From the NCBI RefSeq assembly GCF_010993745.1, contig NZ_WOTN01000004.1, positions 310,001 through 374,000 on the forward strand: a DNA stretch of 64,000 bases, given 5' to 3'. Positions 1 to 64,000 of this stretch are shown one piece after another. The notes under the pieces are model-generated. The model searched no databases. It was not told the DNA's origin and saw nothing but the letters and a program-made list of their open reading frames with translations. The stretch comes from Fodinicola acaciae (GTDB lineage Bacteria; Actinomycetota; Actinomycetes; Mycobacteriales; HKI-0501). The position numbers and the translations under genes are program-made. How positions within the stretch are numbered: the first letter of the stretch is position 1; every line of letters starts with the position of its first letter.

Positions 1-238
1 ATGTGGAACCCAAGCCTCGTTGCCATACCTCGCCTGAACCAAAATCGACTGGTAACCGGCGACGCAATATTCGTCATACGGGATTACCAATCCGATCGGC
101 GGACCGATCGGAAAGCCAAAAGCCACTACACAATTCACCTCCTTCATTACAAGATTTGAGCAGCACGAAATGAAGGGCGATCTCTGACATTCAGAACGAT
201 TTGGTTATCAAAGAACGTTAGTTAGCCAGTCGGCAAAC

Positions 239-469
239 TTAAAGAGGAAAGATTAATTCCTTTAGAGTTTTGTCTGGCTCCTCGATTAGTATTCTCGCTC
301 CACGCTGCGCGGCATCATCGATATATTTCTGAGTCGAGATGGCCCGGCGCAACGCCTCGGTCAGCGTTACCCCTCGGCGACTTGTGATCGTGCGTATCGC
401 TTCGGCGGCCTCCGCAGACAGATTTACAGAAAGGCGGACCCCCTTGCCCTCCTGCCTATCATTATTCAT
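239..469 (-). CDS. Ribbon-helix-helix (CopG-like) DNA-binding protein
   Basis: The 76-residue product has a short RHH fold: a strand region (GVRLSVNLS, about residues 10-18) followed by two helices (EAAEAIRTITSRRG and TLTEALRRAIS). Such proteins act as antitoxins or small repressors. I chose the ATG at 469 because GAGGAG sits 7 nt upstream and the protein then has the compact size of a stand-alone RHH. An in-frame ATG-ATG at 592-595, also preceded by a strong GGAGG, would give a protein of about 118 residues, so a longer form is possible. No toxin partner is evident downstream within the window (238 bp remain). DNA binding is inferred from the fold pattern. Confidence 0.7.
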   Translation of the reverse strand: MNNDRQEGKGVRLSVNLSAEAAEAIRTITSRRGVTLTEALRRAISTQKYIDDAAQRGARILIEEPDKTLKELIFPL

Positions 470-826
470 TTGCTTCTCCTCAAGCAGCACCTGTCGGTGA
501 TCCAGACGATCAGCCGGCGGCCCCCTGGCGGTGGCGTACCGCGCAGATCCGACCAACGCCTCAGCGAAGGTCGCCTCTTGACCACACACCATCATCACCT
601 CCTCGACACACCTAAAGTACACCAGAAACCCGCATCATGCATGCGGCACGCCCTCTCGATACGCCGCCCCTTGCCGGCCAGCTCGACTGCTTGGACTGCA
701 GGGCGCTAGGGGTTTCCACCCGCCGTGATTACCGGTGTCTTAATAGTCCTCTCCCCGGGACGTGTTCGTCCCATATGCTGGCGCCAGTCGCAGAGGGTGA
801 TTGGGCGATCGAAAGGACAGCGATTT
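470..826. other. Intergenic stretch, 357 bp
   Basis: Apart from the possible N-terminal extension of the RHH gene (to about 595 on the minus strand), I see no coding pattern here. It ends with the AAAGGA ribosome-binding site of the small gene at 827. Confidence 0.4.
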
Positions 827-1081
827 ATGAGCATTCGGGAGGCACTTCTTTATGCTCGCCGGAGGGAGCACGACCACGAAGCGGGCAAGATCTACATCGT
901 TCCCGATGGCTTGCGGCTGGATGACGAGATCGAAGTCAAGCATCTGATTTCGATGTGCAAGTTCTGCGCGCAGCATCTGCATGCACTCGGCCTGTACGTC
1001 GATGGCGAGCACAAGAGCACGACTAAGTGGATATCCAACGGCGAGGCAGCAAGGGCCGGTTGGAAAGCGCGCAACTCGTAG
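827..1081 (+). CDS. Small hypothetical protein with CxxC
   Basis: An 84-residue protein that I do not recognise. The ATG at 827 is chosen because AAAGGA lies 9 nt upstream; an earlier in-frame start at 725 has no ribosome-binding site. The product is charged, starts MSIREALLYARRREHDH, and has a central CKFC pair and several His residues (HLHALGLYV), so metal binding is conceivable but unproven. It lies among AICE cargo genes, 235 bp before the next small gene. Function unknown. Confidence 0.5.
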   Translation: MSIREALLYARRREHDHEAGKIYIVPDGLRLDDEIEVKHLISMCKFCAQHLHALGLYVDGEHKSTTKWISNGEAARAGWKARNS

Positions 1082-1316
1082 ACTGGGCCGCCGCTAGACC
1101 GCCGTCGAATTTTCCAGCAGTGACAAAGTAAAGCTGGCCGGATGGGTCCGGTTGCAGGCTTCTACCGCCTGGGTGAGGGAGTGCGGTGGAGCACATATCT
1201 CCTGGGCTCGTCCGGCCTTTCATCGGCTTCAGTCCGGCCATCTGCGGGTTCCCCGATCCCCATCGTCACCGCAGATAGCTGGGCTGGGGCCTCACTTTCT
1301 CTTGGAGGTCTCCGGC

Positions 1317-1583
1317 GTGGTCGTCGTACGCGTTGACTCGGTGCTGGCGCAGACTGCGCGAGAGCATGCCCGTGAGCATCAGCCCGTTGCCCGACGCGAT
1401 GGCGCCTGGTGCCGATCTTGCGATGATTCGTGGCCGTGCGACGTGCGGGCTAATGCCGACGCAGTATTGCGCGCTGCGGGAGTCGATCCCCGATCGCTGG
1501 ATAATCGCCGGTCCCGACCATCTCCCCGTGGTACGGACCGCGTCGGCACGGGCCACAAGACGTATGTGGTGGTGGGTCGGTGA
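1317..1583 (+). CDS. Small hypothetical cysteine-containing protein
   Basis: An 88-residue product from a GTG at 1317 with GGAGG 8 nt upstream. The middle (QTAREHAREHQPV, then WCRSCDDSWPC followed by ADAVLRAAG) matches a pattern of short actinobacterial proteins with a Cys-x2-Cys-x5-Cys cluster and a C-terminal helix, suggesting a small zinc-binding fold. The frame is open upstream to 1152, but that part has no ribosome-binding site and shadow-like composition. It overlaps the next gene by 4 bp (GTGA), so the two are probably translationally coupled. Function unknown. Confidence 0.5.
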   Translation: MVVVRVDSVLAQTAREHAREHQPVARRDGAWCRSCDDSWPCDVRANADAVLRAAGVDPRSLDNRRSRPSPRGTDRVGTGHKTYVVVGR

Positions 1584-1810
1584 TCGAGGTCAGGCAGGTG
1601 CTATCGCTGCGCCGGCAGGTCGTACAGGCGCGGCTTGATGCCACGCGGGAGCTGCACACTGCCCGGATCAGTGCCGATCAGCGGCGGGTTGATCATCTAG
1701 CGGGCAAGGCGCTGGCTATGCAGATGATCGTTGACATGATCGATATCGAGTTTCAGCTAAACGTCGACGAGGAAGAATATCCAGCGCTCGGCCGGCATCG
1801 CCGCGCCTGA
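1580..1810 (+). CDS. Small hypothetical helical protein
   Basis: A 76-residue protein starting at GTG 1580, which overlaps the previous stop codon as GTGA. The sequence is mostly helical and charged (LSLRRQVVQARLDATRELH; MIVDMIDIEF) with no known motif that I can name. Coupling to the preceding small gene and a strong terminator just after its stop suggest that the two form a short transcription unit in the cargo part of the AICE. Function unknown. Confidence 0.5.
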   Translation: MIEVRQVLSLRRQVVQARLDATRELHTARISADQRRVDHLAGKALAMQMIVDMIDIEFQLNVDEEEYPALGRHRRA

Positions 1811-1821
1811 TCTCATTAACG

Positions 1822-1864
1822 AAATGCCCCGCCTCCGGCCATCGTGGCCGGAGGCGGGGCATTT
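1822..1864. terminator. Bidirectional hairpin terminator
   Basis: A perfect 19-bp stem (1822-1840 with 1846-1864) and a 5-nt loop. The outer AAATG/CATTT pairs give A/T tracts on both sides. It lies between convergent genes ending at 1810 (+) and 1870 (-) and can serve both. Confidence 0.9.
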
Positions 1865-1869
1865 TGCGT

Positions 1870-2193
1870 TTACCGTGTCTCGTCGCGAATCCACTGGAGG
1901 TACGGCGGATTGCCCGCGTCGATGACGTGCGCGATGACGCACGGGACTACGTATGGGTGCTGGTCGTTGACGCGCTGCACGATTTCGTCAACGAGGCTCA
2001 TTTTGGTGTGGCAGATGAGCATCGCTTCCGGCTTGTCGTTTATCTGGTCGTCCCAGCGGTGAACCGCGCGGATCGGCGTGATGTTGTGTGCGCCGGCCGC
2101 CAGGCGGTCAGAGACCAGCTGGCCGGAGAATTCCAGTAGCCAATCCGCATCCGGCGCTGTGATCGTGACACGGCAGACTGGCTCGTCAGCCAT
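1870..2193 (-). CDS. CutA1-like divalent-ion tolerance family protein
   Basis: This 107-residue protein has the layout of the CutA1 family: a first strand ending in TAPD, then a helix with LVSDRLAAGAHNI (compare LAACV in CutA), RAVHRWDDQI, a strand with MLICHTK, HPYVVPCVIAHVI, and a C-terminal PYLQWIRDETR (compare YLxWI). Length matches the family (about 105-115). CutA proteins are trimeric and were linked to copper tolerance and signalling; their biochemical role is not settled. Its start overlaps the end of the XRE gene by 8 bp, so the two are co-expressed. CutA is normally chromosomal, so presence on an AICE is unusual. Family call good; function here unknown. Confidence 0.75.
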   Translation of the reverse strand: MADEPVCRVTITAPDADWLLEFSGQLVSDRLAAGAHNITPIRAVHRWDDQINDKPEAMLICHTKMSLVDEIVQRVNDQHPYVVPCVIAHVIDAGNPPYLQWIRDETR

Positions 2194-2794
2194 CGGATTC
2201 CGCCTTCAGCTGCTCGATTATCTCGGTCGCTTCCTCCCCCGTGCGGGCCATGCCACCCCATCCACTGACGATCTTCCCGTCGAAACTCTCGCCGAGCCAA
2301 CGCCCGCGCATCGCCGAGCCCTTGCCGTTGAGGGCGAAGAAAAGCACCCCTTTTGAGCGGGTGGCTTCGTTCGTCGCGGCGTACCAACCCATCAGCACGT
2401 CGTTGTTCCAGAGGCGCAATTCGCCGCGCCACAGGTACCCGCCACCCTCGTCTGCTTTTAAGCCGTGGCTGATGGCCTGCATCTGGATTAGCTCGGCCTG
2501 CTGGCGAAACTGGACTTCCTGGAGCGCGATGCGCTCCTCGCCGTCGCGGAATGTCTGCCACGACGACCACCAGTCGCCGGACAGATTGACGGCGTGCGTC
2601 GGCACTCCGGCCAGCTCACCGACCGAGATTTGCAGCGCGTTCGCGATGGCGAGCGCGACCGAGAGCAGCGGCTGCTGCTCTCCCGCCTCGTACCTGCGGA
2701 TCTGGCGCTTGTCGACGCCAGCCATAGCGGCCAGTTCAGCCTGCGACAGGCCGAGTTCGGCCCGCCGCTGCTTCAGGACTTCGTGCATCTCCAC
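2186..2794 (-). CDS. XRE-family transcriptional regulator
   Basis: A 202-residue protein with a classical N-terminal helix-turn-helix (about residues 5-60: LKQRRAELGLSQAELAAMAG, then VDKRQIRRYEAGEQQP). The C-terminal 140 residues form a Trp-rich region (GDWWSSWQ, GGYLWRGELRLWNND) of a type seen behind XRE domains but without a named function that I can give. It is transcribed divergently from the transfer genes at 2944. The 150-bp gap between is packed with GGAC/GTCC palindromes, so it is the likely repressor of AICE transfer and replication and of itself, comparable in role to KorSA/Pra-type regulators (inference). It is coupled to the CutA-like gene. Confidence 0.8.
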   Translation of the reverse strand: MEMHEVLKQRRAELGLSQAELAAMAGVDKRQIRRYEAGEQQPLLSVALAIANALQISVGELAGVPTHAVNLSGDWWSSWQTFRDGEERIALQEVQFRQQAELIQMQAISHGLKADEGGGYLWRGELRLWNNDVLMGWYAATNEATRSKGVLFFALNGKGSAMRGRWLGESFDGKIVSGWGGMARTGEEATEIIEQLKAESDG

Positions 2795-2815
2795 CCCTAC
2801 ATCCTAGGACGTTCT

Positions 2816-2920
2816 GGTCCCCCTGGGGACCTCCCCGTCCCCGAGAGGACTAAGAAGTCCTTGACAAGGACGAGTTCGCCCCTCAGGGTAGAGGACGTAA
2901 GCGTCCCCCGATGGGGACTA
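2816..2920. promoter_or_regulatory. Cluster of GGAC/GTCC palindromes, candidate operators
   Basis: Four inverted repeats lie in the divergent XRE/transfer promoter: 2816-2831 (GGTCCCC-CT-GGGGACC), 2846-2861 (AGGACT-AAGA-AGTCCT), 2857-2871 (GTCCTT-GAC-AAGGAC) and 2905-2920 (GTCCCC-CGAT-GGGGAC). A TTGACA hexamer at 2861-2866 lies inside the third. Operator function is inferred from position and symmetry. Confidence 0.65.
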
Positions 2921-2943
2921 TTAGGGCGACGAGGAGTAGCGAC

Positions 2944-3387
2944 ATGACGGAGAACCGGACCGGTGGACACGGCTATCTCGGCTGGTCACATCCCCTCGCA
3001 CGAATCGCAAACCGGCACTGCCGAGCACACAACCGGCCAGGCGTCTCCGGCTGGACTGGTGGAGTCGGCGCGGTTGCGTGCGGTGCCTGCTGGGAGCGCG
3101 CGATTCGCGATGACGAACGGGTCGTAGTCGAGTACGGCCTGACCCGGCAACAGGGCCGCGACATCGATGTGGTGGATGAGATCGCCGTTGAGCGTGCGTG
3201 CCGTGGTGAGCAGGTGCGGCTGACTCGCGTTGAGCGGTCGATTGCCGCCGTCCAGCTTCGCGACTGCGTTGGGCTGACGAACTACCAGATTGCTCGCCGG
3301 CTGCACATCAACTCTGAACTTGTCCGGCAGGCACTCGCCCTGGCCGATGCCACCGCCGCGCGTGGCGCTCTGGCTGAGGTGGCCTGA
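2944..3387 (+). CDS. AICE hypothetical protein with C-terminal HTH-like helix pair
   Basis: A 147-residue product from ATG 2944, with GAGGAG 7 nt upstream; the frame is open to 2911 but without a ribosome-binding site. The N-terminal half carries His/Cys residues (HPLARIANRHCRAH, ACGACW) that could bind zinc. The C-terminal half contains RLTRVERSIAAVQL and then GLTNYQIARRLHINSELVRQ, which reads as a helix-turn-helix of the sigma-region-4/LuxR sort. First gene of the rightward transfer operon, sharing a base with the next start (TGATG). It may be a small activator or DNA-binding accessory factor; the exact family is not recognised. Confidence 0.6.
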   Translation: MTENRTGGHGYLGWSHPLARIANRHCRAHNRPGVSGWTGGVGAVACGACWERAIRDDERVVVEYGLTRQQGRDIDVVDEIAVERACRGEQVRLTRVERSIAAVQLRDCVGLTNYQIARRLHINSELVRQALALADATAARGALAEVA

Positions 3388-3596
3388 TGTCGCTCGCCGA
3401 GCTGGTCGACTGGATCGAGGCGGCGATCTGGGATCGGCATGACGCGCGGCAGCAGTCGGCCGGTTTCCAGGTGATCCGGCTGGGTCGCTGGACGCGCCGC
3501 TACCGCCATCCATACCTGTATCTCGCCATCGCCGCGTACGCCGAGCGCGAAGCGGCCGAGCAGGCGAGCAACCGCGAAACGGAGCCTGTGCGATGA
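3387..3596 (+). CDS. Small AICE hypothetical protein
   Basis: A 69-residue protein (starts MSLAELVDWIEAAIWDRH) whose start shares a base with the preceding stop (TGATG) and whose stop overlaps the next start (ATGA). It has one amphipathic helix, an RWTRRYRHPYLYL strand-like stretch and a charged tail. Tight coupling on both sides within the transfer operon supports reality. No known motif. Confidence 0.6.
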   Translation: MSLAELVDWIEAAIWDRHDARQQSAGFQVIRLGRWTRRYRHPYLYLAIAAYAEREAAEQASNRETEPVR

Positions 3597-4453
3597 CCAC
3601 GACGACCACCGAACGGCCTAAGGCGTACCCACCACCTGTCGAGGCGCTGCTTCCCAAGGCGCGCAAGCTGACGGCCAAGCTCGGAGAGGTCCCTTCACGG
3701 AACCGGCTTATGACCGAGCTGCGAATCGGCGCACCCAAGGCACGCGCCGTACTGGACGCGCTGACCGCTCCGTCCGATCAGACCGACAACATCCCCGCGG
3801 CTACTTCTCCGAACCGACCGGCCGTCGTGCCTGCTGAGGCAACCGGCGACAGCGGCCAGCAGACCCGCGAGCAGACCGAGTTCATCGCCGAAACCACGGC
3901 CGGCACCGCTCCTCTTTCCGCCGATGTGGTCAAGCCGGAGTCGCCGCAGGTGGCGACGTCCGTAGACCCGGGTACGGCTGAGCAGCCTAAACCGGCGTCG
4001 AAGCCGCAGAAGTCTGTCAAGACGTGGCCGGTGCTGCTCCTGGCCGCTCCGGCGTTCGTGGCGATCTGGTCGGGGTGGGTCGGACTCGGCGCGCTGACCG
4101 GGTTCGGGGTGGTGCATCCGCTTCCCGGGATCCTCGACGGGTTCTCGATCAATACCGCGATCACGCTGCCGATCGGCGTGGAGACCTACGCCGCGTACGC
4201 GCTGCGTGCCTGGCTCACCACCACAGCGCCGACCACGGCCCGGACATTCGCGAAGGTGTCCGCGATCGGCGCGCTGATTCTCGGCGCGCTCGGCCAGATC
4301 GCCTACCACCTGATGAGCGCGGCCGGCATCACGACTGCGCCGTGGTGGATCACCACCGCCGTTGCCTGCCTGCCGGTTGCCGTGCTCGGCATGGGGGCTG
4401 CTCTCGCGCACCTGCTCCGTACCGACTCCAGCGCTGATTCGTCCGGCTCTTGA
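3593..4453 (+). CDS. SpdB-like (DUF2637-type) membrane protein with N-terminal HTH-like region
   Basis: 286 residues. Residues 16-60 resemble a replication/segregation-type helix-turn-helix (KARKLTAKLGEVPSRNRLMTELRIGAPKARAVLDAL). Residues 60-140 are a Pro/Thr/Glu-rich linker. The C-terminal half has about four membrane segments (VLLLAAPAFVAIWSGWVGLG; TLPIGVETYAAYALRAWL; AIGALILGALGQIAYHL; WWITTAVACLPVAVLGMG). This architecture is typical of the spread (Spd) proteins encoded just before traB in Streptomyces elements, thought to help DNA pass through septal cross-walls after transfer. Start overlaps the previous gene by 4 bp. The gene is followed by a hairpin and then traB. Family assignment is from memory of the fold pattern. 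Confidence 0.7.
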   Translation: MTTTTTERPKAYPPPVEALLPKARKLTAKLGEVPSRNRLMTELRIGAPKARAVLDALTAPSDQTDNIPAATSPNRPAVVPAEATGDSGQQTREQTEFIAETTAGTAPLSADVVKPESPQVATSVDPGTAEQPKPASKPQKSVKTWPVLLLAAPAFVAIWSGWVGLGALTGFGVVHPLPGILDGFSINTAITLPIGVETYAAYALRAWLTTTAPTTARTFAKVSAIGALILGALGQIAYHLMSAAGITTAPWWITTAVACLPVAVLGMGAALAHLLRTDSSADSSGS

Positions 4454-4459
4454 ATTCGC

Positions 4460-4503
4460 CCGGAGCGCGGCCACCTGGCCTAGGAAACCGGGCCGCGCTC
4501 CGG
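4460..4503. promoter_or_regulatory. Intergenic hairpin before traB
   Basis: A perfect 13-bp stem (4460-4472 with 4491-4503) and an 18-nt loop directly between the SpdB-like gene and traB. No T-tract follows and the traB ribosome-binding site starts 11 nt later, so it may attenuate or protect the mRNA rather than terminate it. Confidence 0.5.
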
Positions 4504-4530
4504 CCACCCCCAAGGGAGGTAGTGCACATC

Positions 4531-6762
4531 ATGTCCATTGAACCGACTGACAACAACAACGACCCGGCCGGCACGGACTGGGACGCGGAGCTGGCGCAGC
4601 TAAACGCCAGTGACAACACCGAAACCGGCAGCGGCACCAACGTCGTACCGCTGCGCAAGGCCAGCGCCGACGCCGACCGGTTCGACTCCTCCTATGACGT
4701 GGACCTGGACGAGGATGACCCCGAGTCCGCGTCGCAGCTGGCCAAGGCGGACCGGCATTTCACGGTGGCGCTTCCGGATGAGGAGCAGCGGGAGGCGATC
4801 ATTCCGGCCGCGTTCCGGCCGGCCAACATTCGCCGGACTCTGACGCGCGTCGCGCGGCGATGGCTGCACATCGCGGGTTTCCATGCGGTGCGGTTGCCTT
4901 GGTACGGCGCGAAAACCGTACTGTTCGGCGGAATCGGCGCGCTCCGCCTGGTGGATCGTCAGCTGCGGTGGTGGTGGCTGGCCGAACAGACCCCAGTCCG
5001 GCGCGCGGTCGCCGACAACGCGCACCGCGACCCGCAGGAAGCGGCCAAGGTGTACGCGCGGCTGCTGGAAGAAGCGAAAGTGACGCGCCGCTGGCGCGGG
5101 TTCGTGATCTTCTGCGAGTGCGTAGGCGCGGCTGTTTTTGGTCCGCTGCTGTGGAATATGGCGCCGTGGTGGCTGCTCGCAGGTGTCGGCGCGGTCGCGC
5201 TCGGCGGACTGGCGCACTTGGGCCGGCCGGCGCACAAGCCGATCATCTCGCACGCGGTCATCGCGCCACGGTTCCGCAAGCTCAACCTGGACATTGTGCT
5301 GCGTGCCTACTACGCGGCCGGGCTCGGGCACCCGGACAAGCCCGGCCAGCAGGTCCAGTTCGGTGCGCAGATGACCCGCGACGCGCGCGGCGTCGGATCT
5401 CAGGTCGTCGTTGACCTCCCGTACGGCAAAGGCTGGTCCGATGTCGTGACCGCCAAAGAGAAAATCGCGTCCGGGCTGGACGTGCACATCAACCAGGTCT
5501 ACCTGACCCGTGACGAGACCAGCAGCCGCCGGCACACACTGTTTGTCGCCGACCGGGACCCGCTGGCCATCCCGGCCGGCAAGACGGACCTGTTGGACCT
5601 GAAGCCGCGCAACATCTGGCGGCCGGTCCGATTCGGCAAAGACGAGCGAGACCAGCTCGTCACCCTGTCGCTGCTATGGATCTCCGTCCTAGTCGGTGCA
5701 CAACCGCGTAAAGGCAAGACGTTCGCCGCGCGGCTGCTCGCCTTGCACGGCGCGGCTGACCCGTGGGTGAAACTTGTCATCGTCGACGGGAAAAACTCCC
5801 CAGACTGGCTCAAGTTCCGGCTGGTCGCACACCGCATCATCTTCGGTGCCGTCCCCAACAGCAACGATTCCGACCCGATCGGCAACCTGTTGGCCGCGCT
5901 GGACGAGATCCTGGCGCACATCGAGCGGGTCAACGAAGTACTCAAGACCCTGCCGGTGGACCTGTGCCCCGAGGGCAAGCTCACGGAGCAGCTGGCGCGG
6001 GACCCGCGCTTCCCCGATCTACGGGTGTGGCTGATCGTCATGGAGGAATTCCAGGTCTATTTCGAGACCGAGGACCAGGCCGTGAACAAGGAAATCGCGG
6101 CGAAGCTGTCGCGGATTCAGGCGGTCGGGCCGTCCGCTGGCGTGATTATCCTTTCCAGCTCCCAAAAACCCTCCGGCGTCGGCGCTGGCGACGTGCAGCG
6201 GCTGTTCAACCGCTACCGCGACAACCACGCCGTGCGGTTCGCGCTGCGCTGCGGCAACCGCACCGTCTCTGAGGCAGTGCTTGGCGGAGACGCCTACTCC
6301 GAAGGCTTCGACGCATCCTCCCTGCCAGTCGGAGACCGGTTTCGGGGCCTGGGTTACATGTACGGCGCCACGGACGACACTCCCACCACCCGCACCTTCC
6401 TGGCCGACCACGGCGACGCGGAGAAGATCCTGACCGCCGCTCGCGCGCACCGCGAACGGGTCGGCACCCTGTCCGGCATGGCCGCCGGGGAGGACATGGC
6501 CCGCACGACGCGGGACGTGCTGGCCGACGTGCTGCTGGTGTTCCTGGCGGATGAGCGGCTGCACTGGCAGACCATCGCCGGCCGGCTGGCCGAGCAGATG
6601 CCCGAGCAGTACGCCGACACCACGCCGGACAGTATCTCCGCGCAGCTGCGCTCCCTCGGCGTGCCATCGGTGAACGTCAACCGCGACGGCCAGGTACGCA
6701 AAGGCGCCAAGGCCGTCGACATCAAGACCGCCATCGCTCGCCGCGACGGCAACGGAGTGTAA
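4531..6762 (+). CDS. traB: TraB-type FtsK/SpoIIIE DNA translocase (conjugal transfer)
   Basis: 743 residues from ATG 4531, with GGAGGT 11 nt upstream; in-frame codons before it have no ribosome-binding site. Order: acidic N-terminus, membrane segments around residues 191-231 (FVIFCECVGAAVFGPLLW, WLLAGVGAVALGGLA), Walker A GAQPRKGKT at about 389-397, Walker B LIVMEE at about 501-506, then VIILSSSQKPS. The C-terminal 70 residues look like the winged-helix DNA-recognition domain of FtsK gamma type (DVLLVFLADERLHWQTIAGRL...DSISAQLRSLGV). TraB proteins alone move double-stranded element DNA between mycelia, recognising 8-bp repeats in clt. Such repeats start 30 bp after this stop codon. High confidence in family and role. 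Confidence 0.9.
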   Translation: MSIEPTDNNNDPAGTDWDAELAQLNASDNTETGSGTNVVPLRKASADADRFDSSYDVDLDEDDPESASQLAKADRHFTVALPDEEQREAIIPAAFRPANIRRTLTRVARRWLHIAGFHAVRLPWYGAKTVLFGGIGALRLVDRQLRWWWLAEQTPVRRAVADNAHRDPQEAAKVYARLLEEAKVTRRWRGFVIFCECVGAAVFGPLLWNMAPWWLLAGVGAVALGGLAHLGRPAHKPIISHAVIAPRFRKLNLDIVLRAYYAAGLGHPDKPGQQVQFGAQMTRDARGVGSQVVVDLPYGKGWSDVVTAKEKIASGLDVHINQVYLTRDETSSRRHTLFVADRDPLAIPAGKTDLLDLKPRNIWRPVRFGKDERDQLVTLSLLWISVLVGAQPRKGKTFAARLLALHGAADPWVKLVIVDGKNSPDWLKFRLVAHRIIFGAVPNSNDSDPIGNLLAALDEILAHIERVNEVLKTLPVDLCPEGKLTEQLARDPRFPDLRVWLIVMEEFQVYFETEDQAVNKEIAAKLSRIQAVGPSAGVIILSSSQKPSGVGAGDVQRLFNRYRDNHAVRFALRCGNRTVSEAVLGGDAYSEGFDASSLPVGDRFRGLGYMYGATDDTPTTRTFLADHGDAEKILTAARAHRERVGTLSGMAAGEDMARTTRDVLADVLLVFLADERLHWQTIAGRLAEQMPEQYADTTPDSISAQLRSLGVPSVNVNRDGQVRKGAKAVDIKTAIARRDGNGV

Positions 6763-6791
6763 CCGTTCAGCGAGGCTCTAGAAGTCGGTGA

Positions 6792-6893
6792 GGTAGCGGC
6801 CGGGCCGCTACCGGTAGCGGCAGCGCTACCGGCCCCCGCTACCTCCCCCAACCCACCTGATCAGCCCGTATTTCCGCAGGTAGCGGGTAGCGG
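6792..6893. repeat. Cluster of GGTAGCGG 8-mers, candidate clt/TRS site
   Basis: Seven copies of GGTAGCGG or its complement in 102 bp: 6792-6799 (+), 6805-6812 (-), 6813-6820 (+), 6824-6830 (-, 7 of 8 bases), 6836-6843 (-), 6879-6886 (+) and 6886-6893 (+). The first two pairs form adjacent hairpins. Position immediately 3' of traB matches the clt locus of Streptomyces plasmids, where TraB hexamers bind 8-bp TRS repeats. Confidence 0.7.
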
Positions 6894-6937
6894 GTCACCC
6901 CTTCCGCGCCCAAAAAACAGTCCCTGGAGGCACCCCG

Positions 6938-7309
6938 ATGGTCCACCTCGCCGCTACCGCCACCCTGACCGCCGCTACACCCGGTAACCATCCGCCGGTC
7001 GTTGACGGTCTGTACGCATTGCTCGGCCAGCTGCTCGGCCAAGCGCTGCCATGGCTGCTGCTGGCGCTGCTGGTGTGGGTGCCGGTGTACCTGCTGGGCT
7101 GCTGGCTCTGGCCGTTCGGCAACTGCCGAGGATGCGGCGGCACCGGCAAACGCAAAGCACCCGGCCTGTTCGGCAAAGCCTTCCGGACCTGCCCGCGCTG
7201 CGACGGCAGCGGCCTGCAACTGCGCGCCGGCCGGTACCTGATCAACCGGCTACTGGCCAACTACCGCGCCGCGCGGCGGCACGACGACCGCCGCGAACGC
7301 CAGCTCTAA
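6938..7309 (+). CDS. Membrane protein with DnaJ-type zinc-ribbon, AICE transfer-associated
   Basis: 123 residues from ATG 6938 with GGAGG 6 nt upstream. One long hydrophobic segment (about residues 28-58, ending WVPVYLLGCWLWPFG) is followed by two CxxCxGxG-like repeats (CRGCGGTG and CPRCDGSG), a four-cysteine zinc site like that of DnaJ's central domain, then a basic tail (NYRAARRHDDRRERQ). Small membrane proteins of this kind occur near spd genes in AICEs; this one may sit at the membrane with its zinc ribbon and basic tail in the cytosol, touching DNA or TraB (inference). It follows the repeat cluster directly. Confidence 0.65.
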   Translation: MVHLAATATLTAATPGNHPPVVDGLYALLGQLLGQALPWLLLALLVWVPVYLLGCWLWPFGNCRGCGGTGKRKAPGLFGKAFRTCPRCDGSGLQLRAGRYLINRLLANYRAARRHDDRRERQL

Positions 7310-7356
7310 CCCCGTCCACCCATCTCGTTCCAACCGTCCTGAAAGGACACCCTGTC

Positions 7357-7833
7357 ATGCCTGGACTTCCCGAGATCACCATCGTCGGCACCCTGACCGG
7401 CGACCCCGAACAGCGGTTCACCACCAGCGGCATCGCAGTCGCCAACTTCACCGTCGCGTCCAACGATCGCCGCTACAACAAGGAAAGCGGCCAGTGGGAG
7501 GACGGGGACGCGACCTTCCTGCGCTGCTCGATCTGGCGCGACTACGCCGAGCACGTCACCGAATCCCTCGCACGCGGCCAGCGCGTCATCGTCGTCGGCC
7601 AACTGCGCCAGCGCAGCTACGAAACGACCGAAGGCGACAAGCGCACGGTCGTTGAGGTCGACGTACGCGAGATCGGCCCCGCGCTGAAGTGGGCCACGGT
7701 CAAGGTCACCAAAGCCGCACGCAGCAACGGAAACACCGCGCGCAACGGCGCTGAGTCCGACCCATGGACCGCTCCGGCCGCTTCAGCCGCGCGGGCTAAG
7801 GCCAGCGGCTACAGCGAAGAGCCACCGTTCTAA
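7357..7833 (+). CDS. ssb: Single-stranded DNA-binding protein
   Basis: 158 residues from ATG 7357, with GAAAGGA 9 nt upstream. The OB fold (about residues 5-112) shows the SSB signature: ITIVGTLTGDPEQRF, VANFTVASNDRRYN, FLRCSIWRDYAEHVTESLARGQRVIVVGQLRQRSY. A flexible Ser/Ala-rich linker follows, and the tail ends EEPPF, close to the acidic DDIPF tip that recruits partner proteins. As an element-encoded SSB it probably supports the Prim-Pol/DUF3631 replication module directly downstream. Chromosomal SSB would be a separate gene. Confidence 0.9.
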   Translation: MPGLPEITIVGTLTGDPEQRFTTSGIAVANFTVASNDRRYNKESGQWEDGDATFLRCSIWRDYAEHVTESLARGQRVIVVGQLRQRSYETTEGDKRTVVEVDVREIGPALKWATVKVTKAARSNGNTARNGAESDPWTAPAASAARAKASGYSEEPPF

Positions 7834-7846
7834 ACCCCCCTTTCCG

Positions 7847-7879
7847 GCTGGCGCGCCGGACCCGTCTCGGCGCGCCAGC
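7847..7879 (+). terminator. Hairpin after ssb
   Basis: A perfect 12-bp GC-rich stem (7847-7858 with 7868-7879) and a 9-nt loop, 13 bp after the ssb stop. No clear T-tract, so it could be a weak terminator or an mRNA-stabilising end. Confidence 0.5.
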
Positions 7880-7917
7880 TCATCCCCCTCGATCACCACG
7901 ACCAGGAGGAGACGACC

Positions 7918-8814
7918 GTGATTACCCCGCTTGACCTCACCGTCGCCGGCTGGGAGCTGGCCGCGCGCGGCTGGCCGGTTTTCATGCTCGGCCGGTCCAA
8001 GCGACCCGTCGCCAACTGCCCGGACTGCCGGCCCGGCGCCACCGACGGGCACGACCCGGAGCACTGCGACTGCCTGACCTGTCACGGCTTCTACGCCGCC
8101 ACCGTCAACCCGGCCACGATTGCCGCCATCGTGCGCGCCGTACCCGGCGGCCAGCTGGCCGTACGGACCGGCACCCGCGCCGGCCTGGTGGTGGTCGACG
8201 TGGACCCCGCACACGGCGGCATGGCCAGCCTCACGCGGCTGATCGATACCGGCCTGGCCACACCGACCGCGCGCGTGATCACCGGAACCGGCGGCCACCA
8301 CCTGTACTACCGCCACCCCGGACAGCCAGTGCTGTCCCGGCCGCTGCCTGGATATCCCGGCATCGACATCAAAGCCGATGGCGGCTACGTCGTGGCTCCG
8401 CCGTCCACGAATCGACGGACCGGCCGGTCATACACCTGGGTGACGGACGGTCGCGCGGTAGAGGAGATGCCCCCGCCGCTGATCTCCGCGTGCCTGAGCC
8501 AGCAGCGGCCAGAACCGACACTGAATGCCGCCTCAGATGTCGCGGTGCGCACCGTTGCGGCGGGGGGCATCTCTTACCCCGGCAGGCTGCTGGACAGCCA
8601 CCTGGACGCCGTGCGCCGCGCACCGGTTGGCAAACGCCGTACGACGCTCTATGGCGCCGCGCGTGGCGTGGCCCGGATGGTCGCGGCCGGAGCGATCAGC
8701 CATACCGACGCCGTGGCCGCGCTGACCAAGGTAGGCCGGGAAGTCGAGCAGTCCGAGCGGGAGATCTGCGCGGCGATCGCCGGCGGATTCCGCGACGAGA
8801 CGGCAGCGGCATGA
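7918..8814 (+). CDS. Bifunctional DNA primase/polymerase (Prim-Pol)
   Basis: 298 residues from GTG 7918 preceded by AGGAGGAG. Features of the archaeo-eukaryotic primase superfamily Prim-Pol domain: N-terminal WELAARGWPVFML, a Cys cluster (residues 34, 37, 50, 52, 55; possible zinc finger), the catalytic DxD in GLVVVDVDP (Asp94, Asp96), the nucleotide-binding TGTGGHHLYY (His127/128), and GIDIKADGGYVVAPPS (Asp150). It probably primes and starts element replication instead of a RepSA initiator. Tightly coupled downstream to a mini zinc-finger gene and the DUF3631-type ATPase, forming a replication cassette. Confidence 0.85.
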   Translation: MITPLDLTVAGWELAARGWPVFMLGRSKRPVANCPDCRPGATDGHDPEHCDCLTCHGFYAATVNPATIAAIVRAVPGGQLAVRTGTRAGLVVVDVDPAHGGMASLTRLIDTGLATPTARVITGTGGHHLYYRHPGQPVLSRPLPGYPGIDIKADGGYVVAPPSTNRRTGRSYTWVTDGRAVEEMPPPLISACLSQQRPEPTLNAASDVAVRTVAAGGISYPGRLLDSHLDAVRRAPVGKRRTTLYGAARGVARMVAAGAISHTDAVAALTKVGREVEQSEREICAAIAGGFRDETAAA

Positions 8815-9008
8815 CCAGGGCCAGCTGCAAACGCGCGAGCGGTCTGGATTGGCGCGACCGCAGCCACTGGGGAGGCGGACGGACGTTGCCCTGCTGGCAT
8901 TGCGGACGACCGGCGTTCTGCCGCGACGACACCGGCCGGCCGGCACACAAGACCTGCGCCGAGCAAATCACCAGCGACCTAACCGAACGGCGGGAGATCA
9001 CCGCATGA
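8811..9008 (+). CDS. Mini zinc-finger protein in replication cassette
   Basis: A 65-residue product whose ATG overlaps the primase stop (ATGA) and whose stop overlaps the next start (ATGA). It contains CWHC-(x5)-C-(x11)-C (CWHCGRPAFCRDD, then KTCAEQ), a plausible four-cysteine zinc finger. Perfect coupling on both sides between primase and ATPase argues that it is translated and could bridge or regulate the two. No named family. Confidence 0.6.
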   Translation: MTRASCKRASGLDWRDRSHWGGGRTLPCWHCGRPAFCRDDTGRPAHKTCAEQITSDLTERREITA

Positions 9009-10156
9009 CCAAGACAACGACCGGCGTCGAAATGCTCGACGCCATTCGTACGGCCGTCACCCGGTACGTAGTGATGCCGAGTCCGGCGACCACCGATGCC
9101 GTCACACTGTGGATCGCCGCAACGCACGCTCAACCGGCCTGGGCTCACGCCCCGCGGCTTGTCATCCGTGGCCCGGAACGGCGCTGCGGAAAGTCCCGGC
9201 TGCTCGATGTCGTCGAGGCCCTGAGCCGCGACCCGCTGCTGACCGTCAACGCGTCCGCCGCTGCTGTTTATCGGTCCGTGAGCGTTGATCCGCCGGTCAT
9301 CCTGGTCGATGAGGCTGACACGATTTTCGGTGCCAAGGCTGAGGGAAACGAAGACTTGCGGGGCCTGCTCAACGCTGGTCATCAGCGCAATCGGCCGGCC
9401 GTGCGGTACGACGCTGCGACCAATAGCGTGCAGCACCTGGAAACGTTCGCGATGGCCGCGCTCGCTGGCATCGGCCAGATGCCCGACACCATCGAAGACC
9501 GCGCCATCATCGTGCGGATGCGCCGCCGCGCGGCCGGTGAGGACGTGGCGACCTTCCGGTACAAGCGCGACCGCCAGCCGCTGCGCGCGTTCGCGACCAA
9601 ACTGACCAACTGGCTGCGGGCCGACCTGAAAGCCCTTGAACGCATTGAGCCAGAAATGCCGATCGAAGACCGCGCCGCTGACACCTGGGAACCGCTGGTG
9701 ATCGTCGCCGACCACGCCGGAGGGGACTGGCCGGAGCGTGCCCGTACGGCCGCCAAGACGCTCACGCAGCAGGCCAGCGACGACGGCCAGGTCTCTGACA
9801 GGGTGCGGCTGCTGGCCGATTGTCGTACCGCTTTTGGCGTCGACACGGCGCTTTCCACGGCCGCACTGCTGGATCGGCTCAAAGCCAACCCAGAAGCGCC
9901 ATGGAGCGAGTACGGGCCGAACGGCCTGACCGCGATGCGGTTGGGAAACATCCTGCGCGAGTACGAGATTCGGTCCGGCAACATCCGGTTCCCGGACGGA
10001 AAACAGGCCAAGGGCTATCAGCGCGTCGACTTCAACGACGCCTGGAAACGGTACTGCCCCCGCGCGCTCGCAGCTGTTCCGGATGCCACTTCCGGAGGGG
10101 ACGCCGTCCAAGCCGTCCCAGCATCATTTTCGCAGGTCAGGGCTGGGACGCCTTAA
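9005..10156 (+). CDS. DUF3631-type AAA ATPase/helicase of the replication module
   Basis: 383 residues from ATG 9005, overlapping the preceding stop. Walker A GPERRCGKS (residues 56-64) and Walker B VILVDEAD (98-105) are clear, followed by a sensor-like MAALAGIGQMPDTIEDRAIIVRMRRR. The C-terminal part (residues 200-350) includes the DUF3631-like region WEPLVIVADHAGGDWPERAR and a small HTH-like end (LGNILREYEIRSGNIRF). In AICEs and phages DUF3631 ATPases accompany Prim-Pol and are taken as replicative helicases or initiators. The last coding bases already contain copies of the repeat that fills the next intergenic region. Confidence 0.8.
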   Translation: MTKTTTGVEMLDAIRTAVTRYVVMPSPATTDAVTLWIAATHAQPAWAHAPRLVIRGPERRCGKSRLLDVVEALSRDPLLTVNASAAAVYRSVSVDPPVILVDEADTIFGAKAEGNEDLRGLLNAGHQRNRPAVRYDAATNSVQHLETFAMAALAGIGQMPDTIEDRAIIVRMRRRAAGEDVATFRYKRDRQPLRAFATKLTNWLRADLKALERIEPEMPIEDRAADTWEPLVIVADHAGGDWPERARTAAKTLTQQASDDGQVSDRVRLLADCRTAFGVDTALSTAALLDRLKANPEAPWSEYGPNGLTAMRLGNILREYEIRSGNIRFPDGKQAKGYQRVDFNDAWKRYCPRALAAVPDATSGGDAVQAVPASFSQVRAGTP

Positions 10157-10241
10157 AACCGTGGGACGGCTAAGCCGTCCCAGCAAAACAAGCCGTCCCA
10201 GGGCTGACCTGCGGAAACGACCCTGGGACGGCTTGGACGGC
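10110..10241. repeat. Iteron-like CCGTCCCAG repeat cluster, candidate origin or excision control site
   Basis: At least six copies of AGCCGTCCCAG-type sequence in both orientations: 10110-10122, 10142-10150 (-), 10161-10171 (-), 10172-10184, 10190-10203, 10221-10234 (-), and a partial at 10235-10241. 10163-10170/10174-10181 form a tight hairpin; 10190-10203/10221-10234 form a perfect 14-bp inverted repeat. It sits between the DUF3631-type ATPase gene and xis. Confidence 0.65.
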
Positions 10242-10292
10242 ACATCCCCTCAGACATCGCCAGATCGACTACTCATCAGCGGGAGATGACAC

Positions 10293-10514
10293 ATGTTTTC
10301 CGAGCAGCAGACCGGTCGTCGGATCGTCCTCACCGTCGAGGAGGCAGCCGAACAGCTTGGCATCGGCCGCACGCTGATGTACGCGCTCGTCAAGAGCGGC
10401 GAAGTGGAGTCAGTGAGCATCGGCCGGCTTCGCCGCATCCCCAACGACGCTCTCCATTCCTACGTCGATCGCATGCGCGGCATCATGAGCAACGCCGCTG
10501 GAAAGGTGGCGTGA
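10293..10514 (+). CDS. xis: Excisionase (Xis), MerR-like HTH
   Basis: 73 residues from ATG 10293 with GGGAG about 9 nt upstream. The sequence shows the short excisionase/helix-turn-helix domain: VLTVEEAAEQLGIGRTLMYALVKSGEVESVSIGRLRRIPNDALHSYV. It is 3 bp from the integrase start, the standard AICE xis-int pair. The protein should bind and bend att DNA to favour excision. A repeat cluster lies directly upstream and may control it. Confidence 0.9.
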   Translation: MFSEQQTGRRIVLTVEEAAEQLGIGRTLMYALVKSGEVESVSIGRLRRIPNDALHSYVDRMRGIMSNAAGKVA

Positions 10515-10517
10515 TCG

Positions 10518-11762
10518 ATGGCAAACACCCGTCGCCCGAATGGCAGTTCAAGCATTTACCTCGGCAAGAATGGCAATTGGCACGGCCGCGTCACGGTCGG
10601 TGTGAAGGACAACGGAAAGCCTGACCGGCGGCATATCGAGCGCAAAACTCAGGCATCGGTCATCAAGGCTGTACGCCAGCTGGAGAAAGAGCGCGACGCC
10701 GGCCGCGTACGTAAGCCTGGAAAGCTGTGGACGGTCGCAGAATGGTTAACGCACTGGGTGGAGACAATCGCGGCAACGCACGTCCGCGAAAACACGCTGG
10801 CCGGATATCGCGTGGCTGTGAACATCCATTTGATTCCGGGAATCGGCGCGCACCGACTCGCGAAGCTGGAGCCGGAGCACCTTGAAAAGTTGTACGCGCG
10901 CATGATGAGGAACGGCAGCGCGGCCGGTACGGCACACCAGGCGCATCGAACGATTCGTACGGCGTTGAACGAGGCGATGCGGCGTGGACACGTCACGCGC
11001 AATGTCGCGACTCTCGCCAAGGCACCCCGGCCAGGTGACGTTGAAGTCGAGCCGTACTCGGTTGATGAAGTGAAACGCCTGCTTGAGGCGGCCGGCCGCG
11101 ACCGGAACAGCGCTCGGTGGGCCGTGGCGCTGGCTCTCGGCCTGCGCCAGGGCGAAGCGCTCGGTTTGAAGTGGTCGGATGTCGACCTGGAAACGGGGAC
11201 GTTGGTGGTACGGCGCGCTCGACAGCGTCCCCGCTGGAAGCACGGATGCGTCACGCCGTGCGGCAAGAAGTTCGGCGGCTACTGTCCCGATCGTCGGCCG
11301 CTCCGAACGGAGACGGCTGATACGAAGTCGCGCGCGGGTCGCCGGAGCATGGGCCTGCCGGACGCGTTGATAGCCCTTCTGCGTACCCATCGCGCGGAGC
11401 AGGAAGCAGAACGGGCCAAGGCAGGCCAGCTGTGGACTGAGGGAGGTTGGTTGTTCGCCACGCCGACCGGCGGCCCGCTGAATCCGCGCACCGACTGGTC
11501 GGACTGGAAGCGGCTGGTCGCGAGAGCCGGTCTGCGTGACGCGCGGCTGCATGATGCGAGGCACACGGCCGCGACCGTACTTCTCATCCTCGGCGTATCC
11601 GACCGGGCCGTGATGGGGATCATGGGCTGGTCGGATTCCGGCATGGCGAAGCGCTACCAGCACATCACCGCGCCAGTCCGACAGGACATCGCACGGCGGG
11701 TCGGCGCGATGCTCTGGAGCGTGGGCGAGAGCCCCGGAACTGAGACGGAGCGAGCCTCGTAG
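10518..11762 (+). CDS. int: Tyrosine-family site-specific integrase
   Basis: 414 residues. N-terminal arm-binding region (residues 1-70), SAM-like core-binding domain (about 71-165), catalytic domain (about 180-395). Catalytic residues visible: Arg210 (LALGLRQGEAL), Lys270 (TKSRAGRR), His345-x2-Arg348 (LHDARHTAATVL), Trp371 (GWSD) and the nucleophile Tyr380 (AKRYQHI). An extra Cys-containing insert (residues 244-256, CVTPCGKKFGGYC) lies between the first Arg and the Lys; such inserts occur in pSAM2-like integrases. The stop codon lies 84 bp from the tRNA-Ser 3' end, its probable attB. Confidence 0.93.
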   Translation: MANTRRPNGSSSIYLGKNGNWHGRVTVGVKDNGKPDRRHIERKTQASVIKAVRQLEKERDAGRVRKPGKLWTVAEWLTHWVETIAATHVRENTLAGYRVAVNIHLIPGIGAHRLAKLEPEHLEKLYARMMRNGSAAGTAHQAHRTIRTALNEAMRRGHVTRNVATLAKAPRPGDVEVEPYSVDEVKRLLEAAGRDRNSARWAVALALGLRQGEALGLKWSDVDLETGTLVVRRARQRPRWKHGCVTPCGKKFGGYCPDRRPLRTETADTKSRAGRRSMGLPDALIALLRTHRAEQEAERAKAGQLWTEGGWLFATPTGGPLNPRTDWSDWKRLVARAGLRDARLHDARHTAATVLLILGVSDRAVMGIMGWSDSGMAKRYQHITAPVRQDIARRVGAMLWSVGESPGTETERAS

Positions 11763-11796
11763 AGGCAAATGAGACGAAAACTGAGACGGAACGGCA

Positions 11797-11834
11797 AAAC
11801 GCCGGTCACCCCCGTTGGGAGGTGACCGGCGTTT
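11797..11834. terminator. Terminator between integrase and tRNA-Ser
   Basis: A perfect 14-bp stem (11797-11810 with 11821-11834), 10-nt loop, with AAA/TTT at the base. It can end both int transcription (+) and tRNA transcription (-). Confidence 0.85.
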
Positions 11835-11845
11835 GTGCTGGTCAG

Positions 11846-11935
11846 TGGCGGTGGTGGTGGGATTTGAACCCACGGAGGGCGTGAACCCTCACACGCTTTC
11901 GAGGCGTGCTCCTTCGGCCGCTCGGACACACCACC
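11846..11935 (-). tRNA. tRNA-Ser(CGA), AICE attachment site
   Basis: Read on the minus strand: acceptor GGTGGTG pairs with CACCACC, U8-G9, a long variable arm (class II), anticodon loop CTCGAAA giving CGA, T-arm GTGGG-TTCAAAT-CCCAC, discriminator G and encoded CCA (11846-11848). All are normal for serine tRNA. The 3' half faces the integrase, so this is the reconstituted attR/attB side of the element. Confidence 0.95.
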
Positions 11936-12002
11936 GCCAAGAATGATACCGAGCGGCATGGCCTCGACTGCAGACAGGGGCCGGTGCTGGGATCATGGCG
12001 GC

Positions 12003-12788
12003 ATGGCTGACCGCGGTCCGACCGAATGCTGGCTCACCGACATGGACGGCGTGCTCGTCCACGAAGGCGTCGCCGTGCCGGGTGCCGGCGAGTTTTTGCG
12101 GCTGTTGAGGGAGACCGAGCGGCGTTTCCTGGTGCTGACGAACAACTCGATCTACACGCCGCGCGATCTGCACGCCAGGCTGCAGCGGTCCGGCCTGGAC
12201 GTGCCGGCGGACAACATCTACACGTCGGCGCTGGCGACGGCGCAGTTTCTGGACACACAGCGGCCGAATGGTACGGCGTTCGTGATCGGTGAGGCGGGGC
12301 TCACGACCGCCCTGCACGAGATCGGGTACGTGCTGACCGACACCGACCCGGACTACGTCGTGCTCGGCGAGACGCGGACATACAGCTTCTCGTCCATCAC
12401 CCAGGCCATCCGCCTGATCGACAACGGGGCGCGGTTCATCGCGACCAACCCCGATCCGATCGGGCCGTCCAACGAGGGCTCACTGCCCGCCACCGGCTCG
12501 GTCGCCGCGCTGATCACCAAGGCGACCCGTGTCGAGCCGTACTTCGTCGGCAAGCCCAACCCGCTGATGATGCGCAGCGCGCTCAACACCGTGCAGGGCC
12601 ACAGCGAGACGACCGCGATGATCGGCGACCGGATGGACACCGACGTGATCGCCGGCATCGAGGCGGGCCTGGAGACGATCCTGGTGCTCACCGGCGTCAC
12701 CGCGAAAGCGGAGGTGGAACGCTTTCCCTATCGGCCGTCCCGGGTGATCGCCTCGATCGCCGACCTCATCGACGAGGTCAGACCTTAG
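12003..12788 (+). CDS. HAD-IIA family phosphatase (NagD-like)
   Basis: 261 residues from ATG 12003. Motif I is LTDMDGVLV (nucleophile Asp13, acid/base Asp15), motif II LVLTNNS, then KPNPLMM with the motif III lysine and motif [15 protein letters not shown]. The C2-type cap between motifs II and III marks the NagD/pyridoxal-phosphate-phosphatase subgroup, which dephosphorylates small sugar or nucleotide phosphates. The true substrate cannot be read from sequence. No clear ribosome-binding site precedes 12003; an upstream in-frame start at 11943 would run into the tRNA 5' flank, so leaderless translation is possible. It converges on the next gene with an 11-bp overlap. Confidence 0.8.
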
Positions 12789-13455
12789 GCTCCGGGATCG
12801 CCTCGCAGAAGGCGGTGACGGCCGAGACGAACTCGGTCGGGTCGGGTTGGTGGAGCAGCGGGCCGGCCTTGGGCAGCACGCGGAAGGTCGCGCCGGGGAT
12901 GCCGAAGGCGAGCGCCTTTCCAGCACGTACGCCAGCGCGGTCGCGGCCGCCGGCAAGCACCAGCGTCGGCGCGGTGACCCGGACGAGCAGCGGACGGAAG
13001 TCGGCGGTGCCGATCTCGCGCCAGCCGGCCATCAGCGCGGCGCGCGGATAGCCGGGTCGGGTGAGCCGGCGGGTCGGAGTGGCGTGCATGACAGCCGTAC
13101 GCATCCGATACGCGGCCGGGCTCGGCCGAGCGGTGGCGCTGGCCAGGATCAGGCCGCGTACGCGGTCAGGATGGTCGACGGCCAATTGCAGCGCCACCAT
13201 CGCGCCGAGCGACAGGCCACAGACAAAAGCCGGACCGCGGTCGGTGCCGATCAGGTCGGCGACGAAACTCGCGGCGTCGTCGAAGCGAAACGGACCGCGC
13301 CCGCTGAAACCGCCGAACCCCGGCAACTCCGGTGCCACCACGTGAAAATCCCGGGTGAAGGCGTCGAGATTCCACATCTCGGGCCCGGAACCGAGGCTGG
13401 GGAGCAACACCAGCGTCGCGTTCGTCGGCTTGCCGCTCCTGATGACCTCGACCAC
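12778..13455 (-). CDS. Alpha/beta hydrolase
   Basis: 225 residues from GTG 13455. Oxyanion region [13 protein letters not shown], nucleophile elbow GLSLG (Ser82), acid in [11 protein letters not shown] and a C-terminal His in [12 protein letters not shown] complete a normal catalytic triad. It resembles the 3-oxoadipate enol-lactonase/haloperoxidase-like group but the substrate is unknown. It is the last gene of a minus-strand operon, 18 bp after tadA. Its end overlaps the HAD gene. Confidence 0.75.
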
Positions 13456-13473
13456 TAGATGACAGTACGCCGT

Positions 13474-13932
13474 TTAGCGGTGGTCGCGGAAAAAGTCGCG
13501 CAGAGAGGCCGCACATTCGGCCTCAAGGACTCCGCCGACCACCTCGGGCCGGTGGTTGAGACGGCGGTCGCGTACGACGTCGAAGAGCGACCCGACCGCA
13601 CCTGCTTTCGGGTCCCAGGCACCGAAAACCAGCCGCTCGACCCGCGCGAGTACGAGCGCGCCGGCGCACATCGTGCATGGCTCGAGGGTGACGACCAGCG
13701 TGCAGCCGGCCAGTCGCCAGCTGCCGAGCACGTCGGCAGCGCGCCGCATCGCGACGATCTCGGCGTGTGCGGTTGGATCACCAGTCGCTTCCCGTTCGTT
13801 GCCGGCAAAGGCGATCTCGGCGCCGGCCGCGTCGAAGACGACCGCGCCGATCGGTACGTCGCCGGTGGCCGATGCGCCGGCGCCGGCCGCCAGCGCGCGC
13901 CGCATCCGCTCCTCGTCCGCGGGCGAGATCAC
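13474..13932 (-). CDS. tadA: tRNA-specific adenosine deaminase TadA
   Basis: 152 residues from GTG 13932, which overlaps the stop of the preceding gene as GTGA. The cytidine/adenosine deaminase zinc site is intact: HAE at 56-58 (PTAHAEIVAM) and PCTMC (Cys86, Cys89). The enzyme converts A34 to inosine in the wobble position of tRNA-Arg(ACG), a tRNA encoded in this same window at 52.8 kb. The open frame extends upstream to 13989 but GTG coupling is the better start. It is coupled to its known actinobacterial associate (next entry). Confidence 0.92.
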   Translation of the reverse strand: MISPADEERMRRALAAGAGASATGDVPIGAVVFDAAGAEIAFAGNEREATGDPTAHAEIVAMRRAADVLGSWRLAGCTLVVTLEPCTMCAGALVLARVERLVFGAWDPKAGAVGSLFDVVRDRRLNHRPEVVGGVLEAECAASLRDFFRDHR

Positions 13933-14621
13933 AGCGTCGCGTTGTCCCGCAGGTCCTCGTATTCCGAGCCGCAACCGGCGCGCTCGCACACGTCGGCGAT
14001 CACGTCGCTGGGCAGCATGCCTTCGTGCGCGACCAACGCGAGCAGCTGGCTGGCGCTGGTGCCGAGGTCGGACAGCAGGCCAGGGTCGCCGACCGGCTCG
14101 CCGGCGCTGGCGGTGCCGCGACCACTCTCGGAGTCGTCGCCGCCATCTTCGTCGGAGTCGCCGCTGTCCCGCTCGGCGACCGCCGCGGCGGCGGCTGGAC
14201 CGGTCGGCCGGTCGGGGTCGGCCTCGTCGAGGTCGTCGAGATCCTCGTCCTCGGCCTCCTCGTCGTCCAGCTCCTGGTCGAGCTCGTCGATCTCGTCCAC
14301 GTCCTCGACCGCCTCGATGCCCGAGCCACGCGCCGGCGTACGCACCGGCTCCAGGTCGGCGAGCAGCGCCGCGCCGACCCGCGACAGCGACGCGAATGCC
14401 GCGTCACTGCCGAAAACCCGGAAATCGTCGTCCTGGTCGAGCCGGAGCACGGCGAGAAACTCGTCCTCGGACTCCACGAAAAGCAGAGCGGTGTCGGCGT
14501 CCGGCGCCGACTCGCGAAGCGCCTCGGCGGCTTCGTCGACATCCTCCACGTCGTCGAGGTCCAGCTCAGCGGCGGTCCAGTCCCCGTCCGTACGCGTCAG
14601 AGCAGCGGCGTAGTACGACAC
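13929..14621 (-). CDS. tRNA adenosine deaminase-associated protein (TIGR03941-type), paralogue 1
   Basis: 230 residues from GTG 14621 with GGGAG 5 nt upstream. The N-terminal part (YYAAALTRTDGDWTAAELD...LLFVESEDEFLAVLRLD) and C-terminal part (LLSDLGTSASQLLALVAHEGMLPSDVIADVCERAG) define the actinobacterial family always found next to tadA. A very acidic linker (about residues 105-170) separates them. The family's role is not known; genomic coupling suggests work with TadA. Homologous over both ends to the gene just upstream. Confidence 0.85.
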   Translation of the reverse strand: MSYYAAALTRTDGDWTAAELDLDDVEDVDEAAEALRESAPDADTALLFVESEDEFLAVLRLDQDDDFRVFGSDAAFASLSRVGAALLADLEPVRTPARGSGIEAVEDVDEIDELDQELDDEEAEDEDLDDLDEADPDRPTGPAAAAAVAERDSGDSDEDGGDDSESGRGTASAGEPVGDPGLLSDLGTSASQLLALVAHEGMLPSDVIADVCERAGCGSEYEDLRDNATL

Positions 14622-14674
14622 AGTTCTCCCTCAGTTCCTGCGGCCCGTACCAATTTAAAGGGGAACTTCGGTGC

Positions 14675-15169
14675 TCATCGGACCGGGCCCAAATCCACCG
14701 CGGTCGAGTATTCCGCGGCGAAGCCGAGCCGGTGCGCGATGGCCGACACCATCTCGTCGGCGTAGAGGTCGAGGTCGGCGAGGATGGCACCGAGCTCCAG
14801 GTCGTTGAGTCCGTAATCGGCGAGAATGCCGCGATCGCCGGCCGGCCACACGTCGCTGAGGTCCTCCGGCTGTTCCTCGCCGAGCAGGTCGAGCAGCTCC
14901 GCGGCGAGGTCGTAGTCGGCGGCGGCGGTCACGTCGGACAACAGGATCCGCGGCTGCTCACCGCTGCCTTCCCGCAGGATCGCGAAAAACTCGTCGTCCA
15001 CGTTCACGATGACGAACGAGCTCGCCGCCGGGTTGCCTTCCGTGAGCGCGTCGATCAGACCGTCCAGGTCGTCGATCAACTCGTCGGAGAGACGCCGCAC
15101 CGACCAGACACCTTCCGTACGCACCACGACGAGCGCGAAGCCCCCGAGCCCGTCGTCCGGTTCGGCCAT
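14675..15169 (-). CDS. tRNA adenosine deaminase-associated protein, paralogue 2
   Basis: 164 residues from ATG 15169. It aligns with paralogue 1 in both domains: GFALVVVRTEGVWSVRRLS and SFVIVNVDDEFFAILREG at the N-terminus, GILADYGLNDLELGAILAD...MVSAIAHRLGFAAEYS at the C-terminus, but without the long acidic linker. The pair is a tandem duplication within the same operon, 53 bp apart. Whether one acts with TadA and the other independently is unknown. Confidence 0.8.
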   Translation of the reverse strand: MAEPDDGLGGFALVVVRTEGVWSVRRLSDELIDDLDGLIDALTEGNPAASSFVIVNVDDEFFAILREGSGEQPRILLSDVTAAADYDLAAELLDLLGEEQPEDLSDVWPAGDRGILADYGLNDLELGAILADLDLYADEMVSAIAHRLGFAAEYSTAVDLGPVR

Positions 15170-15171
15170 GA

Positions 15172-15423
15172 TCAGGCGATGCGCTTGCGCTGAGCGATGA
15201 TCTCGCGCAGCCGGTCGACCCTGGCTCGCCGCTGCGCCACCCGCGCGCGCAGGGACTGCGCCTCCGCCATCTCGGCGAGCAGCTGCGCGCGCCGCCGGTG
15301 CCGCTCCGGGTCCAGTCGCTGCAAGCTCCAGGAGGGCATGGTGAAACCGGGCATGGAAAAACCCTGCCGAGAAGACTCGCCGCGGTCAAGCGATCGCGCG
15401 GATTTTCCCCGCCGGGGACTCAT
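15172..15423 (-). CDS. Small basic hypothetical protein
   Basis: An 83-residue protein (ATG 15423, overlapping the previous stop as ATGA; a start four codons earlier is possible). Rich in Arg and Ser with a C-terminal predicted coiled helix (ERHRRRAQLLAEMAEAQSLRARVAQRR, by parts) and a repeat-like GFSMPGFTMPSW. Two bases separate it from paralogue 2. Likely nucleic-acid- or protein-binding; family unknown. Confidence 0.6.
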   Translation of the reverse strand: MSPRRGKSARSLDRGESSRQGFSMPGFTMPSWSLQRLDPERHRRRAQLLAEMAEAQSLRARVAQRRARVDRLREIIAQRKRIA

Positions 15424-15761
15424 CTGTTCACCCACGTCGACACGATGAGTACGACCACCAATGCGGCCAGTGCGGATCCGGACATCAGCGCCGAACCCAC
15501 CGCGACGCCGCGGTCACCCAACCGCAACAACAACCAGGCCGCCGCGCTCAGGATCGCGATGGTCACGGCGAGTCCGGCGGTCAGCGCGGTCGGGGTCCAG
15601 CTGATCGCGACCGTCTCCAGCACGTACAACAGCAGCGTGCCGCCGAAGCCGGCGGCCACCAGCCCGGCGCGGATCGGCCGGGTCTCGCGATAGCCCGGCG
15701 GCCGGTACGCGACCGCCGGATGGTGCTGCTGCGGAAAACTAGGATCCGCTGATTCGGACAC
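15420..15761 (-). CDS. Small integral membrane protein
   Basis: 113 residues from GTG 15761, chosen because GGAGAGG lies 6 nt upstream; a GTG at 15776 is possible. After a Pro-rich cytosolic N-terminus there are three membrane segments (AGLVAAGFGGTLLLYVLETVAISW; ALTAGLAVTIAILSAAAWLLLRL; AVGSALMSGSALAALVVVLIV). It overlaps the creatininase gene by 23 bp and the next gene by 4 bp, so it is firmly in the operon. Function unknown. Confidence 0.65.
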   Translation of the reverse strand: MSESADPSFPQQHHPAVAYRPPGYRETRPIRAGLVAAGFGGTLLLYVLETVAISWTPTALTAGLAVTIAILSAAAWLLLRLGDRGVAVGSALMSGSALAALVVVLIVSTWVNR

Positions 15762-16545
15762 CGAAAACCTCTCCACGGGGACCGTCGCAATGCACCGACA
15801 CTAGCCCGGGGAGGGTCCCCCCTGGCACCGGTGCCGGCTGCAACGCGAGCACCCGCAGGTGGTCGGCGAACGACTCGGTCAGGCTGTCCAGCAGGTCCTT
15901 GCCCTTGTCCGGGGTGGCCTCCGACGATCGGCCGATGATGCCGCTCGGCGTGTAGCCCCGCATCCCGACGACCAGCAGGTGCGGCCGCTCGGCGGCGTGG
16001 TAGTCGCTGGTCAGGTACGTCGGCCGGACGTACTCCGGGCATTCGGCCATCAGCAGCGAGGTCTCCATCTCGCCGCCGTGCATGTCCTCGCCGTCGGTGG
16101 TGGTCAGGCCGGCGTATCGGCGGGCCGTCTCCCAGTCGGCGCGGCCGGGGAAGAGGCTGACGCAGGGGCCGTCCACGTTGGCCTCCTGGACCACGTTGGA
16201 CAGCACGTAGTTGCCGCCGTGGCCGTTGACGATCACCAGCCGGCGGATGCCGGCCCTGGCCAGGCTGGCCCGTACGTCGTCGACGACGGCCATCAGGGTC
16301 TTCGCGGAAATGCTGACCGTGCCGGGGAAGCCCTCGTGCTCGTGCGAGCACGACATGGTGACCGGAGGAAGCAGGAACAGGCTGTGCGCCTTCGCGATCC
16401 GCTTGGCGATCAGGCACGCGACGATCGTGTCGGTCGCCAGTGGCAGATGATCGCCGTGCTGCTCGAAGCTGCCGACCGGCAGCACGGCTATCCGGGAATC
16501 GCGGCCGTACTCATCAGTCGACGTCGCTGTCGTGAAGAGGTCCAC
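15739..16545 (-). CDS. Creatininase-family amidohydrolase
   Basis: 268 residues from GTG 16545 with AGGAG close upstream. The family's metal motifs are present: GSFEQHGDHLPLATDT (Glu28, His30, Asp39), NGHGGN (107-112) and GGEMETS. Members hydrolyse creatinine or cyclic amides; MftE of mycofactocin maturation is a relative, but no other mycofactocin genes are here. The actual substrate is unknown. It starts 30 bp after the XRE-TPR regulator and leads the tadA operon. Confidence 0.8.
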   Translation of the reverse strand: MDLFTTATSTDEYGRDSRIAVLPVGSFEQHGDHLPLATDTIVACLIAKRIAKAHSLFLLPPVTMSCSHEHEGFPGTVSISAKTLMAVVDDVRASLARAGIRRLVIVNGHGGNYVLSNVVQEANVDGPCVSLFPGRADWETARRYAGLTTTDGEDMHGGEMETSLLMAECPEYVRPTYLTSDYHAAERPHLLVVGMRGYTPSGIIGRSSEATPDKGKDLLDSLTESFADHLRVLALQPAPVPGGTLPGLVSVHCDGPRGEVFGVRISGS

Positions 16546-16575
16546 GGAGAATCTCCTGTCAGGTGTTCCCAGCTG

Positions 16576-17940
16576 TTACAACGCGGCGAGAGCGTGCTGT
16601 AGTCGCTGGGCCTCGCCGCGAGCACCGCCAGCGAGGAGAATGTCGTGGATCCGCCGCAACTGCTTCTCGGTGCGATGCGACCGCGTCTGCGCGGCGATGG
16701 CGATCGAGTGCTCGGCCACCGTCACCGCGTGCTCCGGCTCGTTGTCGCGCGCGTGCGCCACACCGAGCCGCGCCAGGCACAGCCCCAGGTCGCGCCGGAA
16801 GGTCGGCTGCCAGGCGGCCAGGCCCTCCTGCAGGGTGGAGATGGCCTTCTTCGGCTTGTTGAGCTCGACCCAACAGTGCGCCGCTTCCATCTCCAGGTAT
16901 TCGGTGGTGCAGTAGTTGGCCAGATCCGACGACTCGTTGCTGGTGCCGGCCTCTTTGCCGTTCACCGCGTATCGGAACGCCTGCTCCAGGGCTCGCGCGC
17001 AGGCGTCGTGGTTGTTCTTCAGCGCGTGTGCGTACGCCTCCTGGCGCAACGCCACCGCGCGCACCTGCGGCGCCAGCACCTGCGGGGTCTGCAGTGCAGC
17101 CCGCGCGAGCGCGAGAGCCAGGTCGGGCTTGCGCGCGTCGCTGGCGATGTTGCTCTTACGCATCCGGATGTACGACGCGAGGTGCCGGTCGTTGGCCTCG
17201 TCGGCCATGTCCAGGGCACCGGAGGTCCACTGCATCGCCGACCGCAGGTCGCCGACGTCCTGGTAGAGCCAGCCGGCGAACTCGGCGAACCGCGCGCCGG
17301 CCTTGAGCAGGTCGACGCGGCCGCGGCCGACGGTGCCGTCCAGCAGCCGCTCGATGAACGCCACCTGCTGCGGCACCACGGCCAGCAGCGAGCGCGGACC
17401 GGCGATGTTGTCGGTCGTCGCGTACTGGCGCAGCGTGCCGAGCAGCGACTCGGCGAGTGCCGGCTCGGTGCGGCTGGCCGCCGCCGACACCATCGGACCG
17501 CCGGGCAGCGGGATCATCGTGCCGGCCTGCTGGTCCGGACGTTCCCTGGTCGGCTGGTCGTCGACGTCGAACCACAGCAGCTCGCTGGGGATCCGCAGGC
17601 AACGCGCGTAGTCGATCAGCTTGTCCAGCTCACGGACCCGGTTGTGACCGGTCTCGATCCGGCTCAGCTGGCCCTGGGTGATCCCCAGCCAACGGCACAG
17701 CCGGGCCTGCGAGAGCGGCCGCGGGCCGTGTGACGGATGGCGACGGTACGCGCGCACCACGACGCCCATGTCGCGGCTGGCGAGCGCGTCGCGCATCTGG
17801 TCGGTGGCCCAGAACTCCGGGCTCATCTCCGGCGCTCGCTGTCCTTGCGAGTTCTCCACCCGCGAGCACGGCGAGCAGCGTGCTTCACGGTTGTCATGCG
17901 CGAGGCGAGCGCCGCAACCGGCGCAATACCTTGCCGACAC
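16576..17940 (-). CDS. XRE-family regulator with zinc-ribbon-like N-terminus and TPR domain
   Basis: 454 residues from GTG 17940. Four cysteines at the N-terminus (Cys6, Cys9, Cys22, Cys25) form a zinc-ribbon-like knot. The helix-turn-helix is at about 77-120 (LSQARLCRWLGITQGQLSRIETG). Residues 170-450 are helical TPR-like repeats (LRQYATTDNIAG, YQDVGDLRSAMQWTSGALDMADEAND, REAYAHALKNNHDACARALEQAF, by pattern). Large XRE-TPR regulators are common in Streptomyces-type genomes, often reading signals through the TPR part. Transcribed with the creatininase operon; likely autoregulated from the promoter around 17.95-18.1 kb. Confidence 0.8.
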   Translation of the reverse strand: MSARYCAGCGARLAHDNREARCSPCSRVENSQGQRAPEMSPEFWATDQMRDALASRDMGVVVRAYRRHPSHGPRPLSQARLCRWLGITQGQLSRIETGHNRVRELDKLIDYARCLRIPSELLWFDVDDQPTRERPDQQAGTMIPLPGGPMVSAAASRTEPALAESLLGTLRQYATTDNIAGPRSLLAVVPQQVAFIERLLDGTVGRGRVDLLKAGARFAEFAGWLYQDVGDLRSAMQWTSGALDMADEANDRHLASYIRMRKSNIASDARKPDLALALARAALQTPQVLAPQVRAVALRQEAYAHALKNNHDACARALEQAFRYAVNGKEAGTSNESSDLANYCTTEYLEMEAAHCWVELNKPKKAISTLQEGLAAWQPTFRRDLGLCLARLGVAHARDNEPEHAVTVAEHSIAIAAQTRSHRTEKQLRRIHDILLAGGARGEAQRLQHALAAL

Positions 17941-18044
17941 TTATCCCACCCCCCAAGGTGACCGGTCATCGGTTCGGTGGTGACCGGCGAGGCCCACGTT
18001 ATCCTCGGGTTTTTCCGATATTCGCTACGCGCATAATACTTATT

Positions 18045-18056
18045 CTGCACGTGCAG
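18045..18056. promoter_or_regulatory. CTGCACGTGCAG palindrome in divergent promoter
   Basis: A perfect 12-bp palindrome upstream of the XRE-TPR gene and of the small genes at 18183. Its core TGCACGTGC recurs at 18730 (minus sense), 18745 and 20958, near the LacI-type regulator gene. Operator role is inferred. Confidence 0.4.
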
Positions 18057-18182
18057 ATGCACGTTAACGGACAACTCGTATGCTTCTCGTCACGGCGGGT
18101 GTGGATGCCGTCACCCAGGGGGTAGATCCAGACGGGTACGGCCACACATCGGAGTGCACCCGCATGGGGAGGGGGACCAGGC

Positions 18183-18392
18183 GTGAACCTGTCGGGGGTA
18201 GTGCAGCAGTCGGAGTCCGAGGAACGGCCGCGCTCGCACGCGAAGGTCGCGAAGCAGCCGCCGCCAGGACCAGCGACAGGGCCGGCGACAGCCCCGCCGC
18301 GATGGCCGAACGGCCGGCCGACCAACCTGCCGGCAGCGGTCACCGTCGTCCCGTTGAACGTCGAAATCGCAGGTCCAAGGCCCGCACGATGA
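18183..18392 (+). CDS. Possible small Pro-rich protein (doubtful)
   Basis: A 69-residue GTG-started frame with GGGGGA upstream whose stop overlaps the next start as ATGA. The sequence is low in complexity (AKVAKQPPPGPATGPATAPP), so composition does not prove coding. Listed because of the coupling; it may be only a leader peptide or chance. Confidence 0.3.
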   Translation: MNLSGVVQQSESEERPRSHAKVAKQPPPGPATGPATAPPRWPNGRPTNLPAAVTVVPLNVEIAGPRPAR

Positions 18393-18691
18393 GCCGGCCG
18401 GGGACCATCACCAGGCCGACCGCCAGGTCCCGCACCGTCACCTTTCCGATCGCACCCGACGAGTTGCCGCGGCAGTTCGTGCTCTATCGGCACGCCGACG
18501 TGAGCGGCGTGTCCGGCATCGGCGTGGTCGCCTGGGGCACGGCGTACGCGGACGGCAAGGCGGTGACCCGGTGGCGCGGCATCACCAGCGGCATCGACCA
18601 GATCACCGTCTGGGACCACGTCGAGGACATCCTCGGCGTACACGGACATGACGGCGCGACCGAGCTGATCTACCTCGACACGCGCGATTAG
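18389..18691 (+). CDS. Conserved-looking hypothetical protein
   Basis: A 100-residue protein from ATG 18389. After a short basic N-terminus it has a compact mixed fold: ELPRQFVLYRHADVSGVSGIGVVAWGTAYADGKAVTRW (read in parts), then ITSGIDQITVWDHVEDILGVHGHDGATELIYLDT. The strand pattern and lack of signal peptide indicate a small cytosolic beta-rich protein of a type common in actinomycetes; I cannot name the family. It stands alone between the XRE-TPR and LacI genes and is followed by a hairpin. Confidence 0.6.
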   Translation: MSRPGTITRPTARSRTVTFPIAPDELPRQFVLYRHADVSGVSGIGVVAWGTAYADGKAVTRWRGITSGIDQITVWDHVEDILGVHGHDGATELIYLDTRD

Positions 18692-18724
18692 CCGATTTCT
18701 GGCCGTAATGTGATCTCGACCGTG

Positions 18725-18758
18725 CGAACGCACGTGCAAACCGGTGCACGTGCGTTCG
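18725..18758 (+). terminator. Perfect 14-bp inverted repeat with GCACGTGC core
   Basis: Arms 18725-18738 and 18745-18758 with a 6-nt loop, 34 bp after the previous stop and 162 bp before the LacI-type gene. Lacks a T-tract. It may be a terminator or, given its repeated GCACGTGC core, an operator. Confidence 0.5.
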
Positions 18759-18919
18759 ATGGACCGGCGGTCACCCGGCGTACGCGATTTCATCCGGTGC
18801 GCGCATAATCGCAGCTCCACCAGCAGCGACATCTGGTCAGAGAGATTTTCGCACGAGTTGCCGGCGCGCCGCCATGCGGCCGGCCGTACGCTTTGTCCCA
18901 CTTGGTGTGAGGGGCAGGG

Positions 18920-19936
18920 ATGGCCGAACGCATTCGCGACATCCGCGATGTCGCACGGGCCGCCGGCGTCTCGGTCGGCACGGTGTCCAACGTGCTCAAC
19001 CGGCCGGACCTGGTCGCGCCGGCTACCCGGGAACGGGTCGAGCGGGTCATCGCGCGGTCCGGCTTCGTCCGCAACGCCTCCGCGCGGCAGCTGCGGCAGG
19101 GACGTACGCGCACGATCGGTCTGGTCGTGCACGACGTGATGAACCCGTTCTTCGCCGAGGTCGCGCGCGCTGCCGAGGACGCGGCGGTGGAGCGCGGATA
19201 CCTTCTATACCTGTGCAACAGCGCCGGCTCCGCCGAGAAGGAGTCCGCCTACTTGCGCGCGCTGCTCGAGCAGCAGGTCAGCGGCGTGCTGCTGTCGCCG
19301 TTGCGCGAGATGCCGGACGTTGTGACGACGCTCCGGTCGCGCGGCACGCCGGTCGTACTCGTGGACAGGGCCAGCGATCGGCCGGACCAGTGCTCGACCG
19401 CGGTGGACGACGTGCACGGCGGCGATCTGGCCGCCAGCCATCTGCTCGCGGCGGGTTGTACGCGGATCGGCCTGGTGACCGGGCCGTGGACGACGCGGCA
19501 GTTCGCCGACCGGCGCGCCGGCGTACGGCGTGCGCTGCGGCGCGCGAAGCTGCCGGTGCGCGAGCACCTGCGCGAGGTGATCGTGCCGGAGATGATGACG
19601 CCGGCGGCCGGCGAGCGCGCGGCCGGTGAGCTGCTGACGAGTTGGACGCCGGATGGCATCTTCTGCGCCAACGACGTGCTGGCACTCGGTGTGCTGCGTG
19701 GCCTGCTGCATCACGGCGTACGCGTGCCGCGTGACGTGGCCGTCGTCGGCTATGACGACATCGAGCTGGCGTCGGCGGCACCGGTGTCGCTGACCTCCGT
19801 ACGCCAGCCGACCGCCGAAGTGTCGCGGCGAGCCGGTGAGCTGCTGCTCGACGAGTGCGACCACCCGGCCGACCACCGGCACCAGCAGCTGGTCTTCAAG
19901 CCGGAACTGGTCGTACGAGAATCGACCCATGGCTGA
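18920..19936 (+). CDS. LacI-family transcriptional regulator
   Basis: 338 residues from ATG 18920 with GAGGGG upstream. N-terminal HTH (residues 7-27: IRDVARAAGVSVGTVSNVLNRP) and hinge, then a periplasmic-binding-protein-like sensor (TIGLVVHDVMNPFFAEVARAAEDAA, GVLLSPL, VVLVDRA, DGIFCANDVLALGVLRGL, VAVVGYDDIELAS). The effector, probably a sugar or related small molecule, is unknown. It overlaps tyrA by 8 bp, an odd partner for a LacI protein; tyrA may simply be read through. Confidence 0.88.
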   Translation: MAERIRDIRDVARAAGVSVGTVSNVLNRPDLVAPATRERVERVIARSGFVRNASARQLRQGRTRTIGLVVHDVMNPFFAEVARAAEDAAVERGYLLYLCNSAGSAEKESAYLRALLEQQVSGVLLSPLREMPDVVTTLRSRGTPVVLVDRASDRPDQCSTAVDDVHGGDLAASHLLAAGCTRIGLVTGPWTTRQFADRRAGVRRALRRAKLPVREHLREVIVPEMMTPAAGERAAGELLTSWTPDGIFCANDVLALGVLRGLLHHGVRVPRDVAVVGYDDIELASAAPVSLTSVRQPTAEVSRRAGELLLDECDHPADHRHQQLVFKPELVVRESTHG

Positions 19937-20900
19937 CGATCAGCGTTTTGGCCACAGGCCAAAGATCAGCGTGCTGGGGCTGGGATTGATCGGCGGGTCG
20001 CTGCTGCTGCGGTTGCGCGAGCTTGGTTATGAGGTCAGCGCGTACGACATCGACGCGCGTACGCGAGAAGCCGCGGGCGCGGCCGGCAGCGTGGCGGAGG
20101 CGGTCGATGGAGCCGCCATCGCGGTGGTCGCGGTGCCGCTGCCGGCGATGGAAGAGGTGTTGGCGCGGCTCGGCCACTTCGACGGCGTACTGACCGACGT
20201 GACCTCGGTGAAGCGACGGCCGGCCGAGTTGGTGGCGAAGGTGTTGCCAGAGGTTCGCTATGTCGGCGGCCATCCGATGTCCGGCACGGAGAGGTCCGGC
20301 TTCGCGGCGGCCGACCCGGGCCTGTTCACCGGTCGCGCGTGGGTCCTGTGCCTGGACGAAGGCACGAAGATCGACGACTGGCTCGCGCTGGCGGACGTAT
20401 ATACCGGTCTCGGCGCTCGCGTCGTGCCGGCGACCGCGGCCGAGCACGACGAAGTGGTCGCGGCGATCAGCCATCTGCCGCATCTCGTCGCCAACGGCAT
20501 CGCGGTCGGCGCCGATGCGCCGCTCGCACTTGGCTTGGCGGCCGGGTCGTTTCGCGACGGTACGCGCGTGGCGGCAACGCGCGCGGAGCTGACCGCCGCG
20601 ATGTGTGGTGGCAATTCGGAGGCATTGGCGGCTCGGCTGGATGCGCTGATCGCGGAGTTGTCCGAGGCACGGCGGCTGCTCGACGCGCCGGATCCGATCG
20701 CCGCGCTGACGCCGTGGCTGGCCCGCGGCCAACGCGTACGCGCCGACTGGCCGCCAGCAGCCGGTGACGAGCGGACCGAGGCGGCGACCGCCGAGGGTTT
20801 GCTGGCCCTCGGCCGGGAGGGTGGTTGGGTGACCGCCGTGTTGAGTACGGTGGCCGATAACGGACAGTCGGTGTCGACCGTCCGGCCCGTTGGCCGATGA
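19929..20900 (+). CDS. tyrA: Prephenate dehydrogenase
   Basis: 323 residues from ATG 19929. Rossmann motif VLGLGLIGGSLLLRL (residues 15-29), DVTSVKRR, GGHPMSGTERSGF with the conserved His, and AAISHLPHLVANG are diagnostic. The enzyme oxidatively decarboxylates prephenate to 4-hydroxyphenylpyruvate in tyrosine synthesis. No C-terminal ACT domain is visible, so feedback control by tyrosine would differ from ACT-containing forms. The start lies inside the LacI-type gene's last codons. Confidence 0.88.
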   Translation: MADDQRFGHRPKISVLGLGLIGGSLLLRLRELGYEVSAYDIDARTREAAGAAGSVAEAVDGAAIAVVAVPLPAMEEVLARLGHFDGVLTDVTSVKRRPAELVAKVLPEVRYVGGHPMSGTERSGFAAADPGLFTGRAWVLCLDEGTKIDDWLALADVYTGLGARVVPATAAEHDEVVAAISHLPHLVANGIAVGADAPLALGLAAGSFRDGTRVAATRAELTAAMCGGNSEALAARLDALIAELSEARRLLDAPDPIAALTPWLARGQRVRADWPPAAGDERTEAATAEGLLALGREGGWVTAVLSTVADNGQSVSTVRPVGR

Positions 20901-20944
20901 TGCGCAGGTCAGCCGCACGACCCCGAAACGGTGATCGTCACCTG

Positions 20945-21325
20945 ATGGGAGATGCTTTGCACGTGCGTACTTTCGACACCTCAAACGGCACTGGGATCGA
21001 CGCCTTCGCACCTGTCGAAGGCTGGTCCTTCATCAGCGGCATCGAGCCTCGCGACGGTGGTGTCCGTACGGACGACGCCGGCACGGTGACCGGTCCGATG
21101 ACCCTGCGCACCGAGGTGTTGCCCGACGGCGAGGCGGTGCTCTACGTGCAGCCGCTCGGCTATGAGCACTGGCATCCGGTGACCGGCGGCCACTACCACT
21201 GGGCCGAGATCCCCGCCGCCGGCAGCCCACGGCTGGCCGAGCGGTGCGCCGAGCAGGTGCACGTCGCGGCGACACGGCTGCTGTCCACCGGCTGCACCGA
21301 CGCGTCGTCGCTACGCTTGCACTGA
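20945..21325 (+). CDS. Conserved-looking hypothetical protein
   Basis: 126 residues if the ATG at 20945 is used. GGGAG at 20947-20951 would rather serve a TTG at 20957 or GTG at 20963, giving 120-122 residues. The sequence has two strand-rich parts (GWSFISGIEPRDGGVRTDD; AVLYVQPLGYEHWHPVTGGHYHWAEIP) and a C-terminal helix with RCAEQVHVAATRL. His and Trp clusters suggest a binding pocket. The stop shares a base with the next start (TGATG). Family not recognised. Confidence 0.55.
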   Translation: MGDALHVRTFDTSNGTGIDAFAPVEGWSFISGIEPRDGGVRTDDAGTVTGPMTLRTEVLPDGEAVLYVQPLGYEHWHPVTGGHYHWAEIPAAGSPRLAERCAEQVHVAATRLLSTGCTDASSLRLH

Positions 21326-22353
21326 TGACCGAACCGCGCGATGCGCTCGCAGACCTGAAGCGCATCGCGTTTCTGCTCGAGAAGGCCGGCGAGTCGACGT
21401 ATCGCGTCCGGGCCTTCCGGTCCGCCGCGACCGCGATCGCCGGGCGTACGGACCTGGCCGAGCGTGCCGCGAACGGCACGCTGAAGGAGATCAAAGGCGT
21501 CGGCGAGGTGACCGCGCGGTGCATCGCCGAGTCGGTGGCCGGCGAGGAGCCGGTCTACCTGCGCCGGATGGAGGCCACCGGCGGCGAGCCGGTCGCTGCC
21601 GGCGGAGAGCGCATCCGCGCCGCGCTGCGCGGTGACTGCCACAGCCACACCGACGCCTCCGACGGCGGCTCGCCGCTGACCGAGATGGTGATCGCGGCGG
21701 TCGAGCTCGGCCACGAGTATCTGGTCGTCACCGACCACTCGCCGCGGCTGAAGGTGGCCAACGGCCTGTCCGCCGAGCGGTTGCGCAAGCAGCTCGACCA
21801 GATCGCCAAGGTCAACGAGGCGGTCGCGCCGTTTCGCGTACTGACCGGGATCGAGGTCGACATCAACGAGGACGGCACGCTCGACCAGGAGGAAGAGTTG
21901 CTGGCCGAGCTCGATGTCGTCGTGGCCTCGGTGCACAGCAAGCTGCGGATGCCGGCAGACGAGATGACGCCGCGGATGCTCGCCGCGGTGTCCAATCCGC
22001 ACGTCGACATCCTCGGCCACTGCACTGGCCGGCAGGTGAAGGGCAAGAGCCGGCCGGAGTCGCAGTTCGACGCGAAGCAGGTCTTCGCGGCCTGCGCCGA
22101 CGCGGGTGTCGCGGTGGAGATCAACTGCCGGCCGGACCGGCTGGACCCGCCGAAGCGGCTGCTCCGGCTGGCGATCGAGGCCGGCTGCCTGATGTCGATC
22201 GACTCCGACGCGCACGCGCCGGGACAGCTGGACTGGCAGCCGTACGGTTGCGAGCGCGCGGCGCTCAGCGGCGCGCCGGTGGAGCGGATCGTGAACACCT
22301 GGCCGGTCGACGACCTGCTGGCCTGGAGCCGCGAGCGCCGCCTGCCGGCCTGA
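21325..22353 (+). CDS. PHP-domain phosphoesterase with N-terminal helix-hairpin-helix (PolX-like)
   Basis: 342 residues. The first 75 form the HhH DNA-binding module seen at the start of PolX polymerases (LKRIAFLLEKAGESTYRVRAFRSAA...LKEIKGVGEVTARCIAE). The polymerase domain is absent; a PHP metallohydrolase follows directly: CHSHTDASDG (His106, His108, Asp110), VVTDHSPRL, GIEVDINEDG, VVASVHSKL, DILGHCTG and SIDSDAHAPG. Expected to be a metal-dependent phosphoesterase/nuclease in DNA repair, in line with family knowledge. Coupled to the previous gene; a strong hairpin ends the unit. Confidence 0.85.
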   Translation: MTEPRDALADLKRIAFLLEKAGESTYRVRAFRSAATAIAGRTDLAERAANGTLKEIKGVGEVTARCIAESVAGEEPVYLRRMEATGGEPVAAGGERIRAALRGDCHSHTDASDGGSPLTEMVIAAVELGHEYLVVTDHSPRLKVANGLSAERLRKQLDQIAKVNEAVAPFRVLTGIEVDINEDGTLDQEEELLAELDVVVASVHSKLRMPADEMTPRMLAAVSNPHVDILGHCTGRQVKGKSRPESQFDAKQVFAACADAGVAVEINCRPDRLDPPKRLLRLAIEAGCLMSIDSDAHAPGQLDWQPYGCERAALSGAPVERIVNTWPVDDLLAWSRERRLPA

Positions 22354-22368
22354 GCGCCTGATGACCGC

Positions 22369-22409
22369 ATGGCCACCATGCGTGCGTCCAGCGCACGCAT
22401 GGTGGCCAT
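22369..22409. terminator. Perfect 18-bp hairpin between PHP and SARP genes
   Basis: Arms 22369-22386 and 22392-22409 with a 5-nt loop, 16 bp after the PHP gene stop and 50 bp before the regulator start. No T-tract. Could terminate the upstream unit or act as operator for the regulator. Confidence 0.65.
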
Positions 22410-22458
22410 CCGACCAGCTCGATCGTTTGGTGGGGTCGGCGATAATAAGAAGGTGTCC

Positions 22459-25350
22459 ATGCGGTTCGGCGTGCTCGGCGACCTCGCCGCCACCACCGGC
22501 GATGGTGAGCCGATCGCGCTCGGTCCACGCAAGCAGCGGCTGACCCTCGCCGTGTTGCTGGCCAAGGCCAACCAGGTCGTGCCGGTCGACCAGCTGATCG
22601 ACGCCGTCTGGGGTGCCACCCCTCCGAAGACCGCCGGCAAGAACCTCCAGGTGTACGTGCATCACCTGCGCCAGCTGATGGACGATCCGGCGCGGATCAG
22701 CCGCGAGCCGACCGGCTATCGGCTGCGCGTCGACCCCGGTGAGCTCGACGCCGACCGGTTCACCGAGCTGGTCGGCGAAGGCCGGCCGCGCGAAGCGCTG
22801 AGCCTGTGGCGCGGCGAGCCGTACGCCGGCCTGCACAACGTCGAGGAGCTGAAGGCCGCCGCCGACCAGCTGACCGACCGCCGGCTGGCCGCGATTGAGA
22901 GCCGCGTCGACGCCGATCTCGCGGGCAATCTCGCGGGCACTGCCGGACTCGTCGACGAGCTCACCGACCTGGTCGAGAAGTGGCCGTGGCGAGAGCGGTT
23001 CGTCGGTCAACTGATGCGCGCGCTGCACCGCGCCGGCCGGCAGGCCGACGCACTGGCCGTGTACGAGCGCGGCCGCGCGGCGATGGCCGACCGGCTCGGC
23101 ATCGACCCGAGTCCACAGCTGCGCCGGATCGAGCGCGAGGTGCGCGCCGGCGCGTACGTCCCGGTGCCGGCGCAGCTGCCGGCCGACGTCGCCGGTTTCG
23201 CCGGCCGGCACGAGCATCTCGACGCCGACCACCGGATCATCGCCATCAGCGGTCCGGCCGGCGTCGGCAAGACCGCGCTGGCGATCCGCATCGGCCACCG
23301 GCTGCGGCCGAGCTGTCCAGACGGCCAGCTCTACGTCAACCTGGCCGGCGCGCACGGCCGTCCCGGCGACCCGACCGCCGTACTCGCCGGATTCCTCCGC
23401 GCGCTCGGCACACCGTCTGCGGCCATCCCGGACAGCCTCGGCGAGCGGACCGCCCTCTATCGCGAGCTGCTGGCCGGCCGCCGGCTGCTCGTCGTGCTCG
23501 ACAACGCCGCCGACCAACGCCAGATCGAGCCGCTGCTGCCGGACAACGACACCTGTCGGGTCGTCATCACCAGCCGGGTGCGGCTGCCGGTCGGCCACCA
23601 GATCGACCTGCGGCCGCTGGAGCTGGCCGACAGCCTCGACCTGATCCACCGGATGGTCGGCGACCGCGAGGACGCCGAGGCGGCGCGCGAGCTGGCCGAG
23701 CTGTGCGGCGGCCTGCCACTCGCGCTGAAGGTCGCCGGCGCCAAGCTGGTCACGCGTACGCACTGGACGCTGCGCGAACTGGTCGACCGGCTCGGCGACG
23801 AGCACCGGCGGCTCGACGAGCTGCGCTATCGCCAGCTGGAGGTGCGCGCCAGCTTCGCGCTCAGCTACCAGGGCCTGACCGAGCCGGCCGCGCGGCTGTT
23901 CCGCCTGCTCGGCCTGCTGGACAGTCCGGACGTGGCCGGCTGGGTCGCCGCGGCGCTGCTGGACTGCGCGATCGCGGACGCCGAGCCGCTGCTGGCCGAG
24001 CTGGTCGACACGCAGCTGCTGGAGTCAGCCGGCCGCGATGCCGCAGGCCAGCACCGCTATCGCTTCCACGACCTCCTCCGCGTGTACGCGCGCGAACGCG
24101 TGCGTACGGAGGAGGAAGCAGCGGAGCGTACGGCCTCACTGGCACGTGCGTTCGGCGCCTGGCTGACCCTGCTCGACCGCGCGCATGCGGCCGTCTTCGG
24201 TCGTGGCCAGCAGACATACGCGGCCCGCTGGTCGCCACCGGACGGCTGGCCCGAGCTGCTGCTGGACGCCTCGCTGGCCTGGCCGGACTCCGAGCGCGCC
24301 AACCTGATGGCCGCCGTACGGCAGGCGGCCGACCAGGCCGAGCTGGCCGACTTCAGCTGGGAACTGGCGGCGTTGGCGATCGAGGAGTTCTCCGCACTGG
24401 ACGAGGGTGAGGACTGGCGCGACGCCGGCGCGTACGCACTGGCCGCCCTGATCCGGCTCGGTCACTCACGCGGCCAGGCCGCGGTCGGCCTGCAGCTCGG
24501 CGCACTGCACGCGGGTCGCCGGCGATATGCCGAGGCGGTCGCCGAGATCGATCGCGCACATGAGCTGTTCACCGAGATCGGCGACGGCCACGGCGTCGGA
24601 CTCGCGCTGCGGCACCGCGGCATCATGGCGATGGCCGCCGGAGACCTGCACGGGTCGTGGGATCTGCTGCAGGAGGCACGCGCGCTGCTGAGCGAGAGTG
24701 GTGACCTCGGCGCGGAGGCGCACGCGCTCGTTTACCTTGGCCGCATCGCCGCCGCACGCGGCGAAGTCGAGGTCGCACTGCGTACGTTTGCCGAGTCCAC
24801 CGAGCTGGCTCGGCGCGCGCCGGCGGAGAAACTGTTCTACGAGGCCACGTTCTGGACCGGCCAGACGCTGCTGTCCTACGGCCGGCCGGGAGCCGCCGAG
24901 ACGCTGCACACCGCGGCCGACCAGCTGCTCGCGCTCGGCGCACGGGTCGCCGACGCGTATGGCCTGCTGGCGCGGGGCGACGCCTGCCGAGCCGCCGGCC
25001 GGCTGGCCGAGAGCAACACCTTCTTCGCCGAGTGCCTGACTGTCGCGCGGCAGAACCGCGACCGGCTCATGCAGGCTCGCGCGCTGGCCCGGATGGCACA
25101 GCTGGCCGTACGACGTGGCCGCGGCGCGAAGGCCGTCGACCTGGTCGAGCAGTGCCTGCCGCTGGTCGAACACGGCTGTCCACCACTCGACCACGCGCAG
25201 CTGCTCGACGCGGCCGGCGACGCGCACCACGCGGCCGGCTCGGCCACGAAAGCGGCCGCGTACTGGCGGCGCAGCGCCGACCTGCTGGCCGCGCTCGGCC
25301 TGGCCGACGCCGACCGGATCGCGGCCAAGCTGTCCGCGGCTGCGAGTTGA
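22459..25350 (+). CDS. AfsR/SARP-family regulator (BTAD, NB-ARC, TPR)
   Basis: 963 residues from ATG 22459, with GAAGGTG 6 nt upstream. Order: OmpR-type winged helix (about 1-90, RFGVLGDLAATTGDG...LTLAVLLAKANQVVPVDQLIDAVWG), BTAD all-helical domain (about 95-240), NB-ARC ATPase with Walker A GPAGVGKTA (265-273) and LLVVLDNAAD Walker B, GLPLALK motif, then TPR repeats to the C-terminus. Such proteins integrate signals and switch on secondary metabolism or morphological genes in actinomycetes. No biosynthetic cluster adjoins, so the targets are not local or are unknown. Confidence 0.9.
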   Translation: MRFGVLGDLAATTGDGEPIALGPRKQRLTLAVLLAKANQVVPVDQLIDAVWGATPPKTAGKNLQVYVHHLRQLMDDPARISREPTGYRLRVDPGELDADRFTELVGEGRPREALSLWRGEPYAGLHNVEELKAAADQLTDRRLAAIESRVDADLAGNLAGTAGLVDELTDLVEKWPWRERFVGQLMRALHRAGRQADALAVYERGRAAMADRLGIDPSPQLRRIEREVRAGAYVPVPAQLPADVAGFAGRHEHLDADHRIIAISGPAGVGKTALAIRIGHRLRPSCPDGQLYVNLAGAHGRPGDPTAVLAGFLRALGTPSAAIPDSLGERTALYRELLAGRRLLVVLDNAADQRQIEPLLPDNDTCRVVITSRVRLPVGHQIDLRPLELADSLDLIHRMVGDREDAEAARELAELCGGLPLALKVAGAKLVTRTHWTLRELVDRLGDEHRRLDELRYRQLEVRASFALSYQGLTEPAARLFRLLGLLDSPDVAGWVAAALLDCAIADAEPLLAELVDTQLLESAGRDAAGQHRYRFHDLLRVYARERVRTEEEAAERTASLARAFGAWLTLLDRAHAAVFGRGQQTYAARWSPPDGWPELLLDASLAWPDSERANLMAAVRQAADQAELADFSWELAALAIEEFSALDEGEDWRDAGAYALAALIRLGHSRGQAAVGLQLGALHAGRRRYAEAVAEIDRAHELFTEIGDGHGVGLALRHRGIMAMAAGDLHGSWDLLQEARALLSESGDLGAEAHALVYLGRIAAARGEVEVALRTFAESTELARRAPAEKLFYEATFWTGQTLLSYGRPGAAETLHTAADQLLALGARVADAYGLLARGDACRAAGRLAESNTFFAECLTVARQNRDRLMQARALARMAQLAVRRGRGAKAVDLVEQCLPLVEHGCPPLDHAQLLDAAGDAHHAAGSATKAAAYWRRSADLLAALGLADADRIAAKLSAAAS

Positions 25351-25504
25351 ATCACGGACTATCCCCGGCGTTTCGTGGGTTGCCCTCAACAACGGGTGAC
25401 TTTCTCGCCTGTTTGTCCATTTTCCCGCACCGTCCCAGGACGCGCGTGGCCAGCACGCCTGGTAGGAACGATGCGGTAGCAAAACGTTAAGGGGAGACCG
25501 GCAG

Positions 25505-26944
25505 ATGGCTGAACAGGCACAGATCGGGGTGACCGGACTGGCGGTCATGGGCCGCAACCTGGCCCGCAACCTCGCCAGACACGGACACGCGGTGGCTCTG
25601 CACAACCGCAGCCAGGCCCGCACCGACGCGCTGGTCGCCGAGCACGGAGACGAAGGCACGTTCGTCCCGTCGACCTCGATGCAGGAGTTCGTGGCGTCGC
25701 TGGAGCGGCCCCGCCGGGTGATCATCATGGTCAAGGCAGGCGGCCCGACCGACGCGGTGATCGAGGAGCTGGCGCCGCTGATGGAGCCGGGCGACGTGAT
25801 CGTCGACGGCGGCAACGCGCTGTTCACCGACACGCGCCGGCGCGAGGCCGAGCTGCGCAAGGCCGACCTGCACTTCGTCGGCACCGGCATCTCCGGTGGT
25901 GAGGAAGGCGCGCTGCACGGTCCGAGCATCATGCCCGGCGGCTCGGCGCAGGCGTACGAGTCGCTCGGCCCGCTGCTGGAGTCGATCGCCGCCAATGTGG
26001 ACGGCACGCCGTGCTGCACGCACGTCGGCCCGGACGGCGCCGGCCACTTCGTGAAGATGGTGCACAACGGCATCGAGTACGCCGACATGCAGCTCATCGG
26101 CGAGTCGTACGACCTGCTGCGCAACGGCCTTGGCATGGCGCCCGGCGACATCGCCAACGTCTTCCGGCAGTGGAACTCCGGCGATCTGGAGTCGTATCTG
26201 GTGGAGATCACCGCCGAGGTGCTCGGCCACGCCGACCACGACACCGGCAAGCCGCTGGTCGACGTGATCACCGACGCCGCCGAGCAGAAAGGCACCGGTC
26301 GCTGGACCGTGCAGTCCGCGCTCGACCTCGGCGTACCGGTCACCGGCATCGCCGAGGCGGTGTTCGCTCGCGCGCTGTCCGGCCACGCCGAGCAGCGGGT
26401 CGCCGCCCGCGAGCTGCCGGGGCCGTCCGGCAACTGGGGGCTGTCCAACTCCGACGCCTTCATCGCCGACGTCCGCAACGCCTTGTACGCCTCCAAGGTC
26501 GTCGCGTACGCGCAGGGCTTCGACCAGATCCGCGCTGGCTCCGAGGCGTACGCCTGGAACGTCAACCTCGGCGCGATGGCGACGATCTGGCGCGGCGGCT
26601 GCATCATCCGCGCGCGCTTCCTCGACCGGATCCGTGAGGCGTACGACAAACGTGGCGACCTGCCGTCGCTGCTGGTCGACGACTACTTCACCGAGGCCGT
26701 CGGCCAGGCGCAGGCGTCGTGGCGCCGGGTCGTGGCCGGCGCCGCGCAGTACGGCGTGCCAGTGCCAGGCTTCGCGTCCGCTCTGTCCTACTACGACGGT
26801 CTGCGCGCGCAGCGGCTGCCGGCGGCACTGACGCAGGGCCTGCGCGACTTCTTCGGCGCGCACACCTACCGGCGCACGGACAAGGACGGCACCTTCCACA
26901 CGCTGTGGGCCGAGGAGGGTCGCCCGGAGGTCTCCACCGACTGA
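25505..26944 (+). CDS. gnd: 6-phosphogluconate dehydrogenase, decarboxylating
   Basis: 479 residues, the length of the classical dimeric enzyme. N-terminal NADP fold GVTGLAVMGRNLARNLA, substrate motifs VDGGNALFTDT, GTGISGGEEGALHGPSIMPGG, and the catalytic GHFVKMVHNGIEY, then the all-helical C-domain with QKGTGRWTV and SALSYYDGLR. It converts 6-phosphogluconate to ribulose 5-phosphate in the pentose phosphate pathway, producing NADPH. Ribosome-binding site GGGGAG precedes ATG 25505. A 27-bp palindrome follows the gene. Confidence 0.95.
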   Translation: MAEQAQIGVTGLAVMGRNLARNLARHGHAVALHNRSQARTDALVAEHGDEGTFVPSTSMQEFVASLERPRRVIIMVKAGGPTDAVIEELAPLMEPGDVIVDGGNALFTDTRRREAELRKADLHFVGTGISGGEEGALHGPSIMPGGSAQAYESLGPLLESIAANVDGTPCCTHVGPDGAGHFVKMVHNGIEYADMQLIGESYDLLRNGLGMAPGDIANVFRQWNSGDLESYLVEITAEVLGHADHDTGKPLVDVITDAAEQKGTGRWTVQSALDLGVPVTGIAEAVFARALSGHAEQRVAARELPGPSGNWGLSNSDAFIADVRNALYASKVVAYAQGFDQIRAGSEAYAWNVNLGAMATIWRGGCIIRARFLDRIREAYDKRGDLPSLLVDDYFTEAVGQAQASWRRVVAGAAQYGVPVPGFASALSYYDGLRAQRLPAALTQGLRDFFGAHTYRRTDKDGTFHTLWAEEGRPEVSTD

Positions 26945-26960
26945 TTTTCTTGTCGGCAGC

Positions 26961-26987
26961 GGACGCAATCGGATTCCGATTGCGTCC
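26961..26987. repeat. 27-bp palindromic repeat, copy 1 (also terminator-like)
   Basis: Arms GGACGCAATCGG and CCGATTGCGTCC flank ATT. A near-identical palindrome with AAT in the centre lies inside the coding region at 43383-43409. A further partial GCAATCGGA occurs at about 27030. Position after gnd would suit a terminator, but recurrence suggests a dispersed repeat. Confidence 0.7.
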
Positions 26988-27119
26988 GCTGATGCCCGCT
27001 GACCTGCGGTTGCGCGTACGCAGGTTGCAATCGGACACCCGTATGTCCCCGGCTGGGTTAGGGTGGCCGTCCAGGACCGTAACGGCATGTTTCCTGCCTG
27101 ACCTCACTACCCGACTGGG

Positions 27120-28952
27120 ATGCGCCTGATGAGCCTCGACACCTGGTGGATCGGCCCGACCGCGCCACGTAGCATCGCCGACATCACCGCACGGCACGCG
27201 GAGAAGATCCCGGACAAGGTGGTGATCCAGCGCCGTGTCGAGCGCAGCTGGCAGCCGGTCACCGCGAAGCAGTTCCACGCCGAGGTCGTCCAGGTCGCCA
27301 AGGGCCTGATCGCGCGCGGGGTGACGCCAGGTGAGCGGGTCGCGCTGATGGCCAAGACGCGATACGAGTGGACGCTGTGCGACGCGGCGATCCTGGCGGC
27401 AGGCGCGGTGACCGTGCCGGTCTACGAGACCTCCTCGGCCGACCAGCTGGAGTGGATCCTCGGCGACTCCGGCGCGGTCGCCGCGATCGTGGAAACCCCC
27501 GGCCACGACCGGCGGCTGGCCGGCCTCACCGACAAGCTGCCTGAGCTGCGCGACCACTGGGTGATCGACGGTAAGGACGAGGGCCACACGCTGGCCAGCC
27601 TCATCGAGGCCGGAAAGGACGTCGACGACGCGGAGCTGGAGCAGCGGCGCGACGGGATGAGCCGCGACACGCTCGCGACGATCATCTACACCTCCGGCAC
27701 CACCGGCAGGCCGAAGGGCTGCGAGCTCACCCACGGCAACTTCCTGGCCGAGATCATCAGCGCGGTCGAATGTCTGCCGGAGCTGTTCGAAGGCGACGAC
27801 GCCAGTACGCTGCTGTTCCTTCCGCTCGCGCACGTGTTCGGCCGGATGATCCAGATGGCCGTACTCATGTCCGCCGCCAAGCTGGCGCACAGCGACGTCG
27901 GCCGACTGACGGTCGACCTGCAGCCGGTCAAGCCGACCTTCGTCCTGGCCGTGCCGCGGGTCTTCGAGCGCGTGTACGACCGTGCGCGCAGCCGCGCCGC
28001 GTCCGGTGGCCGGGAGAAGATCTTCGACCAGGCGGTGAACACCGCGATCGAATACAGCAAGGCGCTGGAAACCGGACGGCCGGGCCTGGTGTTGTCCGGC
28101 AAACGCGCGGTCTTCGACAAGCTGGTCTTCAGCAAGCTGCGCGAGGCGATGGGTGGCCAGGTCAGGTGGGCCGTGTCCGGCGGCTCGGCGCTCGGCGAGC
28201 GGCTGGCGCATTTCTTCCGCGGCGCCGGCGTGACCGTGCTGGAAGGCTATGGCCTCACCGAGACGACCGCGGCCGCCGCGGTCAACACGCGCGCCGGCAC
28301 CAAAATCGGTACGGTCGGCCGCGCATTGCCTGGATTCGAAATCAAAATCGCTGACGATGGCGAGATTTTGCTGCGGGGTGGCCACGTTTTCCATCGCTAC
28401 TGGAACAACGAGGCAGCCACCAAGGAAGCGCTGACCGACGACGGTTGGTTTCGCACCGGTGACCTGGGCTCGCTGGACTCCGAGGGTTATCTGCGGATCA
28501 CCGGCCGGAAGAAGGAAATCATCGTCACCGCGGCCGGCAAGAACGTCTCGCCCGGTCCGCTCGAGGACATCGTCCGCTCGCATCCGCTGATCAGCCAGGC
28601 GATGGTGGTCGGCGACGGACGTAACGCGGTGGCGGCGCTGATCACCCTCGACGCCGAGTCGGTGCCGCAGTGGCTGGAGAGCAAGGGCCGCGACAAGAAG
28701 ACCCCGATCGCCGACCTGGTCGAGGATCCGGACGTGCTGGCCGAGATCCGCAAGCCGATCGACGCCGCCAACGCCACCGTGTCGGCCGCGGAGAAGATCA
28801 GTCGCTTTCGCATCCTGACGGTGGACTTCACCGAGGAGGCCGGGCACATCACGCCGTCGCTGAAGCTCAAGCGCGCGGTGATCACGCGCGACTTCGCCGA
28901 CGAGATCGAGGCCTTGTACGCGCGTAAAGGCTCCGCCTCGCGCGCCGAATAA
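27120..28952 (+). CDS. Long-chain acyl-CoA synthetase (FadD15-like)
   Basis: 610 residues from ATG 27120 (an ATG at 27129 is possible). AMP-binding motifs: IIYTSGTTGRPKGCELTH (A3), LPLAHVFGRM, EGYGLTETTAA (A5), GDLGSLDSEGYLRITGRKKEII (A7/A8) and a C-terminal region with PSLKLKR. Long-chain synthetases activate fatty acids to acyl-CoA at the membrane for beta-oxidation or lipid assembly. It stands alone after gnd and before the divergent-facing serine hydrolase. Confidence 0.9.
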   Translation: MRLMSLDTWWIGPTAPRSIADITARHAEKIPDKVVIQRRVERSWQPVTAKQFHAEVVQVAKGLIARGVTPGERVALMAKTRYEWTLCDAAILAAGAVTVPVYETSSADQLEWILGDSGAVAAIVETPGHDRRLAGLTDKLPELRDHWVIDGKDEGHTLASLIEAGKDVDDAELEQRRDGMSRDTLATIIYTSGTTGRPKGCELTHGNFLAEIISAVECLPELFEGDDASTLLFLPLAHVFGRMIQMAVLMSAAKLAHSDVGRLTVDLQPVKPTFVLAVPRVFERVYDRARSRAASGGREKIFDQAVNTAIEYSKALETGRPGLVLSGKRAVFDKLVFSKLREAMGGQVRWAVSGGSALGERLAHFFRGAGVTVLEGYGLTETTAAAAVNTRAGTKIGTVGRALPGFEIKIADDGEILLRGGHVFHRYWNNEAATKEALTDDGWFRTGDLGSLDSEGYLRITGRKKEIIVTAAGKNVSPGPLEDIVRSHPLISQAMVVGDGRNAVAALITLDAESVPQWLESKGRDKKTPIADLVEDPDVLAEIRKPIDAANATVSAAEKISRFRILTVDFTEEAGHITPSLKLKRAVITRDFADEIEALYARKGSASRAE

Positions 28953-29024
28953 CCCTCTCGCGAGGGTGACGTTTGACGGCCGCCGCGCCGGCGCCGACCG
29001 CCAAACGGCATCCTCGGCAGGGGG

Positions 29025-30140
29025 TCAGCCGCAGAGTTGGTGCTGGACGAGGGTGTCGACCGCGTCCTCGACCGCCTTACCTTCCTGCAGGGTCGTGGCG
29101 GTCTGCGCCGACATGGAGACGACGACACTTCGGCGACCGTCGGCGGAGACGGCCGTACGGGTCTTGTAGCCGACCTGGTCGCCGGCCGGAGCCCAGTACG
29201 ACCCGCCGCAGGTCAGCGGCCGGACGAACACACCGAGGGCGTAGCGGACGCCAGGCCACAGCCAGCTGACGTCCTTGTCGACGGTGACCGTGCGGTCCAT
29301 CTCGGCAAGCAGCCGCGGCGACAGCAGTTTGCCGCCGCGCAACGCGCGGATGAAGGTCTCCAGGTCGGCTGTGGTCGACAGCAGGCCACCGGAGGCGTCC
29401 GCGTCGACGATCCTGGTCACGTCGACCACCGGCTCACCGACCGCGAAGCGCTGATAGCCGTGCGCGTGCGGACCGGGGATTTCCGGAGAATAGCCAGGAA
29501 AACTGGTGTGCTTCAGGTGCAGCGGCCGGACGATCCGGCGATCCACCTCGACATGCCATGGCCGGCCGGTCACCTTGCCGATGATCATGCCGAGCAGGGC
29601 ATAGCCGGTGTTGGAATAGCTCCAACCGGTGACCGGCGGGTGTTTCATCGCACCGCGTACGATTTCCTCGGGCGTGTGCATGTCGAAGCGGTGCTCGCGA
29701 AACTCCTGCTCCGTGGTGAGGTCCGGATAGTTCCCGTCGTAGATGCCGGCGGTGTGATAAAGCAGCTGTCGCACGGTGATCCGCGTGCCGTCGTTGCCGT
29801 TTCCGGTGACGACGCCAGGCAGCCATCGCGCCACCTTGTCCTCCAACGACATCCGGTGCTCGCCGGCCAGTTGGAGCACCACGGTGGCGACGAACGTCTT
29901 GTTGGTGCTGCCGATCCGGAACCGGCCGTTGGGCGGCACCGGCTGGCCGGTCGCCACGTTGCCGACCCCGCTGGTCACGTTTTGCCGGTGGCCGCCGACG
30001 TACGACCTGGCCTGGATGCCGGTGATTCCGAGCGCGTGCAACGCATCCGCGTCATGCTGCAACGTCGTCTTGTCTGCCGCCGCGGCGGTCAACGGCAGCA
30101 GGCACAGGGCGGCCGCCACGGCTATCGTCTTTCGTATCAC
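29025..30140 (-). CDS. Secreted serine hydrolase, beta-lactamase class C/DD-peptidase fold
   Basis: 371 residues from GTG 30140, chosen because GGAG lies 5 nt upstream and a proper signal peptide (MIRKTIAVAAALCLLPLTAAAA) then begins the protein; earlier in-frame starts are poorer. Catalytic Ser78-x-x-Lys81 (STNK) and Tyr175-x-Asn177 (YSN) match the class C beta-lactamase/D-Ala-D-Ala carboxypeptidase family. Likely acts on peptidoglycan peptides or small esters outside the membrane. No clear partner gene. Confidence 0.85.
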   Translation of the reverse strand: MIRKTIAVAAALCLLPLTAAAADKTTLQHDADALHALGITGIQARSYVGGHRQNVTSGVGNVATGQPVPPNGRFRIGSTNKTFVATVVLQLAGEHRMSLEDKVARWLPGVVTGNGNDGTRITVRQLLYHTAGIYDGNYPDLTTEQEFREHRFDMHTPEEIVRGAMKHPPVTGWSYSNTGYALLGMIIGKVTGRPWHVEVDRRIVRPLHLKHTSFPGYSPEIPGPHAHGYQRFAVGEPVVDVTRIVDADASGGLLSTTADLETFIRALRGGKLLSPRLLAEMDRTVTVDKDVSWLWPGVRYALGVFVRPLTCGGSYWAPAGDQVGYKTRTAVSADGRRSVVVSMSAQTATTLQEGKAVEDAVDTLVQHQLCG

Positions 30141-30235
30141 CAAAACTCCGATCTTCGAGGACATCCCCTCGGACCCTGCCAACCGGCCGCCGCCGGCACG
30201 ACCGGCTCAGCTATCGAGTTTTGGTACGGCTGGCC

Positions 30236-31103
30236 CTACCTGGGCCGCAGATCGACGGTCCTGGACAGCCGCAGGCAGTGCGGCCGGAAGCCGACCGCCG
30301 GCCAGAACCGCGACGCGAGCAGGTTGGTGGTCCGCCAGTCGGTCGCCATGCCGGTCTCGCCGCGCTCGACCGCGTCCGCCAGCGCGGCCCGTGTCACCGC
30401 GAGCCCGACGCCAACGGCTCCGCCTCGGCCTCCGCCGCCCAGACGATGACGAGCCCGACCGCCCGGCCATCCCGCCGGCCGAGAAAATACCGCGCACTGT
30501 TCTCGTTCAGATTTTTGCTGTGTACGACGGGCAACCGGTCGTAATAGTCGTCCGACCGGCGCATGAACACCGGCGACTCGTGCAGATGCCCCGGCAGCGC
30601 ACGCAGCAGCGGCAACACCTCGTCGAGGTCCTCTGGACCGGCGGCGGTGACGCGCAGGCCTGGCACCGGCCGCGCCGGCGGCAGCGTTTTCAGCGCGTGC
30701 ATGCCATATTCGGCCTGGTGCCCGAAGGTCAGCCGCTGGAAGGTGGCGACGATTCCGGCGCGCACAAGGGAACGTGCACGGCGTGGGTGGTTTCGCCGGC
30801 GGCCACCCATTTCGCGGCCGCCGCCGCGTACGCCCGCACCAAGCCTTCCGGGTCGCCCGCGGCGCAGAACGGTGGCGACCACCTGCCGTACGGGAGTCGG
30901 CTCGCCGCCAGCACGGCGACCACCGCACCCTTTCGAGTCGTGACCCAGCATTCCCCCTGCTGGCGGAGGATCTCCAGCGCACCCACGGGATCGTCGGGCG
31001 CGGACGACAACAGCGGCTCCGCTCGCCGCGCGCGTGCGTGCAGCTCGGCGACCAACATGGCGGCCGCTGGCAAATCCTCGTCGGTCCCCCGTCGTACGCG
31101 CAT
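30236..31103 (-). pseudogene. GNAT acetyltransferase gene with two frameshifts
   Basis: Three successive reading frames on the minus strand read as one GNAT protein. Part 1, from ATG 31103, starts MRVRRGTDEDLPAAAMLVAEL and runs to about 30765 (HAVHVPLC). Part 2 (about 30760-30410) has VATFQRLTFGHQAEYGMHAL and ARYFLGRRDGRAVGLVIVWA. Part 3 runs to the stop at 30236 (GVGLAVTRAALADAVERG...RPHCLRLSRTVDLRPR). Both shifts equal loss of one base in the GC-rich strand. Either the gene is decaying or the assembly has errors at both places. The intact protein would be about 288 residues with tandem GNAT-like domains. Confidence 0.75.
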
Positions 31104-31140
31104 GCCCGGACGTTAGGCCGCCGCGGCGTGGCCGTCGACC

Positions 31141-32022
31141 TTATTTCATGCCGGTGGTGGAGGTGGACAGCGACCGCGGATCCCGCCGCCGCCAGCCGCC
31201 GCGCTCGACCGTGGCGAGAAACCGGTCGACGGCCGCGTTGAACAGCTCTGGCTCCTCCAGGTTGGCGGTGTGGCCGGTCCGCGGCAAAATCTGCAGGCCG
31301 GCGGTCGGGATCGTCCGTTTCAGCATGAGATCCGCCTCCAGGCAACCCTCGTCCTCGTCGCCGACTAGGACAAGCACCGGTGTCTCGATCGCCGCCAGTT
31401 GTGCTTGCAGCGCATACAAAGACGGCCGCGCGGACTGCACTCCGCGCATCGTGAGTGCTGAGCCGGCGGACGAATGCTCGGCCAGTTGCGCGGCAAACTC
31501 GGCCCATCCGCGCGGATTCTTGTTCTGGAACTGCACACGCGCCGGTCCGAGCGCATATCGCTTCGCGACCTCGGTCGCACCTTCGGCCTCGAACGCGGCG
31601 GCGGTTGCCTCGCATTCGGCGCGAAACGCGCCCTGCCGGTCCGGATGGGCGCCATAGCCGGCGCCGGCGACGACCGCGCCGCGTACGCGGTCAGGATGCC
31701 GCAACACCAGGTGCAGAGCCGCGAAACCTCCCATCGACAATCCGACGACGTGAGTTTCCGTGATATCCAACGCATCCAGGACCGCGACCGCGTCGGCGAC
31801 CGCGCGCTCCTGCGAGTACGCGGCCGGATCCGCCGGCACGTCCGACGGCGGATAACCACGCGCGGCGTACGTGACACATCGGTAACTACCCGAAAAATGC
31901 CGCACCTGCGGCTCCCAGCTTCGGTGGTCGCCGGCGAACTCGTGAATGAACAGGATCGGCTCGCCAGATCCGGTCTGCTCGACGTGCAACCGCACTCCGT
32001 CATTCGTGGTGATTGCCGGCAT
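31141..32022 (-). CDS. Alpha/beta hydrolase of the FCD regulon
   Basis: 293 residues from ATG 32022 with GAGGGG upstream. Oxyanion loop LFIHEFAGDHRSW, nucleophile GLSMG (Ser96), acid LVGDEDEG and His in PRTGHTANLEEP. Similar to enol-lactonases and to the deformylases of pyridine catabolism (NicD-type), so a ring-fission product is a reasonable substrate (inference). It is transcribed divergently from the MFS transporter and starts just below an operator shared with the molybdenum-hydroxylase promoter at 42.25 kb. Confidence 0.8.
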   Translation of the reverse strand: MPAITTNDGVRLHVEQTGSGEPILFIHEFAGDHRSWEPQVRHFSGSYRCVTYAARGYPPSDVPADPAAYSQERAVADAVAVLDALDITETHVVGLSMGGFAALHLVLRHPDRVRGAVVAGAGYGAHPDRQGAFRAECEATAAAFEAEGATEVAKRYALGPARVQFQNKNPRGWAEFAAQLAEHSSAGSALTMRGVQSARPSLYALQAQLAAIETPVLVLVGDEDEGCLEADLMLKRTIPTAGLQILPRTGHTANLEEPELFNAAVDRFLATVERGGWRRRDPRSLSTSTTGMK

Positions 32023-32048
32023 ATCGCCTGCCCCTCTCGGCGCGACCA

Positions 32049-32078
32049 TTGAAATATGGTATACCAACTGATATACCA
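32049..32078. promoter_or_regulatory. Candidate GntR/FCD operator with MFS promoter
   Basis: TTGAAATATGGTATACCAA at 32049-32067 contains the perfect palindrome TGGTATACCA (32057-32066), followed by a degenerate copy TGATATACCA (32069-32078). TTGAAA (32049-32054) and TATACC (32072-32077), 17 bp apart, form a promoter for the plus-strand MFS gene, so the operator fills the spacer. The same 19-bp sequence occurs inverted at 42247-42265. Confidence 0.8.
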
Positions 32079-32108
32079 GAGCCTTCCCAGCACGCGGGAG
32101 GTGGATCG

Positions 32109-33488
32109 GTGAAAACCGGTGACCAGATCGTCCAGGAGCTGCCGTGGCGGTGGCGGACCCAGGGAATGATCTTCCTGGTCGGCGGCCTCGGATTCATGTT
32201 CGACGCGTGGGATGTGACGCTCAACGGCTTCCTCATCCCCCTGGTGTCGGCGCAGTGGTCGCTGACCAAACCGGAGGCCTCCTGGGTCGGCACGGCCAAC
32301 CTGATCGGCATGGCGGTCGGTGCGTTCGGCTGGGGTGGCATCGCCGACATCATCGGCCGGAAACGCGCGTTCAGCCTGACTTTGCTGATGTTCTCGGTGT
32401 TTTCCGTGCTCGGTGCACTGTCGCCGAGTTTCCTGGTGTTCTGTGTCTTCCGGTTCTTCGCCGGCGTCGGCCTCGGCGGCTGCATTCCGGTCGACTACGC
32501 GCTGGTCGGTGAGTTCACGCCGGCGAAGGTACGCGGCCGCGTGCTCACCGCGATGGACGTGTGGTGGCCGATCGGCGCCACGCTGTGCGGTGTGGTCTCC
32601 ACGGCTTTGCTTGCCGTGACAGCGATCGACAGCTGGCGGCTGATGCTGCTGGTGATGGTTTTGCCGGCACTGTTGCTGTTCTGGATCCGGCTGTCGGTGC
32701 CGGAGTCCCCGCTCTATCTGATCCGCCGCGGCCGTGAGGCCGAAGCGCGTACGATCATCGAGAAACTCGTCGCACGGACCGGCGCCACGGTCGAGCCATG
32801 GACGTTGCCTGACGCGCGGAGCGCGCCACGGCTGTCGATGTTCAGTGTGGTCAAACAACTTCGCGACCTCTGGCGGTTCAACGCAGGTGTCACGGCTGTC
32901 TCGTGGGCCTTGTTCCTCACGGTTTTCCTGCTTTACTACGGCGCGCTGACCTGGCTGCCGACGATCCTGAAGACCGAGGGTTACGGCAATTACGCGGCAT
33001 TCATGGTGACCACGTTGATGACCGCGGTCGGCATCGTCGGCGTGCTGGTCTCGGCCTGGCTGGTGGACGCGGTCGGCCGGAAATGGGTGATCGGCCTGAG
33101 CGGACCGGTCGCCGCGTTGGCGCTGGTGTTTTTCGCCGTACAGCTGGAGATGCCGACCGCGGCGAAGATCTGGATCGGCGCTTTTGGCTTCATCATCGAG
33201 CTGACCATCCCGGCCCTTTACGCATACGTGTCGGAGCTCTATCCGACCGAGCTGCGCGCGAGTGGCTTCGGCTGGGCCTCCACGGTCAGCCGGGTCGGCG
33301 CCGGTTTCGTGCCGCTGATCTTCGGCTCGCTGCTGTGGCCGGTCCTCGGACTGCCGCTGACCTTCGTCGCGATCGCCGTGATCGTCACCGCGGCATCGGT
33401 CGCGATGGCTTTCCTGACACCGGAAACCCGCGGCCGCGAGCTCGACCAGATCGAGTCCGAACGTACGCCCTCAGGGGTTGCGATGTGA
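32109..33488 (+). CDS. MFS transporter, probable uptake of the pathway substrate
   Basis: 459 residues from GTG 32109 with GGGAGGTGG upstream. Twelve membrane segments with MFS signatures: GGIADIIGRKRAF between TM2 and TM3, a second DAVGRKWVIG in the C-half, and PESPLYLIRRGREAEA in the central loop as in sugar/aromatic-acid porters. The last segments contain YVSELYPTELRASGFGW. Control by the shared operator links it to the molybdenum-hydroxylase operon, so it probably imports that substrate. Exact ligand unknown. Confidence 0.85.
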   Translation: MKTGDQIVQELPWRWRTQGMIFLVGGLGFMFDAWDVTLNGFLIPLVSAQWSLTKPEASWVGTANLIGMAVGAFGWGGIADIIGRKRAFSLTLLMFSVFSVLGALSPSFLVFCVFRFFAGVGLGGCIPVDYALVGEFTPAKVRGRVLTAMDVWWPIGATLCGVVSTALLAVTAIDSWRLMLLVMVLPALLLFWIRLSVPESPLYLIRRGREAEARTIIEKLVARTGATVEPWTLPDARSAPRLSMFSVVKQLRDLWRFNAGVTAVSWALFLTVFLLYYGALTWLPTILKTEGYGNYAAFMVTTLMTAVGIVGVLVSAWLVDAVGRKWVIGLSGPVAALALVFFAVQLEMPTAAKIWIGAFGFIIELTIPALYAYVSELYPTELRASGFGWASTVSRVGAGFVPLIFGSLLWPVLGLPLTFVAIAVIVTAASVAMAFLTPETRGRELDQIESERTPSGVAM

Positions 33489-34817
33489 GGTCACCAGCTG
33501 GTCGATCGCCCGGCCGAGCCGGCCATATTTTTCGGTGTATTCCACCGGTTGGGTGCCCGGTGGATCGGCTGGCCGGTCCGCGTCGACAAACCGCGAGCCG
33601 AGATTGCTGAGCACGACGACGATGTAATGCCGGCCGGGTTTTCCCGGCAGCGAATGGACGATCCCGGCGTCGCCGCCGGCGCGTGCGACCAGGCCGGTCT
33701 TGTGTGCGAAGGTCACCTCGGCGGTTTCGTTGCACGGCCGTACGTCCCGGCCGAAGTCGCGGCCACCGACGTTGTCCATCTTTCCGGTCGACGGGTTGAT
33801 CCAGCGCGACGGCGTGCGCTGGGGGATGCCCGGCGCCGGATACTCTCGGCCGCACCAGTTGGTCGTGGACAGCACCTGGTTGAGGCCCTGGTTTCCCAGC
33901 TCGGACAGGAAAAACGCGCGTGAGCTGTCGGAGAGCACGGCCTTGCCGACCGGTTTTCCGTCCGGTGCGGTCCAGTAGGTGCCGGGTCCGCCGTTGACGA
34001 TCATCAGCAGCTTGGCGGTGTCGAGCGAGCTCATGTTGGACCCGGTCAGTCCCGGCACCTCGTGCAGCGTCGGCATCCCGAGTGCGGCGAAGTCGCGGTC
34101 CAGCGCCTTGCGGTCGACCAGCAGCTGGATCAGCGCGCAGGTCGACTCGTTGCTGGAGATCGTGATCATCTCGTCGAAAAACCGGCGCACAGTCTTGGTT
34201 TCCGGCCCGCCACACCGATCTCGGAAGGTCGGCGCCGTGTATCGGTAGGTGTCGTCGAGTGTCAGCCTGCCTTGGTCGACCAACCGCAGCACGGCGAAGC
34301 CGACCATGAGTTTCTGCACCGACGCGGGATATGGCGTCATGAAGTCGATCGGCGCGTTCTGCCGGCCCGCAAGCACGTCCTTGGTGCCTTGTCCGGCATG
34401 CGCATCCCATTGCTGTTCGTCGAAATATCGCCAGCGGACCGTGCCAGCGGTCAGGTTCTGGTCCATTGGTACGGCGACGCCGGCCGGATATTTGGGGCTG
34501 AACAACACATCCGCGGCCGCCAGCGCCTGACCTGTCGAGCTCAGCTCGATGACCGCCAGGTCGAGGTTTGGCGGCTGGTGGATCTTTCCTCGCGGCACTC
34601 CGGACGGTGGCGTCGTGTCGACCACGTCCCCGAATTTCTGCGCGCGTACGGCCTGAAGAAGCTCTTCGGCCAACCGGTTGTCGTTGCGTATGAGGCTCGT
34701 CGTCGCCTTCGGCGTCGCGCTGGCCCTGGTGCCACCTGGGCTCGGCGAGCCGCAGGCGGCCAGCACCACCGCTAACGCGGCGACCACCGCCGCACCCCCG
34801 TGTCGTATGTTCCGCAC
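33471..34817 (-). CDS. Lipoprotein serine hydrolase, class A beta-lactamase-like
   Basis: 448 residues with a lipoprotein signal (lipobox LAAC, Cys22) followed by a Ser/Pro/Thr-rich linker. Catalytic motifs: Ser166-x-x-Lys169 (SVQK), SSN in ITISSNEST (the SDN-equivalent) and HKTG. An N-terminal domain of about 130 residues precedes the hydrolase. Such surface lipoproteins can process peptidoglycan or hydrolyse beta-lactams; no evidence here decides. Its 3' end overlaps the MFS gene by 18 bp. Confidence 0.8.
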   Translation of the reverse strand: MRNIRHGGAAVVAALAVVLAACGSPSPGGTRASATPKATTSLIRNDNRLAEELLQAVRAQKFGDVVDTTPPSGVPRGKIHQPPNLDLAVIELSSTGQALAAADVLFSPKYPAGVAVPMDQNLTAGTVRWRYFDEQQWDAHAGQGTKDVLAGRQNAPIDFMTPYPASVQKLMVGFAVLRLVDQGRLTLDDTYRYTAPTFRDRCGGPETKTVRRFFDEMITISSNESTCALIQLLVDRKALDRDFAALGMPTLHEVPGLTGSNMSSLDTAKLLMIVNGGPGTYWTAPDGKPVGKAVLSDSSRAFFLSELGNQGLNQVLSTTNWCGREYPAPGIPQRTPSRWINPSTGKMDNVGGRDFGRDVRPCNETAEVTFAHKTGLVARAGGDAGIVHSLPGKPGRHYIVVVLSNLGSRFVDADRPADPPGTQPVEYTEKYGRLGRAIDQLVTSHRNP

Positions 34818-34864
34818 GGTGACACCGTACGCGCTGGTGGCGCTGACCTGCTGCTTCTACCCGC

Positions 34865-35176
34865 TCAGCAGAGCCGGACCTGCCAGTTGGGGTCCGCGAT
34901 CAACGAGGCGAAGTAGCCGTATCCACCGCCAGCGACGGTTTGGCACGTTCCGGTGGACTTTCCGGCGCTTGGCAGGAACACCTGGAAGTTGTACGTCGCC
35001 GTGCACTGGTTGCGCACCACGTAGACGACGCCGCTGCCAGTCTGCGGCGGCGTCTGGTAGGCATGCCGCACGCCGCAGAAACCTGGATCGGCGGCCGCCG
35101 GCGCGGCGGCGGCGATCGACGATCCCAATGCCAGCAACGTGGCCGCCACCACGGCGGCCGTCCTTCTTTTCGTCAC
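34865..35176 (-). CDS. Small secreted four-cysteine protein, paralogue 1
   Basis: 103 residues from GTG 35176 with GAGGAGGG upstream. A signal peptide (TAAVVAATLLALGSSIAAAAPAAA) leads to a mature part beginning ADPGFCGVR. Four cysteines in the mature protein (CGVR, NQC, TCQ and the terminal residue) likely form two disulfides. The ending DPNWQVRLC places a Cys at the extreme C-terminus. It shares DPGFCGVR, VRNxC and PNW...C with the gene next to it. Function unknown; a secreted antimicrobial, inhibitor or cell-surface mini-protein is possible. Confidence 0.7.
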   Translation of the reverse strand: MTKRRTAAVVAATLLALGSSIAAAAPAAADPGFCGVRHAYQTPPQTGSGVVYVVRNQCTATYNFQVFLPSAGKSTGTCQTVAGGGYGYFASLIADPNWQVRLC

Positions 35177-35190
35177 GCCAGCCCTCCTCG

Positions 35191-35514
35191 TCAGCAGATG
35201 ATGATCAGCCAGTTGGGATCGGGAATTCTCATGTAGAACGTGTCGTCGCCGTACGCCGGAATCCACGCACAACTGCTCTCGAAACCGTCCGACGGTGTCC
35301 GTATCCTCATGTTCATGCCGTAGCCGCAGCGGTTGCGCACCTGGTAGGCGATGCTCATGCTGCCGCCGACCTGTGTCGGCCCGCCGGCGCGTACGCCGCA
35401 GAATCCTGGATCCGCCGCTGCCGGGCTCGCCGGGCCGACGGCCAATGCCGTCGCGGCGACCAAACCGGCCACCGCCGTCGCCGCCGTTCGCGCCGATCTT
35501 CTCGATATTCGCAC
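35191..35514 (-). CDS. Small secreted four-cysteine protein, paralogue 2
   Basis: 107 residues from GTG 35514 with AAAGGGGA upstream (starts at 35517 or 35532 possible). Signal peptide RSARTAATAVAGLVAATALA with PASPAAA cleavage region, then ADPGFCGVR, YQVRNRCGYGMNMRIR, SSCAW and a C-terminal PDPNWLIIIC. It is clearly homologous to paralogue 1, 14 bp downstream, so the pair arose by tandem duplication and is co-transcribed. No family known to me. Confidence 0.7.
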   Translation of the reverse strand: MRISRRSARTAATAVAGLVAATALAVGPASPAAADPGFCGVRAGGPTQVGGSMSIAYQVRNRCGYGMNMRIRTPSDGFESSCAWIPAYGDDTFYMRIPDPNWLIIIC

Positions 35515-35603
35515 CACGTCCCCTTTCGGCAATAACGCATTTACCGGCCGGTGGACGCCACGCTAGGACAGAAGTCCTGTCAGCCCGGTCTCACTTCGCT
35601 GTC

Positions 35604-35705
35604 AGAGGGCGTCTGGAAACTGTGGTGGCCGAGAGTCGAGATCCAAACGTCGGCAGGCGGCGTTTTGGGCTCGGCGATTGGTTGCCACAGTTTCAGACGC
35701 CCTCT
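35604..35705. repeat. Structured repeat element A (long inverted repeat with conserved core)
   Basis: Arms of 21-22 bp (35604-35625 and 35685-35705, one bulge) enclose a core of which 35631-35652 is identical to 61981-62002 in element B. TCA flanks both sides (35602-35604 and 35705-35707), and the right TCA is the stop codon of the GntR gene, consistent with a 3-bp target duplication. Confidence 0.65.
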
Positions 35706-36340
35706 CAGTGCGGGTCGAGGTGCTGCACACCCATGATGTGTTCGTACGTGGCGGCCGAGGCGGCTTCGGCGTCCCTGACCCGCAACGCGTCGATGATCGC
35801 GGCGTGCTGCCGGACCGACTCCTCGTGCGTGCGCAGCACTCGTGGACCACCGTGCAATGCCTGCCACAGCAACCGCATCAGCGACAGCAGCAGCGGACTG
35901 TGCGCGTATTCGTAGACGGCGAAATGAAAATCGCGGTTGAGACCGTCATAGCGCGGATCGTCCTCGGCCAGCGGCCGCATCCGATCATTGATGTCGACCA
36001 GCTTGGTGATGCCGTCCTCATCGATCTTTTCCGCCGCGAGCGACGCGGCCAGCGACTCGAGCACCGCGCGAATGCGGAAGTTTTCCTCGGTGGAGCCGGA
36101 ATCGGCCTCCACGACGGTGAATCCGCGATGCGTGTCGCCGACCACCAAACCCTCGGACTCCAGCCGGCGCATCGCCTCGCGCACCGGTGTCTGACTGACG
36201 TGGAAACGCGCCGCCAGGTCGCGCTGGCGCAGTTGTTTGCCGGCGGTCAGGTCACCGGTGATGATCAGCTCGCGGATCAGCGCGACCACCATGTCGGTTT
36301 TGCTGACATAGTTGACCTGGGGGGCATCGGCGTTCGTCAT
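35705..36340 (-). CDS. GntR-family (FCD subfamily) transcriptional regulator
   Basis: 211 residues from ATG 36340 (4-bp overlap with the upstream subunit gene). N-terminal winged helix (about 12-80: MVVALIRELIITGDLTAGKQL, LAARFHVSQTPVREAMRRLESEGLV) and all-helical FCD sensor (about 90-205) with metal-ligand-type residues in DFHFAVYEYAHSP and HHE-like RTHEESVRQHAAIIDAL. FCD regulators respond to carboxylic acids and bind TNGTATACNA-type operators; TGGTATACCA in the two divergent promoters fits. Last gene of the molybdenum-hydroxylase operon, so the operon encodes its own repressor. Element A abuts its stop codon. Confidence 0.85.
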   Translation of the reverse strand: MTNADAPQVNYVSKTDMVVALIRELIITGDLTAGKQLRQRDLAARFHVSQTPVREAMRRLESEGLVVGDTHRGFTVVEADSGSTEENFRIRAVLESLAASLAAEKIDEDGITKLVDINDRMRPLAEDDPRYDGLNRDFHFAVYEYAHSPLLLSLMRLLWQALHGGPRVLRTHEESVRQHAAIIDALRVRDAEAASAATYEHIMGVQHLDPH

Positions 36341-38577
36341 TTGTCGCGCTCCATCAACAATCTCACTCGATCTGCCGTCATCGGCAGCACCTCGACGCTG
36401 TCGTCCAAACCAAGAGCATCGCGCACAGCCCCGGCCAGCGCACCACCCGCCGCGCTCAGTCCGCCTTCGCCGGCACCGCGTACGCCGAGCGGATTTCCCG
36501 GCGCCGGTGCGTCCTCGGTCACCAGCACGTCCACGTGCGGCACTTCCGCGGCGGTCGGCAGCCGATAGTCCATGAATGTCACCGACTGCGGCTGCCCGGC
36601 CTCGTCATAGGTGAATTCTTCCAACAAAGCGCCGCCGACACCCTGTGCGACACCACCGACGAGCTGGCCTTCGACCATGGTCGGATTGACCGCGCGACCG
36701 ACCTCGTACGCGACCAGATAACGCAGCACGCGCACGCCCGCCGTGCCTGGATCCACCTCGACAACGGCGATGTGCACGCCGTACGGATAGGTCATGTGCT
36801 CGACCTCGAAACGGCGTCGCGCCGACAGGCCGGCCGGCTCGCCGGGCCGCAGCTGGTCGCCGGTCGGCTGACACGCGCGTACGACCTCGGCCAACGACAC
36901 TTCGGCGCCCGGAGAGTCGGCGACCCGGATGACACCGCCGCCACACTCGAGTTTGTCTGGTGTCACCGCGAGAATCCTGGCGGCGATCTCGATCGCGCGT
37001 TCGCGTACGGCCGCAGCCGCCGCCTGCACGGCACCGCCGCTGACAACGGTCGAACGCGAGGCCCACGATCCGCCGCCATATGGCTGCAAATCGGTGTCAC
37101 CGTTGACAACGTGCACGATCTCAGGGTCCACACCGAGCTCGTCAGCGGCGATCTGTGCCATCGCCGTCTCGATGCCCTGGCCGAGTGACGTGCCGCCGGT
37201 GTGGACGTGCACCGCGCCCGTGCCGCTGACCAGCACGTCGGCGGTGTCCTGCGGACCGAGACCGCTCTTTTCCAGGAACATCGCCACACCGAGACCGGCG
37301 AGCCGACCGCCGGCGCGTGCACTGTCCACTTCGGACCGATAGCCGAGCCGATCCGCCTCCGCGACGGCTTTTGCCAGCAGTCCTGGGTAATCCGCCGTGT
37401 CGAGGACGACGTCCGTGCCGAGCGTACTCATCGCACGAGCGTGTGGCAGCTCGGCCGCCGTCAGCAGGTTGCGGCGGCGCAGCTCGACGCGGTCGATGCC
37501 GAGCCGGTCGGCGGCCACGTCCAACAGCTGCTCACGCGCCGACGTGCCTTCGAAACGACCCGGTGACCGATACGTTCCACACGGCGTCTTGTTGGTGAGC
37601 GCCACCGTGATGTGTCCCGCGTACGCCGGCACACGGTATGGACCCGGCAGCATAGCCAGTGTCAGCTCCGGCACGATGATGCCGTGCGTGCGGCAATAGG
37701 CGCCGTTGTCGTGCATGACATCGTCGCGCAGGCCGAGAATGCGTCCGGTTTCGTCGAAGGCGGCGCAAATCCGATGCCGTTGCTGGCGCGAGTGGTTGGT
37801 CGCGACCAGGTGCTCGGCACGGTCCTCGATCCATTTCACCGGCCGGCGCAGCTTTCTGGCCAGCCACGGCACCAGGAAGTCCTCTGGATAGAACTCGCCG
37901 CGTACGCCGAAGCCGCCGCCCGCGTCCATCGCGCGGCCGTGGATCAACGTCTCGTCGATCTCCAGCATCCGCGCCAAAACGGCCTTGTTGTAGACCGGCA
38001 CCTTGGTCATGCCGAAGATCTCGACCGCTCCGGTCACCGGATCCGGCACGGCCAGCAGGCCGCGCGGCTCCAACGGCACCGCACTGTGCCGGCCGATCGT
38101 GAAGTCCAACTCCACAATCTCCGCGGCGGTTTCGAAGGCCGTCGCCACATCGCCATAGCCGAGCGAAAAGTCGGCGGCCGCGTGAGCTTTCGTCGCGGTG
38201 ACAACGGGTTCGAGCTCCTCGATGTCGACCGACACCTGCTCGGCGGCGTCCTCGGCCGCGTACGGATCGTCGGCGAGCACGACCGCGACCGGCTCACCGA
38301 CGTAACGGACCTCGGTTGCCAGCACCGGCTGGAGAAAGTCCGACAGGTCGACGCCCTGCACCTTGAGCCGCACCGGAATCCGCAAGTCCGGCACGTCTTT
38401 TGCGGTGAAAACCGCGATCGCCGCGGGAGCGTCGATCGATCGTACGCGGCCGTGCGCGACGGTTGACCGTATGACCCGCATCCACAGCTGGCCGGGCCGG
38501 TCGGTGTCGTCGGCGAACCGGCCGAGACCGCGGACCAGCCGGGCGTCCTCCTTGCGAGGCAGCCGCGCGCCGATCAT
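36337..38577 (-). CDS. Molybdenum hydroxylase large subunit 1 (xanthine dehydrogenase family)
   Basis: 746 residues from ATG 38577 (ATGA overlap with the 2Fe-2S gene). Motifs of the molybdopterin-binding subunit: LPRKEDARLVRGLGRF at the start, YVGEPVAVVLADDPYAAEDAAE, AMDAGGGFGVRGEFYPED, PVKWIEDRAEHL, GTYRSPGRFEGT (loop near the Mo site) and the C-terminal GVRGAGEGGLSAAGG, with the catalytic Glu. The CO-dehydrogenase form I loop (AYxCSFR) is absent, so CO is not the substrate. Hydroxylates a carbon next to N or a carbonyl using water (family knowledge). Confidence 0.85.
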   Translation of the reverse strand: MIGARLPRKEDARLVRGLGRFADDTDRPGQLWMRVIRSTVAHGRVRSIDAPAAIAVFTAKDVPDLRIPVRLKVQGVDLSDFLQPVLATEVRYVGEPVAVVLADDPYAAEDAAEQVSVDIEELEPVVTATKAHAAADFSLGYGDVATAFETAAEIVELDFTIGRHSAVPLEPRGLLAVPDPVTGAVEIFGMTKVPVYNKAVLARMLEIDETLIHGRAMDAGGGFGVRGEFYPEDFLVPWLARKLRRPVKWIEDRAEHLVATNHSRQQRHRICAAFDETGRILGLRDDVMHDNGAYCRTHGIIVPELTLAMLPGPYRVPAYAGHITVALTNKTPCGTYRSPGRFEGTSAREQLLDVAADRLGIDRVELRRRNLLTAAELPHARAMSTLGTDVVLDTADYPGLLAKAVAEADRLGYRSEVDSARAGGRLAGLGVAMFLEKSGLGPQDTADVLVSGTGAVHVHTGGTSLGQGIETAMAQIAADELGVDPEIVHVVNGDTDLQPYGGGSWASRSTVVSGGAVQAAAAAVRERAIEIAARILAVTPDKLECGGGVIRVADSPGAEVSLAEVVRACQPTGDQLRPGEPAGLSARRRFEVEHMTYPYGVHIAVVEVDPGTAGVRVLRYLVAYEVGRAVNPTMVEGQLVGGVAQGVGGALLEEFTYDEAGQPQSVTFMDYRLPTAAEVPHVDVLVTEDAPAPGNPLGVRGAGEGGLSAAGGALAGAVRDALGLDDSVEVLPMTADRVRLLMERDK

Positions 38578-39065
38578 CCCGATGCCTTCGCTCGATCGGC
38601 CGCGACGCTGCAAACCGCCTCGACTATGCCTTGATAGCCGGTGCAACGACACAGGTTGGCCGCGACCACTTCGCGCACCTCGGCCTCGTCGGCTGGCCTT
38701 CCGTCCTTCTCGGCCAGATATGCCTCGGCCAGCATGAGAAAACCGGGCGTACAAAAGCCACACTGCAGGGCGTGACAACGGCTGAAAGCCTGCTGCAGGT
38801 CGGAAAGCTCGTCGCCGTCCGCCAGGCCTTCGACCGTGCGGACCTCGCAGCCGTCCGCCTGTACGCCGAAAATCAAGCACGCGCGAACCGGCTGACCGTC
38901 GAGCAAAACTGTACAGGCGCCGCAGATGCCGTGCTCGCAACCGACATGCGTGCCGGTGTAACCGAGGTCGTGGCGCAGGACGTCGACGAGCGTACGCCGC
39001 GACTCGACCGCCAACGTGTGCTCGTCTCCGTTGACTGTCAACGAAATCAGCTGCATGTCCGTCAT
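38574..39065 (-). CDS. Molybdenum hydroxylase 2Fe-2S subunit
   Basis: 163 residues, overlapping neighbours by 4 bp on each side. Two 2Fe-2S clusters: plant-type Cys43, Cys48, Cys51, Cys63 (CEHGICGACTVLLDG) and the alpha-helical cluster Cys102, Cys105, Cys139, Cys141 (QCGFCTPGF, NLCRCTGYQGIVEA). Carries electrons from the Mo centre to FAD. Shared by the two large subunits, or used by one only. Confidence 0.92.
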   Translation of the reverse strand: MTDMQLISLTVNGDEHTLAVESRRTLVDVLRHDLGYTGTHVGCEHGICGACTVLLDGQPVRACLIFGVQADGCEVRTVEGLADGDELSDLQQAFSRCHALQCGFCTPGFLMLAEAYLAEKDGRPADEAEVREVVAANLCRCTGYQGIVEAVCSVAADRAKASG

Positions 39066-41365
39066 CGGTTGCCTCCGGAGCTGGCGAGAACCTGGTGCGG
39101 CAGCACGGGGATGTGGTCGAAGTCCGAGCCGAGCGCGTCGTTGATCGCGTTGAGCACGGCGGCCGGTGCGCCGATCGTGCCGCCTTCCCCCATGCCTTTG
39201 GCGCCGGTCTCGCTGTGCTGCGACGGAGTTTCCAGGTGGAAGATCTGGATCGGCGGGATTTCAGCCGCGGTCGGCGCCAGATAGTCCATCAGCGACGCGG
39301 TGGCCGGCTGGCCGTCCGCGTCGTAGACGAGCTGCTCGTAAAGGGCGGCTGCGATTCCCTGTGCCACACCGCCACGCACCTGACCGTCGACGACCAACGG
39401 ATTGATGACGACTCCGCAGTCCTCCACGACGACGTAGCGTTCGACGCGTACGCCGCCCGTGCCTGGGTCGATCGACACCAGCGCCGCATGAGTCGCGTTG
39501 GAGAACGTGCCAGGCGGATCGGCACTTTGCCTGGCTTCTAGCGCATAACGGCAGTCGTCCGGCAGCTGGTGGGCCTGGAAGTGCACCAACCGCGCCATCT
39601 CGGCGACGCTGACCTCAGCACCAGGGACACCGCGTACGCGTGCGGCGCCTTCCGACAGCTCGACGTCCGTTTCGCTGACTTCCAACAGAAAGGCGGCGAT
39701 CCTGCGCAGCTGGCTGGCGACCACCCCGGCGGCTTTCCCAGCGGCGCCACCACCGATGACGATCGAGCGGCTGCCGAAGGTCCCCCAGCCGTACGACGTC
39801 AGATCGGTGTCGCCCTGCCGCAGCCGCACCTGGCCGGGGTCGATGCCGAGCTGGTCGGCCACGATCTGCGCGAAAGTCGTCTCGTGGCCCTGACCGTGGC
39901 CGCAGGTGCCGGTGGTGACGACGACCTCGCCGGTCGGATCCATTCGCACGTGCGCGGTGTCGTAACCAGGCGTCATCCGCATCCGGCGCTGCGACATCGT
40001 CGGCGTGCCGTATGCGGTTCGCTCGGAAAAACAGGAAAACCCGATGCCGGCGAGCAGACCGCGGGACCGCAGACGGTCACACTCGGCCGGCCAGTCGCTG
40101 GTCTTCTTTTCCGCCAGGTCCAGGGACTCGCGATAGCTGCCTTCGTCGTAGCTGATGGCATTGACGCCAGCGTACGGAAACTTGTCGATCAGGTTGCGGC
40201 GCCGCACGTCCAGTGCGTCCATCCGCAACACCGCCGCGGCCTTTTCCATCAGCCGCTCCATCACCAGCACGATCTGCGGTCGTGAGACGCCGCGATATGG
40301 CGCTGTCGGTGGTTTGTTGGTGGCAACTCCGCGGCCACGCGCTCGATAGGCCGGCACCTTGTACGCGCCGGGAAGCTCGGTCGCCGCCATCAGCGGCTCG
40401 ACCGCGCAGGTGAACGGATAGGCCGAGTACGCGCCGATGTCGCAGCGGATGTCGGCCGCCAGCCCCAGAATCCGGCCGTCCGCGGCGAAAGCGGCTTTCA
40501 CCGCGTAATGTTGCTCGTGTCCGTGAAATGCCGCGGTGAGGTTTTCCTGCCGGTCCTCGATCCACTTGACCGGTCGGCGCAGCCGCAACGCCAGTGCCGC
40601 GACAACGACCTCTTCCCGTCCCACGACGCATTTCAGGCCGAACCCACCGCCGACATCCGGCGCGATCACGCGTATCGTCCGCTCCGGCAGGCCGAGCGCC
40701 TGCGCGATGCCGGAGCGCACCTGGTGTGGCACCTGTGTCGAGACATGCACGACGACCTGCTCGTCGCGGTCGTCCCACTCGGCCAGGCAGGCCCGGCCTT
40801 CCATCGGCAGCGCCGCGACCCGGCCGCTGTCGAACTCCGCCTCGACGACCACCGGCGCCGTCGCGAGAATCTCGTCCAGCCGCTCGTCGTCGAACATCAC
40901 CAGATCGACCACGCAGTTGTCGGTCAGTCCACTGTGGACAGCCGGTCCGTCAGCAGCCGATCGCAGGTCGGTCACGGCAGCGCGGGGGTCCCAGTCGACC
41001 ACGACCAGCTCCGCGGCATCCTCGGCCGCGTACGGATCGTCCGCCACCACGACGGCCACCGGCTCGGCCACATGCCGTACGCGGTCACCGGCCAGCAGCG
41101 GCATCCTCGTCGGGGTGAACTCGTCTCTTTCCAACACCGCCAGTAAAAACGGATCGCCGAGGTCGGCAGAGGTGAACGCACCGACCGCCGTTTTGGCGGC
41201 TTCTTCCAGATCGATCGAGGTGATGGTGGCACTGGCGTGCGGACTGCGGACGAACGCGGCGTGCAACGTCCCCGGAGGCCGCATGTCGTCCACGAACCGG
41301 CCACGACCGCGCAACATCCGGCCATCTTCCTTGCGCGGCACCTTCGCACCGATCCACCTGGTCAT
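39062..41365 (-). CDS. Molybdenum hydroxylase large subunit 2
   Basis: 767 residues from ATG 41365 (4-bp overlap with the FAD gene). Same fold as subunit 1: WIGAKVPRKEDGRMLRGRGRFVDD, VAEPVAVVVADDPYAAEDAAE, DVGGGFGLKCVVGREE, PVKWIEDRQENL, PTAPYRGVSRPQ and GAKGMGEGGTIGAPAAV with the catalytic Glu. The two full-length large subunits are clearly paralogous but divergent, so they may form separate enzymes sharing the small subunits or act on successive intermediates. Neither carries the CO dehydrogenase loop. Confidence 0.87.
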   Translation of the reverse strand: MTRWIGAKVPRKEDGRMLRGRGRFVDDMRPPGTLHAAFVRSPHASATITSIDLEEAAKTAVGAFTSADLGDPFLLAVLERDEFTPTRMPLLAGDRVRHVAEPVAVVVADDPYAAEDAAELVVVDWDPRAAVTDLRSAADGPAVHSGLTDNCVVDLVMFDDERLDEILATAPVVVEAEFDSGRVAALPMEGRACLAEWDDRDEQVVVHVSTQVPHQVRSGIAQALGLPERTIRVIAPDVGGGFGLKCVVGREEVVVAALALRLRRPVKWIEDRQENLTAAFHGHEQHYAVKAAFAADGRILGLAADIRCDIGAYSAYPFTCAVEPLMAATELPGAYKVPAYRARGRGVATNKPPTAPYRGVSRPQIVLVMERLMEKAAAVLRMDALDVRRRNLIDKFPYAGVNAISYDEGSYRESLDLAEKKTSDWPAECDRLRSRGLLAGIGFSCFSERTAYGTPTMSQRRMRMTPGYDTAHVRMDPTGEVVVTTGTCGHGQGHETTFAQIVADQLGIDPGQVRLRQGDTDLTSYGWGTFGSRSIVIGGGAAGKAAGVVASQLRRIAAFLLEVSETDVELSEGAARVRGVPGAEVSVAEMARLVHFQAHQLPDDCRYALEARQSADPPGTFSNATHAALVSIDPGTGGVRVERYVVVEDCGVVINPLVVDGQVRGGVAQGIAAALYEQLVYDADGQPATASLMDYLAPTAAEIPPIQIFHLETPSQHSETGAKGMGEGGTIGAPAAVLNAINDALGSDFDHIPVLPHQVLASSGGNR

Positions 41366-42216
41366 CCCCGCGCCGCCTCGGCCAGCGCTCGGCTCACGAG
41401 AGTGGCGGTGAGTTTCCGGCGATAGTCGGAGCTGCCGTGGCCGTCGGACGGCGGATCGATCTGTTCTGCCGCCAGCTCACCGATATCGCGCCAGGTGTCC
41501 TGGCCGGCGGGCCGACCGGCGTACGCGTCGAGGCCGTCGACCGCGAAAGGCGACGGATCCACTCCACCGAGCACGACGCGACCGGATTTCCAAGCGCCGT
41601 CAGCGATGTCGACGTCCACGGCGGCCGCGACGATCGCGAAATCCCCCTGCCGTTGCGCGAACTCGGTCAGTGCGGCGTGTGGCGCCGGTCGTGGAAACCG
41701 GATCTCCACCACCATCTCGTCAGGCTCCGCGGCGGTGGTGAAAAACCCGTGGAAAAACTCCGATGCTGGCACCTCGCGCTTGCCTTTTGGCCCCACCAGC
41801 GCGATCGCCGCGTCGAGCAGGACCGCGAGCAGGCACCATTCGGAGGTCGGGTCGGCATGGGCGATGCTGCCGCCGAAGGTGCCGCGCGTTCGGATCGGAT
41901 AGTGACCGATCCACCGAGCCGCGCGTGACAGCACGGAAAATCCGTCGCGTACGGCCGGATCGGCGGTCATCTCGACGGCACGGTGCCGGGTCAGCGCGCC
42001 GATGTGCAGACCGGCGGCGTCGCGGCGCAGATAGTCCAGGCCGCCGATCCGGTTGATGTCGACCAGATCCGTCGGCCGGGCCAGCCGGAAGTTCATCATC
42101 GGCGCCAAACTCTGTCCGCCGGCCAGGATCTTCGCGTCCGGGCCCAGCTTCTGCAGCAGCCGCACGGTCTCCGGCACATCATATGTCCGGTGGTAGGTGA
42201 AAGCGGCCGGTTTCAC
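41362..42216 (-). CDS. Molybdenum hydroxylase FAD-binding subunit
   Basis: 284 residues from GTG 42216, preceded by AGGAGG; the open frame to 42258 has no ribosome-binding site and runs into the operator. FAD motifs AGGQSLAPMMNFRLA and RGTFGGSIAHADP are typical of CoxM/XDH FAD subunits. Transfers electrons from the iron-sulfur subunit to the final acceptor, perhaps quinone via the CoxG-like protein encoded at 46.4 kb. First gene of the five-gene operon. Confidence 0.88.
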   Translation of the reverse strand: MKPAAFTYHRTYDVPETVRLLQKLGPDAKILAGGQSLAPMMNFRLARPTDLVDINRIGGLDYLRRDAAGLHIGALTRHRAVEMTADPAVRDGFSVLSRAARWIGHYPIRTRGTFGGSIAHADPTSEWCLLAVLLDAAIALVGPKGKREVPASEFFHGFFTTAAEPDEMVVEIRFPRPAPHAALTEFAQRQGDFAIVAAAVDVDIADGAWKSGRVVLGGVDPSPFAVDGLDAYAGRPAGQDTWRDIGELAAEQIDPPSDGHGSSDYRRKLTATLVSRALAEAARG

Positions 42217-42246
42217 GCCACCTCCTCTGGTCCAAACGGCGCACAC

Positions 42247-42265
42247 TTGGTATACCATATTTCAA
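42247..42265. promoter_or_regulatory. Candidate GntR/FCD operator between the divergent catabolic operons
   Basis: The complement of the 19-bp sequence at 32049-32067, base for base, including TGGTATACCA (42248-42257). It sits 31 bp upstream of the FAD-subunit start and 23 bp upstream of the enoyl-CoA-hydratase-like start, so one site can control both operons. Confidence 0.8.
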
Positions 42266-42288
42266 CCTGCCGATCACTGGAGTCGCCC

Positions 42289-42957
42289 GTGACGCCATCC
42301 ATCCGCCGCGAGCCGGCCGCCGGACACGTACGGATCACGCTGGATCGGCCGGGCCGTCGCAACGCGCTCGACCTGGCGACGGTCGACGCGCTGATCGCCG
42401 CCTTCGACGAGGATCCCGCGGCGATCGTGGTGCTCGACAGCGCGGACCCGCGCGCTTTCTGCGCCGGCGCCGACCTCGGCATCACGGACGAGGAACGCGC
42501 ACAAGTCTCGGATCGGCTCTATGCCTGTTATCGCACGATGGTCGAGCGCCCTGGACCGGTCGTCGCGGTGGTGGACGGACCAGCGGTCGGTGGCGGTACG
42601 CAGCTCGCCAGTGCGGCCGATTTGCGTGTCGTCGGACCAAACGCACGGTTTCGCTGGGTCGGTCCCGGCCACGGACTGGCCGTTGGCGCCTGGATTCTGC
42701 CGTCGCTGGTCGGCCGTTCGGTCGCCTTCGAGTTGATGTGGACCGGCCGGTGGCTGGAGGCCGCCGAGGCGCAGCGGATCGGCTTCGCTCTCGCGGTGGA
42801 GCACGAAGAACTGGTCGAGCAACTGGTGTCGCTGGATCCGGCCGCGATGGCACGTACGAAGGCGATCGTCAACTCCGACGGCCTGCTCGATCGGCTCCGC
42901 GCCGAGCGAGAGAACAATGTCGCGAGCTGGGCCGGATCGGTGGCGGGACTGCGATGA
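42289..42957 (+). CDS. Enoyl-CoA hydratase/isomerase-family protein lacking the usual catalytic glutamates
   Basis: 222 residues from GTG 42289 with GGAG 6 nt upstream. Crotonase fold: RITLDRPGRRNALD, FCAGADLGI (oxyanion hole), VDGPAVGGGTQLASAADLRV, WVGPGHGLAVGAWILPSLVGR. It is shorter than normal (about 255). The two hydratase glutamates are replaced (Gln in GGTQL where GGCEL is usual; Gly where Glu follows), so it probably performs another crotonase reaction such as ring cleavage, thioester hydrolysis or isomerisation. Stop overlaps the next start (ATGA). Confidence 0.8.
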   Translation: MTPSIRREPAAGHVRITLDRPGRRNALDLATVDALIAAFDEDPAAIVVLDSADPRAFCAGADLGITDEERAQVSDRLYACYRTMVERPGPVVAVVDGPAVGGGTQLASAADLRVVGPNARFRWVGPGHGLAVGAWILPSLVGRSVAFELMWTGRWLEAAEAQRIGFALAVEHEELVEQLVSLDPAAMARTKAIVNSDGLLDRLRAERENNVASWAGSVAGLR

Positions 42958-45620
42958 CCGACTGGCAGGCCTGGAGTGAGCAGGCGTGGCGCCGGCACTC
43001 GGCTGCCGCGGTGTCGTGCGACCAAACCCTGACCCAGCTTGCTTTTCGCAGTGCTCAAGCCTTTCCCGACCGTGTTGCCGTACGGATCGACGGCGTGGCC
43101 CTGACCCACGGCGAGCTGGATCGGGCCGCCGCCGCGGTCGCCGCGGATTTGGACGTACGCGCGGGCGATCGCGTGCTGCTAGCCGGTCCGTCCACTGTGG
43201 ACTTTGTCGTCGCCTATCTGGGCATCCTGCGCGCCGGCGGCGTTGTGGTGCTGGCAAATCCGGCTCACACCGCGGCCGAGTTGGCGCATCTGGTGGCCGA
43301 TTCCGGTGCCACACATGCCTTCGCGTCGGCCGAGGTGGCCGAGCGGCTGCCGGATCTGCCGGTCACCCTGCTCGACCCGGACCGACGCAATCGGAATCCG
43401 ATTGCGTCGCCGGTGGCGGTGCCGTCCGACCCCGATGCGGTCGCGTTGCTCGCGTACACCTCAGGAACGACAGGAAAACCGAAAGGCGTGCCGCTGACCC
43501 ACCGCAACCTGGTGGCCTCGATCAGCGCGGCCATGGCCGCCTGGCGGTTCACCGCCGACGACGTGCTCGTCCACGCGCTGCCGTTGTTTCACCAGCACGG
43601 ACTCGGCGGCATCCACGCGACGCTGATCGCTGGCTCCACGGCGGTCATGCTGTCGCGTTTTTCTCCAACGGAGCTGGCAAAAGCCGCGGCAGGAGCCACC
43701 GCGCTGTTCGCCGTGCCGACCATGTACGAGCGGCTTTGCGAGGCGGGACAGTCGCTCCCTGGACTCCGGCTCTGCGTCTGCGGCTCCGCGCCGCTCAGTC
43801 CAGCTTTGGCCGAGCGTACGGCGAAACTGCTCGGTCAACTGCCGCTCGTGCGCTATGGCACCACGGAGTCCGGTCTGGATGTCTCCAATCCGCTGGACGA
43901 TCCGCGTCCGGACACCGTCGGCATTCCGCTTCCCGGAGTCTCCTGCCGGCTGTCCGCCGACGGCGAGATCCAGCTCCGCGGGCCGCAGGTTTTCCGTGGT
44001 TACTGGCAAAACGAGGAGGCGACCGCGGAGGCATTCACGGCTGACGGCTGGTTTCGCACCGGCGACCTCGGGAGGCTCGACGACGGCCACCTGGTGATCG
44101 CCGGCCGGATCAAGGAGCTGATCATCACCGGTGGTCTCAACGTCTATCCGCGCGAGGTCGAGCTCGCGCTCGAGGCACACCCAGCCGTCGCAGAGGCGGC
44201 GGTCGCCGGTGTGCCGGACGAGCGCTGGGGTGAGCAGGTCACCGGTTTCGTCGTCGTACGCGACGAAGTCAGCGAGGACGAGCTGATCGACCACCTGCGG
44301 TCGCGGCTCACCGCTTACAAGTGTCCGAAGCGGATCTATCGGCTGTCCGCGCTTCCGCGCAACCACATGGGAAAGGTCGTGCGCGGCTCGCTGACACCGG
44401 CGCTGGCAGCCGTCCATCGAGCCCGCGATACCGCGCATCTCGGCGCTTTCGTCGAGGTTGTCGACGGCGTTGGGCACGGAGTTCCGTTGGCGGTCAAGGA
44501 TCTGGTCGATGTCGCCGGCCAGACCGTACGCAACGGCACGCCGGGCCTCGGACATCGCACGGCCACCGAAGATGCCGAAGTTTTCGCGCGACTGCGGGAA
44601 TCCGGTTACGTGGCGATCGGCCGCACGCGCGTGCCGGAGCTCGCCTGGTCGACACTCACGCCGGGCTGCCGCAACCCGTGGGATCCGGCGCGTACGCCCG
44701 GTGGCTCCAGCGGCGGCTCCGCGGTCGCCGTCGCGACCGGTGTGGTCACCGCCGCCATCGGCACCGACACCGGCGGGTCGATCCGCATCCCGGCCGCATT
44801 GTGTGGCGTCGCCGGCCTCCGGCCGACGCACGGCGTGCTGCCGATGCGCGGCATCACCGCGCTGTCTCCGTCGATGGACACCGTCGGGCCGATCGCACTC
44901 ACGGCGGCGGAATGCCTGCGGCTGTACGAGATCATGGGTGGCGCCGTCGAGCCGGTGTCCGATGTGGACGGTCTGCGGGTCGGCTGGCCGGTCGACCTGT
45001 GGGACGGCAAAGCCGAGCCGGAGGTGCACCGGCTGGTCGAGGACGCCGCGGACGTGCTTCGCGCGGCCGGAGTGGAGATCCTCGAGGTTTCGCTGCCGGT
45101 GGCACGGAGATTCGCTCGCGGCGCCGCATACGCGACGATGCTGGTCGAGTCGGCGCGGCTCTGGTGGGAGGCAAGCCAGCAGGTTCCTGACGGTCTTGGA
45201 TCGCACACGACCTCGTTGCTGCGGACCGGATCGCAACTGTCCACATCGGACTTCGCGAACGCACGCCGGCAGGCCGCGGACGTACGGTCCGAAGTGGACG
45301 GCGTGCTCGGCACGGTCGCGGCCCTGCTGCTGCCGACCGTGCCGGCGGTCGCGGCGCCGTCGGCCGCAGCGACCATCCGCCTCGGAGATCGCGACGAAGC
45401 CGTGGAATCCGCGTACTTCCGGCTCACCGCGATGGCATCGACGACCGGCCATCCGGCGCTGTCGGTGCCGGCTGGCCTGACGATCGACGGGCTGCCAGTC
45501 GGTGCGCAACTGGTCGGCGGACGCCGGCAGGAAGCGCGTTTGTGCCAGTTGGGAACGATCATCGAGGCCGGGCCGAGCGCTCAGGCCCTGGCTGTCGCGC
45601 GGCGGCGGCTCGCCAAGTGA
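42954..45620 (+). CDS. Acyl-CoA ligase/amidase fusion protein
   Basis: 888 residues in one uninterrupted frame from ATG 42954. Residues 1 to about 490 are an AMP-forming acyl-CoA ligase: LLAYTSGTTGKPKG (168-178), RYGTTESGLD, GYWQNEEATAEAF, TGDLGRLDDGHLVIAGRIKELI and NHMGKVVRG with the catalytic Lys. About 495-888 is an amidase-signature enzyme with the Ser-cisSer-Lys triad: Lys515 (LAVKDLVD), Ser585 (GGSSGGS) and Ser609 (GTDTGGSIRIPA). The junction is short. A fused protein could activate an acid and cleave an amide in one pathway. Residues 144-152 are encoded by a 27-bp palindromic repeat. Confidence 0.88.
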   Translation: MTDWQAWSEQAWRRHSAAAVSCDQTLTQLAFRSAQAFPDRVAVRIDGVALTHGELDRAAAAVAADLDVRAGDRVLLAGPSTVDFVVAYLGILRAGGVVVLANPAHTAAELAHLVADSGATHAFASAEVAERLPDLPVTLLDPDRRNRNPIASPVAVPSDPDAVALLAYTSGTTGKPKGVPLTHRNLVASISAAMAAWRFTADDVLVHALPLFHQHGLGGIHATLIAGSTAVMLSRFSPTELAKAAAGATALFAVPTMYERLCEAGQSLPGLRLCVCGSAPLSPALAERTAKLLGQLPLVRYGTTESGLDVSNPLDDPRPDTVGIPLPGVSCRLSADGEIQLRGPQVFRGYWQNEEATAEAFTADGWFRTGDLGRLDDGHLVIAGRIKELIITGGLNVYPREVELALEAHPAVAEAAVAGVPDERWGEQVTGFVVVRDEVSEDELIDHLRSRLTAYKCPKRIYRLSALPRNHMGKVVRGSLTPALAAVHRARDTAHLGAFVEVVDGVGHGVPLAVKDLVDVAGQTVRNGTPGLGHRTATEDAEVFARLRESGYVAIGRTRVPELAWSTLTPGCRNPWDPARTPGGSSGGSAVAVATGVVTAAIGTDTGGSIRIPAALCGVAGLRPTHGVLPMRGITALSPSMDTVGPIALTAAECLRLYEIMGGAVEPVSDVDGLRVGWPVDLWDGKAEPEVHRLVEDAADVLRAAGVEILEVSLPVARRFARGAAYATMLVESARLWWEASQQVPDGLGSHTTSLLRTGSQLSTSDFANARRQAADVRSEVDGVLGTVAALLLPTVPAVAAPSAAATIRLGDRDEAVESAYFRLTAMASTTGHPALSVPAGLTIDGLPVGAQLVGGRRQEARLCQLGTIIEAGPSAQALAVARRRLAK
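43383..43409. repeat. 27-bp palindromic repeat, copy 2, inside coding sequence
   Basis: Arms CGACGCAATCGG and CCGATTGCGTCG around AAT. Compared with copy 1 (26961-26987) the 25 inner bases differ only in the central A/T, i.e. the same element inverted. Its length (9 codons) keeps the frame of the ligase-amidase gene and encodes RRNRNPIAS in a surface loop before the A3 motif. Confidence 0.7.
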
Positions 45621-45630
45621 GGAGTGGAGC

Positions 45631-46428
45631 ATGGATCTGCGGTTGACCGGCAAGGTCGCTTTCGTGACGGGCGCGAGCAAAGGCATCGGTCGCGAGGTGG
45701 CGGCCCAACTTGCCAGCGAAGGCGCCGATGTGGTGGTGACGGCGCGTACGGCCGAGCCGTTGGAGCTGGCGGCAAAGGAAATCACCGATGCCACCGGTCG
45801 TACGGTCGTGCCGTTGGCCGGCGACATGAGCAAGTCCGAGGACGTCGACCGCTGTGTCGCCGCGACGCTGGAAAAGTTTGGCCGCATCGACATTTTGGTG
45901 ACCTGCGCCGGAAGCTCGCCGGGCGGGCTGCTGGAGGAGCTGACCGAGGACCAGTGGATGTCCAGCCTCAACCTGAAGTTCATGGGCTACGTGCGGTCCG
46001 TACGCGCCGTCATCGGACACATGCGTGAGCGCGGCGAAGGCGCGATCGTGTTGGTGGTCGGCAATGACGGCCTGAAGCCGAGCTATTGGGAGATGACCGC
46101 CGGCGCCGCCAACGCCGCCGACCTCAACTTCGCCTCGTCGGTGGCCGAACAGTATGGCCGCTATGGAATCCGTTGCAACACGGTGAATCCGGGCCCGGTC
46201 AACACCGACCGGTGGGACGGCCTGGAGAAGGCTTTCGCGCGGGACAAGAAGGTCAGCCAGGACCGCGCTCACGAGCTGGCCGAGGCGTCGATCCCGTTCG
46301 GCCGGATCTGCGAGCCGGCCGAGGTGGCCTCACTGGTCGTCTTTCTCGCCTCGCCACGCGCCAGTTTCATCAACGGGGCGCACATCCCTGTCGACGGCGC
46401 GCAGCGCAAGGCCATTATGGACCTGTGA
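45631..46428 (+). CDS. Short-chain dehydrogenase/reductase-like protein
   Basis: 265 residues from ATG 45631 with GGAG upstream. Cofactor motif TGASKGIGREVAAQLA, LAGDMSKSEDV and the CAGSS segment are normal SDR features. The usual active-site Tyr-x-x-x-Lys is not evident: the matching region reads PSYWEMTAGAANAADLNF, with Asn near the Lys position. It ends with the normal AEVASLVVFLASPRASFINGAHIPVDG. Possibly a non-standard or non-redox SDR within the catabolic operon. The GTGA overlap couples it to the coxG-like gene. Confidence 0.8.
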   Translation: MDLRLTGKVAFVTGASKGIGREVAAQLASEGADVVVTARTAEPLELAAKEITDATGRTVVPLAGDMSKSEDVDRCVAATLEKFGRIDILVTCAGSSPGGLLEELTEDQWMSSLNLKFMGYVRSVRAVIGHMRERGEGAIVLVVGNDGLKPSYWEMTAGAANAADLNFASSVAEQYGRYGIRCNTVNPGPVNTDRWDGLEKAFARDKKVSQDRAHELAEASIPFGRICEPAEVASLVVFLASPRASFINGAHIPVDGAQRKAIMDL

Positions 46429-46904
46429 AGATCACGCATTCGGTCCCGCTGACCACCGACCCGGTGGCATTCCTCGCCGGCCTGTCCGACTATGCCGACC
46501 GCTTCGGCGAGCTCCGAGCCGACGTGGGACCGCTGCAGGTGGTCTACACCGGCAGCCTGCGGATGCTGTCACTGGAGGACTCGACCGCCACGTTTCGCGT
46601 CAATGGCACCGAACTCGCTGGTCAAGGCGACGCCGACGCGTACGCGATCGCCCGTGTCGCGCCTGGCTCGGTGTCCTTCGACGTCGATCTGACCGTACGC
46701 GGACTGGTCGCGCGGTTTGGTGGTGATTTCGTGCACGATGTCGTCACGCAGCGACTGGATTCCTTTGTCCGCGCGGTCGAAACCGAGCCGCCGGTCGCCG
46801 AGCCGGATCCGCGCGTCCTGGTCGCGGTCGGCGCGGCAGCCGTCGCGGCCGTCGCGGTGGCCGCCGTCCTCGTGATCCGTCGTCTACGCGGGAAACGCTC
46901 GTAG
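46425..46904 (+). CDS. coxG: CoxG-like SRPBCC protein with C-terminal membrane anchor
   Basis: 159 residues from GTG 46425 (GTGA overlap). The N-terminal 120 residues fit the CoxG/SRPBCC fold (VAFLAGLSDYADRFGEL, FRVNGTELAGQGDADAYAIARV, FVHDVVTQRLDSFVRAV), and the C-terminus is a single hydrophobic anchor (VLVAVGAAAVAAVAVAAVLVI) with a basic tail. CoxG of CO dehydrogenases is reported to link the enzyme with the membrane quinone pool. Here it may serve the nearby molybdenum hydroxylase. Last gene of the plus-strand operon. Confidence 0.8.
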   Translation: MKITHSVPLTTDPVAFLAGLSDYADRFGELRADVGPLQVVYTGSLRMLSLEDSTATFRVNGTELAGQGDADAYAIARVAPGSVSFDVDLTVRGLVARFGGDFVHDVVTQRLDSFVRAVETEPPVAEPDPRVLVAVGAAAVAAVAVAAVLVIRRLRGKRS

Positions 46905-46909
46905 ATCCG

Positions 46910-47632
46910 CTATTTCTGCTGGCGGCGGCTGCCGCCGTGCCAGTCCTCCTGCTTGCCGACCTCGCCAGTCCGTACGCCGAAAGACGGCAGTTGCGGACGC
47001 TCGCGCAGGCTCCGTTTGAGCTCGGCGAAACCGGGAAAACCCGCCAGGCCGACGACGTGTTCCCAGAGTTGCTCGGCTTCGTCCTCGGCCGGCAGCCGGC
47101 TGATCACCGGGCCGAAAAACGCGACGCCGTCCGGCGGCTGGAAATGCAGGATCGGCGTGCCGACATCCTTGCCGGTCAACGAAAGTGCTTCGTCGGTCTC
47201 GGCCTGGATCTCGGTGTCCCACTCCGTTTCGTCCAGCGCCGCGGCCAAACCGGCCGGCAGGCCGACCTCTTCCAGGATCGGCGCGACAAACTCGGCGGTG
47301 CCTCGGCGCGCGACGACGGCGGCCTCGTCCGGCACCTTGTCCTGCTCGAAAATCCGCGCGCCCATCGCCGCGTACAACGGCGCGACCGCCTCGCGACCGT
47401 GTTCGGCACGCGTACGCGCGGCGACCCGCAGCAGCCGCAGACCGGAGGTGTGACTGGCCTCGTACTCCGGTGGGAAGTGCGCGTCGTAGTCGATGTGCGA
47501 GTTGAGCAGCCGCAGCGAGATGAACCGCCAGTCGACCGAATAGTCGCGCCTGGCCTGCACGATGCGCACCCACTTGCTCGTCATCCACGCGAACGGACAG
47601 ACCGGATCGAAGTAGAAGTGCACATCAGCCAT
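46910..47632 (-). CDS. DsbA-family thioredoxin-fold oxidoreductase (mycothiol-dependent nitroreductase-like)
   Basis: 240 residues from ATG 47632. Starts MADVHFYFDPVCPFAW, the N-terminal active-site signature of the Rv2466c-like DsbA group, but only the first cysteine (Cys12) is kept; the resolving position is Ala. A GTPILHF cis-Pro loop precedes the C-terminal part. Single-Cys members are expected to depend on mycothiol or act as transferases/isomerases. It converges on the coxG-like gene with a 5-bp gap and is probably not part of the catabolic regulon. Confidence 0.8.
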   Translation of the reverse strand: MADVHFYFDPVCPFAWMTSKWVRIVQARRDYSVDWRFISLRLLNSHIDYDAHFPPEYEASHTSGLRLLRVAARTRAEHGREAVAPLYAAMGARIFEQDKVPDEAAVVARRGTAEFVAPILEEVGLPAGLAAALDETEWDTEIQAETDEALSLTGKDVGTPILHFQPPDGVAFFGPVISRLPAEDEAEQLWEHVVGLAGFPGFAELKRSLRERPQLPSFGVRTGEVGKQEDWHGGSRRQQK

Positions 47633-47664
47633 GTCCACGAGCCTAGACTTCCTAGACTCCACCT

Positions 47665-48255
47665 GTGACCACTCCTCATCCACGTCCGCTGTGGACGCTG
47701 GCGGCACCCACGCTCGGTGCGATGCAGGCGGCCTATCTGACGACGACGTTCTTTCCGCCGATGGGCCCGATCGTCCAGCGCGACCTGCACCTCAGCCAGC
47801 TGGTCGTCACCGGCCGGCTGATCGCGTACGCCGTGTTCCTGCTCGGTGGCGTCGTAGCCGGACTGCTGCTGGCGCGCCGCTGGCCGGTGGCCGTCCTGCC
47901 GGCCGCCGCCGTACTGATCCTCATCGGACTGGTGCCGGAGGCATTCGCACCTTCGCTGGGGATGCTGCTGGTCGGCACGTTCGTCACCGGGCTCGGCGGC
48001 GGCCTGATGGTCGGCGCCGCCTTCGCTGTGGCGGCACGGTCCTGTTCGCCGATGAAGGTGATGTCCGGACTCGCCGGCGCGATCGTGCTGTCGCTGGTGG
48101 TCGGCTGGGTGGCGACCCTGGTGCTCGCCACGGCGTTCAGCTGGCGTCTTGCCTTCCTGGCAGCGCTGCCGGTGGCCTTGCTCGTGCTCGCCGGCCTCGT
48201 GGTGGGTGAGATCGTCGTGCTCGTACGGCGGCCCGCACCAGCAGCAAGGGCGTGA
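47665..48255 (+). CDS. Six-TM half-size MFS-like membrane protein
   Basis: 196 residues from GTG 47665 with six hydrophobic segments, matching only the N-terminal half of a major-facilitator transporter (DLHLSQLVVTGRLIAYAVFLLGGVVAGLLLAR, by parts; GTFVTGLGGGLMVGAAFA). No C-terminal half follows in any frame. It is either a genuine half-transporter that dimerises or a degraded gene. Its last 119 bp overlap the 3' end of the opposing MFS gene. Confidence 0.6.
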   Translation: MTTPHPRPLWTLAAPTLGAMQAAYLTTTFFPPMGPIVQRDLHLSQLVVTGRLIAYAVFLLGGVVAGLLLARRWPVAVLPAAAVLILIGLVPEAFAPSLGMLLVGTFVTGLGGGLMVGAAFAVAARSCSPMKVMSGLAGAIVLSLVVGWVATLVLATAFSWRLAFLAALPVALLVLAGLVVGEIVVLVRRPAPAARA

Positions 48256-49402
48256 CGAGCAGGAGGAGACCGGCGAGGCCGACGGCCGTACGCACTCCGG
48301 TGAAGCTGGCCACGACACCCCACAGCGCCGTCATGGCCGCGATGGTGGCGTTGCTGGTGACCGACCAGGCGGCGAGCGTACGCGCGATCAGGCTCTTGTC
48401 GGTCTGCTCAAGCCGATAGGTGGCGACCACTGGGTTGAAGACGCCGATGCACGTCACCAGGCCGAACTGCAGCCCGATCACCAGCGCGATCCCGCCAACC
48501 CCCGGACCGACGAAAGCCAGGCCGATCGGCCAGCACACGCGCAGCACACCGGAGGCGAGCATGACGCGCCGCTGTCCGAAACGGGCGACGAGCGGCCGCG
48601 CCAACCGCGCACCGACCAGGCCGCCGACGCACGGCGCGGCGAATGCGAGGCCATACTGCCACGGCGGGAATCCGAGCTGCCGCAACAGAAGTATGGCCAT
48701 CAGCGGTTCGGTCGCCATGATCAGCGCGTTGACCACGACCGAGTTGAGAAACAACGGGCGCAAGACCGGATGTGCAAGCGTGTGGCGCCAGCCTTCAACG
48801 AGCTCGCGCGCTCTGGCGGCGCCGGTCCGCGCCGGCCGCGGCTCCGTACCGCCGATCGCGCTGATTCCGGCCGCTGACAACAAATAGCTGACCGCGTCGG
48901 CCAGCATCGTCGTCACCGGGCCGAAAACTCCGATCGCGGCACCACCGAGCGGCGGACCGACGACGGTCGCGGTCCACATCGTCGACTCGAACCTCGCGTT
49001 GGCCACCAGCAGTTTTTCCGGTCGTACGAGCGTTTTCAGGTAAGCGCCGCTCGCCGCGTTGAACGCGATCTTCGCCCCCGCGACGACCACTGCCACGACC
49101 ATGAGCTGGCCGATGCTGAGCATCCCGAGCGCGTACCCGACCGGAACGCTGACCAGCGCGGCAAACCTGGCCAGGTCCATGGCGATCATGACCGGCCGCT
49201 TGCGGCGAAACTCGACCCACGGTCCCAGCGGCACCGCGACGACGGCTCCGACCGCCAGGCCGGCCGCCGGCAGCAACGCCACCTCGACCGGACCGGCGTG
49301 CAGGACGGTGACCGCGATCAGCGAGAAGGCGCCGAGACTCAGCCCCGAGCCGTACGTGCTGACCGCGTACGCGGCCCAGAGCCAGCCGAACCGTCTCCCC
49401 AT
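48137..49402 (-). CDS. MFS transporter
   Basis: 421 residues with twelve hydrophobic segments in the usual two halves (start MGRRFGWLWAAYAVSTYGSG; VEFRRKRPVMI loop 2-3; RPLVARFGQRRVMLAS in the second half). The pattern resembles enterobactin/macrolide exporters of the DHA3 type. The C-terminal hydrophilic tail (Arg/Pro-rich) is encoded in the 119-bp overlap with the opposite gene. Lies 56 bp from the MarR gene, so may be the regulated efflux pump. Confidence 0.8.
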   Translation of the reverse strand: MGRRFGWLWAAYAVSTYGSGLSLGAFSLIAVTVLHAGPVEVALLPAAGLAVGAVVAVPLGPWVEFRRKRPVMIAMDLARFAALVSVPVGYALGMLSIGQLMVVAVVVAGAKIAFNAASGAYLKTLVRPEKLLVANARFESTMWTATVVGPPLGGAAIGVFGPVTTMLADAVSYLLSAAGISAIGGTEPRPARTGAARARELVEGWRHTLAHPVLRPLFLNSVVVNALIMATEPLMAILLLRQLGFPPWQYGLAFAAPCVGGLVGARLARPLVARFGQRRVMLASGVLRVCWPIGLAFVGPGVGGIALVIGLQFGLVTCIGVFNPVVATYRLEQTDKSLIARTLAAWSVTSNATIAAMTALWGVVASFTGVRTAVGLAGLLLLVTPLLLVRAAVRARRSHPPRGRRARARPPAALPGRQDAS

Positions 49403-49458
49403 GCCGGCGATCCAACCAACCCGGCGGCCGCCGGCTCAAACAACCGACGCGCGGTGTC

Positions 49459-49884
49459 TCACAACTGCTCGTTGTCCTGCCGGCTCAGCGCCGCACTGAC
49501 CACGGCGGCCAGCTCGGCCATCTGTTTCTTTTCAGTGGCAGGCAAATCGGCGCATCGCTGCCCGACCACCGCGGCGAACTCGGCGCGAATACGCACGACG
49601 AGCTGGTCGCCCTCGTCCGTCAGCACCGGCTTGACGATGCGCCGATCGTCCGGATCCGTCTGCCGCACCAACAGCCCACGGCGTACCAGCCGGTCGACCA
49701 TCCCGGTCATGTTGGACTTGTCGCAGCCGAGCCGGCGCGCCAGCTCGCCGAACGACAGGCTTTCCAGGTCGAGCTGCCGCAGCAGCTCCGCCTGCTGCAC
49801 GGTCAGGTCAAACCGGCGAGCCGTCGCGCCATAGAGCACCGCCACTTCGCGATGCAGCGCGCAAAGCGCAGCGGGGAAGTCCAT
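49459..49884 (-). CDS. MarR-family transcriptional regulator
   Basis: 141 residues from ATG 49884; a TTG at 49926 would add 14 residues but overlaps the probable operator. The winged helix is clear: ELLRQLDLESLSFGELARRLGCDKSNMTGMVDRLVRRGLLVRQTDPDDRRIVKPVLT (by parts). Divergent from the SDR at 49976 and co-directional with the MFS pump. Probably represses one or both in response to a phenolic or other ligand. Confidence 0.85.
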   Translation of the reverse strand: MDFPAALCALHREVAVLYGATARRFDLTVQQAELLRQLDLESLSFGELARRLGCDKSNMTGMVDRLVRRGLLVRQTDPDDRRIVKPVLTDEGDQLVVRIRAEFAAVVGQRCADLPATEKKQMAELAAVVSAALSRQDNEQL

Positions 49885-49909
49885 TCCACATAGTTTAACC
49901 ACTTGACCG

Positions 49910-49926
49910 TTGGTACTCTCAACCAA
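49910..49926. promoter_or_regulatory. Candidate MarR operator
   Basis: TTGGT-7 nt-ACCAA inverted repeat in the 91-bp gap between MarR and SDR genes. A further ACCA half-site occurs 10-12 bp to the left. Operator role inferred. Confidence 0.45.
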
Positions 49927-49975
49927 ATCTGTTTAGCATGTCGACTGTTGATGTTGTCAACTTTTGGAGACGGAC

Positions 49976-50701
49976 ATGCGTACGACACTGGTCACCGGCA
50001 GCTCGCGCGGCATCGGCCGCGCGATCGCCCTGCGGTTCGCCGGGCCTGACACCAATGTGGTCGTCAACTACCGCACCGATGCGAATGCGGCGGCCGAGGT
50101 GGTCGACGAGGTCGCCGCCCGCGGCGGCAAGGCCGTCGCCATTGGCGCTGACATCGCCGACCCCGTGCAGCTCGACCGGCTGTTTGACCAGGCAGAACAG
50201 CATTTTGGCGAGCTGGACGTTGTCGTCGGCAATGTCGGTACGGCGCGGTTCGCGCCGGTCGCCAGGACGACCGACGACGACTTCGACACGATGTTCGCCA
50301 CCAACGCGAAGGCGACGTTTCGGCTGTTGCGCGCCGCGGCCGGCCGGGTACGAGACGGCGGCCGCATCGTCGTCATCTCGGCCGGCGTGACCGCGACCGT
50401 ACAACCAGGCACCGGTGTCTACGCGGCGAGCAAAGCGGCCGGCAACGAGATGGTGCGGATCCTCGCGCACGAACTGGGGCCGCGGTCGGTGACCGTGAAC
50501 GCCGTACGACCGGGACCGGTGCGTACTGGCGCGCTGCTCGGCAACCGGAGTCCCGAGCAACTGCGGGAGCTCGCCGCCGCCACGCCACTGCGCCGGATCG
50601 GCGAGCCGGACGACATCGCCGCGGTCGTCGACTTTCTCGCCTCACCGGACGGCGGGTGGCTGACCGGCCAGCTCATCAACGCCGGTGGCGGGCTGTTCTG
50701 A
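49976..50701 (+). CDS. SDR-family NAD(P)-dependent oxidoreductase
   Basis: 241 residues from ATG 49976 with GGAG 6 nt upstream. Complete SDR signature: TLVTGSSRGIGRAIALRF, NVG, Ser of the VVISAG strand, YAASK catalytic pair and VNAVRPGPVRTG. Similar to FabG-type 3-oxoacyl reductases. It is the likely target of the divergent MarR repressor. Substrate unknown. Confidence 0.87.
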   Translation: MRTTLVTGSSRGIGRAIALRFAGPDTNVVVNYRTDANAAAEVVDEVAARGGKAVAIGADIADPVQLDRLFDQAEQHFGELDVVVGNVGTARFAPVARTTDDDFDTMFATNAKATFRLLRAAAGRVRDGGRIVVISAGVTATVQPGTGVYAASKAAGNEMVRILAHELGPRSVTVNAVRPGPVRTGALLGNRSPEQLRELAAATPLRRIGEPDDIAAVVDFLASPDGGWLTGQLINAGGGLF

Positions 50702-50786
50702 TTTCTTTCTGCGCGACCGTTGGTTAGCCTGTCGAGGGTCGTCACGACGCGAGACGGCCAGTCGACGTGCGGTGAGAGGTGGAAGC

Positions 50787-51680
50787 ATGTCCGGGGCCGG
50801 CGCTCAGCCAATTGACCTGGTGTTTCGTGGCGTCCGAGTGGTGCGTGACCGCGCGCTGATCATGGCCATCGTCAACCGGACGAAAGACTCGTTCTACGAC
50901 CAGGGCTCGACCTTCGACCTGGCGCCGGCGCAGGACGCCATCCACCGAGCGGTGGCCAACGGAGCCGACGTGATCGACATCGGCGGCGTACGCGCCGAGG
51001 CCGGGCCCGAGGTCACCACCGCCGAGGAAGTCGACCGCATCGTCCCGATCGTCCGCTGGGCTCACGAGACCTACCCGGAGCTGATCATCAGCATCGACAC
51101 CTGGCGCGCCGAGGTCGGCGACGCCGCCTGTGCGGCCGGTGCGCACCTGATCAACGACAGCTGGGCCTCCGCGGAGCCGGAGCTGATCGACGTGGCCGCC
51201 GCCCACGGCGCCGGCTACATCTGCACGCACACCGGTGAGCAGGCACCGCGATCGGTCCCGTTCCAGCATCATTACGACGACGTCGTGGCGACCGTCGTCA
51301 AGGAGACGACGCGGCTTGCCGAGCTCGCGGTCTCCAAAGGCATACCGCGCGAGGGGATCCTGATCGACCCGACGTGGGGGATCCTCTACGGCAAGGACAC
51401 CGGCTACAACGTCGCCTTGCTCGGCGGCATCCGCACTTTCGTGGAGACCGGCTGGCCTCTGCTGGTGGCGATCTCCAACAAGGACTTCATCGGCGAGATC
51501 CTCGACGCCGACCTCGGCGACCGGGTCGCCGGCACGCTGGCCGCGACCGCGTACGCGGCCAACGAAGGCGCCGCGATGTTCCGCGTCCACGAGGTGCGGG
51601 AAAGCCGGCACGTGGTGGAGATGATCGCCACCATCAACGGCATCCGGCCGCCGTCGCGTACCTTCCAGTGGACCGGTTGA
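50787..51680 (+). CDS. Dihydropteroate synthase-family protein (FolP2-like)
   Basis: 297 residues from ATG 50787 with GAGAGG upstream. TIM-barrel DHPS features: MAIVNRTKDSFYD, ADVIDIGGVRAEAGPEV, ISIDTWRAEV, HLINDSWAS, THTG. The loop reading DPTWGILYGKDTGYN differs from the DPGFGFGK type of functional synthases, matching the FolP2 group, whose mycobacterial members do not replace folate-pathway FolP1. Stands alone, without folE/folB/folK neighbours. True DHPS activity is doubtful. Confidence 0.8.
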   Translation: MSGAGAQPIDLVFRGVRVVRDRALIMAIVNRTKDSFYDQGSTFDLAPAQDAIHRAVANGADVIDIGGVRAEAGPEVTTAEEVDRIVPIVRWAHETYPELIISIDTWRAEVGDAACAAGAHLINDSWASAEPELIDVAAAHGAGYICTHTGEQAPRSVPFQHHYDDVVATVVKETTRLAELAVSKGIPREGILIDPTWGILYGKDTGYNVALLGGIRTFVETGWPLLVAISNKDFIGEILDADLGDRVAGTLAATAYAANEGAAMFRVHEVRESRHVVEMIATINGIRPPSRTFQWTG

Positions 51681-51794
51681 TGTCAGTCATCTGACAGCAG
51701 GATGACAGCGATCGGGACGTTTCCGGCTGCTTCGGTCACATACGCTGTCCGCGCCATTTGGCAGCGTAAAAGCACCGATTGAAGGGGAAACTCC

Positions 51795-52100
51795 ATGAAG
51801 TTCACCGTGGCACGCCGGGTCGGCATCGCCATCGGAGCCGGAATGTTGATCGCCGCCGCGTGGAGCGGCACGGCGCAGGCGGCCTCGACGCCGGCCGCCA
51901 GCCCTGCCACCACCGCTGTGGTCGCGGCACCGGCGGCGTCTGGGAGGCACTGGTGCGGGTTCAGCTACGACAAGTGCGTACAGGACCAGAACACGTTCCA
52001 GCACTACGGCTACAAGGTGAGTCCCATCTACTACGCCGAAGGCAACACCTGCACGCCAGAGCACACCTGCAACGGCTACTGGTTCGACTGGTGGGAGTAA
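51795..52100 (+). CDS. Small secreted four-cysteine protein
   Basis: 101 residues from ATG 51795 with AAGGGG upstream. Signal peptide (VGIAIGAGMLIAAAWSGTAQAAS), an Ala/Thr/Pro linker, then a mature domain of about 50 residues with CGFSYDKC and CTPEHTC, rich in Tyr and Trp (GYWFDWWE end). Two disulfides are expected. No homology that I can see to the pair at 35 kb. Function unknown; an exported bioactive or surface peptide is possible. Confidence 0.7.
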   Translation: MKFTVARRVGIAIGAGMLIAAAWSGTAQAASTPAASPATTAVVAAPAASGRHWCGFSYDKCVQDQNTFQHYGYKVSPIYYAEGNTCTPEHTCNGYWFDWWE

Positions 52101-52116
52101 GCCGGATCTGAACCGC

Positions 52117-52142
52117 GGCCCTGCACCGCCTGGTGCAGGGCC
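52117..52142. terminator. Convergent-gene terminator
   Basis: A perfect 11-bp stem (52117-52127 with 52132-52142) and 4-nt loop, then TTCAT, between the secreted-protein gene and the cupin gene (minus strand). Confidence 0.8.
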
Positions 52143-52143
52143 T

Positions 52144-52623
52144 TCATCTGTCGCCCCGCACGGGATCGCGATAAAGATTCGCGAGTATGTGGCGCATCTC
52201 CTCGTCTGTCGTCCACGGCTGACCGGTCCGTGGTTCGCGGCCCCACGGCATGTCCCGCCGGAATGCCTCGACCGTACGCACCGTGCCGTCGGGTTGGACG
52301 ACTCGGAAGAGCGTACCGATGCGTTGTTCGGCGACGACCCGCATCGTCGAGCCTTCGCGAGCCAGGAAAGCGTGTGGTGTCCGGCACGGTATGGATACGA
52401 CATCACCGGCAACGCAGTCGACGGCTTCCTCGCCGATCCAGACGGTGACGCGTCCGCTGAGCACGTGCAGGATCTCTTCGCCGTCGTGCAGGTGTTGAGG
52501 GCCTGTTTCACCGGATTCCAGGCGGCCCTGCACCAGCAACAGTCGGTCCAATCCTGAGTCGGGACCTGCGATAGTGCGCCATCCGGCATTCGCCGGCATC
52601 GCCGCTCGAGTCACAGCAGTCAT
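52144..52623 (-). CDS. Cupin-domain protein
   Basis: 159 residues. Cupin motif 1 GPQHLHDGEEILHVLSGRVTVWIG and motif 2 GDVVSIPCRTPHAFL supply the metal-binding His/Glu. The C-terminal 50 residues (VVQPDGTVRTVEAFRRDMPWG) are an extra tail. Single-domain cupins range from dioxygenases to sugar epimerases and sensors; the function here is open. Divergent from nothing; upstream lie the tRNA genes. Confidence 0.8.
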   Translation of the reverse strand: MTAVTRAAMPANAGWRTIAGPDSGLDRLLLVQGRLESGETGPQHLHDGEEILHVLSGRVTVWIGEEAVDCVAGDVVSIPCRTPHAFLAREGSTMRVVAEQRIGTLFRVVQPDGTVRTVEAFRRDMPWGREPRTGQPWTTDEEMRHILANLYRDPVRGDR

Positions 52624-52710
52624 CCAGCAGAGCCTAAGAGGTCACGATTGGCACCCCGCCGACGCGGTGGTTGCTGCACTTTGCCGCTGCACCTAGCATT
52701 CTGGGCAGAA

Positions 52711-52746
52711 CAGAGGCCCTGTCCCGAATCCGGGACAGGGCCTCTG
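52711..52746 (-). terminator. Terminator of the tRNA unit
   Basis: A perfect 16-bp stem (52711-52726 with 52731-52746) and 4-nt loop, 19 bp after the 3' end of tRNA-Arg on the minus strand. Confidence 0.85.
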
Positions 52747-52764
52747 ACCTGTCTCAACCTGACG

Positions 52765-52837
52765 CGCGCCCGGCAGGATTCGAACCTGCAACCTCTTGAT
52801 CCGTAGTCAAGTGCTCTATCCGTTGAGCTACGGGCGC
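52765..52837 (-). tRNA. tRNA-Arg(ACG)
   Basis: Acceptor GCGCCCG pairs with CGGGCGC, discriminator G; anticodon loop CTACGGA gives ACG; T-arm GCAGGTTCGAATCCTGC. CCA is not encoded. Its A34 is the substrate of TadA (13.5-13.9 kb). Confidence 0.95.
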
Positions 52838-52855
52838 AAGCAAAACACACCACCG

Positions 52856-52946
52856 CGGAGGCTCCGGGATTCGAACCCGGGAGGGGGTTGAAGCCCCCAA
52901 CCGCATTAGCAGTGCGGCGCCATAGACCAGACTAGGCGAAGCCTCC
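52856..52946 (-). tRNA. tRNA-Ser(GCT)
   Basis: Acceptor GGAGGCT pairs with AGCCTCC, discriminator G; anticodon loop CTGCTAA gives GCT; long variable arm with GGGGGCTTCAACCCCC. 18 bp upstream of tRNA-Arg in the same direction, so co-transcribed. Confidence 0.95.
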
Positions 52947-53021
52947 CGGGGCCTCGTAATCAACGGGCCACCGACGAAGAACGATACACACCGGGTCCGG
53001 CGGTCGACAAAGCAGGGTCGA

Positions 53022-54806
53022 TCACTGGCTCGACTGTACGGCCTGGCGCTCGCCGAAGCCGAGCGGTACGCGGCCGGCGAGGCGGCGGATGGCGGCGGGG
53101 CGGGTCCAGAAGGCCTCGGCCTCCATGGCGGCCATCGCGATCGGGATGAGCGAGCCGGCGGACGGATAGCACACGAAGCGCGGGATCCAGACCGGCGCGA
53201 ACTTCTCGTTGAACCGGTAGAGCGACTCGATCTGCCACCAGCGGGAGGCGAAGGTGAGCATCTTGCTCCAGCCGCGGCTGATCGGGCCGGCGCCGAGCTT
53301 CTCGCCGCGGGCCAGCGCGGAGCGGAACATCGCGAAGTTCAGCGAGACCCGCTTGACCCGCAGCTCCGGGCATTTTTCCAGCAGCGAGCAGATCAGAAAC
53401 TCGTTCAGGCCACCGTCGGCCTCGCGGTCCCGGCGCATCAGGTCGAGGGACAGGCCGTCGGGTCCCCACGGTACGAAGTTGAGCAGCGCACGCAGCTGCT
53501 CGCCGTCCTCGTTGACCGTGTGCGCGGTGACGACGACGCAGTCGCCGTCCTCCAGGTCACCGAAGCGACCGAGCGCCATCGAGAAGCCGCGCTCGGTCTC
53601 GGCGCCGCGCCAGGCGGCGGCGACGCGGGCGAGCTCGGCGGTCTCCGGCTGGGTCAGCTCGGCCAGCCGGCGTACGCGCGCGACATAGCCGGCGCGCTTG
53701 ACCCGGTTGACGGTCTGCCGGACGTTGCGCATCGACCGGCCGGAGAGGCTGAAGTCGGCGACCTGTACGACCGCCTCGTCGCCGATCTCCAGCACGTGCA
53801 GGCCGGCCTCCCGCGCGTACACCGTGCCACCCTGCTCCGAGCAACCGATGACGGCAGGCAGCCAGGCGTATTCGCGGCACAGCTCCAGGAACGGCTTGAT
53901 CGCGCCTGGCCAGGCCTCCGGATCGCCAATGGGGTCGCCTGAGGCCAGCGCCACGCCGGCGACCACCCGGTATGGCACGGCGGCCTTGCCGGTCGGCGAC
54001 CAGACCACGCTTTTGTCCGTACGCAGCGCGAAATAGCCGAGCGAGTCGCGGGCGCCGAAGCGGTCGAGCAGCTCGCGCAGCCGCCTGGAGTCGTCGTCGG
54101 TCAGGTACGCCTTCGGCTCCAGCGGCCGGAGCAGCAGGTACGCGCCGATGATGATCGCCAACACGGTGACGCCGACCAGTGCGGAGCCGACCATGTTGGC
54201 GACCTTGTCGTTGCGGAACGGCACGGTGCCGTCGAGGCCGACGAAACCGGTGAGCACGGTCCAGGCCGACTCGAGCATGGTCGGCCGATAGCCCCGGCGG
54301 TGGTAGACGCCGATCGCCAGCATGCCCGCGAGGAAACCGACGACGTAGATCACGACGACCGCACCGACAGCGATCCATCGGGTCGATCGGTCGCCCTTGG
54401 CGATGAACTCGGCGCGCGCGTAGATCAACAAAGCGAGCAGCAGCGCGGCGAGCACGGCCGCCTCGAAGCCGAAACCCTTGCTCAGGTGCGTGACGATCAG
54501 CACAGCGCTGATCGCGACGGCCAGCCGCCAGGCCCGTTTCTTGCGCCGCCGCAAACCATGCGCGAGCAGAACGAGCACAATGCCGGCGGCGATCGCCAGC
54601 ATGATGGCCGCGAAGGTGACCGGTTTGGGGATGAACTCGGAAAGTACGCGCAGGTGGGCGCGGCTGCGCGGAAGGACCGCGCTCCAGATGCTGATCAGGC
54701 CGTACAGCGCGGACAACGCGGCCAGCGCCAACGGCATCCAGCGCCGCTGGCTTCGCCACCACGGCGTGGCAGAGCCAACTGCACTGTCCCCGCGTTTCGT
54801 CTCCAC
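53022..54806 (-). CDS. Lysyl-phosphatidylglycerol synthase-like membrane protein (MprF family)
   Basis: 594 residues from GTG 54806 with GGAG upstream. The N-terminal 230 residues hold six or more membrane segments (MPLALAALSALYGLISIWSAV, FAAIMLAIAAGIVLVLLAHGL, AVLAALLLALLIYA, WIAVGAVVVIYVVGFLAGMLA, VLAIIIGAYLLLRPL). The C-terminal 330 are the DUF2156/phosphatidylglycerol lysyltransferase domain (GDPIGDPEAWPGAIKPF, FSLSGRSMRNVRQTVNRVKRAGY, LNFVPWGPDGLSLDLMRRD, NEFLI, RGWSKMLTFASRWWQIESLYRFNEKFAP). Transfers an amino acid from charged tRNA to membrane lipid, giving resistance to cationic peptides. No fused tRNA synthetase, unlike mycobacterial LysX. Confidence 0.85.
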   Translation of the reverse strand: METKRGDSAVGSATPWWRSQRRWMPLALAALSALYGLISIWSAVLPRSRAHLRVLSEFIPKPVTFAAIMLAIAAGIVLVLLAHGLRRRKKRAWRLAVAISAVLIVTHLSKGFGFEAAVLAALLLALLIYARAEFIAKGDRSTRWIAVGAVVVIYVVGFLAGMLAIGVYHRRGYRPTMLESAWTVLTGFVGLDGTVPFRNDKVANMVGSALVGVTVLAIIIGAYLLLRPLEPKAYLTDDDSRRLRELLDRFGARDSLGYFALRTDKSVVWSPTGKAAVPYRVVAGVALASGDPIGDPEAWPGAIKPFLELCREYAWLPAVIGCSEQGGTVYAREAGLHVLEIGDEAVVQVADFSLSGRSMRNVRQTVNRVKRAGYVARVRRLAELTQPETAELARVAAAWRGAETERGFSMALGRFGDLEDGDCVVVTAHTVNEDGEQLRALLNFVPWGPDGLSLDLMRRDREADGGLNEFLICSLLEKCPELRVKRVSLNFAMFRSALARGEKLGAGPISRGWSKMLTFASRWWQIESLYRFNEKFAPVWIPRFVCYPSAGSLIPIAMAAMEAEAFWTRPAAIRRLAGRVPLGFGERQAVQSSQ

Positions 54807-54902
54807 GATGCTCCAGTTTGCCTGTCGACCGGCGTTCGCACGCGAGCGGCCGACTCCTCGGAGGATTCCCAAGGATTCTTTGCAGCAAGTATTCTGAAAC
54901 AG

Positions 54903-55607
54903 GTGAACGCGACAGCCGGACAGAACGTTCCACCGCCGGAGACGGCCGACACCGATCGTCCGATCCTGCCCGAGGGGCTCTTCGCCGAGCTGCGCGCGGA
55001 TCCGTTGCACGCGCCAGAACATCTCGCTCTCGAGGCGGTGCGCCGCACCGGCCCGGTGGCCCGCGCCTGGGTCGCACAGTGGCGCTCGCCACGTGCCACT
55101 CCGCGCTGGCAGGCCCGGCAGATCCAGAAGCGGTTCACCTGGCACGCGCGCTATTCCGGCGCCGCCGGCGGCGTGTTGGGGCTGCCTGGCGCGGTCGCCG
55201 ATGTGGCCGTGCTGTCGTGGACACAGGCCCGGATGATCGTGCATCTGGCGGCCGCGTACGGATTCGACCCCTGCGACCGCGAGCGTGCGGCCGAGATCCT
55301 GTTGCTGACCGGCGTGTACGACGCCCTGCACCTCGCCGAGACCGCGGTGAAGGTCGCCGCACGCCGCGCGCCGGCTGCCGAGCTGCTGAAGCACGGCGGT
55401 GGCGGGTCGGTGTCGGAGGTGGCGGCGCGGCTGGCCGTGATGGTCGGCATGAAGCTGGGCAAGCGCGCGTTGTTACGCGCCGTGCCACTCCTGTCGGTGC
55501 CGCTGGCGGCGATGGGAAATGCCGGCTCGACGAAGAAGCTGGCGCGCAAGGCGATCGGGATGTACGAGCACAAGGCGGCCGGACGCGCGGCGATCACGCA
55601 CCAATGA
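54903..55607 (+). CDS. EcsC-family protein
   Basis: 234 residues from GTG 54903. The EcsC region includes FTWHARYSGAAGGVLGLPGAVADVAVLSWTQARMIVHLAAAYGFDP (in parts), ILLLTGVYDALHLAETAVKVA and a C-terminal AVPLLSVPLAAMGNAGSTKKLARKA. The family is widespread and linked to membrane or secretion functions, but its biochemistry is unknown. Divergent from the MprF-like gene, convergent with the RT gene (14-bp overlap). Confidence 0.8.
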   Translation: MNATAGQNVPPPETADTDRPILPEGLFAELRADPLHAPEHLALEAVRRTGPVARAWVAQWRSPRATPRWQARQIQKRFTWHARYSGAAGGVLGLPGAVADVAVLSWTQARMIVHLAAAYGFDPCDRERAAEILLLTGVYDALHLAETAVKVAARRAPAAELLKHGGGGSVSEVAARLAVMVGMKLGKRALLRAVPLLSVPLAAMGNAGSTKKLARKAIGMYEHKAAGRAAITHQ

Positions 55608-56841
55608 GCGCGTCGAAAGCGGCTCGCAGCCGCGCGCCGTGGTCCGGATTGGCGGCCGCCACCCAGGAGATCCGGCCGAGCAGGTGGTTGGCGAAATCCG
55701 GATGACCGTGCCGGTTGGCCGCATCGAGGCCGTTTGTCGAGGCATCGTGCAAAATCGCGCGCAGCCGATCGCGCTCGGCCCGGGTCGCGTTGGGTCGGTC
55801 GTTGACGACCAGGCCGCCGACCAGCTGCCGGACGCCGGCCCGCGCGATGACGGTTTTCCTTGAGTTGACGTGAAATCCCTCGTCCGTGCAGATCTTTTCC
55901 ACCGTACGGACAAGTTTCTCGGCCGGCATCCGCCGGTCGCCGGAAAACGTCAGGTCGTCGGCATATCTGCTGTAGGTGGCGTCCAGCCGGTAGGCGCAGA
56001 GGTTGGCCAGCGCAGGGGAGGTCGGTGCGCCTTGTGGCAGATGAGCGGTGGCGAGTTTGGCGCACAGCCAGCGATGCGCGGCGGCCAGACCCGGATCGCT
56101 CGGCGGCGCGGCCGCGTCGCGTACGGCCGCCGGTGTCGTCGTGGTGAGAAGGCCGGCGAGTTGGTGAGCGACCGGCTCGGCATAGCCGATCGTCCGCAGC
56201 ACTCCGTAGACCCGGCCGGCGGTGACGGTCGCGAAATACTGGCGGAGATCCAGGCGTACGACCACGTCACGGCCAGCATGCAGTCTCGCGTGGGTCAGCG
56301 CGGACCGGCCGGCGACGAAGCCGTGCGCCGCGGGATGTGCCGGCACGGCGGCCAGAATGCCGGCGCCCACTCGGCGCTGCAGCTCCTGGAGTGTCCACTT
56401 TGGACATCCGAGCAGCCGCCTGTTTCGGCACCCAGGTGCACCGATAGTGGCGCAGCCGCTCGGAAATGTTGGTGTGGCGGAGCCGCCGCTGCGGATCGGC
56501 ATACCAGCCGAGCGAGTCGACGTCGAGGCCGAGCCAGCCGGCGAGATCGGGGATGGTGTCCAGAACGGGCACCGGCCAGCGCAGCTCGCCGTGGCGGACC
56601 GGCGTCGGCGTACGGTGGCGCGGCCGGCCGACGCGCTCCGGTGACGGCAGCCGGCCGCTGGCCGCGATGAAGTCGGTGAGCTCGCGCGGCCGGTCGGCCG
56701 GATAGGCGCGCCAGCAGTGATCGGCGAGCCGGCGGGTCCACATCGAGCGGCCGATCGTCCAGCCGGCGCGCTCGACCATCGCGTCCGGCTGCCAGTCGCG
56801 AGATATGCCTCGGCGGCGAGCTCGCGGCGTGCCTGGTCCAT
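55594..56841 (-). CDS. Retron-type reverse transcriptase, apparently frameshifted N-terminus
   Basis: 415-residue open frame from ATG 56841. From about residue 146 it is a normal retron-type RT: PAHPAAHGFVAGRS, first Asp in VVVRLDLRQYF (198), LPQGAPTSP (268-276), YADDLTFSG (YADD 293-296), and a thumb with RQLVGGLVVND. Residues 1-17 (MDQARRELAAEAYLATG) also look native. Between about 56790 and 56408 the native sequence is in another frame (ERAGWTIGRSMWTRRLADH, WPVPVLDTIPDLAGWLGLD, ERLRHYRCTWVPKQ). Loss of 1 bp near 56788 and of about 11 bp near 56408 explains this; the two shifts cancel. RT identity high, activity uncertain. Confidence 0.8.
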   Translation of the reverse strand: MDQARRELAAEAYLATGSRTRWSSAPAGRSAARCGPAGSPITAGAPIRPTGRASSPTSSRPAAGCRHRSASAGRATVRRRRSATASCAGRCPFWTPSPISPAGSASTSTRSAGMPIRSGGSATPTFPSGCATIGAPGCRNRRLLGCPKWTLQELQRRVGAGILAAVPAHPAAHGFVAGRSALTHARLHAGRDVVVRLDLRQYFATVTAGRVYGVLRTIGYAEPVAHQLAGLLTTTTPAAVRDAAAPPSDPGLAAAHRWLCAKLATAHLPQGAPTSPALANLCAYRLDATYSRYADDLTFSGDRRMPAEKLVRTVEKICTDEGFHVNSRKTVIARAGVRQLVGGLVVNDRPNATRAERDRLRAILHDASTNGLDAANRHGHPDFANHLLGRISWVAAANPDHGARLRAAFDALIGA

Positions 56842-56888
56842 CGCCTCCCCCGTGGGTTTCGTTCACCGTACGCGCGTCCTGGTCGCCG

Positions 56889-57004
56889 CGCCGAAACTGT
56901 CGGTGGTGGCTGGAACAATAAAAATCGGGGATCCCCCAGGGACCGTGGCCGGATTTTGGCGCCCCCGAAAACAAGCCTTCCATCGCGCGCCGACAGTTTC
57001 GGCG
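56889..57004 (-). ncRNA. Candidate retron msr-msd non-coding RNA
   Basis: On the minus strand, upstream of the RT, CGCCGAAACTGTCGG (57004-56990) and its perfect complement (56903-56889) flank 86 nt. A second inner pairing TCGGGG/CCCCGA and a possible AAAATC/GATTTT lie within. The right arm ends 47 nt before the RT start codon. This matches the a1/a2 inverted repeats and placement of retron msr-msd. No conserved branching-G motif could be assigned. Confidence 0.45.
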
Positions 57005-57192
57005 ATGCCGAGGTGGCGGGCAGCATGTCAGGCAGGGTGGACCCGACCGGTCCGGCCGTGCGTGCGCCGGTCTGCGCGCCGGCAGGGACGCGCATGCGAC
57101 GAGATGTCCAAGCACCTCCTCACCCCTGGGGGTTCCCAGGACACCGTCCACGAAGGACGGTTGGGGCTCGGGCCCACGCTGCGGCGCTCAGG

Positions 57193-57804
57193 TTAGCCGA
57201 GCAGCGAGCGGACCTCGTCGTCGCCGACCTCGGCGAAATCGCGGTAATACTGGCCGACCGACCCGAAACTGGCCGGCCGCCACGGACAGATCACCTGGTC
57301 ACAGGCCATCGCGGCCAGTCCGGGCCGCGACCCCACCGGTACGGCCAGCCAGACCTGGGCGGCTTCCTGGACAGCGGCGACCGCCGCACGCGCCGAGACG
57401 CCACGAGCCAGACCATCGTCGACCAGCACGACCGTATGACCGGCGAGTCGCGGCGGCGGTCGGCGGCGATAGGCGGCCACTCGCCGTTCCAGCTCGGCAC
57501 GTTCGCGGGCGATCACTCCGTCGAGCGTCGAGGAGTCGATCCGGAACCGGCGCAACATGTCCTCGTCGAGCACCGACGCCCCGTTCTCGGCGATGGCACC
57601 GATCCCCAGCTCCGGCTGCTGCGGCAGGCCGATCTTACGTACGACCAGCACGTCCAGCCCGGCACCGAGCGCCTTGGCGACCGGCACAGCCACCGGTACG
57701 CCGCCGCGTGGCAGCGCCAGCACCAGCGGATCCGCCGGCGCCAGCTCGGCGACCGCGGCGGCCAGCACCTCGCCGGCCGCCGCGCGGTCCCGGTAAGGCC
57801 GCAT
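57193..57804 (-). CDS. Phosphoribosyltransferase-family protein
   Basis: 203 residues. The PRPP-binding motif VVLVDDGLARG (about 125-135) and the hood-type VLALPRGGVPVAVPVAKALG / VVRKIGLPQQPELGIGAIAENG segments match the predicted PRTases found in mycobacterial dormancy regulons. Starts 3 bp after the antiporter gene, so co-transcribed with it. The retron-like ncRNA begins about 190 bp downstream. Some retrons use PRTase effectors, but this gene looks like the chromosomal family. Confidence 0.82.
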   Translation of the reverse strand: MRPYRDRAAAGEVLAAAVAELAPADPLVLALPRGGVPVAVPVAKALGAGLDVLVVRKIGLPQQPELGIGAIAENGASVLDEDMLRRFRIDSSTLDGVIARERAELERRVAAYRRRPPPRLAGHTVVLVDDGLARGVSARAAVAAVQEAAQVWLAVPVGSRPGLAAMACDQVICPWRPASFGSVGQYYRDFAEVGDDEVRSLLG

Positions 57805-57807
57805 CCG

Positions 57808-59412
57808 TCACTCCCGTGCGAGCATCGCTTCCTCGAGGTCCAGCTCGTGGGTTACCCGCCGGAGCACCTCGTCATCGATCTGCCGACTGTCCCGCATCCG
57901 TACGAAGACCGCACGCTCGGCGGTCAGCATCTCGCGGCGCAGCCGCCGGTACGCGGCCGACGGCGTCTCCTTGGCGCCGGGACCGGGACCGCTGCCGAGC
58001 CGTTCCCAGGCGCCGAGCTGCCGGCTGTCGGCCCAGGCCCGCAGCCGCTCGGCGACGCCGTCCGGCGGCTCGACGTCCTCCTCGGCGAGTACGGTCTCCA
58101 GCCGCTCGACCGCGGCGCGGATCGCCGCCTGCTGCGCGTTGGCCTCGGCCAGGTTGTCGGCGAAGGCGTCGTTGGCCGAGATGCCGAGCTTGCGGATCAC
58201 CGTCGGCAGCGTCAGGCCCTGGACGACCAGCGTGCCGAGCACGACGCAGAAGACCAGATAGAGGATCAGGCCACGGCCAGGCACGGTCTCCGGGATCGCG
58301 AAGGCCGCGGCGAGCGAGACCACGCCGCGCATCCCGGCCCAGGAGATGATCGCCGGCTGGCGCCAGTTGGGATACGGGTCGCGCTCGCGGATCTTCCGCA
58401 CCAGCAGCCGGGGCAGATACGTCGCCGGATAGACCCAGACGATGCGTACGACGATCACCAGCACGATCACGCCGATGCCGCTGAGCACCAGGCCGACCGG
58501 CGACAACCCCGGACTCTTCAGCACGCTGGGCAGCTGCAGGCCGATCAGCGCGAAGACGATCGACTCCAGGAAGAACTTCACCATCTTCCACACGCCACCG
58601 GCGATCAGCCGGCTGGAATAGCCGGTCTGCGCCTTGCGATGTCCGAGGTAGAGACCGACGACGACGACCGCGAGCACACCGGAGGCGGCGAACTCGCCGA
58701 CGTGGATCGACTCGGCGATGGCATAGACGCCGAACGGGATGAGCAGCGCGAGCACGTTGTCCAGCACCGGGTCGGCGACCCGGAGGCGCACCCACTGCAG
58801 GATCGGCGCGGCGATCAGGCCGACCGCGACACCGCCGACCGCCGCGAAGATGAAGGCCGCGCCGCCTTCCCACAGCGACACGCCGCCGCCGAGCGCGGCC
58901 GCCAAGGCGACGCGGTACGCGGTCAGGCCGGTCGCGTCGTTGAGCAAGCTCTCCCCGCCGAGCACGGTCAGGATCCGCCGCGGCAGGCCGAGCGACCGGC
59001 CGATCGCGGTCGCCGCCACCGCGTCGGTCGGTGCGACCAGCGCGCCGAGCATGAAGGCCGCGGGCAGCGACAGGCCACACGCATAGTGCATGACGACTCC
59101 GACGACCACGGTGGTCGCCAGCACCAGACCCACCGACAGCAGGCCGAGAGCTCGTGCGCTCTGCCGCAGACCGAGGTACGAGCTCTCCGACGCCTCCGCG
59201 TACAACAGCGGCGGCAGCGTCAGGAAGAGGACGACCTCGGGACCGAGCCTGGTCAGCGAATAGTCCGCCATGCCGAACCGGTCGAGGATCAGCCCCACCC
59301 CGAGCCCGACCAGCACCAACAGGATCGGCGCCGACAGCTTCAGCTTCTTCGCCACCCCCGCGACCACCACCGCACCGATCACCAGCGCGAACAGCGTGAA
59401 CGTCCCGTGCAT
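57808..59412 (-). CDS. Na+/H+ antiporter, CPA1 (NhaP-like)
   Basis: 534 residues from ATG 59412, with GGGGAGAGG upstream. About 12 membrane segments with CPA1 motifs LGPEVVLFLTLPPLLYAEA, GALVAPTDAVAATAIG, GGESLLNDATGLTAYRVALAAA and WAGMRGVVSLAAAFAIP. A 130-residue cytosolic C-terminus (ANDAFADNLAEANAQQAAIRAAVERLE) could regulate it. Exchanges Na+ or K+ for H+ for pH and salt homeostasis. Adjacent PRTase and UBP zinc-finger genes are common partners in actinomycetes. Confidence 0.9.
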   Translation of the reverse strand: MHGTFTLFALVIGAVVVAGVAKKLKLSAPILLVLVGLGVGLILDRFGMADYSLTRLGPEVVLFLTLPPLLYAEASESSYLGLRQSARALGLLSVGLVLATTVVVGVVMHYACGLSLPAAFMLGALVAPTDAVAATAIGRSLGLPRRILTVLGGESLLNDATGLTAYRVALAAALGGGVSLWEGGAAFIFAAVGGVAVGLIAAPILQWVRLRVADPVLDNVLALLIPFGVYAIAESIHVGEFAASGVLAVVVVGLYLGHRKAQTGYSSRLIAGGVWKMVKFFLESIVFALIGLQLPSVLKSPGLSPVGLVLSGIGVIVLVIVVRIVWVYPATYLPRLLVRKIRERDPYPNWRQPAIISWAGMRGVVSLAAAFAIPETVPGRGLILYLVFCVVLGTLVVQGLTLPTVIRKLGISANDAFADNLAEANAQQAAIRAAVERLETVLAEEDVEPPDGVAERLRAWADSRQLGAWERLGSGPGPGAKETPSAAYRRLRREMLTAERAVFVRMRDSRQIDDEVLRRVTHELDLEEAMLARE

Positions 59413-59624
59413 GCCTCTCCCCAAGCTCACCGGCCGGCTAAGCATTCGCCACCATGATGGAGCAGACTCCAGAGGTGGCCACCAAGCCACCAAGGCCGCC
59501 GGCTACTACGAAGGCGTACGGCGCGCCGGCTATTCCGGCCGGCCGAAGCGTGTTAGCGACCGCCGCCTCGGCCGCGGACCACTACCTTTACCCACGTACG
59601 ACCCGATCACGAGGAGAAACCCCC

Positions 59625-59885
59625 ATGCCTAGCTGTACGCACATGAGCGGCGTCGATGTGGACATCGCGCCGCGGACACCGGGCGAGTGCGAGGACTGCG
59701 TCGCCGAGGGCGGCCGCTGGGTCCACCTGCGCGTCTGCCTGTCCTGCGGCAAGGTCGGCTGCTGCGACTCGTCGCCGGCGCGGCACGCGTCCGCGCACTT
59801 CAACTCGGAACATCACCCGGTGATGCGGTCCGGCGAGCCAGGCGAGGACTGGCGGTGGTGTTTCGTCGATCAGACCCTGGTGTGA
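59625..59885 (+). CDS. UBP-type zinc-finger protein
   Basis: 86 residues from ATG 59625 with GAGGAG 8 nt upstream. The ZnF-UBP pattern is CTHMSGVDVD, CEDCVAEG, CLSCGKVGCCDSS, RHASAHFNSEHHPVM and WRWCFVD, with the Cys/His ligands all present. In bacteria these small proteins often neighbour Na+/H+ antiporters; their role is not known. It lies divergent from the antiporter. Confidence 0.88.
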   Translation: MPSCTHMSGVDVDIAPRTPGECEDCVAEGGRWVHLRVCLSCGKVGCCDSSPARHASAHFNSEHHPVMRSGEPGEDWRWCFVDQTLV

Positions 59886-59966
59886 GGGAGTCCGACACCG
59901 CACACCAGGGTCCAGCTGTGGATCCGAGCCGAGATGTTGTCACGTTCGGATGTGAAGAGTTAACAG

Positions 59967-59978
59967 GTACGCGCGTAC
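59967..59978. promoter_or_regulatory. GTACGCGCGTAC palindrome upstream of LacI gene
   Basis: A perfect 12-bp palindrome, flanked by AACAG and TGTT, 77 bp before the LacI-type start; GTAC-centred GC-rich palindromes are common LacI-family operators. Autoregulation inferred. Confidence 0.45.
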
Positions 59979-60054
59979 TGTTGTAAAGAGTGTGCAGGCG
60001 TTTTCGCCTTTTCGGTCAGGTTCAGGTTCGGTTTCGGTTGGGAGGCCGGCGCGG

Positions 60055-61068
60055 ATGGGTGCCAGTTTGAGAGACGTGGCGCAGCGCGCCGGCGTGTCCG
60101 TCAAGACCGTCTCCAACGTCGTCAACGGCTATGAACACGTGACCCCGACGACCAGGGCCAAGGTCGAGGCGGCGCTCAGCGAGCTGAACTACAAGCCCAA
60201 CCTGTCCGCTCGCAACCTGCGCCGCGGTCGGTCCGGGATCATCGCGCTCGCGCTGCCCGAGCTCGACTCGCCGTACTTCGCCGAGCTGGCCCGCGCCATG
60301 ATCAAGGCGGCCGAGGACGCCGGCTACACCGTGCTGATCGACCAGACCGACGGCCTGCTGGAACGCGAGCGGCACGTGCTCGCCGGCATCCGTCCACAGC
60401 TGGTGGACGGCCTGATCGTGAGCCCGCTCGCGGTCGGCCGCGAGGAGCTGGCGGCACGTACGGACGACACGCCGATGGTGCTGCTCGGCGAGTCGGTCTT
60501 CGAGGGGCCGGCCGACCACGTGGCGATCGACAACGTGGCCGCCGCCGGCATCGCCACCGAGCACCTGGTGTCGATCGGCCGGCAGCGGATCGCGGCCATC
60601 GGCGTACAACCGCCGGACGGCCAGGGAACGGCGCGGCTGCGGCTGCAGGGCTACCTGGACGCGCTCGGCGCGGCCGGCCTGCCGGTCGAGGAGGACCTGA
60701 TCAAGCAGGGTGAGACGTTCCACCGCAAGGACGGGGTGAAGGCGGTCCAGGAGCTGCTCGCGCTGCCGGAGCCGCCGGACGCCGTGTTCTGCTTCAACGA
60801 CCTGCTCGCGCTCGGCGCGATCCGCGGCGCCCACGAGGCCGGCGTACGCGTGCCGGAGGACATCGCGATCGTCGGGATAGACGACATCGAGGACGGCCAG
60901 TACAGCACGCCGAGCCTGACCACGATCTCGCCGGACAAGGACCAGATCGCGCGGCTGTCGATGGAGTTCCTGCAGTCGCGGATGGCCGGTGACCGGGACG
61001 CCGCGCCGCGTGAGGTGCAGGCCGATTTCCGCCTGATCGAAAGGGAAAGTACCCGCGGACGCCATTAA
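60055..61068 (+). CDS. LacI-family transcriptional regulator
   Basis: 337 residues from ATG 60055 with GGGAGG about 10 nt upstream; an earlier frame start at 59992 lacks support. HTH SLRDVAQRAGVSVKTVSNVVNGYEHV (4-29), LSARNLRRGRSGIIALALPELDSPYFAELARA hinge and sensor start (in parts), DAVFCFNDLLALGAIRGAH and IAIVGIDDIEDGQYSTPSLTTISPD. Probably controls sugar-uptake or hydrolase genes elsewhere. The palindrome upstream is a likely autoregulatory site. Confidence 0.88.
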   Translation: MGASLRDVAQRAGVSVKTVSNVVNGYEHVTPTTRAKVEAALSELNYKPNLSARNLRRGRSGIIALALPELDSPYFAELARAMIKAAEDAGYTVLIDQTDGLLERERHVLAGIRPQLVDGLIVSPLAVGREELAARTDDTPMVLLGESVFEGPADHVAIDNVAAAGIATEHLVSIGRQRIAAIGVQPPDGQGTARLRLQGYLDALGAAGLPVEEDLIKQGETFHRKDGVKAVQELLALPEPPDAVFCFNDLLALGAIRGAHEAGVRVPEDIAIVGIDDIEDGQYSTPSLTTISPDKDQIARLSMEFLQSRMAGDRDAAPREVQADFRLIERESTRGRH

Positions 61069-61138
61069 ATGGTTGGCTCGCACCGGTTATGGTGACTTGT
61101 TGGCCAACCTGTGCACCGCTTCTGGCGTCTGGGGACAT

Positions 61139-61954
61139 ATGACTAATCGGCTGTTGTTCGTGTCGTTGGGGCTGGTCGGCGTTCTCGCGCTCACGGCATG
61201 TGGCCAGAAGAGCAACGTCTCCACGCCACCACCGCGTACGACCACCGCCGCTTCGGTGTCCCCGACGCCATCGGTCTCGCCGACACCGTCCGCGTCACCG
61301 TCCCGCGTGGTGCCACCGCAGACCAGCCAGTACGGCGGACAGCCGCTGTCCGGTGGCGGCAAGGCGCCGCTGCGTACGGTCGGCGGCAAGCGCGTCGCGC
61401 TGACCATCGACGACGGGCCCGACCCGACCTGGACACCGCGCTATCTGCGGCTGCTGGCGAAGCTGCGGATCAAGGCGGTGTTCTGCCTGATCGGCGAGAA
61501 CGTGCGGCGCTATCCGGGGCTGGTGAAGCAGATCGTGGCCGGCGGGCACACGCTGTGCAACCACACGATGCATCACGACCTGAAGATCGGCCGGCGCAGC
61601 TCGTCGACCATGCACACCGACCTGACCGGCACCACCGCGGTGATCATGCGCGCCAGCGGCGGCGTACGGCCGGTGTTCTTCCGCGCGCCTGGCGGCAACT
61701 GGACCTCGCGTCTGCTGGCCGAGGCTCGCCGCGACGGCATGACACCGCTGGACTGGAGCGTCGACCCGCGCGACTGGTCACGGCCCGGTGTGGGGCACAT
61801 CACCTCGGTGATCAAGAACGCCAAACCCGGCTCGATCATCCTCTGCCACGACGGCGGCGGAAACCGCTCGCAGACATACGCCGCGCTGCAGAAAGCCCTG
61901 CCGGCGCTGAAGTCGCGGCGGCTCGCCTTCGTCATCCCGACGCCGGAGAAATAG
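61139..61954 (+). CDS. Lipoprotein polysaccharide deacetylase (NodB domain)
   Basis: 271 residues from ATG 61139. Lipobox LTAC (Cys21) and a Ser/Pro/Thr-repeat linker (SVSPTPSVSPTPSASPS) tether the catalytic domain to the membrane. NodB motifs: LTIDDGPDPT (MT1), HTMHH (MT2), RAPGGNW (MT3), DWSVDPRDW (MT4), ILCHDGGGNR (MT5). Removes N- or O-acetyl groups from peptidoglycan or another cell-surface polymer. The TAG stop is the first base of structured element B. Confidence 0.9.
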   Translation: MTNRLLFVSLGLVGVLALTACGQKSNVSTPPPRTTTAASVSPTPSVSPTPSASPSRVVPPQTSQYGGQPLSGGGKAPLRTVGGKRVALTIDDGPDPTWTPRYLRLLAKLRIKAVFCLIGENVRRYPGLVKQIVAGGHTLCNHTMHHDLKIGRRSSSTMHTDLTGTTAVIMRASGGVRPVFFRAPGGNWTSRLLAEARRDGMTPLDWSVDPRDWSRPGVGHITSVIKNAKPGSIILCHDGGGNRSQTYAALQKALPALKSRRLAFVIPTPEK

Positions 61955-62131
61955 GGCCTGTTTCGAAGTCCCACGTGGATGAGAGTCGAGATCCAAACGT
62001 CGTCTGGCGGTGCGGCGGGACCGCCCGGCGCGGCAGCGCCACGTGGGCGGTTTCGCCGTGCCGTCAGACGGCCCGAGACAGATGTGACAGCGGCTCGGCC
62101 ATCGCCGCGTGGGACTTCGAAACAGGCCCTA
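61952..62131. repeat. Structured repeat element B (long inverted repeat with conserved core)
   Basis: 27-nt arms (61952-61978 and 62105-62131, 26 of 27 paired) starting TAGGGCCTGTTTCG, enclosing a nested weaker stem and a core (61981-62002) identical to element A at 35631-35652. TA at each end suggests target duplication. It begins exactly at the deacetylase stop codon and fills nearly the whole convergent gap. Confidence 0.65.
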
Positions 62132-62141
62132 GCCGGGACGG

Positions 62142-62477
62142 TCACTCGGCGGACTGCGAAGGCTCCAGTACGAGCGTCACGCGGCCGTCGGTGATGCTCT
62201 TCAGCGTCACCATGGTCTGCGCGATCGTCCGGCTCTGGCCGACCCGCAGCGGCAGCGGCTTGGCGTTGATGGAGACGATGGCGCCGTCCTGGTCGACCGA
62301 GTCCAGCCGCACGACGGTCTTGATCTTGTCGATGGTGACCAGCGTGCCGTTGCCGGACAGCTGCGCCGTACACCGCTCGCCTTCGCAGCTCACCTGCGCG
62401 CGCGGTGTCGCGTTGCAGCCGGCCACCGCCAACACGGTGGCCAGCGTCGCGGCCACCACCCACCGCCGCATGTCCAT
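62142..62477 (-). CDS. Small lipoprotein
   Basis: 111 residues from ATG 62477 (62471 also possible). Signal peptide WVVAATLATVLAVAGC with lipobox VAGC, then a beta-rich mature part (QVSCEGERCTAQLSGNGTLVTIDKIKTVVRLDSVDQDGAIVSI, read in parts; RVTLVLEPS end). A Cys pair (CEGERC) may be disulfide-bonded. Function unknown; probably envelope-associated. Confidence 0.65.
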   Translation of the reverse strand: MDMRRWVVAATLATVLAVAGCNATPRAQVSCEGERCTAQLSGNGTLVTIDKIKTVVRLDSVDQDGAIVSINAKPLPLRVGQSRTIAQTMVTLKSITDGRVTLVLEPSQSAE

Positions 62478-62542
62478 TGGCACAACGTAATCCGTCAACG
62501 TCACTTTGCCGGAGCCAGGTGCGGCCGGAGATGATGGGAGGC

Positions 62543-63169
62543 ATGCTGACGAGCCGCGAGCTGCGGGATTTGCTGGCCACTCATCGCCTGGTGGCGATCG
62601 TCCGCGGCACGGACCCGGACGCCGCGTTGCGGACCGTGGTGACGCTGGTCGAGTCCGGCGTGCCGCTGGTCGAGGTCTCGCTGACCACTCCGGACGCGGC
62701 CAAGGTCATCTCCGCGGCGGCCGCCGAGCTCGGCCAGGGGGTGGGCGCTGGTACGGTCCGCAGCGTCGCCGACGCGCAGCTGGCGCACGACTGCGGCGCC
62801 ACCTTCGTCGTCACACCAGGCCTGTCCGCCGGCGTACACGCCGCGCTCGACGAAGGCCTGCCGGTGCTGGCCGGCGCCTTCACCGCGACCGAAGCGCTGC
62901 AGGCCGACGCGGCCGGCGCGACCGCGGTCAAGCTGTTTCCGGCCGCGACCGGCGGTCCGGCGCATCTCAAGGCGCTCCGCGATCCGCTGCCGGACCTCGA
63001 CTTCGTACCCGTCGGCGGCATCGGTCCCGACGTCGTCGCCGACTACTTCGCCGCCGGCGCGCTGGCCGTCGGTGTCGGCTCACCGCTGGTCGGCGACGCG
63101 GCCTCCGGTGGCGACCTCGGCGAGCTGAAGCAGCGCGTCAAGGCCTTCCTCAGCATCATCGGCGGCTGA
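62543..63169 (+). CDS. eda: KDPG/KHG aldolase-family protein
   Basis: 208 residues from ATG 62543 with GGGAGG upstream. TIM barrel with LVAIVRGTDPDAAL, VEVSLTTP, GAGTVRS, TPGLSAGV, AVKLFPA with the Schiff-base Lys, and PVGGIGPD. Cleaves 2-keto-3-deoxy-6-phosphogluconate to pyruvate and glyceraldehyde 3-phosphate. No edd beside it, so it may serve uronate or other sugar-acid breakdown. Confidence 0.87.
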   Translation: MLTSRELRDLLATHRLVAIVRGTDPDAALRTVVTLVESGVPLVEVSLTTPDAAKVISAAAAELGQGVGAGTVRSVADAQLAHDCGATFVVTPGLSAGVHAALDEGLPVLAGAFTATEALQADAAGATAVKLFPAATGGPAHLKALRDPLPDLDFVPVGGIGPDVVADYFAAGALAVGVGSPLVGDAASGGDLGELKQRVKAFLSIIGG

Positions 63170-63284
63170 GACGGTGGTGGACGCAACGAACCGCGCGTCC
63201 AGCTGACGCCTGCGCAACGTTCTTGCGCGGATCGACATGGCGAGCCGCTGTCACCGATGCCCGGATGGCCCCGATACTGACAGC

Positions 63285-64000
63285 GTGACCTCGCTGACCA
63301 GCACCCCCGTGTCGTACGCCGAAGCCCACGCGGCCCACAACTACCACCCGCTGCCGGTGGTGATCGCCGAAGCCGAGGGCAGTTGGGTGACCGACGTCGA
63401 CGGCAAGCGCTACCTCGACATGCTGGCCGGCTATTCGGCGCTGAACTTCGGCCACCGCCACCCCGCGCTGGTCGCCGCCGCCACCGAGCAGCTGAGCCGG
63501 CTCACGCTGACCAGCCGCGCCTTCCACCACGACCGGTTCGGCGAGTTCTGCGAGAAGCTCGCGCGGCTCACCGGCAAGGACGCGGTGCTGCCGATGAACA
63601 CCGGCGCGGAGGCCGTTGAGACCGCGATCAAGGTCGCGCGCAAGTGGGGCTACCAGGTGAAAGGCGTGCCGGACGGGCAGGCCCGGATCGTCGCCTGCGG
63701 CGGCAACTTCCACGGCCGTACGGTCAGCATCATCTCGTTTTCCACCGACCCGGACGCGCGCGCCGACTTTGGCCCCTACACGCCCGGCTTCGTGGTCGTC
63801 CCGTACGGCGACCTGGACGCCGTGACCCGCGAGATCGCCGATGAGCGTACGGTCGCCGTGCTGGTCGAGCCGATTCAGGGCGAGGCCGGCGTGATCGTGC
63901 CGCCGGCGGGTTATCTTGCCGGCATCCGCGAGGCCTGCACCAGGCACAACGTGCTGATGTTGGCCGACGAGGTGCAGTCCGGCCTCGGCCGCACCGGTGC
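63285..64000 (+). CDS. rocD: Ornithine--oxo-acid aminotransferase (partial, runs off the window)
   Basis: Open from GTG 63285 to the window end (238 codons so far). Class III aminotransferase features: [54 protein letters not shown] and [17 protein letters not shown], then the cofactor Asp in [14 protein letters not shown]. The PLP lysine lies beyond the end. NFHGRT with [11 protein letters not shown] matches ornithine delta-aminotransferase, which forms glutamate semialdehyde. A near-intergenic gap of 115 bp precedes it. Confidence 0.88.

What the first reader, a model, noticed from the sequence alone, without database searches (positions are those of the whole stretch)
56889..57004. Candidate actinobacterial retron: long-range inverted repeat directly upstream of a retron-type RT
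Seen: on the minus strand a 15-nt sequence and its perfect complement enclose 86 nt, ending 47 nt before the RT start. Known: retrons encode msr-msd RNA with terminal a1/a2 complementary repeats just 5' of the RT. Inference: this 116-nt region is the msr-msd of an undescribed retron; an 86-nt loop is too large for a terminator.
Basis: partly seen in the sequence, partly recalled or inferred. Interest (0 to 1): 0.8.

Follow-up and report, generated by a model that had tools for sequence, protein, structure and literature searches.

The report
Decayed retron; repeat mistaken for msr-msd
The 116-base inverted repeat is one copy of a palindromic repeat scattered through this actinobacterium's genome; it lies inside a broken retron whose real template RNA sits just upstream and belongs to an RNA family found beside related reverse transcriptases in several bacterial phyla.

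Summary
Observation confirmed: 56889-57004 has perfect 15-nt arms, beyond chance, and the adjacent gene is a retron-type RT. But the 116 nt are not the msr-msd. They are one copy of a palindromic repeat family: at least 25 places in this genome, 8 in a congener, none reported in 59 other relatives, none beside the RT at 98 related RT loci. The msr-msd lies further 5', at about 57032-57182 (-): a covariance model built without the window finds it (36.9 bits, next 10.6), the only hit reported in the own genome. The same RNA (a1/a2 stem, two msr hairpins, msd stem, invariant G after a1) precedes the RT in 81 of 84 related loci and in 14 of 14 RT loci of order relatives, with covariation and no Rfam hit in 12 loci scanned. 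The window's retron is decayed: the RT changes frame and lacks 11 residues of a 38-residue spacing kept in 93 of 93 relatives. A congener lacks retron and repeat at the syntenic site.

The parts
57032..57182 (-). retron msr-msd ncRNA: a1 57182-57168, a2 57046-57032 (13 Watson-Crick pairs, 1 G-U, 1 mismatch); core model match 57178-57036
   Evidence: covariance model R2 built without the window: 36.9 bits, E 2.8e-5 in the window, only hit reported in the own genome; pairing checked; fold -92.2 kcal/mol, z -3.8, 1 of 200 shuffles as good
57167..57167 (-). candidate priming guanosine, first unpaired base 3' of a1
   Evidence: G in 16 of 16 rows of A9 and 13 of 13 rows of A4; role inferred from the position described in PMC6868368 (passages seen)
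57143..57161 (-). msr hairpin 1 (variable sequence, conserved helix)
   Evidence: helix 2 of A9: 5 of 5 pairs with changes on both sides; window sequence
57124..57141 (-). msr hairpin 2 (conserved hairpin of the family, degenerate here)
   Evidence: helix 3 of A4 and A9; window fold; model alignment
   Evidence: 16 places by blastn, 25 places by model R3 in own genome, 8 in a congener, 0 reported in 59 other relatives; 0 near the RT in 98 RT loci
55594..56841 (-). retron reverse transcriptase gene, disrupted: homology changes frame in the N-terminal half and 11 residues before YADD are missing (junction near 55980)
   Evidence: Pfam RVT_1, PADLOC RT_other; frames by tblastn with relatives; spacing 27 instead of 38 aa
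56417..56800 (-). part of the RT N-terminal region read in the other frame (within ORF 56267-57151)
   Evidence: tblastn with L076, L084, L068; coordinates; PADLOC RT hits of this ORF

Best explanation
The locus is a decayed retron of a widespread retron clade (PADLOC 'RT_other'/'RT_outgroup'). In relatives with an open RT frame the unit is an RNA of about 140-170 nt folded by an a1/a2 stem, two msr hairpins and a bipartite msd stem, followed, usually after 11-44 nt, by an RT with an N-terminal helical region. As in known retrons, the RT would prime on the 2'-OH of the invariant G just after a1 and copy the msd into RNA-linked ssDNA (inferred; no product was measured). In the window the RNA survives at 57032-57182, degenerate. 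A 116-nt palindromic repeat of a genus-restricted multicopy family sits between the RNA and the RT, and the RT gene has lost its frame and part of the helix leading into the catalytic strand, so msDNA synthesis is probably lost.
For: Shown: model R2 (16 relatives, no window) finds 57036-57178(-) at 36.9 bits; next in the window 10.6. It is the only hit reported in the own genome (E 0.0039; 50 of 10,991 first-look candidates were scored). R1 and R2 together find the RNA 5' of the RT in 81 of 84 loci; of the 57 loci that seeded neither model, 54 are hit. In 61 genomes, RTs with E below 1e-60 occur in own + 14, and all 14 relatives have the RNA upstream. The whole-genome RNA search hits 15 genomes; 14 hits lie beside a found RT, the other at a contig edge. 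Covariation: 14 of 35 pairs change on both sides in the unfitted alignment A4, reached by 0 of 500 shuffles; 25 of 35 in the model-fitted A9. Repeat family; no match near 98 RTs. Distance RNA to QGAP motif: median 844 nt in 93 relatives, 989 in the window, 873 without the 116 nt. QGAP-YxDD spacing 38 aa in 93 of 93, 27 here. Congener G001 (74% complete) lacks retron and repeat at the syntenic site.
Against: The window RNA is among the weakest members: lowest of the 16 (others 39.9-81.5 bits), with only L082 (35.2) lower among R2 hits. With R1 alone it ranked second in the window (15.4 against 16.1 bits, E 0.31), though first in its own 3 kb. In A4 one covariation measure, the number of further pair types, does not exceed shuffles (354 of 500 as high). 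No target-site duplication is visible around the 116-nt repeat, so its being an insertion is inferred from copy number, taxonomic range and spacing. One of 93 relatives (L118) has an even longer RNA-to-motif distance, 1083 nt. The frame changes could be sequencing errors; the in-frame 11-residue loss is harder to explain that way. No expression or msDNA data.
Confidence: 0.9

Rival explanations
1. The 116-nt repeat is the msr-msd: its 15-nt arms are a1/a2 and the 86 nt between them hold msr and msd.
For: Position 47 nt before the RT, long-range perfect arms, strong fold.
Against: The sequence occurs at 25 or more places in a genome with one RT match; no match near 98 related RTs; a different conserved RNA occupies the msr-msd position in 95 of 98 related loci and in the window.
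Confidence: 0.02
2. The retron is still active: the frame changes are assembly errors or are bypassed, and the palindrome between RNA and RT is tolerated or serves as an attenuator or processing site.
For: Retrons interrupted by other elements can still make RT-DNA (Retron-Bth1 and -Sda1; PMC12548924, abstract and passages seen). The YADD box and downstream motifs are present, and the RNA fold is kept.
Against: An 11-residue loss in a spacing that is 38 in 93 of 93 relatives, falling in the predicted helix 294-306 next to the catalytic strand (model of relative L076); at least one certain frame change; lowest RNA score of the 16.
Confidence: 0.07
3. The 116-nt palindrome is a functional terminator or regulatory hairpin of the host that recurs, not a mobile repeat. 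(This concerns only the nature of the repeat and can hold together with the best explanation.)
For: 12 of 14 examined copies overlap no coding-like frame, and several lie right behind a coding-like frame or between convergent ones; no target-site duplications seen.
Against: About 110 nt of shared primary sequence including both arms and the inner part; reported only in one genus among 61 genomes, unlike a generic terminator.
Confidence: 0.25

Closest known systems
Myxobacterial retrons (Mx162, Mx65, Sa163, Ne144)
   Same: RT with an extended N-terminal region; priming G in CAGC or GAGC context at the inner end of a1 (PMC6868368, passages seen); two relatives here come from records titled Myxococcales and Labilithrix (L048, L057).
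   Different: The Mx162 transcript is 241 nt (same passages) against about 140-170 nt here; no myxobacterial reference RT or msr-msd sequence was at hand, so kinship was not tested.
PADLOC classes RT_other / RT_outgroup (retron RTs outside the numbered types)
   Same: Best models for the window RT (383.8 and 363.7 bits) and matched by 30 of 30 relatives scanned, RT_other with the lowest best E-value.
   Different: These are protein models; what RNA, if any, is assigned to them could not be looked up (Mestre 2020 not held).
Retron-Ec86 (Eco1) RT
   Same: Closest solved structure by profile (E 2.4e-56) and by fold of relative L076 (Foldseek 7v9x, E 6.6e-20).
   Different: 27% identity; that Ec86 lacks this N-terminal region and has a separate effector gene is recalled, the effector being named in the title of 7v9x.
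Retron-Bth1 and Retron-Sda1 (retrons disrupted by other elements)
   Same: A retron interrupted by another genetic element, without a standard effector (PMC12548924, passages).
   Different: Interrupted by a group II intron or a defence system and still producing RT-DNA; here by a small palindromic repeat, with a damaged RT.
MITE / REP-type palindromic repeats
   Same: Short, palindromic, multicopy, mostly outside coding-like frames, reported only in one genus.
   Different: No target-site duplication seen; a parent element was not searched for.

Membership tests
Retron (locus 55594-57182) | RT of the retron lineage | tested here: met
   PADLOC retron models; NCBIfam retron models match but below their cut-offs; PDB profile hits headed by retron RTs
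Retron (locus 55594-57182) | structured msr-msd RNA 5' of the RT closed by a1/a2 | tested here: met
   R2 hit 57036-57178(-), conserved and covarying in relatives
Retron (locus 55594-57182) | conserved priming guanosine at the inner end of a1 | tested here: met
   invariant G in 16 of 16 rows of A9 including the window; its chemical role not tested
Retron (locus 55594-57182) | intact RT able to act | tested here: not met
   frame change and missing 11 residues: as sequenced the locus is a retron remnant, not a working retron
Retron (locus 55594-57182) | production of RNA-linked msDNA | not testable with these tools
   needs nucleic-acid preparation from cells
Retron (locus 55594-57182) | associated effector gene or fused effector domain | tested here: inconclusive
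   no neighbour family in more than 11 of 84 loci; N-terminal region of 4 relatives has no Pfam match
   no R3 match near the RT in 98 loci
MITE / palindromic repeat (56889-57004) | multicopy, non-coding, terminal inverted repeats | tested here: met
MITE / palindromic repeat (56889-57004) | target-site duplications | tested here: not met
   none visible by eye in the flanks printed, so 'MITE' in the strict sense is not claimed
Myxobacterial Mx162-type retrons | RT and msr-msd sequence kinship with Mx162/Sa163 | not tested
   reference sequences not available here

The most novel reading that the evidence does not exclude
The RNA modelled here (R1/R2) is the undescribed msr-msd of a whole retron clade present in at least six phyla (phyla recalled from the organism names in the record titles: Actinomycetota, Pseudomonadota, Acidobacteriota, Planctomycetota, Myxococcota, Verrucomicrobiota). 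These retrons work without any separate effector gene, the N-terminal helical region of the RT taking that part.
Probability: 0.35. Interest if true: 0.6.

Novelty: new member of a known kind. Interest (0 to 1): 0.4.

Why it matters
It corrects the mapping: a folded palindrome beside a retron RT can be an unrelated repeat, and comparison with relatives tells which RNA belongs to the RT. It supplies a covariance model with a defined a1/a2, msr hairpins and candidate priming G for a large retron clade without an Rfam match in the 12 loci scanned, including culturable actinobacteria, for which PMC6868368 (2019) cites retrons only as bioinformatic predictions (passage). Relatives with an open RT can now be tested directly for msDNA and for whether the N-terminal region is the effector.

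Tried and rejected
A first MAFFT alignment with unequal arms misaligned a1 and was replaced by 13 sequences with equal 11-nt arms; L068, L074 and L080 were left out of that seed and came back through R1. Searching upstream regions for perfect stems alone gave 35 of 85 regions with a stem of 11 bp or more against 11.2 expected from shuffles (the window is one of the 85, and the region taken for L075 was misplaced): informative but not specific. A conserved effector neighbour was sought and not found: the largest clusters cover 11 of 84 loci and look like host synteny. A hit of G019 to the N-terminal query part (E 3.2e-4, a stop inside) was dropped as chance; there the query is read in the wrong frame. 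L019 and L112 were lost from the distance count because my motif pattern missed them (93 of 95 relatives counted). Opposite-strand hits of R1 and R2 (L036; three; seven) were dropped: each overlaps the sense match of its locus. Weak R3 matches in L052, L010 and L031 (50, 41 and 94 nt, best E 0.0074) lie 1.5 kb or more from the RT.

Full report
WHAT IS THERE. On the minus strand, 57004-56990 and 56903-56889 are perfect 15-nt complements around 86 nt, ending 47 nt before the ATG of an RT ORF at 56841-55594. The fold is strong and the stem is not chance.

THE RT. The ORF matches RVT_1 and, in PADLOC, RT_other (383.8 bits) and RT_outgroup (363.7) ahead of the numbered retron types in the best 25 shown. 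Thirty relatives with open frames match RT_other, 30 of 30. A profile of them matches solved retron RTs first (Ec86, Ec67, Ec78), and the predicted structure of relative L076 (mean pLDDT 91, 28 sequences in its alignment) is closest to Ec86. Relatives: 80 loci from a genome collection, the best of 551, and 4 from plasmid records, 84 in all.

THE REAL msr-msd. Regions upstream of many of the relatives' RTs hold long-range stems with varied arms but a shared interior. From 13 of them I made alignment A4 and model R1. In A4, 14 of 35 pairs change on both sides, against 8.6 on average in shuffles, 0 of 500 as high; the covariation score is 0.271 against 0.115; one measure, further pair types, does not exceed shuffles (354 of 500 as high). 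The structure counted was the RNAalifold consensus of the same alignment. R1 hits 59 of 84 loci at E 0.1 or better. Model R2, from 16 loci of wider range found with R1, run on 29 loci (the 25 without an R1 hit and 4 with one), hits 26 of them upstream of the RT. Together 81 of 84; the misses are L004, L052 and L075, the last cut by its contig end. Twenty-seven loci seeded one or both models; of the other 57, 54 are hit.

In the window, R2 gives 57036-57178(-), 36.9 bits, E 2.8e-5; the next match has 10.6 bits. R1, built from more distant relatives, gave the same place 15.4 bits, second to a 16.1-bit match elsewhere in the 64 kb, though first in its own 3 kb. Across 61 whole genomes R2 hits 15 (50 first-look candidates scored per genome); 14 of these (own and 13 relatives) lie beside an RT found, and the fifteenth (G053) lies 150 bases from a contig end, where the RT would be cut off. 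The RT-bearing G032 was missed, whose filters are stricter, but its RNA is found (L110). The window arms are a1 57182-57168 and a2 57046-57032, with 13 Watson-Crick pairs, one G-U and one mismatch. The base after a1 is G in 16 of 16 rows of A9, the position where PMC6868368 (passages) puts the priming guanosine. Rfam has no match up to E 1 in the window region and no RNA of this kind at gathering score in 12 relatives (tRNAs only).

THE 116-NT REPEAT. Blastn in the own genome gives 18 rows at 16 places. An alignment of 11 own-genome copies, the window's among them, gave model R3. R3 finds 25 places (48 rows) in the own genome, 8 places (16 rows) in the only congener held and none in the other 59 genomes (at most 62 candidates were scored per genome, so counts are lower bounds). 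The 8 congener places are independent of the seeds. Of 14 copies checked, 12 overlap no coding-like frame. In 98 RT loci (84 + 14) no R3 match lies near the RT. No target-site duplication is visible by eye. It is a palindromic repeat, so far seen in one genus, that lies between the retron's RNA and RT.

DECAY. Relatives align to the window in one frame for the N-terminal part and in another from about 56418 on, so at least one frame change is certain; a second near the start codon is likely. The spacing from QGAP to YxDD is 38 residues in 93 of 93 relatives in which my pattern found the motif (95 tried) and 27 in the window. The missing residues fall in the predicted helix before the catalytic strand of L076. 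The RNA-to-QGAP distance is 844 nt (median of 93; range 558-1083), 989 in the window, 873 without the repeat. In 30 relatives the chosen RT start lies 4-142 nt behind the RNA match, mostly 11-44; in the window it is 194 nt. The congener G001 keeps the phosphoribosyltransferase-EcsC order but has only about 235 bp between the aligned flanks where the window has about 1.63 kb; it has no RT match (assembly 74% complete) and no R3 match on that contig. Whether the retron was gained here or lost there is open.

MECHANISM. Shown: association, structure, covariation, invariant G, damage. Inferred: that relatives make msDNA by 2'-priming at that G, that the window copy does not, and that the repeat arrived by insertion. 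No neighbour gene is shared by more than 11 of 84 loci, so an effector, if any, may be the N-terminal region, which has no Pfam match in 4 relatives. That is a guess.

LITERATURE. None of the listings shows a paper that describes an msr-msd for this clade, but the key surveys (Mestre 2020; Khan 2024, its identifier recalled) are not held, so I do not claim novelty in print. PMC6868368 (passages) says experimentally validated retron RTs came only from Gamma- and Deltaproteobacteria as of 2019 and cites putative actinobacterial ones; PMC6498646 (one passage) merely labels a retron-type RT in Rhodococcus ruber. PMC12548924 (abstract and passages) gives precedent for interrupted retrons.

The window RNA is among the weakest members, not the weakest (L082 scores lower); whole-genome claims now carry the candidate caps; hairpin 2 coordinates follow the fold.

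Noticed in passing
61952-62131: A second palindromic repeat: 180 bp with 24-bp perfect terminal inverted repeats; 75 match rows (roughly 40 places by eye) in the own genome, the best other copies 97% identical over full length. Looks like a young MITE family.
   Followed up: partly
10103-10241: Perfect 19-bp inverted repeat with 101 nt between the arms; not examined further.
   Followed up: no
L068, L012, L014, L021, L025, L027, L030, L054, L063, L065, L079: In 11 of 84 related loci the same upstream and downstream gene families flank the retron; the upstream one looks to me (recalled, not searched) like the error-prone polymerase DnaE2, suggesting a shared site or vertical inheritance.
   Followed up: no
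L065, L054, L079, L063: In four Amycolatopsis loci the RNA-to-QGAP distance is only 558 nt, and the L065 RT is 341 aa long: most of the N-terminal region seems absent while the RNA is kept. Natural material for testing what that region does.
   Followed up: no
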